In this document: positions 1 to 33,169 of the stretch, piece by piece
Position numbering within the stretch: the first letter of the stretch is position 1
Layout: each line of letters starts with the position of its first letter
DNA from: Saprospiraceae bacterium
GTDB taxonomy: Bacteria; Bacteroidota; Bacteroidia; Chitinophagales; Saprospiraceae
Direction of reading: 5' to 3'
DNA: 33,169 nucleotides
Assembly: GCA_022841745.1 (NCBI GenBank)
Contig: JALHQW010000078.1
Location: 1-33,169 of the forward strand
Program-made: the position numbers and the translations under genes
Notes under the pieces: model-generated
Told to the model about the DNA's origin: nothing
Databases searched by the model: none
Seen by the model: only the letters and a program-made list of their open reading frames with translations

Positions 1-117
1 TCCGAGTACAAGTCCAAAATCTTTGGGTTCTTCATATGCCGCTACTTTTAGCGGCAAGTTAATGTTGATTAGAACCCTTTTTCAAATAACCTAATCTTCG
101 ACCTGCAATAGGTCAGT
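1..117 (-). mobile_element. 5' end of an insertion sequence, cut by the contig end
   Basis: Bases 3-117 are an exact inverted copy of 33055-33169. Read on the minus strand, the segment starts with a small hairpin (GACCT/AGGTC), continues with a two-level hairpin, and then opens a reading frame at ATG 33-35 (MKNPKILDLYS) that runs off the contig. The leader plus start codon, present twice and facing outward at both ends, is what an assembly shows when it breaks inside two copies of one IS. The eleven residues recall the N-termini of IS4/IS701-type transposases from memory only, so the family is not assigned. Confidence 0.5.
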
Positions 118-337
118 AAATAATTGGTTTTTTAGTGGTTGGTGCTTCCCATAGGGGTGAATCGCAAAAATGGGACATAGCTACGCCCAAAGCCATCGGA
201 TATTCAGGTAGAAATGAGGGCTATTGTGTTTTACTAATCACATAATTAAGTGGAAAATCAACGGCTTGCAGATTCCAGCAGTCCCCCAATCCGAAATCCG
301 CAATCGTAAATCCGCATTTGTCATTCCCGTAGGGAAC
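118..337. other. Intergenic region with a single repeat arm and a small hairpin
   Basis: No gene is visible. Bases 286-316 are a run of the word AATCCGAAATCCGCAAT, the same word that forms the right arms of the palindromes inside mutY and aroB, but here no partner arm follows. Bases 324-336 form a short hairpin (TTCCC-gta-GGGAA) directly downstream of the outer-membrane gene that ends at 338, so it could serve as its transcript end, although no T-tract is seen. Confidence 0.5.
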
Positions 338-964
338 CTAGTCGTCCCAGCGCCCCCGGTCACGCCCAAAACCACCGATACGGATAGTGAGCGAGGCGGT
401 CATCGTCTGAAAATCCTTGGTGTCGAAGGAGGGATTTTCGGCAAGGCCACTCATGAAACGGTAGCCCACCGCTCCGCCGATGCGGAGCCAACGGAAGACG
501 TTGACCTCCAAGCCTGCTTCGGGCGTTAGTGCAAAGAAGGTGTCCTCATAATCGGGGTCGCTATTGCTGTCGAACTCAATGTCCACGGCACCCCAACCCG
601 CCTTCACGCTGCTGAAGAAGTGGATGACCTCGTGTTGCGGAGCAACATAACCGAGCCAGAACCCGCCGTGCCCCATGTCCAAGCGGTCGAAGTCTTCATT
701 GACGATGCGGTCGTAGTCCACGGTGCCGAGGCCGTAGCCGCCGATGAAGAAGTCGCCAGCGATGAGGCCGATGCCGCCGCCAGATGCAGTGGTAAGGTCA
801 TGCTTGAAATCGCTGAATTCCGTAATCGGGCTGACAAAGAAGCCGACCCGACGGCTGCGGCTGAAGAGGGTCTCGTCTTGGTTGCCGCCGTTGTGCCGCC
901 AAACTTGTGCGAAGATTTGCAAAGCGAAGCAGGCGAAAAGAATTATGAAGATTGATTTTTTCAT
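338..964 (-). CDS. Small outer-membrane beta-barrel-like protein (paralog 1)
   Basis: A 208-residue protein with an N-terminal signal peptide (MKKSIFIILFACFALQIFAQ, cleavage probably after FAQ). The remainder is rich in Gly and aromatic residues in alternating strands (for example GGYGLGTVDYD, HGGFWLGYVAP) and ends in a strand-like SLTIRIGGFGRDRGRW segment. This is the composition of a small porin-like barrel. It is a clear paralog of the next gene (1213-1818): both share DETLFS/DETMFS after the signal peptide, the GGYGxGT motif, KHGGFW/GHGGFW and a closing R(I/F)GGFG. It is last in a minus-strand series after FecR, the STN protein and paralog 2. The family is not recognised and the function is unknown. 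Confidence 0.75.
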   Translation of the reverse strand: MKKSIFIILFACFALQIFAQVWRHNGGNQDETLFSRSRRVGFFVSPITEFSDFKHDLTTASGGGIGLIAGDFFIGGYGLGTVDYDRIVNEDFDRLDMGHGGFWLGYVAPQHEVIHFFSSVKAGWGAVDIEFDSNSDPDYEDTFFALTPEAGLEVNVFRWLRIGGAVGYRFMSGLAENPSFDTKDFQTMTASLTIRIGGFGRDRGRWDD

Positions 965-1128
965 TGTTGAAAAGGTTTTGATTTTGAAATGGTTTAGAAG
1001 GTTTAGCGGGTTTAGTCAGGGGAAAATTTTAGGCAAAAAAACAGCACACTACACAGGTAGCAACTTGGTTTTTTGCCAAAAAAAACTTGATTACAGGATT
1101 TTTAAGTCGTAGCAGTAAAGTTCAATAT

Positions 1129-1183
1129 AGCAGCCCCTGACTGCCGACTGCCAACTGTCATCCCGATTCGTTCCTCATCGGGA
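1129..1183. repeat. Tandem-word repeat arm plus hairpin between the two OMP paralogs
   Basis: Bases 1129-1159 carry the word GACTGCC in tandem next to CAGCCCCTGA. The reverse complement of this module recurs at 10806-10844, downstream of ssb, and a variant lies inside the protease gene at 21976-22063. A separate hairpin (TCCCGAT/ATCGGGA) follows at 1161-1183. The spacer between the two paralogs (965-1212) shows no other gene. Confidence 0.6.
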
Positions 1184-1212
1184 CGGACTCACTATGCTCG
1201 CCGACTGCCCAC

Positions 1213-1818
1213 TCAATCACGGTCCCAGTCGTCGTCCCCAAACCCACCGAAGCGCAGCGTGAGCGTGCCACCGAAGCTGGAGAGGTCGTCGTTCTTGAAG
1301 CCGCCGACGCCATCGAAGCCGTTGACCCAGCGGTAAGAGGCCGTGGCAGCGATGCGGAAGAAGGAGAAGACGTTCAACTCCAGGCCCAGTTCCGGCGTGG
1401 TGACGAAGATGCTGCTGCGGTCGGAATTGAGTTCTACATCGTCAAAAGCCGTGAGTTTATAATTGGCCTTGCCCCAACCGAGCTTCACGGAGGCGTAGGG
1501 GTGGACGACCCGATGCTGCAAGGGCGTGTAGCCAATCCAGAAGCCGCCGTGTTTGAACTTGAGGGATTCGTTGCCGAGGGCATTGTCCAGGTTGAAAGTA
1601 GCCGTGCCCATGCCATAGCCACCGAGGTAGAAATCGTTGAGCACGAGGGCACCGCCACCGCCGCTGACCACCTCCACGTCATTGTTGAGGTTGGTGTATT
1701 CAATGATGGGCGCTCCCCAGCCGCCAACTCGGTCCACGTCACTGAACATGGTTTCGTCCTTTTGGGCAAACAAGGCTGTTGCTGAAAGCAAAAAACAGAT
1801 TACGATTGCGTTTTTCAT
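1213..1818 (-). CDS. Small outer-membrane beta-barrel-like protein (paralog 2)
   Basis: A 201-residue protein with a signal peptide ending ALFAQ, followed by beta-strand-like Gly/aromatic segments (GGYGMGTATF, KHGGFWIGYTP, SVKLGWGKANY) and a terminal LTLRFGGFGDDD. It aligns over its whole length with the neighbouring 338-964 product, so the two arose by tandem duplication. It lies downstream of the STN-domain repeat protein on the same strand, separated from it by a palindrome. It probably sits in the outer membrane; no ligand or role can be read from the sequence. Confidence 0.75.
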   Translation of the reverse strand: MKNAIVICFLLSATALFAQKDETMFSDVDRVGGWGAPIIEYTNLNNDVEVVSGGGGALVLNDFYLGGYGMGTATFNLDNALGNESLKFKHGGFWIGYTPLQHRVVHPYASVKLGWGKANYKLTAFDDVELNSDRSSIFVTTPELGLELNVFSFFRIAATASYRWVNGFDGVGGFKNDDLSSFGGTLTLRFGGFGDDDWDRD

Positions 1819-1834
1819 TGTTACATTGTTTCAT

Positions 1835-1921
1835 GGCTTCATTGTTTCATGGCTTCATTGTTTCACTGTTGCCGCCCATGCGAGCAACCATGAAACAATG
1901 AAGCCATGAAACAATGAAGCC
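1835..1921. repeat. Palindromic tandem-word element filling an operon gap
   Basis: Two 38-nt arms, 1835-1872 and 1884-1921, are reverse complements with two mismatches. Each arm is built from tandem copies of the 16-nt word GGCTTCATTGTTTCAT. The loop is 11 nt. The element occupies nearly the whole gap between the stop of the STN gene (1924) and the start of the OMP gene (1818), so a strong RNA hairpin would separate the two reading frames. Confidence 0.85.
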
Positions 1922-1923
1922 GT

Positions 1924-3693
1924 TCAAAACCTAAACCCCGCATTAACGCCCACCCAAGCTTTTAGGTTGGTGTCGGCGCTGAGGTCTTCGTTTATCAAAG
2001 CGTAGGGCACCACGGGCGACTTGATGATTCCGGTCTCGGCATTGCGGAGCTGCGACACCATCACATTGGCCGTGGGGCCGAGGAAGAAGCCGATGCTACT
2101 GCCGAGCTGGTGGTTCCAGAGCCAACGGAATTGGCCGATGCTGTTCAACGTGTTCGTCCATGGCTCGCTCTCGTTGATGTGCATCGCCATCAGTTCCCAG
2201 TTCAAGCTGCTCCTTTGAGACAGCTTAGTGACCTTGCCTATGCCGTAGCCGATTCCCCAGATATAAGAGCCATCGCCCGGCGGAACCCTCGCTCCTACAT
2301 GAAAGATGTTGTAAAATCTGTTTGCCCCTAGTTTGAGCTGAAAATTTCCATGTAAAATTTCACTTCCGTAAATTTCAGCCTTGTTGTAGCCTCGTTTTAC
2401 GATGTTGATAAGCGCAATAGGCACCCCGCTCACCGTGTCGGAAATATTGATAAGGCCAATTTGAAGGCCCCGCATATTGCCTTTTGCACGGTTAAAGGTG
2501 CCGAACTGGCCTACCTGCACGTCATCGGCCCTGTTGAAAAGGCCGCTTATCTGCACCTTGGTGTTGCCGCCGCTGGTGTTGAACACGCCCGCTGCCTGCC
2601 ATTTCGAACTGCCCTTTGTGCGGTTGAAGCCACCAGCAGCCTGAAACTTCGAGTCGCCACCCGTTTTATTGAAAAGGCCGGAGGCTTGTAGTGCCCTCGT
2701 GTTGCCACCTGCCACGTTGAACAGGCCAGAGGCCTGCATCCCGGTCATGTCGCCCCGCACCATGTTGGCGAAGCCAGCTGCTTGGGCTGCCTCGGCTTTG
2801 TTCGCAAAATTGACGACACCGGCCGCTTGGAAGCCTTTCGTGCTGCCACCCGCATAATTGAAGATGCCACCGAACTGCGTTCCGGTCATGTTGCGGTTCA
2901 CCTTGTTGCCGAGGCCAGCGGCCTGAAAGCCTGTCATATCGGTTTTCACCATGTTCAGGCCGCCACCGATTTCCATGCCGTTCACAGCGCCGTTTACGCC
3001 CCAGATGACATTGAGCGAGAGGTTGTTACTCACGTCGTCACTCTGTCGGGTATTGGTGCCAACGAATGGCAAAATAGATACCTGCGCCACCCTTTTCTCA
3101 GAAGTGGGTCGGCGGCCCCAACTATCGGCATCGTAGCGCCATTTCTCAAAATTCAGTAGGGTTTGATCAAAAGGATGGGTGCTAACCTCATGGGTAATGG
3201 GTTGCACATTGGGCGTTTCCAAGGCCAGGACGGTATCACGATTGCTGGTCGAAACCATTTTTTCCGCTTCGGGATTTGGTTCGTTCGTGACCAAAACGGC
3301 AGGGGGAGTAGGGTTTGCTTCGGGGTCGGAGGTCTTTTTCTTGGGTGCGGGCTGTTTGATGCCAACGTCCTTGTTGATTGGTTTGGAAGGGTCGCTTCGC
3401 AGCACGATATGGTTTCCAACGAGCATGTAGCCAATGGTCACGTTCTCGAAAAGCCTTTCTAGCGCTGTGGCAAGCGGCATGTCAACGACCTTGGCACTGA
3501 TGCGCTGGCGCACGTTCACCTGTTCGGTGCTGTAGGAAAACGGGATTTGGTAGCGTTGTGTGAGGTCGGTGAGCGCCTCTTTGATTCGGGTATTGCTGTA
3601 TTCGAAAGTGACTTTTTTGGTAAGCATGCCACTTTGCGCCAATAAGCCATTGGCGAGCAAAAAAAATAGGTAGATGGCTTGGCTTTTCCTCAT
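1924..3693 (-). CDS. STN-domain protein with a long array of short beta-type repeats
   Basis: A 589-residue exported protein. Residues 1-19 look like a signal peptide. Residues about 25-100 match the STN domain (secretin/TonB N-terminus) known from FecA-type receptors and FecR partners: VTFEYSNTRIKEAL, then PLATALERLF and GNHIVLR. A Pro/Lys-rich linker follows. Residues about 235-430 are some eleven repeats of 15-16 residues with the core (F/L)QAAGxFNxxxG, resembling LA_2272-type surface repeats, and a C-terminal region could be a beta domain. No TonB plug or barrel is present, so this is not a TonB-dependent receptor. The FecR-like gene lies directly upstream on the same strand with a 42-base gap. 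I infer a sensor or surface protein working with that regulator; the ligand is unknown. Confidence 0.75.
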   Translation of the reverse strand: MRKSQAIYLFFLLANGLLAQSGMLTKKVTFEYSNTRIKEALTDLTQRYQIPFSYSTEQVNVRQRISAKVVDMPLATALERLFENVTIGYMLVGNHIVLRSDPSKPINKDVGIKQPAPKKKTSDPEANPTPPAVLVTNEPNPEAEKMVSTSNRDTVLALETPNVQPITHEVSTHPFDQTLLNFEKWRYDADSWGRRPTSEKRVAQVSILPFVGTNTRQSDDVSNNLSLNVIWGVNGAVNGMEIGGGLNMVKTDMTGFQAAGLGNKVNRNMTGTQFGGIFNYAGGSTKGFQAAGVVNFANKAEAAQAAGFANMVRGDMTGMQASGLFNVAGGNTRALQASGLFNKTGGDSKFQAAGGFNRTKGSSKWQAAGVFNTSGGNTKVQISGLFNRADDVQVGQFGTFNRAKGNMRGLQIGLINISDTVSGVPIALINIVKRGYNKAEIYGSEILHGNFQLKLGANRFYNIFHVGARVPPGDGSYIWGIGYGIGKVTKLSQRSSLNWELMAMHINESEPWTNTLNSIGQFRWLWNHQLGSSIGFFLGPTANVMVSQLRNAETGIIKSPVVPYALINEDLSADTNLKAWVGVNAGFRF

Positions 3694-3698
3694 ATTTT

Positions 3699-3732
3699 CA
3701 GTTGGCCGTCACAGTCGGCAAACTGCCAACTG
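3699..3732. repeat. Short palindrome in the FecR/STN gap
   Basis: CAGTTGGC (3699-3706) pairs with GCCAACTG (3725-3732). The sequence uses the same GCCAACTG word as the elements at 1129-1159, 10806-10844 and 21976-22063, and fills the 42-base gap between the FecR-like stop and the STN start. Confidence 0.65.
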
Positions 3733-3735
3733 TTT

Positions 3736-4767
3736 TCACTGACACCCTTTTCCACTGAGCAAGTAGCGCCCATCCGTCTTGGAGAATTCAAAGCCGACGG
3801 TGGTGCCGATTACCGTAAGAATGTCCTCTAAATTAGCTTGTTCGAAAGCAGTGGTTGTTGTAAAATTGCATTCGAGCAGTGCAGGGTTTTCGGCTTCAAC
3901 TACAACGCCGAAATAACGCTCCAACGCTGCAACGACGTACATTAATTTTTCATCGTCAAAAACCAGCTTCTGTGTTTTCCAAGCGTCGGCATTGTCCTGC
4001 TCTATCGTCGCAAGCTCAATTTTTTCTTCTTTCTTTTTGTAAACACCCGTTTGGCCAGGGGCCAATGGGGCTATGGACTGTTTGGCCTTTTTACTGGTCA
4101 ATGCCACTTTGCCGGTCTTGACCGTTACCTCAACCGCTTCTTCGCTTTCATACGCACGCACATTGAAAGAAGTGCCCAGCACCGTCACCTTGGCATCGCC
4201 TGTGGTGATTTCAAATGGCCTGTCCACCATGCGCTCCACGTCGAAGAATGCCTCGCCCACCAAGTTCACTTGGCGCTGAACGAAGTTGGCATCGTAGGCC
4301 ATGCTGGAGTTTTCGTTTAGCCAAACCCGGCTGCTGTCGGGCAGTGTAATGGCTTTGCGTTCGTTGTCGAGTGTCCGTATTTCAACCAATTGCAGTTGCT
4401 GTGCAACGGGTGCCCGGTTCGTCCACCAAAGCCCTGCGCCAATGGCCAACAAAACTGCGGCGGCCACGCTCCAGCGGCGGGCTATTTTCGACAGCGGCAC
4501 GATTTTACCCGCTGGGCGCTCCACGATTTCTGGAGCTGTGGCAGGTGTGGCGGTATCTATCTTGGCCCAAGCTGCGGCCATGTCCGCCTCGAAGGGGCTG
4601 GCAACGGCTTGTTCGGTGATTGCCCAAGCTTGCGTCCATTCCTCAAAAAGGCGTTGGTTGTCAGCACTGGCATCCGTCCAGGCAAACAAATCCTGCTCCT
4701 CGGCAGGGGTCACCTGCCCGGCAAGGTACTTGGCCGCAAGGGCTGAATATTTGTCGAGTTCTTCCAA
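3736..4767 (-). CDS. FecR-family anti-sigma/regulatory membrane protein
   Basis: A 343-residue protein. The N-terminal cytoplasmic part (about residues 1-60, with LAGQVTPAEEQDLFAW) fits the DUF4880 segment of FecR-like anti-sigma factors. One membrane helix lies at about 99-116. The periplasmic FecR domain follows, with the typical LPDSSRVWLNENSSMAY and GEAFFDVERMVDRPFEI stretches and LGTSFNVRAYE. The C-terminus (KLVFDDEKLMYVVAALERYF) matches DUF4974. In Bacteroidota such proteins hold an ECF sigma factor and read the state of an STN-bearing outer-membrane partner. Here the STN partner is directly downstream, but no ECF sigma gene is in the window: upstream there is only an oppositely oriented esterase. 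The sigma partner must be elsewhere or absent. Confidence 0.88.
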   Translation of the reverse strand: MEELDKYSALAAKYLAGQVTPAEEQDLFAWTDASADNQRLFEEWTQAWAITEQAVASPFEADMAAAWAKIDTATPATAPEIVERPAGKIVPLSKIARRWSVAAAVLLAIGAGLWWTNRAPVAQQLQLVEIRTLDNERKAITLPDSSRVWLNENSSMAYDANFVQRQVNLVGEAFFDVERMVDRPFEITTGDAKVTVLGTSFNVRAYESEEAVEVTVKTGKVALTSKKAKQSIAPLAPGQTGVYKKKEEKIELATIEQDNADAWKTQKLVFDDEKLMYVVAALERYFGVVVEAENPALLECNFTTTTAFEQANLEDILTVIGTTVGFEFSKTDGRYLLSGKGCQ

Positions 4768-4807
4768 ATGAAAATGGTTCTAACTATTGCGATGCGGGCA
4801 ACATCGG

Positions 4808-4825
4808 CTTACCCCTATGGGTAAG
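4808..4825 (-). promoter_or_regulatory. Hairpin in the leader of the FecR-like gene
   Basis: CTTACCC and GGGTAAG pair across a CTAT loop about 40 bases upstream of the FecR-like start codon. Whether it acts on expression is not shown by the sequence. Confidence 0.35.
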
Positions 4826-4943
4826 GCAAGGTTTTTGAAAAATTTAGCTTTTCGGTTAAAAAAAGCCGATGAAAATTATCCCTTGCCGTGGTTTCGCCGC
4901 CCAATTGTGGAGCAAAAGTAAAACGTACGCTGACCAAAATCAC

Positions 4944-4995
4944 CTTGCCTTCGGTTTATTCGGCTAATTTTGCGTCTCGCTAATTCCGGTTAGCG
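4944..4995 (+). promoter_or_regulatory. Promoter and leader hairpin of the esterase gene
   Basis: TAATTTTG at 4965-4972 fits the Bacteroidota -7 consensus TAnnTTTG, with a TTG at 4944-4946 at suitable -33 spacing. It is followed by a perfect 6-bp hairpin, CGCTAA-ttccgg-TTAGCG (4978-4995), in the transcribed leader, ahead of the ATG at 5033. Confidence 0.5.
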
Positions 4996-5032
4996 ACAAA
5001 ATAACCCCAATTTACCTGCAGTAATACTACAC

Positions 5033-5803
5033 ATGAATCCCAGTTTATTACCTAAGATAGAAGTCATCAGCAATGCCGTAAAGCCACCGCCCCTTGGCCT
5101 GCGCCGCCGAATCGCAGTGCTGCTTCCGCACAACTACCACAATACCGACAAACGCTACCCCGTCCTTTACCTGCAAGACGGCCAAAACCTATTGGAACAC
5201 CGCTCCCCGTTCGGCAACTGGCATGTTGACAAACGCCTTGCAAACATGGCCGAGCATGGCTTAGGCGACCTCATCGTAGTGGCCATTGACCATGCCGAGG
5301 AAGACCGCATCCGGGAGTTTTCGCCGCCAGAGGTGACGAAGTTCGGCCCCAGCCTCGGCAAGCAGTACGCCCATTATATGGCAGAGGAACTGAAGCCCTA
5401 CGTGGACGCCAATTTCCGCACCCTGCCCGACCGCAAGCACACGGGCGTCGGAGGCAGCAGCATGGGCGGGCTTATCAGTGTTTACAGCGGTTTTATCTTC
5501 CCGGAGGCTTTCGGCAAGATGATGATTTTCTCTCCTTCGCTTTGGCTTTCGCCAAAGATTTATTTCCACGCCATCAATTTTTTCAACCCATTTCAGACAA
5601 AAATATACCTTTACGCAGGCGGCAACGAGGGGGCCAATATGGTACCCAACGTGCAGCGCTTGAAGGCTGCCCTACAGCGCAAAGGCTTGGACGGCAGCAA
5701 GATTGAGTTCAATGTCTCCATTGACCCGCACGGGGAACACAACGAAGCCAAATGGGGCGAAGAGTTCCCGAAGGCAGTGGAGTGGCTTTTTTTCAAGGAT
5801 TGA
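5033..5803 (+). CDS. Alpha/beta-hydrolase, putative esterase (enterochelin-esterase/esterase D type)
   Basis: A 256-residue protein of the putative-esterase family. The N-terminal part has LRRRIAVLLPHNYHNTDKRY followed by PVLYLQDGQNLLE, typical of this group. The nucleophile is Ser143 in the elbow GGSSMGG (GxSxG). A later Asp and the His in the DPHGEHNEAKWGEEFP segment probably complete the triad. There is no signal peptide, so it is probably cytoplasmic. It lies just upstream of glycogen synthase on the same strand; the 77 bases between stop and next start are wholly a palindromic repeat that includes the esterase stop codon. The substrate cannot be told from the sequence; the position suggests but does not prove a carbohydrate ester. 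Confidence 0.8.
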   Translation: MNPSLLPKIEVISNAVKPPPLGLRRRIAVLLPHNYHNTDKRYPVLYLQDGQNLLEHRSPFGNWHVDKRLANMAEHGLGDLIVVAIDHAEEDRIREFSPPEVTKFGPSLGKQYAHYMAEELKPYVDANFRTLPDRKHTGVGGSSMGGLISVYSGFIFPEAFGKMMIFSPSLWLSPKIYFHAINFFNPFQTKIYLYAGGNEGANMVPNVQRLKAALQRKGLDGSKIEFNVSIDPHGEHNEAKWGEEFPKAVEWLFFKD

Positions 5804-5878
5804 AGGACTGAATAAAAGAAGGATTGAAGGCTGGGCCACGTCCTTCAATCCTCCAATCCTTCAATCCTTCAATCCTTT
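5795..5878. repeat. Palindromic tandem-word element between esterase and glgA
   Basis: The left arm (5795-5830) repeats GGATTGAAGG and the right arm (5841-5878) repeats CCTTCAATCC. The element includes the last codons and the TGA of the esterase and ends two bases before the ATG of glgA at 5881. The frame of glgA is open upstream through the right arm to an ATG at 5824, but those 19 residues are only translated repeat. Confidence 0.85.
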
Positions 5879-5880
5879 CT

Positions 5881-7311
5881 ATGAAAATCCTCCACATCAG
5901 CATGGAATGCTACCCAGCGGCCAAGTACGGCGGGCTGGGCGACGTGGTCGGCGCACTGCCGATCTACCTCAACAAGGCGAGCGTCAGCACCGCCGTCATC
6001 ATGCCCAAGTTTGCAACCAAGTGGCTCATGCAGCAACGCTACCGGGAGGTGTTCCAAGGGTATGTGCGGCTGCACAACGAGCATATCTGGTTTTCCATAG
6101 AAGAAGTGCAGAACGAGAGCCTTGGTTTTCCGCTCTACGTGGCCAATATCCCCGGCAAGTTCGACCGGCCCGGCGTCTATGGCGACCCCGGCGGCGGCTG
6201 GTACAGCGATGAGGTGGAGCGCTACCTCTGCTTCCAGCAGGCCGTGCTGAAATGGGTGATGGACATGCGCTGGAAGCCGCAAATCCTGCACTGCCACGAC
6301 CACCACACGGGCCTCATCCCGTTCATGGTGAAATATTGCCCGGAGTTTCATTCGCTCCGCAATATGCCCACCATATTCACCATCCACAATGGCGAGTACA
6401 ATGGGGCATTCAGTTGGAACAATGCCCACCTGCTGCCCTATTTCCAGGCCGATGCCCGTTGGCTGCTCGACTGGGGAAACACCATCTGCCCATTGGCCTC
6501 TGCGTTGAAGTGCTGCTGGCGATTCACGACCGTCTCGCCCGGCTACTTGGAAGAGCTGAAATACAGCGCCGCTGGCCTCGAACCACTCATCAACAGCGAG
6601 ATGCCCAAGGCATTGGGCATCATCAATGGGATTGATGCTGCGCTTTGGGACCCCGCCACCGACAAGTACATTGCCCATAAATTAGTAAAGGGCAACATGG
6701 AAGAGTTCAAGCAGCGGAACAAGGAAAAACTGCACGACCGCTTCCGCATCATACCCGATTTGCCCATCATTACTTTTATTGGGCGATTGGTGCGGGAAAA
6801 AGGGGCCGACCTCATCCCCGACACCATCCGTCGGGTGGTGGGAAGCGGCGTCAGGGCGGGCTTCGTCGTGCTGGGCACGGGCGAGCCGGATTTGATGCAG
6901 GCCTTCGCCGACATGAAGCACCAACTCCCCGGCTTCTACGATGCCTCGCTGGAATACAACGAAGGCTTGGCGCACCAGCTCTACGCAGGTTCCGACTTCT
7001 TGATAATGCCCTCACGGGTGGAGCCTTGCGGCCTGAACCAAATGTACGCCTGTCGCTACGGCACCATCCCCATCGTGCGCAGCGTGGGCGGCCTGAAGGA
7101 CACCATCATTGACATCGGCGACCACGGCGGGCGGGGCATCCGTTTCAACCAGTTCTCGGTGGAAGATGCGGCGATGGCCATCTTCCGAGCCGTTAAGGTT
7201 TACAACAACCCCGAAGTGCTCACCAGCCTGCGGGAGCGAATCATGGCCGTGGATTTCTCGTGGGAGCGCTCCGCAAAGGACTATATGCGGCTGTATGAAG
7301 AGTTAAGCTAA
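5881..7311 (+). CDS. glgA: Glycogen synthase (ADP/UDP-glucose glucosyltransferase, GT5)
   Basis: A 476-residue GT5 enzyme that extends alpha-1,4-glucan chains from a nucleotide sugar in the cytoplasm. The N-terminus is MKILHISMECYPAAKYGGLG; Lys15 with the KxGGLGDV motif is the nucleotide-sugar binding loop of GlgA. The C-terminal lobe has FIGRLVREKGADLI, the catalytic MPSRVEPCGLNQMYA segment and GTIPIVRSVGGLKDTI. I chose the ATG at 5881 because it starts exactly at the conserved N-terminus; the in-frame ATG at 5824 would add only repeat sequence. Ribosome binding is not obvious, as is usual in this phylum. It probably forms a unit with the upstream esterase. The length fits the family. Confidence 0.95.
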   Translation: MKILHISMECYPAAKYGGLGDVVGALPIYLNKASVSTAVIMPKFATKWLMQQRYREVFQGYVRLHNEHIWFSIEEVQNESLGFPLYVANIPGKFDRPGVYGDPGGGWYSDEVERYLCFQQAVLKWVMDMRWKPQILHCHDHHTGLIPFMVKYCPEFHSLRNMPTIFTIHNGEYNGAFSWNNAHLLPYFQADARWLLDWGNTICPLASALKCCWRFTTVSPGYLEELKYSAAGLEPLINSEMPKALGIINGIDAALWDPATDKYIAHKLVKGNMEEFKQRNKEKLHDRFRIIPDLPIITFIGRLVREKGADLIPDTIRRVVGSGVRAGFVVLGTGEPDLMQAFADMKHQLPGFYDASLEYNEGLAHQLYAGSDFLIMPSRVEPCGLNQMYACRYGTIPIVRSVGGLKDTIIDIGDHGGRGIRFNQFSVEDAAMAIFRAVKVYNNPEVLTSLRERIMAVDFSWERSAKDYMRLYEELS

Positions 7312-7313
7312 GC

Positions 7314-7640
7314 TCAACTTAAACGAAAGGCAAGCAGCACCAGCCCAATCACCAACAATGCTCCGAAGATGGTCTTGTTGTGCCTTGCCACCCATTCCGG
7401 CAGGTAGATGTCGAAATTGGCCTTTTGGCTATCGGAATACTGCCTTGCAATGGGTGTGAGTGGGCAACTGCCCCTGCCCACCACCAACGCAAGCCCCTCG
7501 AACACCATTAGTCCCACGGAAATATAGGTGACGGTCGTGACCGCCCCACTCAAAATGCAGCAAATGGCAGCAACCATAATGCCCCAGATGGCGGTGTGGA
7601 GGGTTTTTACAAACACTAATTTCTGTACCTCGCCTTTCAT
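7314..7640 (-). CDS. Small conserved membrane protein (unknown function)
   Basis: About 108 residues from the ATG at 7640. It has hydrophobic segments TAIWGIMVAAICCILSGAV, ISVGLMVFEGLALVVG and a C-terminal FGALLVIGLVLLAF helix, with the conserved-looking stretch CPLTPIARQYSDSQKANFDI between them. This looks like a small Bacteroidota inner-membrane family of about 110 residues that I know only as hypothetical. The same frame stays open upstream to a GTG at 7787 and encodes a further helix (ALGFIGLIWVIA), which would overlap the divergent glucokinase start by 13 bases. I prefer the ATG at 7640, but a longer or fused form is possible. The gene ends 2 bases after glgA, which converges on it. Confidence 0.6.
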   Translation of the reverse strand: MKGEVQKLVFVKTLHTAIWGIMVAAICCILSGAVTTVTYISVGLMVFEGLALVVGRGSCPLTPIARQYSDSQKANFDIYLPEWVARHNKTIFGALLVIGLVLLAFRLS

Positions 7641-7774
7641 GTCAGCTTTTTTAGCAAGCATCGAAATTAAAAGGACTAACACAGCCTGCCATTGATTTTT
7701 TTCAGGTTTAGCAATGACCCAAATCAACCCAATGAAGCCTAAAGCGGTCTCAACTTGCTCCAAATATTTGAGAC

Positions 7775-8806
7775 ATGGGCAAGCCACTAATTCCTATTGC
7801 ATTCCCGAATCCCACGCCGCCAGCCGACGGCACTGCCGTCCTCGCAGCCGACATTGGTGGCACGAAGACCGACATGGCCATTTTTGAAATAAAAAATGGC
7901 GCTCCGTCCTTAACCAGGGAGTTTCGATACGCCTCCCGTGATTGGCCATCGTTGGTGGAGATTGTCAGGGATTTCACAAAGTTCATTTCGCTGCCCCAAC
8001 GGCTGTGCATCTCCTTCGCTGGCCCCGTCAGGAACGGCAAGGCGCATGGCACTAACCTCCATTGGGACATTGACGCAAAGGCCATCGGCGCTGAGCTTAG
8101 CATCGAAAAGGTATTGATTATCAACGACTTGGAAGCCAATTGCTACGGGCTGGCGGCACTCACGGCTGACGATTTGAGGACAGTCTATCCCGGCAAGAAC
8201 GGCGAACTGGGCAATGCTGCCGTCATATCGCCCGGCACGGGGCTGGGCGAGGGTGGCCTGTTCTGGGATGGGCGGGCCTACCATCCGTTTGCCACGGAGG
8301 GCGGCCATGCGCATTTTGCGGCCCGCAATGAACTCGACTGGGAGCTGTTCCGCTATTTGCAGCGAAAATACGGCCACGTGAGTTGGGAGCGGGTCATTTC
8401 CGGGCCGGGCATTTGCATGATTTTTAGCTTTCTGCGGGATGAAAAAGGCTGGGAAATGCCTGAAATACTGCGTGAAGAATTCAAGACGCACGATACCGCC
8501 GCCGCCATCAGCATCGCCGCCTCGGAGGGCTGCTCGGCCTGTGCGGAGGCGCTGCGGAGGTTCATCCAATACTTGGCCGAGGAGGCCGCCAACCTTGCCC
8601 TGAAGCTGAAAGCGACGGGCGGCATCTACATCGGCGGTGGCATAATACCCCAGATTTGGAACGAGGAGTACCACGCCATTTTCAACGAATTTTTCTTTGA
8701 AGTGGGTCGCTTGCACCCACTGGTGGAGGGAGTGCCCGTTCACCTGATTTTGAACCCAAAAACGGCCCTGTTGGGAGCGGGGTATTATGGGGCGTTTGGG
8801 CGTTGA
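7775..8806 (+). CDS. glk: Glucokinase
   Basis: A 343-residue ASKHA-fold kinase of the bacterial glucokinase family (ATP + glucose to glucose-6-phosphate, cytoplasm). The phosphate-1 motif AADIGGTKT is at about residues 24-32. The catalytic Asp118 lies in INDLEANCYGLAAL, the phosphate-2 motif is VISPGTGLGEGGLF, and ATEGGHAHFA is the family's conserved His loop. A C-terminal GGIYIGGGIIPQI adenosine motif is present. It is not of the ROK type: the zinc-binding CxCGxxGC motif is absent. The ATG at 7775 is the only ATG before the phosphate-1 motif. The gene is followed by a very strong palindrome, then mutY. Confidence 0.93.
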   Translation: MGKPLIPIAFPNPTPPADGTAVLAADIGGTKTDMAIFEIKNGAPSLTREFRYASRDWPSLVEIVRDFTKFISLPQRLCISFAGPVRNGKAHGTNLHWDIDAKAIGAELSIEKVLIINDLEANCYGLAALTADDLRTVYPGKNGELGNAAVISPGTGLGEGGLFWDGRAYHPFATEGGHAHFAARNELDWELFRYLQRKYGHVSWERVISGPGICMIFSFLRDEKGWEMPEILREEFKTHDTAAAISIAASEGCSACAEALRRFIQYLAEEAANLALKLKATGGIYIGGGIIPQIWNEEYHAIFNEFFFEVGRLHPLVEGVPVHLILNPKTALLGAGYYGAFGR

Positions 8807-8820
8807 GGGCAATTGTGGGT

Positions 8821-8910
8821 TTTGTCATTCTGAAAGAAACCGTCCACGCCATGAGGGCAGTCCCGTGTGGCAGCCCTCATGGCGTGGACGGTTTCTTTCA
8901 GAATGACAAA
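8821..8910. repeat. Perfect 38-bp palindrome between glk and mutY
   Basis: Arms 8821-8858 and 8873-8910 are exact reverse complements over 38 nt with a 14-nt loop. The outer part (TTTGTCATTCTGAAAGAAAC) resembles intergenic repeat words common in this phylum, and the inner part carries CCGTCCACGCCATGAGGGC. Unlike its neighbours the arm is not made of tandem words. It could terminate transcription of glk, but there is no T-tract. Confidence 0.9.
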
Positions 8911-8999
8911 GCGACAATCTTACATGGAGACGTCCAGCAATTCCAACCACCTCAACTGGCTTCCTCAAAATCCCGTAATCTTGCCCCATAAATCCACCT

Positions 9000-10262
9000 A
9001 TGGCGGCCAAGGACAATCACCTGTTTTTCGTAGAAAACCTGTTCGCATGGCACGAAGCCAATCCCCGCCCATTGCCCTGGAAGGGCGAACGGAACCCCTA
9101 CCTTATCTGGCTCTCTGAAATTATTTTGCAACAAACGAGAGTGGAGCAGGGCCTGCCCTATTTCGAGCGGTTCAAGGCGGCCTACCCAAGCGTGACCCAC
9201 CTCGCCGATGCCCCCGAAGATGAGGTAATGAAGCTTTGGGAGGGCCTCGGCTACTACTCCCGTGCCCGCAACCTCCACGCTACGGCCAAGCATATTGCGT
9301 ACAACCTAAACGGCTCTTTTCCAAGTACTTACGAAGGCATCCGCTCCCTAAAAGGCGTCGGCGACTACACGGCAGCGGCCATTGCCTCCTTTGCCTACGA
9401 CCTGCCCCACGCCGTGGTGGACGGCAATGTGTATCGGGTGCTCTCCCGCTATTTCGGCATCGAGACGCCGATTGATACGACGGAGGGGAAAAGGGTGTTT
9501 GCGAGGCTTGCGCAAGCGCTGATTGAGATTGCGGATTTGCCGATTGCGGATTGCGGGATTGCGGATTGCGGATTGGAGATTGCGGATTTGCCCCTGACCC
9601 CTAAAGGGGAACCTAAACAGGGAAGTGCAGAGCAGAATTTGATTGCGGGTTTCGGATTGCAGATTGCGGATTTGCACGATGCCCCCAATCCGAAATCCGA
9701 AATCCGAAATCCGCAATACAACCAGGCCATCATGGACTTCGGCGCCACGCACTGCACCCCGGCAGCGCCGAAATGCCCAAGCTGCCCCATGCGGGAGCGC
9801 TGCGTGGCTTTTTTGGATAAAAAAACGGGGTTGCTGCCCATCAAATCCAAGAAGCTGGAGCGGCGTCAACGGTTTTTCAACTATTTGATTTTCAATCGCT
9901 TGAACGAGGTCTTCATCAAAAAACGCAGCGAGAAGGACATTTGGCAAAACCTCTACGATTTTCCGCTCATCGAAACGGACAGCTTGCAGGACGACCACCG
10001 CTTTTTGACCAAAAACAAAACCTGCCAAGCGTGGCTGGGCGAGTCGGATTGGTCGTTGCGACGGGTCTCGCCACCACAGCGGCAGGAGCTGACGCACCAG
10101 CGCATCGTAGCCACGTTCTGGGAGTTGGAGGTGGGCAAGGATTTTTTGCCAAAAGAAGAAACCTGGATGGCAATGGAACGGGAAAAAATCTCAAATTTTG
10201 CCTTTCCAAAGGTCATAGATTTGTACATCAACCAAAAGTTTTTACCTTTAGAACTCTTTTAA
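9000..10262 (+). CDS. mutY: A/G-specific adenine glycosylase MutY with an in-frame repeat insertion
   Basis: A 420-residue DNA repair glycosylase that removes adenine opposite 8-oxoguanine. The helix-hairpin-helix glycosylase domain has catalytic Glu40 (LSEIILQQTRVEQ), the HhH loop LKGVGDYTAAA and catalytic Asp141 (VVDGNVYRVL). The 4Fe-4S cluster ligands are Cys252, Cys259, Cys262 and Cys268 (C-x6-C-x2-C-x5-C). The C-terminal NUDIX-like recognition domain follows. Residues about 176-240 do not belong to the family: they are the translation of a palindromic repeat (9525-9719), inserted just before the conserved NQAIMDFGATHCTP segment without breaking the frame. All catalytic and cluster residues are kept, so the protein is probably functional. 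The next gene is ssb. Confidence 0.95.
   Translation: MAAKDNHLFFVENLFAWHEANPRPLPWKGERNPYLIWLSEIILQQTRVEQGLPYFERFKAAYPSVTHLADAPEDEVMKLWEGLGYYSRARNLHATAKHIAYNLNGSFPSTYEGIRSLKGVGDYTAAAIASFAYDLPHAVVDGNVYRVLSRYFGIETPIDTTEGKRVFARLAQALIEIADLPIADCGIADCGLEIADLPLTPKGEPKQGSAEQNLIAGFGLQIADLHDAPNPKSEIRNPQYNQAIMDFGATHCTPAAPKCPSCPMRERCVAFLDKKTGLLPIKSKKLERRQRFFNYLIFNRLNEVFIKKRSEKDIWQNLYDFPLIETDSLQDDHRFLTKNKTCQAWLGESDWSLRRVSPPQRQELTHQRIVATFWELEVGKDFLPKEETWMAMEREKISNFAFPKVIDLYINQKFLPLELF
9525..9719. repeat. In-frame palindromic repeat inside mutY
   Basis: About 195 bases (65 codons). The left side has tandem GATTGCGGATTGCGG words and the right side tandem AATCCGAAATCCG words, the reverse complement of GGATTTCGGATT. 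A second small palindrome (CCCCT-aa-AGGGG) sits in the middle. It encodes IADLPIADCG and PKSEIRNPQY-like peptides, nearly the same as those in aroB (residues 245-268). The length is a multiple of three and there is no stop in the mutY frame. Confidence 0.9.
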
Positions 10263-10271
10263 TAAACATAC

Positions 10272-10295
10272 ATCCCCCGGCGTTAGACGGGGGGT
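10272..10295 (+). promoter_or_regulatory. Hairpin between mutY and ssb
   Basis: CCCCCG (10274-10279) pairs with CGGGGG (10288-10293) over the loop GCGTTAGA, in the 67-base gap between the mutY stop and the ssb start. It may end mutY transcripts or sit in the ssb leader; no T-tract is present. Confidence 0.5.
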
Positions 10296-10329
10296 ATGAG
10301 CAAACTTAACCTAAACAACACAGTCCCCT

Positions 10330-10800
10330 ATGTTAAATCGAGTCACACTCATTGGGCGCCTTGGCGTAGATCCAGAAGTACGAAGATTGGAATCTGGTTC
10401 AGTGGTTGCTAAGTTTCGAATGGCAACTTCTGAAAGCTACAAAGACAAAGACGGAAATAAGCAAGAGACCACAGAATGGCACACTGTAGTAGCTTGGCGT
10501 GCTTTGGCCGAAATTGCTGAAAAATTCTTGAAGAAAGGGATGCTCATCTATGTGGAAGGCAAGCTAACCTACCGAGAGTATACCGACAAAGACAACGTCA
10601 AAAAGTTTTTCACCGAAATCTCGGCCAGCAACTTCCAGATGTTGGAGCGGCGTGAGGGCGGCAGTGGCGGCGGCAGTTACTTCCCCACTGAGGAACCAGC
10701 ACACGCCAACAGGGGGGGCAGCAGCACCTCTGTGCCTGAACCCGCCAATGTCATGGGCGATGTGGGCGAGCCACCTGTTACCGATGACCTGCCTTTTTAA
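10330..10800 (+). CDS. ssb: Single-stranded DNA-binding protein
   Basis: A 156-residue SSB. The N-terminal OB fold (about residues 1-108) opens with LNRVTLIGRLGVDPEVR and includes TTEWHTVVAWRALAEIAEKF and GMLIYVEGKLTYREY, all standard for the family. A Gly/Ser-rich flexible linker leads to the acidic tip DDLPF, which docks partner proteins of replication and repair. It binds single-stranded DNA as a tetramer in the cytoplasm. It lies between mutY and gldD, a conserved Bacteroidota order, and is followed by a repeat arm and a rho-independent terminator. Confidence 0.97.
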   Translation: MLNRVTLIGRLGVDPEVRRLESGSVVAKFRMATSESYKDKDGNKQETTEWHTVVAWRALAEIAEKFLKKGMLIYVEGKLTYREYTDKDNVKKFFTEISASNFQMLERREGGSGGGSYFPTEEPAHANRGGSSTSVPEPANVMGDVGEPPVTDDLPF

Positions 10801-10805
10801 AGTGC

Positions 10806-10845
10806 GCAGTTCGACAGTTGGCAGTGGGCAGTCAGGGGCTGCTAA
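10806..10845. repeat. Tandem-word repeat arm downstream of ssb
   Basis: The sequence GCAGTTCGACAGTTGGCAGT followed by GGGCAGTCAGGGGCTGCTA is made of GGCAGT-type words. The first half is shared with the left arm inside the M4 protease (21976-22006), and the second half with the reverse complement of 1129-1159. The opposite arm is only weakly preserved (GCTGACTG near 10866-10873). Confidence 0.75.
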
Positions 10846-10881
10846 TATGACCTCGGCTGCCTAATGCTGACTGTAATAGAG

Positions 10882-10916
10882 ACGAGCCGTTTTATCCAAA
10901 AGCGGCTCGTTTTAGT
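10882..10916 (+). terminator. Rho-independent terminator of ssb
   Basis: ACGAGCCG (10882-10889) pairs with CGGCTCGT (10903-10910), extended by TTTT/AAAA next to the loop, and is followed by TTTAGTTTT. It separates ssb from gldD. Confidence 0.8.
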
Positions 10917-10933
10917 TTTATAAACCATTCAAA

Positions 10934-11527
10934 ATGCGTTTTTTAGCAATCTTCCTGCTTGCCATATTCTTCGCCTCGTGCGAAGACCCCATCCTCACTC
11001 CCAAGCCACGGGCCTACCCCAAGGTGGTCTATCCTGAGAAAGCATACCAGCCGTTCACAGAAGGCTACTGTGGCTTTACTTTCGAGTACCCCAAGTACGC
11101 CGTCGTCCAGCGGGACACTACTTTTTTCGATGAAAAACCGGAGCATCCCTGCTGGTTCAATATTGTGGTGGAGGATTACGCCTGCCGCCTGCATTGCAGC
11201 TATGCGCCCATCACAAAGGCCAAGCCCGCCGACAAGCTCAAGACCGACGCCTTCAAGATGACCGATTGGCACAACAAAAAAGCAACTTATATCGAAGAGA
11301 CCCCCATCTTGAACAAGGCCCACAACGTAAAGGGCATGCTGTTCTCGGTGGAAGGCCCCGTTGCTTCACAACTCCAGTTCTTCCTGACCGACACGGCGGA
11401 GCAAAAGCACTTCTTCCGAGGGGCGCTGTACTTCTACGCGGAGGCCAATACTGACAGCTTGGCGCCGGTTTATGATTTTATGCGGAAGGATGTGGAGCGA
11501 ATGGTGGAGACGTTTGAGTGGCGATGA
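10934..11527 (+). CDS. gldD: Gliding motility lipoprotein GldD
   Basis: A 197-residue lipoprotein. The signal peptide ends in the lipobox FFASC with the acylated Cys16. The mature part has the features I associate with GldD: a PKPRAYPKVVYPEKAYQPF start, then a C-GFTFEYPKYA segment, CWFNIVVEDYACRLHCSY and a C-terminal DVERMVETFEWR. GldD is needed for gliding in Flavobacterium and is linked to assembly of the type IX secretion/gliding machinery; its exact role is not settled. In Flavobacterium it sits next to ssb and gldE; here ssb is upstream but no gldE lies between. The protease at 21134-24316 carries a sorting domain for the same secretion route. Confidence 0.85.
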   Translation: MRFLAIFLLAIFFASCEDPILTPKPRAYPKVVYPEKAYQPFTEGYCGFTFEYPKYAVVQRDTTFFDEKPEHPCWFNIVVEDYACRLHCSYAPITKAKPADKLKTDAFKMTDWHNKKATYIEETPILNKAHNVKGMLFSVEGPVASQLQFFLTDTAEQKHFFRGALYFYAEANTDSLAPVYDFMRKDVERMVETFEWR

Positions 11528-11574
11528 AGGGGCAGCACGAAGGCAATACCCATGCGGTTGGATGGCCTCAATCT

Positions 11575-11690
11575 TCAAAGGTTGTCAAGTGGGCTTTTGA
11601 TTTTTGACTTGGATACGTCTGTAATATGGGTATAAAGTTCCGTCGTCTTGATAGAGTTGTGCCCCAGCAGGTGTTTGTTGCGCTTTTGAC
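11575..11690 (-). pseudogene. C-terminal remnant of a tyrosine recombinase (integron-integrase-like)
   Basis: Not long enough to be listed as a full gene. Read on the minus strand from about 11670 to the TGA at 11575-11577 it encodes LLGHNSIKTTELYTHITDVS followed by KSKIKSPLDNL. LLGH...T..YTH is the last active-site region of tyrosine recombinases (the His/Trp box and the nucleophile Tyr of YTH). The closing K(I)KSPLDNL resembles the GVRSPLD(R/N)L end of integron integrases. The upstream part, with the catalytic Arg-His-x-x-Arg and the whole N-terminal domain, is missing: the frame is cut at 11691 by the IS66 element, and the last ten codons before that already look degenerate. Confidence 0.7.
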
Positions 11691-13184
11691 GTAACTGCTT
11701 AGGAGGTGCAAGCCTGATTTAAAAAAGTATTACCATCCAAAGCATTTTTAAGTTCATTGAAAACGCTGTGTTGATGCTTGCGGGCGGTGGATATAAACCC
11801 AAATATGCGGGCATATATACTTGCGCCCTCGAATGTCCTGAATGCTCCGGCCACCTTTTGCTTGGTTTTGGCAGGTCGCAAGTCCCTTTCTGCCTGGTTA
11901 TTGGTAAAGGGCACAGCCTCATTGAACGCAAAGGCAAGCACCGCAGCCTTGTGCTCCCTCAACCGAACCAGCAAGTTCCGTCCTTTCGTGGCCTTGGGCC
12001 TTCCCCTTCCGCTTTCCGATTTTTCCGGTGGAGGTTCCTCCAGTTCGGCGTATCCCAATATACTGTCAAAGAGGAGCAGTGCTTTCCGCTGTTCTTCGTC
12101 GCTCACCTTTCCAGTGCCTTTTTCGGACAGGTGGTACAATGCGAGCAGGTACCTCCTGAACCAGGTTGCCCATGCCGTGCCCTTTTCTTCCAGGGCGGCC
12201 AGTTCCCTCAACAGGTGCGCACCGCATATGGCGTGCAGGCAACCCTTGAACTTGAAGTAGCTGCCCCAGCAGTCGTGCACGGCCCATCCCTTGAACGCCG
12301 GCAGGTTGGAGGCGGCGCCCTGCAGGGCCTCCGTGCCCCGTTTTGCGTGGACGAAAAGGTAGGTGAACAGCCCGTTGCAACAGGTGTGGGCCAGTGCAGG
12401 CTTCCCGCTACCCTAAGCCCCGTCTCGTCAAAATGGTTGACCAGGCTTTGCAGCAGGCCGGCCCTGAGCAGCTTTTCAACCGGCCCCAGCAAATTGAAGC
12501 ATTTCTGGGTCGAGCTGATGATGGTGGCCGGGTTGATGGCAAAGCCGTACAGGTCCCCGAAGAGCAGCTGCACCTTTTTTACCGGGAGCTTGAACGCCAC
12601 GTTCAGCAGGACTATCAGCGCCCTCACCCCAGTGCCGTATTGCAGGCGGGCGTTCACCCCGTCCGGGAAGGCGCCCTCGTTGTAGCTGCCGCACCGCTCG
12701 CAGGTGCAGCCCAGGAGGACGTGCTCCGTCACCTCCAGCCTTGGCTGGGGCAGGTCGAATACCTGCCTGACCTCGACGACATTTGCCTTGGACTTGTCCA
12801 GTGCATGCCCACAGCCGCATTTGTCGGGGAGTATCTCGTTGAAATGGTCGGGCTGCTCGCAGATCTCTAGCGTTTTGCCCTTGTGGCCAGGCTTGCCACC
12901 GGGCTTCCTGCCCTTGCCCCTGCTAAACGCAGGCCTTGAAGTGGGCTTTTGCAGGCCATCGGAAGAAGGGGGCTTGCTGCTGTTCCTGCTGTTCTTGTTC
13001 AAACGGTCCGTCAGCCCTGCTTGGTTTACCAAAAGGATGTTGACCTGCTTTTGCAAGGCCGTGATCTGTTCTTGTTGCTGCAAAATCAAATCGTGGCAGG
13101 ACGATATGTCGTTTGGCAAGTTCAATTTAAGGGCATAAAAATAAAATAATAATCCCCATTCTGATGGGGGTGCTAAACTGTTAC
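11691..13184 (-). mobile_element. IS66-family insertion sequence
   Basis: An element of about 1.49 kb with terminal inverted repeats GTAACTGCTTAG (from 11691) and GTAACAGTTTAG (reverse complement ending at 13184), beginning with GTAA as is typical of IS66. It carries a single transposase of the tnpC type, frameshifted; the tnpA and tnpB partners of larger IS66 members are absent. No 8-bp target duplication is visible (cttttgac left, gaaaaaag right), so ends may have been lost or rearranged. It cuts the tyrosine recombinase stub on its left. Confidence 0.8.
11699..13125 (-). pseudogene. IS66-family transposase, frameshifted
   Basis: The N-terminal frame (12208-13125) has a coiled-coil start, the IS66 signature NSRNSSKPPSSDG, a Cys zinc motif (CGCGHAL ... 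CTCERCG) and the first catalytic Asp in NHFDETGLRV. The frame then shifts: the true continuation (AHTCCNGLFTYLFVHAKRGT...) is in the other frame and joins the downstream frame that holds the second Asp (AVHDCWGSYF) and the Glu in NNQAERDLRP. Restoring one G in the run near 12388-12392 (TGGCCC read as TGG GCC C) rejoins both halves over the catalytic domain. So the gene is recently broken by a single-base deletion, or the base is a sequencing error. Confidence 0.88.
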
Positions 13185-13191
13185 GAAAAAA

Positions 13192-13224
13192 GCGTCAAGT
13201 GAAGTACTGAGCCCTACTTGACGC
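13192..13224 (-). terminator. Hairpin downstream of the NmrA-type gene
   Basis: GCGTCAAGT (13192-13200) pairs with ACTTGACGC (13216-13224). Read on the minus strand it follows the stop codon of the reductase gene and is followed by a run of T (the complement of AAAAAA at 13186-13191), the layout of a rho-independent terminator. Confidence 0.65.
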
Positions 13225-13245
13225 CAAACTGATAGATGCTGATTT

Positions 13246-14106
13246 TTAAACTTTAGTCTCGAAAATTGCTTTATAATCAATAACAAATTGATGAAAAGTT
13301 GTCGGTTTACGTTTAAGTAAAAATTCAAGGTCTGTAGTAGTAGATTTAAAATAATTGAGTTTGATGAAGTGATAGAGTGTTGCTAAAAAGTCAACAGTAT
13401 TCTGAGGCAATCCGAATTTTAATAATGTTTCTTTATATTCTACTTCTGTCGGATTTACATTTCTAATATTTCTCTCTAAAACTTTTGAAAATATTTCAGA
13501 TATTTTTGAATGTGAAAGAGCCTCTGGCCCCGTGATTGTATAAGTTTTACCTAAATGAGTGTTTGGTGTTTCTAGAACATTTGCGATTGCATCAGCAACA
13601 TCTCTTATGTCATTATAGGATGTTTCACCATTTTCTGTAGGTAAAAAAATCATGTCTTTCTTAATTGCCCATAAATCATAATTGATGAAGTTCTGAAAAA
13701 TGAAATTAGGTCTGATTATAGTGTAGTCTATATTTGATTCCTTTATAGCAATTTCAGCCCTATGGTGCGAGCTACTTGGATTCGAATCTGCTCCCATTAC
13801 CGTAGTCAGTACAATATGATTTACTAAATTTTCTTTTGCCTTAGCCAAAAGCGGAATAATTTGTTCAGCAAACTGATTAGAACCTGATGGTGCAACTAAA
13901 TAAATTGATTTTATACCATCAAGAAGTTCATCAAATGTAGAAGGACTATTTAAGTCATAGTTTGTTGAAACGACCTCTTTACCAAACTTTTCTTGCATTT
14001 TTTCTAATTTATCAAAGCTTGCTACTTTAATTTTTAAACCTTTTGTTAGAAGTGCTTTTGCTACGTGACTTCCAAACGTTCCAGTTGAGCCTGTTACTAA
14101 AATCAT
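13246..14106 (-). CDS. NAD(P)-binding NmrA/quinone-reductase-like SDR protein
   Basis: A 286-residue atypical short-chain dehydrogenase of the NmrA/QOR2 group. The N-terminus is the dinucleotide-binding MILVTGSTGTFGSHV (Gly6, Gly9, Gly12). YLVAPSG, HIVLTTVMGAD, YTIIRPNFIFQNF and YNDIRDVADAIA follow in the usual order. Such enzymes reduce quinones or act as redox sensors in the cytoplasm. Codon use is strikingly AT-rich compared with all genes left of the IS and right of 15039, so it was probably acquired recently. It is divergent from the HxlR gene, which probably regulates it. The exact substrate is unknown. Confidence 0.85.
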   Translation of the reverse strand: MILVTGSTGTFGSHVAKALLTKGLKIKVASFDKLEKMQEKFGKEVVSTNYDLNSPSTFDELLDGIKSIYLVAPSGSNQFAEQIIPLLAKAKENLVNHIVLTTVMGADSNPSSSHHRAEIAIKESNIDYTIIRPNFIFQNFINYDLWAIKKDMIFLPTENGETSYNDIRDVADAIANVLETPNTHLGKTYTITGPEALSHSKISEIFSKVLERNIRNVNPTEVEYKETLLKFGLPQNTVDFLATLYHFIKLNYFKSTTTDLEFLLKRKPTTFHQFVIDYKAIFETKV

Positions 14107-14127
14107 GTTTTATTTTTTAAATGTTTA

Positions 14128-14264
14128 GAGTGCTTAACAAAAACATGGGTTTGGGCAGCGTCCCATTTGAGAGGCCGGGTTATCAAACCCGGCAGTTCCG
14201 AACCTGACGACAGGCTCGTAAATCCAACCTCCCAAAATGCGACCCATATTTTTGTGAAGCACTC
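14128..14264. repeat. Long nested palindrome in the divergent intergenic region
   Basis: The outer arms 14128-14150 and 14242-14264 pair over 23 nt with two mismatches (GAGTGCTT...ATGGGT). Inside is a perfect hairpin, GCCGGGTT-atca-AACCCGGC (14174-14193). The outer left arm holds GCTTAAC, which fits the attC R'' consensus RYYYAAC; the right arm has GTGAAGC, one base off GTTRRRY. It might be an attC-like site or a long leader hairpin of the reductase gene. It is GC-rich compared with the AT-rich genes on each side. Confidence 0.6.
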
Positions 14265-14278
14265 AAATGTTTACGTTG

Positions 14279-14356
14279 CAAATGTAACTCCAATAGTTTA
14301 CTTTTGTAACTTGTTACCTTATGGTAACTAATGAGAAACTAGTAACAAAAAAGTAA
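14279..14356. promoter_or_regulatory. Divergent promoters with GTAAC/GTTAC operators for the HxlR/reductase pair
   Basis: A plus-strand -7 box TACTTTTG is at 14299-14306 (for the HxlR gene) and a minus-strand -7 box TACATTTG at 14279-14286 (for the reductase). Overlapping the first and just beyond it are GTAACttGTTAC (14306-14317) and GTTACCttatGGTAAC (14313-14328), with two further GTAAC copies at 14342-14346 and 14352-14356. Dyads over both promoters fit binding by a dimeric HxlR-type repressor. Confidence 0.55.
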
Positions 14357-14359
14357 CTA

Positions 14360-14686
14360 ATGGAACAGAAACTTCAGAATGAAAATACTTATTGCCCCGT
14401 ATCAAAAACATTGTCTTTTATAGGCGGTAGATGGAAAGTTGTCATCCTGTTTTATCTTCAAAATGGAAAAAGACGATTTGGAGAAATTGCGGCAAGAATT
14501 CCCAATATTTCAAGAAAAGTACTTACCGAGCAACTAAAAGAATTGGAAGCAGATGGCTTGATTAAAAGAGAATATTTTAAAGAGATTCCTCCAAGGGTTG
14601 AGTATAGTGTAACAACTTTAGGGCTTAGTTTAAACAATGTCCTTAAAGAAATGGAAAATTGGGGAGTTCAAAACAAAGATTTATAA
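14360..14686 (+). CDS. HxlR-family winged-helix regulator
   Basis: A 108-residue DNA-binding protein. The family signature YCPVSKTLSFIGGRWK lies at the N-terminus, with Cys12 in the position that senses electrophiles in YodB/HypR-type members. The recognition region is RRFGEIAARIPNISRKVLTE and the wing is PPRVEYSVTTLG. It is AT-rich like its divergent reductase neighbour. HxlR/oxidoreductase pairs are commonly regulator and target; I infer that quinones or other electrophiles release it from the GTAAC dyads in the shared promoter. It is followed by an attC-like palindrome. Confidence 0.92.
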   Translation: MEQKLQNENTYCPVSKTLSFIGGRWKVVILFYLQNGKRRFGEIAARIPNISRKVLTEQLKELEADGLIKREYFKEIPPRVEYSVTTLGLSLNNVLKEMENWGVQNKDL

Positions 14687-14756
14687 TATTTAAATAATTT
14701 CTATAAGGCAGGATTTGAAAATATTAATAAATATTATGGACTTAATACAAGCCAAG

Positions 14757-14890
14757 CTGCTAACAGCCGTTTGCCGCAATGGGGGCTGACGTGGTTAAAT
14801 CAAGTGCATTGCTTCTATCAACATTTGTGCTTGATTGACAGTAAAGTGCCCCGAAATCCCCCACTGCGGCAAGCGCGAAACCGTTAGCAG
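14757..14890 (+). repeat. attC-like recombination site
   Basis: Four boxes are paired in the order of an integron attC. The outer boxes CTGCTAAC (14757-14764) and GTTAGCAG (14883-14890) pair exactly. Unpaired spacers follow (6 nt and 10 nt). The inner boxes TTGCCGCAATGGGGG (14771-14785) and CCCCCACTGCGGCAA (14858-14872) pair with one mismatch. A further central stem, ATCAAG/CTTGAT (14799-14804 and 14830-14835), closes the loop. The R' box GTTAGCA departs from GTTRRRY at its last two positions, so recognition by a canonical IntI1 is doubtful. It follows the HxlR gene in the position of a cassette site. Confidence 0.6.
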
Positions 14891-15038
14891 TACCCCCTCC
14901 CCCCCCACAATCCCTCACCCAAACACGACCCAACCCAACTCCACCGACTATATTTGTCCCCTAAACAGGCAGCGCAACCAGCCATAGCGCCTTGGCAAAA
15001 GCTGTCACAGCTGGGCCACCAAGCCCTTCAAGTCCTTT
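14891..15038 (+). promoter_or_regulatory. Leader and probable promoter of the GH57 gene
   Basis: TATATTTG at 14949-14956 matches the TAnnTTTG -7 consensus; no good -33 box is seen. The stretch before it is C-rich (CCCCCTCCCCCCCC at 14892-14905). No gene lies between 14687 and 15038 apart from the attC-like site. Confidence 0.45.
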
Positions 15039-17531
15039 ATGCAAAAAAACAAATACGCCTGCATACACGGCCATTTTTACCAGCCGCCACGGGAGAGTGC
15101 CTGGCTGGAAGTCATCGAGCTGCAAGAGAGCGCAGCGCCGTTTCATGACTGGAACGAGCGCATCAACTTCGAGTGCTATGCCCGCAACACGGCGGCCCGC
15201 ATCAACGGCGAGCGGGACGCCATCAGCAAAATCGTGAACAACTACGCCCAGATAAGTTTCAACTTCGGGCCGACGCTGCTCTCGTGGCTCGAAACCGCCG
15301 ACCCCGACACCTACCGGGCCATCCTCGATGCCGACCGGCAGAGTATGGAGCGCTTCGGCGGGCATGGCAACGCATTGGCGCAAGCCTACAACCATACCAT
15401 CCTGCCGCTGGCCAACGAGCGGGACAAGGTGACGCAGGTGCGCTGGGGCATCGCCGATTTCAAGCGGCGCTTTGAACGAAAGCCAGAGGGCATGTGGCTG
15501 CCCGAGGCCGCCGTGGACACCGCTACGCTGGAGGTTTTGGCGGCGCATGACATTCGCTTCACAGTGCTGGCACCGAGGCAGGCGAAGGCGTTCCGAAAAA
15601 TCGGGGCGAAGGACTGGACACCGCTACCCCACGAGAACGTGGATCCCCGCCGGGCCTACCTTTGCAACCTGCCCTCCGGCAAGCAGATAGACTTGTTTTT
15701 TTACGATGGAAACATAGCGAAGGATGTGGCCTTCCAAGGGCTGCTGGGCAGCGGGGCGACTTTTGGGCAGCGAATGGTCAGCACCTTCGACAACAATGAC
15801 GAGCCACAGCTATCGCATGCCGCCACGGACGGCGAGAGCTACGGCCACCACCACGAATGGGGCGAAATGGCACTGGCCTTTTGCCTCGATTTTATCGAAG
15901 AAAAAACGCCTGCCTCACTGACGAACTACGGCCAGTTCCTGGAGCTGCACCCGCCCGTTTACGAAGTGCAAATCCATGAAAACAGCTCATGGAGTTGCGC
16001 TCATGGCGTGGAGCGCTGGCGCACCGACTGCGGCTGCAACACGGGGGGCGAGGCGCACTGGAATCAAGCCTGGCGTGGCCCACTGCGGGATGCGCTCGAC
16101 TGGCTGCAAGTCGAACTGACCCGTGAGTACGAACTTTCCGGCAGCCAATGGCTAAAGGACATCTGGGAGGCGAGGAACGAGTACATCAGCGTCATCCTCG
16201 ACCGCTCGGCGGAAAACGTGGAGCATTTCATCGAAAAACATGCAAGCCGTGAGCTGACAAAAACGGAGCGCATCAACCTGCTGCGCTTGCTCGAAATCCA
16301 GCGGCAATGCCAGTTGATGTACACGAGTTGTGCTTGGTTTTTCTCGGAGGTGTCTGGCATCGAGACGAACCAAGTGCTGCAATACGCCTTGCGGGCGACC
16401 TATCACCACTACAATGCCACGGGCGTCAGCCTTGCCCCGCAGTTCATCCAGCGGCTGGAGCGGGTGCCGAGCAATCGCTACCAGAACGCCGCCGAGAGCT
16501 TCCGGATACACGTGCAACCCTCGCAACTGACCTTGACCGGGGTGGCCATGCACTATGCCGCTTCGTCCATCTTCGAGGAGTACGAGGACTCGGTCAATTT
16601 CCTGCACTTCCGGGCCGATAACGAGGTGTTCGAGCGCATACCGGCGGGCGGGCAGCAATTGGCCATCGGGCGCACGACGGTCACTTCCAAACTGACCTAT
16701 TCGGAGAAGCATTTCAGCTTTGCCGTGCTATACCTTGGCCAGCAGCACATGGTCGGCAGCATCTCGCTGGATATGCCCCGTACAGTCTTCGACCACCTAC
16801 AATCGCAGATGGCCACGGCCTTCATCAGCGCCAACCTTGGCGATGTCATTAGCCTGATTCAGGGTTTTGGGGCAGACAAGTTTTCTTTCAAGAACTTGTT
16901 CAAGGATGAAAAGCTCAAAATTTACAAGCAGATTCTGGCAAAAAGCTACCCAGCGGTGGAATCGGCGATGAAGGACTACTACGAAGACAATTACCAACTG
17001 ATGAACGGGATGCTACGGGACGATATCCCTGTGCCGGGCACTTGGCGGGGTGTCACGCAGTTCGTGATTGAGCAGGAGTTGCAACGTTTTTTTGAAAACG
17101 GCAAATTAAGCGTGCGGATGCTGCGCCACCTGGTGGGTGAGCATGCACTATGGGGCGTGCAATTCATGGATGTGAAGCGGTTGAAATTCGTATCCGGCGA
17201 GCGCATTTTTGCGGAGCTAAAAAGCATCACCCACGATGCCGAGGGTGCGGAGAACCTGCGGCGGCTTTCCCGTGTCATCGAAATATTGGGACAGTTGGAC
17301 ATCCTGCCGGAGCTATGGAAAAGCCAAAACCACTATTACCATCTGGCGCAGCAGCACTTGGCAGCAGGTTGGGTGGGTGTTAGTGAGGCATGGAAAATGC
17401 GATTTTTGGAACTGGGTAAATGGCTGAGGCTAACGGTAGACGATGGACGGCTAACGGTAGACGATGGACGGCTAACGGTTGGCGGAATTAGCGCTGTGCC
17501 AACCGTCAACCGTCCACCGTTAGCCGTTTAG
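15039..17531 (+). CDS. GH57 glycoside hydrolase with DUF3536 (alpha-amylase/alpha-mannosidase-like)
   Basis: An 830-residue cytoplasmic-looking protein (no signal peptide). The N-terminus has the GH57 motif HGHFYQPPRE. The probable nucleophile is Glu156 in GMWLPEAAVD and the probable acid/base is Asp264 in AATDGESYGHHHEWGE. The central and C-terminal parts match the DUF3536 group (WSCAHGVERWRTDCGCNTGG). GH57 members hydrolyse or transfer alpha-glucans, which fits glgA and glk nearby; the precise activity is unknown. The last 30 or so residues (RLTVDDGRLTVDDGRLTVGG and on) are the translation of a palindromic repeat at 17428-17525, so the native C-terminus was probably near ELGKWL. The TAG stop shares four bases (TTAG) with the stop of the convergent next gene. 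Confidence 0.88.
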   Translation: MQKNKYACIHGHFYQPPRESAWLEVIELQESAAPFHDWNERINFECYARNTAARINGERDAISKIVNNYAQISFNFGPTLLSWLETADPDTYRAILDADRQSMERFGGHGNALAQAYNHTILPLANERDKVTQVRWGIADFKRRFERKPEGMWLPEAAVDTATLEVLAAHDIRFTVLAPRQAKAFRKIGAKDWTPLPHENVDPRRAYLCNLPSGKQIDLFFYDGNIAKDVAFQGLLGSGATFGQRMVSTFDNNDEPQLSHAATDGESYGHHHEWGEMALAFCLDFIEEKTPASLTNYGQFLELHPPVYEVQIHENSSWSCAHGVERWRTDCGCNTGGEAHWNQAWRGPLRDALDWLQVELTREYELSGSQWLKDIWEARNEYISVILDRSAENVEHFIEKHASRELTKTERINLLRLLEIQRQCQLMYTSCAWFFSEVSGIETNQVLQYALRATYHHYNATGVSLAPQFIQRLERVPSNRYQNAAESFRIHVQPSQLTLTGVAMHYAASSIFEEYEDSVNFLHFRADNEVFERIPAGGQQLAIGRTTVTSKLTYSEKHFSFAVLYLGQQHMVGSISLDMPRTVFDHLQSQMATAFISANLGDVISLIQGFGADKFSFKNLFKDEKLKIYKQILAKSYPAVESAMKDYYEDNYQLMNGMLRDDIPVPGTWRGVTQFVIEQELQRFFENGKLSVRMLRHLVGEHALWGVQFMDVKRLKFVSGERIFAELKSITHDAEGAENLRRLSRVIEILGQLDILPELWKSQNHYYHLAQQHLAAGWVGVSEAWKMRFLELGKWLRLTVDDGRLTVDDGRLTVGGISAVPTVNRPPLAV
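17428..17525. repeat. Palindromic tandem-word element at the GH57 C-terminus
   Basis: The left arm (17428-17483) holds tandem copies of the 20-nt word GCTAACGGTAGACGATGGAC; the right arm (17498-17525) is GCCAACCGTCAACCGTCCAC followed by CGTTAGCC. The arms pair imperfectly. The element lies inside the GH57 frame and ends 2 bases before the shared stop codons at 17528-17531, so its hairpin could end transcription from both sides. Confidence 0.85.
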
Positions 17532-18712
17532 TCTTCCACGACAGTAGCGTCGTCAATCAAATCGTCGGTGTTCTTGTCCTTGTTTTTCGGCTTCTCATCG
17601 TCCTTTAGTGGGCGCAATTCGAGGTGGCCTTCGCCTTTGTTGTGGTAGTCGCCTTTGGCGAACCGCTCGGCTTTTTCCCAGAAGCTATCGTGCTTGGCGA
17701 ACTCGCTGCCGCCCGTGTCGAGGGGCTTGTCGGCGAATTGGGTATTGTTGCCGCTGATTTTATCCTCCAATTTCTGGTTGAGTTCCTTTGCCTTGTCAAT
17801 GAGGCTACCAGTCGTCTCGCCCGATTTTTCAGCTTCAGCCTGTGCCTTGGCCATGAGGTCGTCCTTGGCAGCAAGGATTTTAGCACCGATGCCAGCAGCC
17901 AAATCCTTTGCTTTATCGAGGGCTTCGCCGCCCTTTTCGAAAAGGACTTCACCAACTTTTTCCGAAACGTCACCGAACTTCTCGGTGAATTTCTCCCCAG
18001 CGTCCAATACTTTTTCGCCGACTTTGCTGGCGATATCGCCCGCTTTGTCCATCACGACCTCGCCTTTTCCCAAGATGGCCCCACCTACGTTCTCGGCAGT
18101 TTCGCCAAACTTGTTGGTGAACTTGCCACCAACATCCATGACCTTTTCACCGACCTTGCTGGCAAAGTCGCCGGCCTTGTCGAGCGCCTCGCTGCCTTTG
18201 TCCACGACCGTGGCGGTAGTGCTAGCGGCGGTGGTTTTCAAGGAATCCACCATGCTTGGCTCGCTGATTGGAGTGTCGGGCACACCATCGTCGAGCAGTT
18301 TGGGCGCATCGGCGGGGGTAGGGTGAAGCGGGGGAAGTTCCAACGTTTCTATTGGCTCCGCAATGGATGTGGATGGTGCCGCAGCAGCAGCTTCCCGCTC
18401 GGCGATGATGGCGTCCATCACGTCATCCGTGTCGGGTTTGGCGGGGGCAGCGGGAGCGACAGGGGCTTCTGGTTTGTCGTTGACGAAGTCGCTGACTTTT
18501 TCCTTGGCGGCTTCCGCCAAATCGGCGGCCTTGTCCATAGCGAGGTCGGCTTTTTCAGCAACGGCCTTGCCGAGGTCGGCGGCGGTGTCCTGCACTTTGT
18601 CCCAGAGGTCGGCGCTGGCTTCCTTGGTGGCGTCCACGGCCTTGTCGGCGGCGGACTTGGTGACGGATTTTGCCCCGAAGAGGATTTTTTTCAAATCGTT
18701 GAAGAATGCCAT
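17528..18712 (-). CDS. LEA-like protein of 11-residue amphipathic repeats
   Basis: A 394-residue hydrophilic protein with no signal peptide. Two blocks are phased in exact 11-mers: residues about 18-70 (SAADKAVDATK, EASADLWDKVQ, DTAADLGKAVA) and about 180-290. In the second block the order LDKAGDFASKV, GEKVMDVGGKF, TNKFGETAENV, GGAILGKGEVV repeats as a 44-residue unit, followed by MDKAGDIASKV and so on. An acidic Ala/Pro-rich linker separates the blocks, and the tail is charged. 11-mer phasing is the hallmark of group 3 LEA proteins, which form helices on drying or at membranes. A role in desiccation or membrane protection is inference. It converges on the GH57 gene and shares its stop bases. 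Confidence 0.8.
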   Translation of the reverse strand: MAFFNDLKKILFGAKSVTKSAADKAVDATKEASADLWDKVQDTAADLGKAVAEKADLAMDKAADLAEAAKEKVSDFVNDKPEAPVAPAAPAKPDTDDVMDAIIAEREAAAAAPSTSIAEPIETLELPPLHPTPADAPKLLDDGVPDTPISEPSMVDSLKTTAASTTATVVDKGSEALDKAGDFASKVGEKVMDVGGKFTNKFGETAENVGGAILGKGEVVMDKAGDIASKVGEKVLDAGEKFTEKFGDVSEKVGEVLFEKGGEALDKAKDLAAGIGAKILAAKDDLMAKAQAEAEKSGETTGSLIDKAKELNQKLEDKISGNNTQFADKPLDTGGSEFAKHDSFWEKAERFAKGDYHNKGEGHLELRPLKDDEKPKNKDKNTDDLIDDATVVED

Positions 18713-18898
18713 GATGCTTATTTTTTTGTTGAAAAAAGGCGTTTACGGTACTATTTGCGAATGCAAAAAAGCAGGTGAAAGGTAGGTATTTTTACAAAAA
18801 GGCCTAAAAAATATTGGCCAAAGGGTGGCATAGTACAGATGAACTCTCATTTCCCCTACTTTCGCAGCCCAACCCAGCCACGAATCACTAATCACCAC

Positions 18899-19567
18899 AT
18901 GGACGAATCTCTTTTCCAAGAATTCCTGAAAAAAGCGGGCCTACGCTTCAAGTCGCACCCGTGGCATGGCATAGAAGTCGGGGCGGACGCCCCGGCGGTC
19001 GTAACGGCCTATATCGAAATCATCCCCTCCGATACGGTGAAGTACGAGGTGGACAAGCCGAGCGGGCACTTGAAGGTGGACCGCCCGCAGAAGTTCTCGA
19101 ACATCGTCCCGGCACTGTACGGGTTCATTCCCAAGACCTATTGCAAGGAGGAAATCGCCAAGTTTTGCATGGAAAAGACCGGGCGAACGGGCATCATCGG
19201 CGATGGTGACCCACTCGACATCTGCGTGTTGACGGAGCGGGACATCACCCACGGCGACATCATCGTGCAGGCCAAAATCGTGGGTGGCTTCCGCATGATT
19301 GACAACAACGAGGCCGACGACAAAATCGTTGCCGTCTTGAAACAGGATGAGCTTTATGCGCAATGGAACGACATCCATGATATGCCGCCGAGCATCGTGA
19401 ACAGGCTCAGCCATTATTTCCTTACCTACAAGCAGTTCCCCGGTCAGGGGCAGAAGGTGGAAATCCCGCATATCTATGGCAGGGAGGAGGCTTACGAGGT
19501 GGTGAAGGCGAGCCAGCGGGATTATGAAAACTACTTCAAGCCTTTGAGCCTATCCCATTTAGGTTAA
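18899..19567 (+). CDS. ppa: Inorganic pyrophosphatase (family I)
   Basis: A 222-residue soluble pyrophosphatase (PPi to 2 Pi, Mg-dependent, cytoplasm). The family I core is clear: KYEVDKPSGHLKVDRPQ, VPALYGFIPKTY, the Asp-rich signature DGDPLDICVL, then GDIIVQAKIVGGFRMID and ADDKIVAVL. I chose the ATG at 18899; an in-frame ATG at 18839 would add 20 residues that cover a possible -7 box (TACTTTCG, 18857-18864). It is followed by a strong bidirectional terminator. Confidence 0.95.
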   Translation: MDESLFQEFLKKAGLRFKSHPWHGIEVGADAPAVVTAYIEIIPSDTVKYEVDKPSGHLKVDRPQKFSNIVPALYGFIPKTYCKEEIAKFCMEKTGRTGIIGDGDPLDICVLTERDITHGDIIVQAKIVGGFRMIDNNEADDKIVAVLKQDELYAQWNDIHDMPPSIVNRLSHYFLTYKQFPGQGQKVEIPHIYGREEAYEVVKASQRDYENYFKPLSLSHLG

Positions 19568-19615
19568 AAACAAGAGCCTCTTGCGTTTCACAACTCGCAA
19601 GAGGCTCTTTTGTTT
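19568..19615. terminator. Bidirectional rho-independent terminator
   Basis: The arms AAACAAGAGCCTCTTGCG (19568-19585) and CGCAAGAGGCTCTTTTGTTT (19596-19615) form a long stem with A-tract and T-tract flanks. It lies between the converging ppa and the cysteine-rich gene and can serve both. Confidence 0.92.
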
Positions 19616-19666
19616 GTGGCATTCTCTGTGTGCAGGAAATACCAATTCTCTTAGGAAGAGAAGCTA

Positions 19667-20140
19667 TTACTTGTTCTCGTTTTCGCTGCTAACGAGCTTC
19701 ACCTTGGCGTCGCCCTCGGTGCTGGTAGTGGAAGCTTTTTCGCCCTTCTTGGCGCAGCATGCTTTCTGGCCAGAAGCGCAAGCTTTCTTCTCAGTAGAAG
19801 AAACCTTGGTGGCAGAAGCGCTCTTTGTGCAGGCAGCTTTTTCAGAAGGAGAAACATTGATGAACTTGCCAGACTTGGTGCAGTACTCCACGCCAGTGAA
19901 GGATACTTTGCCAGTAGTTGGGCAAGTCTCCTTGCGGCTGTAGGTAACCTCGCCAGTGTTGGATACTAGCTTGACAATGCTTTCGTCAGTGGAAGCAGCT
20001 TTATCGGCGTCCGTCATGGATGCAGATGAACAAGAAGTTTTCTCACCGGCAGTCTTTGCTGCGCAACAAGCTTTCTTTTGGGCATCGGCAGTGAAGGCCA
20101 TCAAACCCGTGAATGCGAACAGGAAAAATAATTTCTTCAT
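19667..20140 (-). CDS. Cysteine-rich exported protein, unknown function
   Basis: A 157-residue protein with a signal peptide (MKKLFFLFAFTGLMAFTADA). The mature part is rich in Lys, Ala, Ser and Thr and has nine Cys (25, 26, 37, 73, 87, 104, 121, 128, 129). Two nearly identical KACCA(A)K motifs lie near the two ends of the mature chain. A central segment, EVTYSRKETCPTTGKVSFTG, looks folded. Paired cysteines in an envelope protein suggest metal binding or disulfide links; that is inference. The gene is single, with its own promoter (20188-20221) and terminator. I do not recognise the family. Confidence 0.75.
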   Translation of the reverse strand: MKKLFFLFAFTGLMAFTADAQKKACCAAKTAGEKTSCSSASMTDADKAASTDESIVKLVSNTGEVTYSRKETCPTTGKVSFTGVEYCTKSGKFINVSPSEKAACTKSASATKVSSTEKKACASGQKACCAKKGEKASTTSTEGDAKVKLVSSENENK

Positions 20141-20187
20141 TTTGAACTGTATTTTACTGGATGAAATGATTGAATGCGAAAGTTTTG

Positions 20188-20221
20188 CAAACCTAAATAT
20201 TGCTACAAAACAGTGCCAAAA
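20188..20221 (-). promoter_or_regulatory. Promoter of the cysteine-rich gene
   Basis: On the minus strand TTTTGG (20221-20216) lies 20 bases before TAGGTTTG (20195-20188), matching the Bacteroidota -33/-7 pattern. The start codon follows about 48 bases downstream. Confidence 0.6.
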
Positions 20222-20337
20222 TTAACGGTTGAAATTGGCCAATACAATCGTTAAAGCTGTCTTTATGAGAATTTTAACCTTTTGTTAAGGCACAAGTTTT
20301 GGTTACTGATGCGGTTTCCTTGGAACTATATTTTCGC

Positions 20338-20345
20338 TACCTTTG
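20338..20345 (+). promoter_or_regulatory. Promoter -7 box of the lipoprotein gene
   Basis: TACCTTTG matches TAnnTTTG; a weak TTTCC lies 18 bases upstream. It falls inside the frame that would start at 20343, which supports the start at 20406. Confidence 0.5.
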
Positions 20346-20405
20346 GCTCGAAAAACGGATAAAGCTACGCCAAGTCCCATAATTTCCCGCAAAAATTTTC
20401 GCCGC

Positions 20406-20951
20406 ATGAAAAAAATCATACCCATCCTCGCCATGTTGACCCTTTTGCTCACCGCCTGCAAGACGACCAGGTACACCCCCGAAAAATTCCCCGTCCGGCA
20501 AATCGTCTTTGGCGACGGCGGCGGCTTCGCTGGCATCGAGACTTCATATACCCTGCTCGAAAACGGCCAGATTTTCAAGCAGGTAGGCGTGGAAGGGGCC
20601 TATACGGAACTAAAGGCCATCAAAGCCAAACAGGCCAAGGAACTGTTCGACAAGGTGAACTCCCTGCACATTTTCAAGCTCGATATTGACAAGCCGGGCA
20701 ATATGTACTACTTCCTGCGCCAAGCAACCGACAACCTCGACAGCCGGGTAACCTGGGGCGCTGGCGACTACATGCCGCCACAGGGCCTTGTCAGCGTTTA
20801 CCGGGAGCTAAAGGGTATTGCCAAGGCACAGCAGGATGCCGCCGAAGCCAAGCCGACCAAGCAAAAACCCAAGTCGGACAAGGACAAAAAGCCCGACACC
20901 AAGAAGGACGACACCACCACCACGCCCAAAGAGGAGAATACGGGTTGGTAA
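20406..20951 (+). CDS. Lipoprotein of unknown function
   Basis: 181 residues from the ATG at 20406, chosen because it opens a lipoprotein signal peptide (MKKIIPILAMLTLLLTAC, acylated Cys18). The body (TPEKFPVRQIVFGDGGGFAG, SYTLLENGQIFKQ, then ELFDKVNSLHIFKLDIDKPG and NMYYFLRQ) looks like a small beta-rich domain known to me only from hypothetical Bacteroidota proteins. The C-terminus is a disordered Lys/Asp/Thr/Pro tail. It probably sits on a membrane face in the envelope. The M4 protease follows on the same strand after 182 bases. Confidence 0.75.
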   Translation: MKKIIPILAMLTLLLTACKTTRYTPEKFPVRQIVFGDGGGFAGIETSYTLLENGQIFKQVGVEGAYTELKAIKAKQAKELFDKVNSLHIFKLDIDKPGNMYYFLRQATDNLDSRVTWGAGDYMPPQGLVSVYRELKGIAKAQQDAAEAKPTKQKPKSDKDKKPDTKKDDTTTTPKEENTGW

Positions 20952-21133
20952 GCCAACCCACCGGCGGCTACCCTATTGTTGCTGCGCAACACCTAATTCG
21001 CTATACAAATACTGTACGTGCGGGCCATTGCATCGTGATGCTGCTCGCCCAATTTGGCGACTTCCACCTGTCCATGGTAGGTCGTCAAAATCCATCAGCA
21101 ACCATTAACCACCATATCTTCAATCCTACCATC

Positions 21134-24100
21134 ATGAAAAAACATTACCTGACATTGTTGGCAATTATCGTTGCTGCGCAAGTCTTTGGCCAAATGAAGC
21201 CCACCCGGCCAAGCAAATCGGCTTCACAGCCCTTTCAAATCGAAAACATTGCCCCACCGCTGTCCATTAGGGCCAGCGTCCCGGCGGCAGAGCCCAGCCT
21301 TTTCGACCAGCCTTTCCAGCCAAAGCCGATGAAAATGATACCAAGGCCCGTCAGCGGCCAGCCCTCCCTCATGGCGCAGGTGTCGGAGGAAACGGGCACA
21401 CCTTATATGATACGGGGCGAAATGGCGACCGACCCGGCCAAGTCAACAGCGGAACAAGTGCAGGGTTACCTGTTGGCCGCCAAGTCGGTGCTAAAATTGG
21501 ATGACCCAACCAAGGAATTTGAAATCAAACTGACCACTACCGACGAACTTGGCATCCGGCATACCCGGCTGCGGCAGTTATGGCAGGGCGTTCCCGTGCA
21601 TGGCGCAGAGGCTATTTTGCATGAAAAAGGCGGGAAGTTCTACCTGTTCAATGGCCGCTATCACCCTTCGCCAAAATTGGCTGATGTGGTTCCGACCATT
21701 CAGATGGCGGCTGCCAGCCAAATTGCGCTAGCGCACGTAAGCGAAAAAGAAGTGGTGAAGCCGCTTGCCGAAGGCGACCTCCAATTGCTCGCCATGCCGC
21801 AGCAGACCAAGGCCGAATTGGTCATTTACCATAAAAACAAAACACCCCACCTTGCATGGCACGTGACCGTGGTGCCGAACCTTGCCGCCCGCTACAGCTA
21901 CTTCGTGGACGCAAAGACGGGCGAGGTGCTCAACCACTACTCGGAGCTTTGCAAGATTGCGGGACACTTTCATGGAGTTGGCAGTTCGACAGTGGGCAGT
22001 GGGCAGCCAGTGTCTGCTAACCCCGGACTTGACTGCCCACTGCCAACTGTCGAACTGCCAACTGAAGTTGACCCCGACGGCCCCGCAACGGCCAATGCCA
22101 ACGACCTGTTCGGGCAATCAAGGCTGATAAATACCTATCAGGTGGGCAATAGTTTTTTCTTGATTGATGCTTCGCAAACGATGTTGAACAACAACCAGTC
22201 CGTGTTCCCTAACGAGCCGGTGGGCGTGATTTGGACGATTGATGCAGAGAACACCTCGCCGGAGAACGATAATTTCGGGGCCGTGCACGTCACCTCTGGC
22301 AACAATAATTGGAACAACCCCAAGGCCGTAAGCGCCCATTACCATGCCGAGAAGGCTTACGATTATTTCAAGAATACCTTCAATCGCAATAGCATCAACG
22401 GCCAAGGCGGCAATATCATATCATTAATAAATGTGGTGGAAAGCGATGGCGCCCAAATGGACAACGCCTTCTGGAACGGGCAGGCGATGTTTTATGGCAA
22501 CGGTGACCAAGCCTTTACCGCCCCCTTGCAAAAAGCATTGGACGTATCGGGCCACGAGATGTCGCATGGGGTCATACAGGCCACTGCCAATTTGGAATAC
22601 CTGAACGAAAGCGGTGCCCTGAACGAGAGTTTTGCAGATGTTTTTGGGGCGATGATAGACCGTGACGACTGGAAAATGGGCGAGGACCTGACCAGCACCC
22701 AGTTTTTTCCCACGGGTGCCCTGCGTGACATGAGCGACCCGCACAATGGCGGTAACAGCCTCAACGACAATGGCTGGCAGCCCGCCCACTACAACGAGCG
22801 CTTCCAGGGCGATGAGGACAATGGCGGCGTGCATATCAACTCTGGCATCGTCAACAAGGCGTTCTTCCTTTTTGCCAGCAATGCCAGCGTGGGCAAGGCA
22901 AAGGCCGAGAAGGTCTATTACCGGGCATTGACCGAGTACCTTACCCACTCCAGCAACTTCGTGGACTGCCGCTTGGCCGTGGTGCAAGCTGCTACCGACC
23001 TGCACGGCGCAAATTCCGTGGAGGTGAATGCCGCAAAGTCCGCCTTTGATGCAGTGGGCATAGGCTCCAGCGGTGGCTCCACCGGCAACCAGGACGACTT
23101 GGACACCAACCCCGGCGAGGAATTCATCCTGATGACCGACCTCAACGAGCAGCAGCTTTACATCTATACGCCTGACGGCACGGCCATCTCCGACCCACTT
23201 ACCGATATCTCCCCATTCAGCAGGCCCAGCGTCACCGACGACGGCTCAACTATTGTCTATATTGATGAGGACAACAAGATGAGGAGCATCAATATTGACT
23301 GGAATGCTGGCTCATTCACTACGCAGGTGATTCAGGACGACCCTATTTGGCGCAATGTGGCCATTTCAAAGGATGGGAACCGCTTGGCAGCCTTATTGCT
23401 CGACTCGGACAACGATCCTGATAACGACAATTTCCTCTACATTTATGACTATAGCGAAGCCGGCGGCTTCTTTGAGTTCAAGTTGACCAACCCTACCACG
23501 GTTCAAGGTGGCCCAGAAAGCGACAACGTGAGCTTTGCCGACGTGATTGAATGGGATCACACGGGCCAGTGGGTCATGTACGATGCCCTCAGCACCATCA
23601 GTACGGGCACACAGGATATTGAATTCTGGGACATCAACTTCATCTATGCCTGGAACGGCACTTTCTATGGCAATGGCTATATCGAAAAGCTGTTCAGCAG
23701 CCTGCCCGAAAACGTGAGCGTGGGCAACCCGACCTTCTCCAAGAACTCGGACTACATCATCGCATTTGATTATTTCGATGAGGCCAACAATGAATACAAT
23801 TTGTATGGCTACAATATCGAAACGAGCGATGCAGGCGTCATTTTCCAAGGCAGCGACCTCCATTGGCCAAACTATTCGGTGGACGATACCGAACTTGTTT
23901 TCAATGCCTTTTCGAACTCGGGAAACCAAGTGCTGGCCTTCATTCCTTTGGAAAACGACAAAATAACTCCAAGCGGCAATCCCAGTATTTACCTACAAGA
24001 TAAACAACTCGGCGTTTGGTTTGCCAACGGCGATAGGGTGCTGGGCAATAAGGACATTATCGCAGAGCAAAACATCCGCCTGTACCCGAACCCCGTCAGC

Positions 24101-24316
24101 GGGCAGTTGAACCTCGATTTCTCCACCAAAACCGCTGGCGACGTACAGCTGCAGGTCTTCGACCTGATGGGCAGGTTGGTGATTTCGGAGAAAATCAGCG
24201 CAAGTGCTGGCGATAACCGCCACCGCATTTCCACGGAAGGGCTTGCCAACGGGCAGTACCTCGTGCGCTTGGGCATGGCAGAGGGGCAGGCGGCGATGAA
24301 GTTTGTGAAGCAATAA
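21134..24316 (+). CDS. Secreted M4 (thermolysin-family) metalloprotease with T9SS sorting domain
   Basis: 1060 residues from the ATG at 21134, chosen because it opens a signal peptide (MKKHYLTLLAIIVAAQVFGQ). The order is FTP/PepSY-type propeptide (YFVDAKTGEVLNHYS), M4 catalytic domain, a WD/TolB-like beta region (SKDGNRLAALLLD, SVDDTELVFNAFS), then the type IX sorting domain (LYPNPVSGQLNLDF to the end). Zinc ligands are His474 and His478 of HEMSH and Glu498 of NESFAD; Glu475 is catalytic and His567 in GGVHINSG stabilises the transition state, all at thermolysin spacing. A palindromic repeat (21976-22063) is translated in frame at residues about 282-310, at the boundary of propeptide and mature enzyme. 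Probably exported and attached or released by the type IX system. Confidence 0.93.
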   Translation: MKKHYLTLLAIIVAAQVFGQMKPTRPSKSASQPFQIENIAPPLSIRASVPAAEPSLFDQPFQPKPMKMIPRPVSGQPSLMAQVSEETGTPYMIRGEMATDPAKSTAEQVQGYLLAAKSVLKLDDPTKEFEIKLTTTDELGIRHTRLRQLWQGVPVHGAEAILHEKGGKFYLFNGRYHPSPKLADVVPTIQMAAASQIALAHVSEKEVVKPLAEGDLQLLAMPQQTKAELVIYHKNKTPHLAWHVTVVPNLAARYSYFVDAKTGEVLNHYSELCKIAGHFHGVGSSTVGSGQPVSANPGLDCPLPTVELPTEVDPDGPATANANDLFGQSRLINTYQVGNSFFLIDASQTMLNNNQSVFPNEPVGVIWTIDAENTSPENDNFGAVHVTSGNNNWNNPKAVSAHYHAEKAYDYFKNTFNRNSINGQGGNIISLINVVESDGAQMDNAFWNGQAMFYGNGDQAFTAPLQKALDVSGHEMSHGVIQATANLEYLNESGALNESFADVFGAMIDRDDWKMGEDLTSTQFFPTGALRDMSDPHNGGNSLNDNGWQPAHYNERFQGDEDNGGVHINSGIVNKAFFLFASNASVGKAKAEKVYYRALTEYLTHSSNFVDCRLAVVQAATDLHGANSVEVNAAKSAFDAVGIGSSGGSTGNQDDLDTNPGEEFILMTDLNEQQLYIYTPDGTAISDPLTDISPFSRPSVTDDGSTIVYIDEDNKMRSINIDWNAGSFTTQVIQDDPIWRNVAISKDGNRLAALLLDSDNDPDNDNFLYIYDYSEAGGFFEFKLTNPTTVQGGPESDNVSFADVIEWDHTGQWVMYDALSTISTGTQDIEFWDINFIYAWNGTFYGNGYIEKLFSSLPENVSVGNPTFSKNSDYIIAFDYFDEANNEYNLYGYNIETSDAGVIFQGSDLHWPNYSVDDTELVFNAFSNSGNQVLAFIPLENDKITPSGNPSIYLQDKQLGVWFANGDRVLGNKDIIAEQNIRLYPNPVSGQLNLDFSTKTAGDVQLQVFDLMGRLVISEKISASAGDNRHRISTEGLANGQYLVRLGMAEGQAAMKFVKQ
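21976..22063. repeat. In-frame palindromic repeat inside the M4 protease gene
   Basis: Two 31-nt arms, 21976-22006 and 22033-22063, are reverse complements with one mismatch and are made of GGCAGT/CAACTGCC-type words. The loop contains CCAGTGTCTGCTAACCC. The left arm matches the repeat downstream of ssb (10806 on). It encodes a Ser/Gly/Val/Pro-rich peptide in the protease frame. Confidence 0.9.
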
Positions 24317-24352
24317 TTCTATCCCGTTTTCTGATAACTATGAGCAAACATC

Positions 24353-25333
24353 ATGGCAGCAAGACCATCCAATGCAGAGGACAAATTGTTCAAATTGACT
24401 TTCTCCAGGCCTGAACTTGTTCGGGAGTTGCTGAAGCGCACAGCAGCTCCCGACCTATTGGCCTCACTGAACTTGGAAAGTTTGGCCATCACTAACGCAA
24501 GTTATATCGATGAGCAACTCTCCGAACATTTTGCGGACATCGTATTCGATTGTCGGACAAAACAGGGCGAAGAAGTCGCCGTTTCATTGCTGTTGGAGCA
24601 CAAAAGCTTTTTGCCACAGTACCCGCCGTTTCAGGTTTTCAAGTACCAAATCAATGGTTGGCAACATCGGATAAATGCCAAGTTGAAGCCTGCACCGATA
24701 ATCCCCATCATTTTCTATCATGGCAAGGATAGGTGGAAAACGCTCAGTTGGAAGGAATACCTTCAGGGAATGTGTCCCGCCTTCGAACCTTTCACGTTAG
24801 ACGGCGGCTATGTGCTCATTGACCTTGCGGACTTGTCCGACCAAGCAATCCAGCAATTCAGGTTTGGGTTCCTCAAGACAGTATTGATGCTCATGAAGCA
24901 CCGTTTTGAGCGTCAATACCTATTGGAGAATTTGACTAACATCCTTAATTTTGTGGAGGAGGAGGTAGAACTGGAAATAAAAACCGATGATTACAGGGTT
25001 ATTTTAAGGTACATGTCCGCCTCCCTTTCGTTAAACTGGACAGACATAAAACTAATGGTCAAACCACTTTCCAAAACACATTCTGCGATGACGATTATTG
25101 AAGAACTCGAACAAGAAATCAGGGAAGAAGCAAGGGAAGCAGGCAAGAAAGAGGGCATGAAGGAGGGTTATGCCCAAAAGACTAAAGAAATGGTCATATC
25201 CATGTTGGAGAACTTCCCAGGCCAGTCTGATGAAAAAATTGCCAAGGTCGCCAAGGTAACGGTGGAATACGTGCAAAAAATGCGAGCCGAACAGGCGAAG
25301 ACCAAACCAACCCCAAAACGGAAGAAGAAGTAA
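24353..25333 (+). CDS. Rpn-family PD-(D/E)XK nuclease (transposase_31/YhgA-like)
   Basis: A 326-residue protein of the recombination-promoting nuclease family. The N-terminus has NAEDKLFKLTFSRPELVREL (family form HDxxFK). The nuclease core has Asp62 in HFADIVFD and the E-x-K of LLLEHKSF (Glu82, Lys84), followed by FKYQINGW and PIIPIIFYHG. The C-terminus is a charged helix with a Lys-rich end (EAGKKEGMKEGYAQKTKEM). Rpn members cut DNA and promote RecA-independent recombination; roles in phage defence have been proposed. An ATG in another frame at 24340 opens MSKHHGSK, which resembles the usual start of this family, so a small frameshift at the N-terminus cannot be excluded. Confidence 0.85.
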   Translation: MAARPSNAEDKLFKLTFSRPELVRELLKRTAAPDLLASLNLESLAITNASYIDEQLSEHFADIVFDCRTKQGEEVAVSLLLEHKSFLPQYPPFQVFKYQINGWQHRINAKLKPAPIIPIIFYHGKDRWKTLSWKEYLQGMCPAFEPFTLDGGYVLIDLADLSDQAIQQFRFGFLKTVLMLMKHRFERQYLLENLTNILNFVEEEVELEIKTDDYRVILRYMSASLSLNWTDIKLMVKPLSKTHSAMTIIEELEQEIREEAREAGKKEGMKEGYAQKTKEMVISMLENFPGQSDEKIAKVAKVTVEYVQKMRAEQAKTKPTPKRKKK

Positions 25334-25435
25334 TCATCCAAGGCATAGTCCAATACTGGTAAGTCCTGCCGAGGTGAAAGCGGCTATAGATTGGCAAAAT
25401 TCATGCATCATTTTTTAGGCATGCGCTGAATGTGG

Positions 25436-25801
25436 CTATCCATGACTTGACGTTAACCCCCAATAGACAGCCACTAAACAAACCAATACACTGACAATAA
25501 TATACACTCCTGCTTTCAACCAATCCCCCGCCAGCATCATCTGAACCGTTTCATTGCTAAAAGTGGAAAACGTACTGAACCCACCGCAGAACCCCGCCAT
25601 TAGCAGCACGGGCATTTGTCCTCCAAGCCGCCCTTTTGCGTTTAACATCACGAAAATGCCCAACAGGAAACAGGCCAGCACATTGGCTGCAAACGTGGCC
25701 CACGGAAACTGCCAACGGTAGCCCGCCGTGAGGTGGCCCAACCCGAAGCGGCAAACGCTGCCAAGGCCACCGCCAAGAAAAACAAAGAGGTAGGTTTGCA
25801 T
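25436..25801 (-). CDS. crcB: Fluoride ion channel CrcB/Fluc
   Basis: A 121-residue four-helix membrane protein of the Fluc family, which exports fluoride as a dual-topology dimer in the inner membrane. Helix 1 has FLGGGLGSVCRFGLGHL with the conserved Arg. Helix 3 has the signature GFCGGFSTFSTFSNE, the region of the central Na site and the fluoride-lining Phe box. The length fits. It starts 9 bases after the aminotransferase stop on the same strand, so they are probably co-transcribed. No fluoride riboswitch is seen before either gene. Confidence 0.95.
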   Translation of the reverse strand: MQTYLFVFLGGGLGSVCRFGLGHLTAGYRWQFPWATFAANVLACFLLGIFVMLNAKGRLGGQMPVLLMAGFCGGFSTFSTFSNETVQMMLAGDWLKAGVYIIVSVLVCLVAVYWGLTSSHG

Positions 25802-25810
25802 GGGTGGTTC

Positions 25811-26953
25811 TTATAGCTTGCTCAATATCGCTGCCGCCTTCACCAGCGTCTCCTCTTTTTTTGCGAAACAAAGCCTGATCACCTTCTCCTGTTTATGGCT
25901 GCTATAAAAAACAGAGACCGGAATGGTCGCCACGCCATGCTCCAAGATGAGACGCTTGGTGAACTCCGTGTCAGGCTCGTCGCTGATAGCGGAATAGTCG
26001 TACAACTGGAAATAAGAACCTTCGCTGTGCAGGGGCTTGAACCTTGACCCCGACATGGCATCCAAGAGCAAGTCCCGTTTTTTCTCGAAAAAGCCGTACA
26101 GCGAAAGGTAGTCCTCCGGCTGCTGGAAATACTCGGCGACGGCGTGCTGCATGGGCGTGTTCACGGCAAAGACGGTGAACTGGTGTACTTTTCGGAACTC
26201 CTTCGTCAAGTCTGGCGGGGCCACGATGCAGCCGAGCTTCCAGCCTGTGGTGTGCAGCGTTTTACCGAAGGAAAAAACGGACATGCCCCGCTCGAAAATC
26301 TGTGGGTATCGAAGCAAACTCTCGTGCCGCTCGCCATCGAAGACCAAGTGCTCATACGCCTCATCGCAGAGCACGATGATGTCGCGGTTCACGGCGATGT
26401 GCTGCAGCTCCTTCCAATCCGCCTCCTTTAGTATTTTGCCAGTCGGGTTGTGCGGCGTGTTGACGATAATCATACGGGTCTTCCAGGAAATGAGCCTTTC
26501 GAGCATCCGCCAGTCAATGGTGTAGTCGGGTGCGCTCATTTCATAGGTGATGGCCCTGCCCCCGTTCACCTCCACCGACGGGCGGTAAGAGTCGTAGGCA
26601 GGTTCTATCAAAATGACCTCGTCGTCGGGGCGGATGAAGGTGGAAATGGCCGTGTAGAGCGCCTGCGTGGCCCCGCTCGTTATGGTAATTTCAGTGTCGG
26701 GGTCAACACTGAGGCCGTACAGCGACTTGATTTTTTCGGCTAACACCTTGCGCAGTGCGGGCACGCCGGGCATGGGCGCATATTGGTTGAAGCCTTGGCG
26801 CATGTATTTTTCCACCAAATCTTTCAGTCTGTCGGAGCAGTCGAAATCGGGGAAGCCTTGTGCGATGTTGATAGCCGCGTGCTCGGCGGCCATGGCGGAC
26901 ATGACGGTGAAAATGGAGGTGCCGACAGCCGGCAGTTTGGAAGATAGCAGCAT
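25811..26953 (-). CDS. PLP aminotransferase class I/II (methionine/kynurenine aminotransferase-like)
   Basis: A 380-residue fold-type I aminotransferase. The start (INIAQGFPDFDCSDRLKDLV, then NQYAPMPGVPALRKVLAEKI) is typical of the YbdL/kynurenine aminotransferase group. The PLP residues are Asn169 in NTPHNPTG, Asp197 in LCDEAYEHLVFDG, and Lys231 (the Schiff base) in FSFGKTLHTTGWKLG; VIRLCFAKKE near the C-terminus has the carboxylate-binding Arg. It moves amino groups between methionine or aromatic amino acids and 2-oxo acids; the substrate is inferred from the group. crcB follows with a 9-base gap. Confidence 0.9.
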   Translation of the reverse strand: MLLSSKLPAVGTSIFTVMSAMAAEHAAINIAQGFPDFDCSDRLKDLVEKYMRQGFNQYAPMPGVPALRKVLAEKIKSLYGLSVDPDTEITITSGATQALYTAISTFIRPDDEVILIEPAYDSYRPSVEVNGGRAITYEMSAPDYTIDWRMLERLISWKTRMIIVNTPHNPTGKILKEADWKELQHIAVNRDIIVLCDEAYEHLVFDGERHESLLRYPQIFERGMSVFSFGKTLHTTGWKLGCIVAPPDLTKEFRKVHQFTVFAVNTPMQHAVAEYFQQPEDYLSLYGFFEKKRDLLLDAMSGSRFKPLHSEGSYFQLYDYSAISDEPDTEFTKRLILEHGVATIPVSVFYSSHKQEKVIRLCFAKKEETLVKAAAILSKL

Positions 26954-27037
26954 TGATTGCTTGATTGCTAAATTGTTTGATTGTTATGGTTGTTGGCGTT
27001 GTCCTATAGCAACCCAACAATTTCAACAATCCTACAA
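26954..27037. repeat. Palindromic tandem-word element filling the cpdA/aminotransferase gap
   Basis: The whole gap between the stop of the phosphoesterase (27038) and the aminotransferase start (26953) is an imperfect palindrome. The left side is tandem TTGATTGC/TTGATTGTT words and the right side AACAATTTCAACAATCC with TACAATCA. No spare sequence remains for a separate promoter, so the two genes are either co-transcribed across the hairpin or the promoter lies within the element. Confidence 0.8.
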
Positions 27038-27784
27038 TCACGTTTTATTCCCTTCGTAATACACCACTGTGCTCTCCACCGCCCCGTCGTCCCGTAGCAC
27101 GATTTCCCGCAGGGCAATCCTCAGGTTGTCCAACTCGAAAACGGGCTGGTTCCATTTCATCTGAAAATAAGTGGTGGGCGTAATGTGGACGGTCATGTTC
27201 TTGGAGCAAATCATCTTCTCGACATGGTAATGCCCACAAAATACATAGACCGGGTAAGGGTGACCATGTAGTACTTCCTGTAAAGCCTCCATGTTGCGCA
27301 GCGGGTAGTTGGCGTCCATAAAGGCAACCCCGCCGACGATGGGCGGGTGGTGCATGAAGACGAGGGCTGGGCCGCCCAAGGCGGCAAGTTCTTCTGTGAG
27401 CCAAGCCAACTGCGCAGCAGAAACGGTGCCGAGCGAGGTTTCTAGTAGGAGCAGCGGCTGGTCGCCAGCAGTGTATTTATAAAACAATTCCTCGCCACTA
27501 AGTCGGTGTTCCCAATCGAAAACCTTGGCCAGCACCGTGGAGGTGTCATGGTTGCCAGCAATGGCCGTGTACGGGATTTCGAGCTGGTCCAAATGGGATT
27601 TCATCCAGCGGTAAACCTCTTCGTTGGCAGTGTCATAGGCAAGGTCACCAGTGATGATGAGGTGGTCGGGGGCAAAGGACTTTACGGCCTGGAGGATGTC
27701 CAAGAAGTTCTGTCGCACATCAACGCCGTGGGTGAACTCACCTTCACTCGCAACATGCAAATCAGTTATTTGAATAAGCTTCAT
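27038..27784 (-). CDS. Calcineurin-type metallophosphoesterase (CpdA-like)
   Basis: 248 residues from the ATG at 27784. The dimetal motifs are in order: DLH (Asp8, His10), GDLAYD (Asp47), AGNHD (Asn78, His79), FMHHPP and CGHYHVEK. This is the class III cyclic nucleotide phosphodiesterase group (CpdA-like), cytoplasmic; the substrate may be cAMP or another phosphodiester. The ATG at 27832 would add 16 residues, but a good -7 box (27811-27818) lies inside that extension, so I chose 27784. It is divergent from the ROK kinase gene and followed by the aminotransferase. Confidence 0.88.
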   Translation of the reverse strand: MKLIQITDLHVASEGEFTHGVDVRQNFLDILQAVKSFAPDHLIITGDLAYDTANEEVYRWMKSHLDQLEIPYTAIAGNHDTSTVLAKVFDWEHRLSGEELFYKYTAGDQPLLLLETSLGTVSAAQLAWLTEELAALGGPALVFMHHPPIVGGVAFMDANYPLRNMEALQEVLHGHPYPVYVFCGHYHVEKMICSKNMTVHITPTTYFQMKWNQPVFELDNLRIALREIVLRDDGAVESTVVYYEGNKT

Positions 27785-27810
27785 GTATGGCCGTTGTTTC
27801 CAATGGGTCA

Positions 27811-27818
27811 CAAAGTTA
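27811..27818 (-). promoter_or_regulatory. Promoter -7 box of the phosphoesterase gene
   Basis: On the minus strand the sequence is TAACTTTG, an exact match to TAnnTTTG, about 27 bases before the ATG at 27784. This decides the start. Confidence 0.55.
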
Positions 27819-27950
27819 TCCTTTTTGGGCAAATCAAGAAAAATGGCAGTTTATGGGCAACTTTAGCGAATCCTTCAAACTTGGTAACTTTACCAGTCAA
27901 CTGACTCGTGACTCGAAACCCTTGACTAACAGTTCAAAAATCCACAACAC

Positions 27951-28862
27951 ATGAAACCCATTTGGGGAATAGACCTTGGCGGCACCAAAATCGAGTGCGC
28001 CGTGATGGAAAGCATCAAGAACAGGAACATCTTGAGCCGCAAGCGGCTGCCCACCGAGCAGGAAGGCGGCTACGAGCATATTCTGCAGCAGATAAAAAAG
28101 CTGGTGGACACAACCGTCGGCGAACTCAGCTACCGCCCAGAGCGCCTCGGCTTCGGCACGCCCGGCACCCTCGACCCCACCACCCAGACGCTAAAAAACT
28201 CCAACACCGTTTGCCTGAATGGCAAGCCGCTCAAGGCCGACTTGGAGGCCCTGCTCGGCGTACCTTGCGCCCTGGCCAACGATGCCAACTGCTTTGCCCT
28301 CGCCGAGGCCAAGTGGGGCGCTGCACATGAGGTCGCACCGAACGCCGAAGTGGTCTGGGGCATCATCATGGGCACGGGCACGGGCAGCGGCGTGGTGGTA
28401 AACGGCAAGGTGCTGCAAGGCCGCCACGGCATTGGCGGGGAGTGGGGCCACAACTTCCTCGACGCCAGCGCCTACTCCTGCTACTGCGGCTGTTCTGGCT
28501 GTGTGGAGCAGGTAATTTCTGGCCCGGCACTCACCCGTTTTTACAATGAAAAAACGGGGCGTCACCTGACCTTGCCCGAAATCGTGGAGCGCCACCACCA
28601 AGGCAGCGACGAGGCTGCTACGGCGACGATGGAGCGTCTCGTCCACTTCTTCGGAAAGGCAGTGGCCAACGTCATCAACATCATTGACCCCGAAGTGGTG
28701 GTCATCGGCGGCGGCGTGGGCAATATTGATTTGCTATACGACAGGGGCGTGGAGGAGGTGAAAAAATACATTTTCAACAGCGGCAAATGCGAGACGTTGT
28801 TCCTGAAACCCAAATTGGGCGACAGTGCGGGCGTGTTCGGGGCAGCGCTTTTATGCGCTTGA
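27951..28862 (+). CDS. ROK-family sugar kinase
   Basis: A 303-residue ROK kinase (glucose, fructose or amino-sugar phosphorylation, cytoplasm). The ATP-binding loop is GIDLGGTKIE (residues 6-15) and the catalytic Asp111 lies in LANDANCFALAEA. The ROK zinc site is present: His167 in GGEWGHN and Cys177, Cys179 and Cys184 in CYCGCSGC. The C-terminal adenosine motif is EVVVIGGGVGN. It is a second, unrelated-type sugar kinase besides glk at 7775-8806. No operator or sugar operon is next to it, so the substrate is not fixed. A possible -7 box (TAACTTTA, 27885-27892) lies upstream. Confidence 0.92.
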   Translation: MKPIWGIDLGGTKIECAVMESIKNRNILSRKRLPTEQEGGYEHILQQIKKLVDTTVGELSYRPERLGFGTPGTLDPTTQTLKNSNTVCLNGKPLKADLEALLGVPCALANDANCFALAEAKWGAAHEVAPNAEVVWGIIMGTGTGSGVVVNGKVLQGRHGIGGEWGHNFLDASAYSCYCGCSGCVEQVISGPALTRFYNEKTGRHLTLPEIVERHHQGSDEAATATMERLVHFFGKAVANVINIIDPEVVVIGGGVGNIDLLYDRGVEEVKKYIFNSGKCETLFLKPKLGDSAGVFGAALLCA

Positions 28863-28956
28863 AGCTGCTTCGCAAAGGGCATGATTTTCCTCACCGGCTT
28901 TTCCTCCGTAAGGCGTAATTTCGCACCCGATTTTTTCCTAACCAATCAACATCCGT

Positions 28957-30204
28957 ATGCTCGAACTCCTGCAACAGTACAAGGACAAGTCCCCCGAAAT
29001 CGTGTTTGAATGGAACGATGCCGAGACCTCGGCCCGTGGCTGGGTGGTCATCAATTCGCTGCGCAATGGGGCAGCGGGCGGCGGCACCCGCATGAGGAAG
29101 GGCCTCACCAAGGAAGAGGTCGTCTCCTTGGCAAAGACGATGGAAATCAAGTTCTCGGTCGCTGGCCCCGACATCGGCGGCGCCAAGTCGGGCATTGACT
29201 TCGACCCCAATGACCCCCGCCGCAACGAGGTGCTGCGCCGTTGGTATAAGGCCGCCTTCCCCTTACTCAAAAACTACTACGGCACGGGCGGCGACCTGAA
29301 CGTGGACGAACTCAAGGACGTCATCCCCATCACCGAGGCACTCGGGCTTTGGCATCCGCAGGAGGGCATCGTGAACGGCCATTTCAGGGAAACCACCGAT
29401 GGCCAGAAAATCAAAATCCTTGGCCAACTGCGCCACGGCTGCTCCAAGACCGTGGAGGATAGCCGCTATGTGCCCGACGCTCCCGAAAAATTTGCGGTAG
29501 CAGACATGATTACAGGCTACGGCGTGGCAGAGTCGGTGCGGCATTTCTACGACCTGTTCAAGGGCAGCGACCTGCGGGGCAAGCGGGCCATCATCCAAGG
29601 CTGGGGCAACGTGGCCTCGGCGGCCGCCTGCTACCTGGCCAATGAAGGCGTTAAAATCGTCGGCATCATTGACCGGGAGGGCGGCATCATCCGGCCCGAA
29701 GGCATGGGGCTGGAAGAAATCAAGGCACTTTTTTTTCGGAAAAAAGGCAACAAACTACAGGCCGAGGGCACGTTGCCATTTGAAGATACCAACCGCCGCA
29801 TTTGGTCGGTTGGTGCAGAGATTTTCATACCCGGCGCCGCCAGCAAGCTCGTCAGTCGTCAGCAGGTGGACGATATGCTCGCCAACGGCATAGAGGTCAT
29901 TGCCTGCGGCGCCAATGTGCCCTTCGTGGACGACGGCGTCTTCTTCGGCCCGACAGCCCTCTTCGCCGACCAAAAACTGAGCCTCATCCCAGACTTCATC
30001 GCCAACTGTGGCATGGCCCGTGTGTTTGCCTACCTGATGCAGCCTGATGCCGCTGTGACGGACGAGGCCATTTTCAGCGATGTGTCCGGCACCATCCGTC
30101 GGGCACTGGAGAAGGTGCGCAATTTCAATCCGATGCCGACCAATATTGCTGCCTCGGCTTTAGAGATTGCCTTGAACAAACTGATGAAAGTGGAGATTGC
30201 TTGA
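28957..30204 (+). CDS. Glu/Leu/Phe/Val dehydrogenase
   Basis: A 415-residue amino acid dehydrogenase that oxidatively deaminates an amino acid to its 2-oxo acid with NAD(P). The N-terminal domain has Lys65 in TMEIKFSVAG and the catalytic Lys77 in GGAKSGIDFDP. The Rossmann domain has IIQGWGNVASAAACYLANEG, a variant of the GxGNVG loop, then GIIDREGGI. Late motifs ACGANVPF and PDFIANCGM fit the family. Substrate choice (glutamate or branched-chain or phenylalanine) is not decided by the sequence. It lies 94 bases after the ROK gene; a weak -7 box (TAATTTCG) is seen near 28916. Confidence 0.92.
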   Translation: MLELLQQYKDKSPEIVFEWNDAETSARGWVVINSLRNGAAGGGTRMRKGLTKEEVVSLAKTMEIKFSVAGPDIGGAKSGIDFDPNDPRRNEVLRRWYKAAFPLLKNYYGTGGDLNVDELKDVIPITEALGLWHPQEGIVNGHFRETTDGQKIKILGQLRHGCSKTVEDSRYVPDAPEKFAVADMITGYGVAESVRHFYDLFKGSDLRGKRAIIQGWGNVASAAACYLANEGVKIVGIIDREGGIIRPEGMGLEEIKALFFRKKGNKLQAEGTLPFEDTNRRIWSVGAEIFIPGAASKLVSRQQVDDMLANGIEVIACGANVPFVDDGVFFGPTALFADQKLSLIPDFIANCGMARVFAYLMQPDAAVTDEAIFSDVSGTIRRALEKVRNFNPMPTNIAASALEIALNKLMKVEIA

Positions 30205-30370
30205 TGTTCGGGTGAAATAGGTTGGTAGGAAAGGGGCTCCGCAACTTTAGCCAATTTTGCTTTTTTGTGAATTGTTCGCTATAAATCATTTTCAAAATAT
30301 ACAGCAGCGTAAAATAAACCAACACGCTCGGTTGAAGTCGTAAGTATAAAAACACCGTGGGTTGTTAGTT

Positions 30371-30402
30371 TTATTGAAAAAGAAGTTCTAACTTTAATTT
30401 TG
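30371..30402 (+). promoter_or_regulatory. Promoter of the OmpA-type gene
   Basis: TAATTTTG (30395-30402) is an exact -7 match with TTATTG (30371-30376) 18 bases upstream. The start codon follows at 30461. Confidence 0.5.
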
Positions 30403-30460
30403 CAAAACTGCGTTGCATTAAAAAAAGTGCTTCGATCCTTCGGAATAGCTTTCAATCAGC

Positions 30461-31855
30461 ATGAAAAACCGATTCCTCAATTGCTTCCTTTTGGTTGCTT
30501 TGTTGCCATGCTTCGCAAAGGCACAAGAAGGCAGCTTTCCCACCCCCTATCTTCCACCCCACCGAGCAGACATGTGGGAACTTGGCATTGGCACGGGCAC
30601 AGCCATGTCCTTCGGCGACATTCAGCCAAATCCCGGCATCGGCGCAGGGTTCCATTTGCGCAAGGCCATTGACCACTTGCTTTCGGCGAGGCTGGAAGGC
30701 TTTGTCGGAAGCCTAAACCAGAATGATGGCCTCAACGGCACTTCCAAGACCAAACTCCAGACAGGCTCATTGCAATTGCTGGCCTCCATCAACAGCCTCA
30801 CTTGGAGCGAGCTGCCCCGCCGCCGTATCAATGCCTATCTATTTTTAGGAGCCGGCATCAACCGGTTTGAAGTGGACGCCATCAAGGCCATCATACCCGA
30901 TTTGAAATCAGTTAGCCCTACCATTCAGACCCATGTTGATGGTGGTTTTGGAATGGCGCTCCGTTTGTCGGATAGGGTCAACCTGGGCATGGAGATGAAG
31001 GTGCTCACTTTTTTTGGAAGGGACGCCGACCTGCTCGACGGGGTGAACCGTGACGAAAACGACGTGATAGGCTATGGCTCGCTTCGCCTCAATTTCAACC
31101 TCGGCGACACCAAGGCAAAAACGGAGCCGCTCTACTGGGTAACCCCCATGCACCAACTCATACAAGATGTGACTGAACTGAAGCTGCGCCCTACTTTCGA
31201 CCCCACCGACTCGGATGGCGATGGCGTCATTGACCTGCTGGACGCCGACAATGCCACCCCCCGTGGCGTTGCCGTGGACACCCGTGGCATGCCGCTCGAT
31301 AGTGATGGCGACGGCCTTCCCAATTTCTTGGACGACGAGCCTTTTATCCACAAAAACCGACCGGCTCCGCCTACCGAGAACGGTATTCGGGATATCGTAA
31401 GGGACGAGGTGGAAAACCTAATGGAAATGGAACCCGATGCATTCGGCATCATGGAGTGGTTCTTGCCCAATACCCATTTCGATGTGGATAGCTATGCTAT
31501 TCGGGAGGCGGAACTGGGCAACCTTTCCAGCATTGCCAAGGTGCTAAAAGCCAATTCGAGGGTAAGGCTTGTGGTCACCGGCTTCGCCGACAAAACTGCC
31601 TCCGACCAGCAGAACTTAACGCTTTCCTACCAGCGGGCTTTTGCCGTCGTTGACCATTTCGTGAACGTGCATGGCCTGCCCCGAAGCCGTTTCCTGCTGC
31701 GTTACAATGGCGAAGACTCCACCCTTGTGCCAACCCTCAACAGTTCAATGGTGAACCGTAGGGTAGAGTTCAGGGTGGCCAATAAGCAGGACGTGGAAAT
31801 GGAAAATCCCGTACCGTCCGTCAAGAAGGATGTGGAGCAGCGGGGCTTTAAATAG
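30461..31855 (+). CDS. OmpA-family outer-membrane protein with calcium-binding repeats
   Basis: A 464-residue protein. The signal peptide (about residues 1-22) ends in FAKAQ. An N-terminal beta-barrel-like domain follows (LGIGTGTAMSFGD, FHLRKAIDHLLSARLEGFVG, YGSLRLNFNLG). Two thrombospondin-type-3-like Ca motifs come next (DSDGDGVIDLLD and DSDGDGLPNFLDD). The C-terminal OmpA peptidoglycan-binding domain (about 340-450) has FDVDSYAIREAELGNLSSIA, VTGFADKTASDQQNLTLSYQ and ends MVNRRVEFRV. It probably links outer membrane and cell wall. aroB follows after 33 bases on the same strand. Confidence 0.92.
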   Translation: MKNRFLNCFLLVALLPCFAKAQEGSFPTPYLPPHRADMWELGIGTGTAMSFGDIQPNPGIGAGFHLRKAIDHLLSARLEGFVGSLNQNDGLNGTSKTKLQTGSLQLLASINSLTWSELPRRRINAYLFLGAGINRFEVDAIKAIIPDLKSVSPTIQTHVDGGFGMALRLSDRVNLGMEMKVLTFFGRDADLLDGVNRDENDVIGYGSLRLNFNLGDTKAKTEPLYWVTPMHQLIQDVTELKLRPTFDPTDSDGDGVIDLLDADNATPRGVAVDTRGMPLDSDGDGLPNFLDDEPFIHKNRPAPPTENGIRDIVRDEVENLMEMEPDAFGIMEWFLPNTHFDVDSYAIREAELGNLSSIAKVLKANSRVRLVVTGFADKTASDQQNLTLSYQRAFAVVDHFVNVHGLPRSRFLLRYNGEDSTLVPTLNSSMVNRRVEFRVANKQDVEMENPVPSVKKDVEQRGFK

Positions 31856-31888
31856 AAAAAAGTCCGGCCATTCCGCTATTCTTGCAGC

Positions 31889-32998
31889 ATGGTTACGCTG
31901 CAACTAAAAGATTACGATATTTCCATCGGCGAAATGGGGATGCCGCTTCGGGCGCTCGTTGCCGCAGGCAACTACACCAAAATCGCCGTGCTGGTGGACA
32001 ACAACACCTACCGCCATTGTTTTCCCTATTTTCTGCAAAACATTGATTTCGAGGTAGTTGCCATCGAAATACCCGCTGGCGAGCTGCACAAGGGGCTTGA
32101 CACCTGCCGCTTTATCTGGTCGGAAATGATGCGCCTCGGCCTCGACCGCCGCTCCCTGCTCATCAACCTCGGCGGTGGCGTCATCGGAGACATGGGCGGC
32201 TTTTGCGCAGCAACCTATCTGCGGGGCATTGACTTTGTGCAGGTACCCACGACCCTGCTCTCGCAGGTGGACGCCTCTGTGGGCGGCAAGCTGGCCATTG
32301 ACTTCAACGGCGTGAAGAATAGCATCGGCGTGTTCCAGAACCCTGTGGCCGTGCTGGTTGACCCCGCTTTTTTACGAACGCTGCCCCTTACGGAAATCCG
32401 CAGCGGCTTCGCCGAGGTGTTCAAGCATGCCCTCATCGCCGATGCGGCGCAATGGCGGGAATTGCAGCAAATCACCGACCTGCTGGCCGTGGACTGGGCG
32501 AAATACCTCGCTCCATCCCTCTCCATCAAACAGCGCATCGTGGAAGAAGACCCTACGGAAAAAGGCATCCGCAAGGCGCTGAATTTTGGGCATACCATTG
32601 GCCACGCAGTGGAAAGCTATTCGATTGCGGATTGGGGATTTCGGATTTCGGATTCCGCCCCGCAATCCGAAATCCGAAATCCGAAATCCGCATTGATGCA
32701 TGGCGAAGCCGTCGCCCTCGGCATCGTCTGTGAGGCGTGGCTGTCCCATAAAATATTGGGGCTTTCGGCGGCGGAACTGGACGAAATCGTGGCCTTTGTG
32801 AAACGCTTCTACCCGCATTGGCCGCTGGCCGAGGAGGACTTTCCCGCTGTTTTTGAAATCATGAAAAAAGACAAGAAAAACGTGGGCGGGCGCATCAATT
32901 TTACGCTGCTGCCAGCCATCGGTGAGGCGAGGATTGACCAGTTTTGTGAGGTGGGGGTGATTGAGGAGGCGTTGCGGTTTTATTGTAACATGGACTGA
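31889..32998 (+). CDS. aroB: 3-dehydroquinate synthase AroB with an in-frame repeat insertion
   Basis: A 369-residue enzyme of the shikimate pathway (DAHP to 3-dehydroquinate, NAD- and metal-dependent, cytoplasm). Family motifs are clear: LGGGVIGDMGGFCAATYLRG, VPTTLLSQVDASVGGKLAID, SGFAEVFKHALI, LNFGHTIGHAVES and LMHGEAVALGI. The metal ligands are the Glu of AEVFKH and the His residues of NFGHTIGHA (His235) and LMHGE (His271). Residues about 245-268, between those two His, are not of the family: they are the translation of a palindromic repeat (32624-32692) in frame. Ligands on both sides are kept, so the enzyme is probably active with a longer loop. Confidence 0.95.
   Translation: MVTLQLKDYDISIGEMGMPLRALVAAGNYTKIAVLVDNNTYRHCFPYFLQNIDFEVVAIEIPAGELHKGLDTCRFIWSEMMRLGLDRRSLLINLGGGVIGDMGGFCAATYLRGIDFVQVPTTLLSQVDASVGGKLAIDFNGVKNSIGVFQNPVAVLVDPAFLRTLPLTEIRSGFAEVFKHALIADAAQWRELQQITDLLAVDWAKYLAPSLSIKQRIVEEDPTEKGIRKALNFGHTIGHAVESYSIADWGFRISDSAPQSEIRNPKSALMHGEAVALGIVCEAWLSHKILGLSAAELDEIVAFVKRFYPHWPLAEEDFPAVFEIMKKDKKNVGGRINFTLLPAIGEARIDQFCEVGVIEEALRFYCNMD
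32624..32692. repeat. In-frame palindromic repeat inside aroB
   Basis: The left arm is ATTGCGG and GGATTTCGGATTTCGGATT (to 32654); the right arm is AATCCGAAATCCGAAATCC and further words (from 32664). The words are the same as in mutY (9525-9719) and the single arm at 286-316. It encodes IADWGFRISD and QSEIRNPKSA. Confidence 0.9.
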
Positions 32999-33008
32999 CA
33001 GTCGTGCC

Positions 33009-33039
33009 TTTCAATTTCTCAGAAAACACATTATCTTTG
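33009..33039 (+). promoter_or_regulatory. Promoter reading into the right-end IS copy
   Basis: TATCTTTG (33032-33039) is an exact -7 match with TTTC (33009-33012) 19 bases upstream. The predicted start of transcription lies close to the first base of the IS copy at 33055. It belongs to the host flank, not to the repeat. Confidence 0.4.
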
Positions 33040-33054
33040 TTTACCGCAAAAATA

Positions 33055-33169
33055 ACTGACCTATTGCAGGTCGAAGATTAGGTTATTTGAAAAAGGGTTC
33101 TAATCAACATTAACTTGCCGCTAAAAGTAGCGGCATATGAAGAACCCAAAGATTTTGGACTTGTACTCG
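33055..33169 (+). mobile_element. 5' end of an insertion sequence, cut by the contig end
   Basis: An exact inverted copy of bases 3-117. It holds GACCT-attgc-AGGTC, then an outer stem GGGTTCT/AGAACCC (33095-33101 with 33141-33147) around an inner hairpin GCCGCTA-aaag-TAGCGGC (33117-33134), and a reading frame that starts at ATG 33137 (MKNPKILDLYS) and leaves the window. The start codon lies between inner and outer stem, so a transcript that enters from outside would fold it away, a known way for ISs to limit transposase from read-through. Confidence 0.5.

Follow-up and report, generated by a model that had tools for sequence, protein, structure and literature searches.

How does a tandem array of seven-nucleotide words come to lie inside a conserved biosynthetic enzyme without breaking its reading frame, and how does the same word come to recur in a second, unrelated gene 23 kb away? 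This question is raised by aroB of a Saprospiraceae bacterium (31889..32998, plus strand, of the window, by which we mean the whole stretch of 33,169 nucleotides analyzed here). The gene is an open reading frame for a 3-dehydroquinate synthase of 369 residues, with Pfam matches to DHQ_synthase (8.5e-43) and DHQS_C (4.2e-33), and it carries an in-frame heptad hairpin array of 70 nt in all (32623..32692, plus strand).

The aroB array and its counterpart in mutY

Tandem Repeats Finder resolves the aroB array into 32623-32654 (unit GATTGCG) and 32660-32690 (unit CCGAAAT), and the two halves form an inverted repeat (I1) in which a G-rich left arm (32626..32657) is 91% complementary to a C-rich right arm (32661..32692), with 3 nt separating them. 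The predicted DNA fold has a z-score of -6.12, and none of 200 dinucleotide shuffles folded equally well. In the frame of the gene, codons 32624-32692 (69 nt, 23 codons, ATT GCG to TCC GCA) encode IADWGFRISDSAPQSEIRNPKSA, flanked by ESYS on one side and LMHGE on the other, between NFGH and HGE; the position given in the initial annotation, 32624-32692 in frame, is exact. The two histidines that flank the insert, which we take to be metal ligands, are both conserved in two solved DHQS chains that were aligned, and the gap in the alignment falls at the position of the insert.

Comparison with relatives indicates that the stretch is an added loop, as had been claimed. The family search gave an AroB match in 59 of 60 other genomes, and the stretch from NFGH to HGE measures 22 residues in 34 of the 42 genomes read, the eight longer ones, our own included, all being congeners. 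It is 22 residues in all 29 of the loci from other genera that were fetched and read. Within the genus (G000, the genome of this window, and the congeners G061-G073), AroB was matched in 13 of 14 genomes; the loop is 22 residues in five (G063, G073, G072, G062 and G071) and at least 30 in eight (G000, G067, G070, G065, G068, G066, G061 and G069). Array-free homologs among the relatives read thus have a shorter loop rather than the same one, and the array is absent from the AroB of relatives read outside one clade of the genus. Within that clade its length, by flank alignment, runs from 63 to 174 nt, and the AroB of G068 is a patchwork, its left and right arms being built of different words. 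When the window was compared with 20 related stretches (up to 60 kb per genome, several only 2-15 kb), matches of at least 200 nt were confined to 31855-33021, in and beside aroB, so that the order of genes near aroB is not conserved there; genic sites only, and not intergenic arrays, were therefore compared between genomes.

The second gene is mutY (9000..10262, plus strand; an open reading frame of 420 residues with Pfam HhH-GPD and NUDIX_4), in which an AATCCG-type word lies in frame as it does in aroB. A GATTGCG array occupies 9527..9588, in frame and open, and a second array follows at 9642..9717, with arms at 9642-9672 and 9687-9717 and a DNA fold z-score of -6.14. Within this longer insert mutY carries the right arm of the aroB hairpin as 30 identical nucleotides (9686-9715 equals 32663-32692), and the description of a shared repeat word is correct at the level of DNA. 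The accompanying argument, that nearly the same peptide in both proteins is a sign of mobility, carries no weight. Any 7-nt word yields one cyclic heptapeptide per strand, and similar peptides in MutY and AroB are automatic because the unit length of 7 is coprime with 3: AATCCGA gives NPKSEIR in all three frames and RISDFGF on the opposite strand, neither with a stop. The shared peptide was therefore rejected as proof of a moving peptide-coding element, and the common 30 nt of DNA are better evidence than the common peptide. By the same token, the peptides NPKSEIR, NPQSAIR, SLIPHPS and NPSILQS shared among unrelated proteins are read-outs of the repeat and not homology.

The window holds further arrays of this kind. 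An ACTGCCA array (22032..22064, plus strand) lies in frame and open within a 1123-aa reading frame (20945-24316). An intergenic hairpin of 8-nt words (TTTCATTG / AACCATGA) at 1813..1918, with a fold z-score of -12.58, directly follows the stop of a 589-aa minus-strand reading frame (1924-3693), and another (AAGGATTG / TCCTTCAA) at 5795..5877, with a DNA fold z-score of -8.09, overlaps the end of the reading frame 5033-5803 and precedes the next gene. A single degenerate AATCCGA array at 288..314 (TRF score 33) forms no hairpin (fold z-score 0.16). No Rfam match at or above the gathering score was found in the window, and a known RNA family was set aside as an explanation. Elsewhere in the window, the tail of an 830-aa reading frame (17428-17531) consists of 21-nt repeats (GGCTAACGGTAGACGATGGAC, RLTVDDG), apparently the read-out of an array at a gene end, and two minus-strand reading frames of 193 and 305 aa (11699-13125) resemble what we take to be the two halves of an IS66-type transposase.

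A repeat with ends close to GCCCCTGACCCCTAAAGGGGAACC / GGTTCCCCTTTAGGGGTCAGGGGC was also observed, at 9590-9620 of the window and in three other loci (L072, about 9490-9600; L074, about 3160-3270; L097, about 5202-5330). Its core occurs nine times in 1.63 Mb, with the full end not always present. One end sits in the mutY insert of G000, and the repeat is nested in frame in the aroB arrays of G061 and G069.

Abundance, frame and placement in the genome

The 18-mer TCCGAAATCCGAAATCCG, allowing up to two mismatches, gave 77+98 overlapping matches in the organism's own genome against 0+0 for the reversed pattern. In 833 kb there are 76 arrays of period 7 and 47 of period 8, compared with 0 and 0 in one order-2 Markov shuffle, and periods 9 to 11 together account for 12 arrays at the same score. 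A larger sample of 1.63 Mb, a non-random 19% of the genome that includes the window and whose contigs were large or chosen by pattern matches, holds 270 arrays of period 7 or 8 in 216 elements. The 268 arrays with consensus units of seven or eight letters comprise 80 distinct units. A GATT/AATC core is present in 98 of them (mean 20 and maximum 31 when unit letters are shuffled), and in 256 the rarer of G and C occurs at most once per unit. The aroB insert is thus a member of the heptameric simple sequence repeats (STRR/LSSR). Tandem units of about 7 nt are found at many loci, far above chance, and the number of units varies between related genomes, as seen in the array lengths of AroB, PheT and a radical-SAM protein (L295-b), which differ among sisters.

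The initial annotation had proposed that coding copies be counted for frame bias. Of the 216 elements, 7 lie at a contig edge, 31 have no coding flank, 109 have one, 13 lie between opposite genes and 56 have coding flanks on the same strand, the coding call being made by a hexamer model and not by homology. Among these 56, the array is read through in frame in 30, lies out of frame in 17 and keeps the frame but with a stop in 9. The 26 cases that are not open were judged intergenic from the position of their stop codon and not from homology: in 20 of them the first stop comes ahead of the array, as at a gene end. In the other six it lies inside the array, and these look like gene ends by eye and could be broken genes. 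The share of read-through genic arrays in frame is accordingly 30/30, or 30/36 if the six are counted as broken (p about 1e-9 against one third). The count was restricted to periods 7 and 8, and periods 14-16 were excluded because some of the longer-period rows are ordinary coding repeats. As an observation in passing, two proteins (L094:4882-4915 and L097:4496-4566) differ in the array that they carry at roughly one position, directly following HEFRTPLT(I/V)ILG, a motif which we take to be histidine-kinase-like.

Inverted repeats were detected in 70 of the 216 elements (one element over 400 nt was skipped), and they have a marked polarity. The 5' arm has more G than C in 66 of the 70 and the reverse in 3, and its G+T content is above one half in 61 and below in 7; more G than C is likewise found in the 5' arm of 15/15 hairpins from congeners and 51/65 from other taxa (8 reverse). 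An initial control set, 33 inverted repeats lying apart from arrays, was balanced for G+T (14:15). A larger control of 80 inverted repeats had the same lean as the arrays (G over C 47:21, G+T 45:21). The G-rich 5' polarity is stronger in arrays than in controls (Fisher p 3e-5) but is not special to arrays. These hairpins are also mostly extragenic: 41 lie between tandem genes, 12 between convergent and 5 between divergent genes, 7 inside genes, and 5 have one side unread. Measured from the stop codon of the gene ending beside it, the hairpin edge has a median distance of 3 nt, and 48 of 68 fall within -10..+15, although no distance control was computed. Hairpins near stop codons with the G-rich strand first are the placement expected of STRR/LSSR and agree with that of the Xanthomonas and Nostoc heptads in the portion of text available from PMC4692102. 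For arrays that lack hairpins, the intragenic share is a lower bound because 109 of the 216 elements have only one flank called.

Beyond this genome, an exact 27-mer occurs in at least 119 stretches of public genome contigs, a count obtained with no control word, with many rows from one acidobacterial bin and most records being metagenome bins; the other records, among the matches listed, are named Verrucomicrobia, Planctomycetes, Chloroflexi, several candidate phyla and more. In the organism's own phylum a 20-mer is present in 7/395 genomes (own included) against 3/395 for the reversed control. Cross-phylum sharing of the word was set aside as an argument, given the metagenome bins and these phylum counts. 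Among the matches listed, the words at cross-phylum loci besides AATCCG[A/C] are mostly not those common here, and with AATCCG words dropped the GATT/AATC core is weakly enriched in other taxa (19/165; shuffle mean 10.6, maximum 19).

Different words at the same site in sister species

By flank alignment, the congeners were read at ten sites that lie inside genes of G000: one each in AroB, MutY, Lnt, MetG, PheT and the radical-SAM protein, and four in one helicase-like protein, with gene names assigned by Pfam. In seven sisters, 62 of the 70 possible readings were obtained, and 35 hold an array, 33 in frame and 2 out of frame. Together with the genic arrays of G000, of which 19% of the genome was sampled, this speaks against the absence of frame bias. 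The 27 readings that lack an array by our threshold all have lengths that are multiples of three. Outside the clade, arrays were found in only 2 of 23 readings (helicase-1 in G073 and helicase-4 in G063); random stretches of the same loci passed the threshold 15 times in 2000 at 60 nt and 28 times in 2000 at 100 nt.

Within the clade, the word of the array at one site changes between species while the reading frame is preserved. With G000 included, the scored words are AAATCCG, AATCCGC, AATGGTG, AATCACT and AATTCCC at AroB; AAATCCG, AATCCGC, AAATTGGG, AATTCCCC and AATCCCC at MutY; AAGGATTG, AATCCGC, AACCGTC, AATCGTC and AAATCCG at Lnt; and AACAATTC, AGGGATG and AATCACC at MetG. Several of these different words at one site are a single letter apart. 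The period also switches between 7 and 8 among sisters at one site, in MutY, Lnt, MetG and helicase-4. Length stays nearly constant despite the change of word at Lnt (63-78 nt) and MetG (48-57 nt), but not at L295-b (45-162 nt) or at AroB. Nor is word replacement universal, for at PheT the AATCCG family persists. These readings suggest that arrays can be overwritten even inside working genes. The two out-of-frame arrays, MutY in G065 and L295-b in G066, may be broken genes, assembly errors or off-states; at the G065 mutY locus (L127) the frame is broken at the array, whose length leaves a remainder of 1 on division by three.

The variant of the word that a site carries can be compared with the rest of the genome. 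Overlapping exact 19-mer matches for AATCCGA and AATCCGC number 28:66 in G000, 19:37 in G061, 7:3 in G065, 100:16 in G066, 15:33 in G067, 4:16 in G068, 10:16 in G069, 20:67 in G070 and 3:0 in G073, and 0:0 in G062, G063, G064, G071 and G072, with reversed controls at 0 in all genomes. The A/C variant of AATCCG[A/C] tends to follow the genome majority, agreeing with it in 17 of 23 scored site readings (38 of 20,000 within-site permutations were as extreme), a result weaker than the permutation figure suggests, as the counts include the test sites, the species are related and left-arm readings were used for AroB. G000 itself agrees with its own majority in 2 of 5 site readings and departs from it in 3, and PheT of G067, below threshold and left out of the test, reads as the minority variant.

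Origin of the arrays and their relation to known repeats

We favor, at a rough probability of 0.57, a combined reading in which slippage, fold-back copying and exchange between loci generate the arrays while selection keeps the in-frame copies in loops and linkers. Slippage during replication would expand, contract and homogenize the units within an array. The inverted arm would arise when the G-rich strand folds back and is copied, giving hairpins that are G-rich at 5' and C-rich at 3'; this step is our conjecture, and the larger polarity control weakens it. Sequence would then pass between arrays at different loci, by conversion or by loss and re-seeding, and a word widespread in the genome would take the place of the one at the site. 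Selection would remove most genic arrays except those in loops or linkers with a net length that is a multiple of three, the remainder being left near stop codons; AroB would need no benefit from its array, only to tolerate it. Slippage would account for unit number and for homogenization within arrays, and purifying selection for their frame and position. Slippage alone is insufficient for the recurrence of words at unrelated loci, the changes of period and the variants that track the genome, which exchange between loci would explain. Such copying is an inference, suggested by the different words at the same site in sisters and by variants that tend to follow the genome. Against the combined reading, the patchwork AroB of G068 and the left arms common to five species could reflect an ancestral composite with differential loss. 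It is tempting to go further and propose genome-wide overwriting, in which arrays of 30-70 nt, including those in the AroB, MutY, MetG and Lnt loops, would from time to time be replaced at many loci from the genome's current pool of words, and would so evolve in concert within a genome while positions and frame are inherited by descent. We hold this stronger form tentatively, as a possibility that the odds do not favor.

Much of the same evidence bears on purely local evolution, in which each array arose once in an ancestor and drifts by slippage and point mutation with no exchange. Neighboring words one substitution apart fit it well (at Lnt, AACCGTC in G068 and AATCGTC in G061, with both units in G061), as does the near-constant length at Lnt and MetG, and published work attributes 7-nt repeats to slippage (Mrazek 2007, as described in the part of PMC4679880 available). 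Identical words at many unrelated loci, site variants that tend to track the genome majority and changes between periods 7 and 8 among sisters at one site (MutY, Lnt, MetG, helicase-4) are harder to reconcile with it, and we consider it unlikely. A transposable element of the REP/RAYT or MITE type, inserting as a unit into permissive sites and tolerated where in frame, is in our estimate improbable. The palindromes are indeed dispersed, the genome has nine Y1_Tnp matches, and some arrays contain a further, nested repeat whose ends are inverted. The arrays themselves show no constant ends, loop or consensus; 268 of them comprise 80 distinct units, and the word, the number of arms and the loop vary between sites. 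Inverted arms, a feature of MITEs, are present in 70 of the 216 elements. At the eight of nine Y1_Tnp loci fetched and examined (L286-L293), palindromes adjoining the transposase gene, as in REP/RAYT systems, were not found: arrays were present in two, none within about 700 nt of the match. The initial suggestion of a mobile or copied element is supported insofar as copies are dispersed and words differ among sisters, but no fixed element with conserved ends was seen.

Two further readings assign the arrays a function, and both seem to us very improbable. Were they contingency loci, gain or loss of a single 7-nt unit would shift the frame and turn the arrays of mutY and aroB into reversible on/off switches, in mutY a switchable mutator. 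A unit length that is not a multiple of three does mean that single-unit slippage must shift the frame, and MutY of G065 is out of frame; yet the sister arrays are in frame in 33 of 35 cases, those of G000 are in frame and open in 30, and the arrays are short and degenerate. If instead the array had a role under selection, in the protein or in the mRNA, whether as a functional loop, an mRNA hairpin or a G-quadruplex, AroB would need it. The predicted hairpin is stable, and quadruplex formation by the G-rich heptads of other genera has been observed in vitro (PMC4692102, as excerpted). Against such a role, congeners with an AroB that otherwise aligns throughout differ in word and array length, and some have no array at all. 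The chances of such a role appear slight, and those of a switch no better.

A comparison with described repeats places these features in context. The heptameric repeats GGGNATC of Xanthomonas and GGGGA(C/T)T of Nostoc, as presented in the available part of PMC4692102, are like ours in having 7-nt G-rich units that are dispersed, mostly intergenic and arranged as singles or inverted pairs, near stop codons on the sense strand and few between divergent genes, and in that array position is often conserved between species (83% of Xcc repeats also occur in Xac). In the same account one word family characterizes a genome and the type is kept at a site, whereas here a genome holds many 7- and 8-nt words, the word at one site differs between species, and arrays lie in frame in conserved enzymes. 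The nearest behavior is that of the P6b stem-loop in the tRNA-Leu(UAA) group I intron of Nostoc, built of Class I (TDNGATT) and Class II (NNTGAGT) heptads according to the extract of PMC4476775. It too is a fixed-site heptad hairpin in which the word has been replaced in several lineages, and Class I shares the GATT core; different heptads at one fixed site in related lineages are what we find at AroB, MutY, Lnt and MetG. P6b is an intron RNA stem-loop with two classes, in contrast to the protein-coding, frame-constrained arrays with many sites and words described here, and aroB, being protein-coding, does not share the tRNA-Leu intron location.

Other systems share single traits. Rickettsia palindromic elements, defined elements of 105-146 bp in protein genes (PMC2229807, in the sections available), are palindromic repeats fused in frame in conserved proteins and tolerated by the enzyme, and in-frame insertion in protein genes is seen here as well; the aroB array, at 70 nt, differs in consisting of short words without an element consensus. 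The TAACTGA direct repeats of Beggiatoaceae, found also in Cyanobacteria and Bacteroidetes, are similarly a heptamer amplified in scattered taxa with the mechanism of spread left open, but, in the text available from PMC4679880, they are a single word with stops in all three forward frames and lie mostly just upstream of start codons. Borg tandem repeats in reading frames keep the frame and give low-complexity peptide, as do ours; in the excerpt of PMC9879509 every such unit is itself divisible by three, whereas with the 7-nt unit found here divisibility by three holds for the net length alone. Within the open-access literature, subscription journals being outside our scope, we found no earlier account of one word giving way to another at orthologous sites under frame constraint in housekeeping enzymes.

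Genic arrays offer a test of why so many bacterial genomes are filled with heptads and of how a single word comes to prevail. In conserved enzymes the gene fixes both orthology and frame, so the replacement of words can be read directly in strain collections. In addition, the arrays show how an enzyme can acquire a loop of arbitrary sequence.
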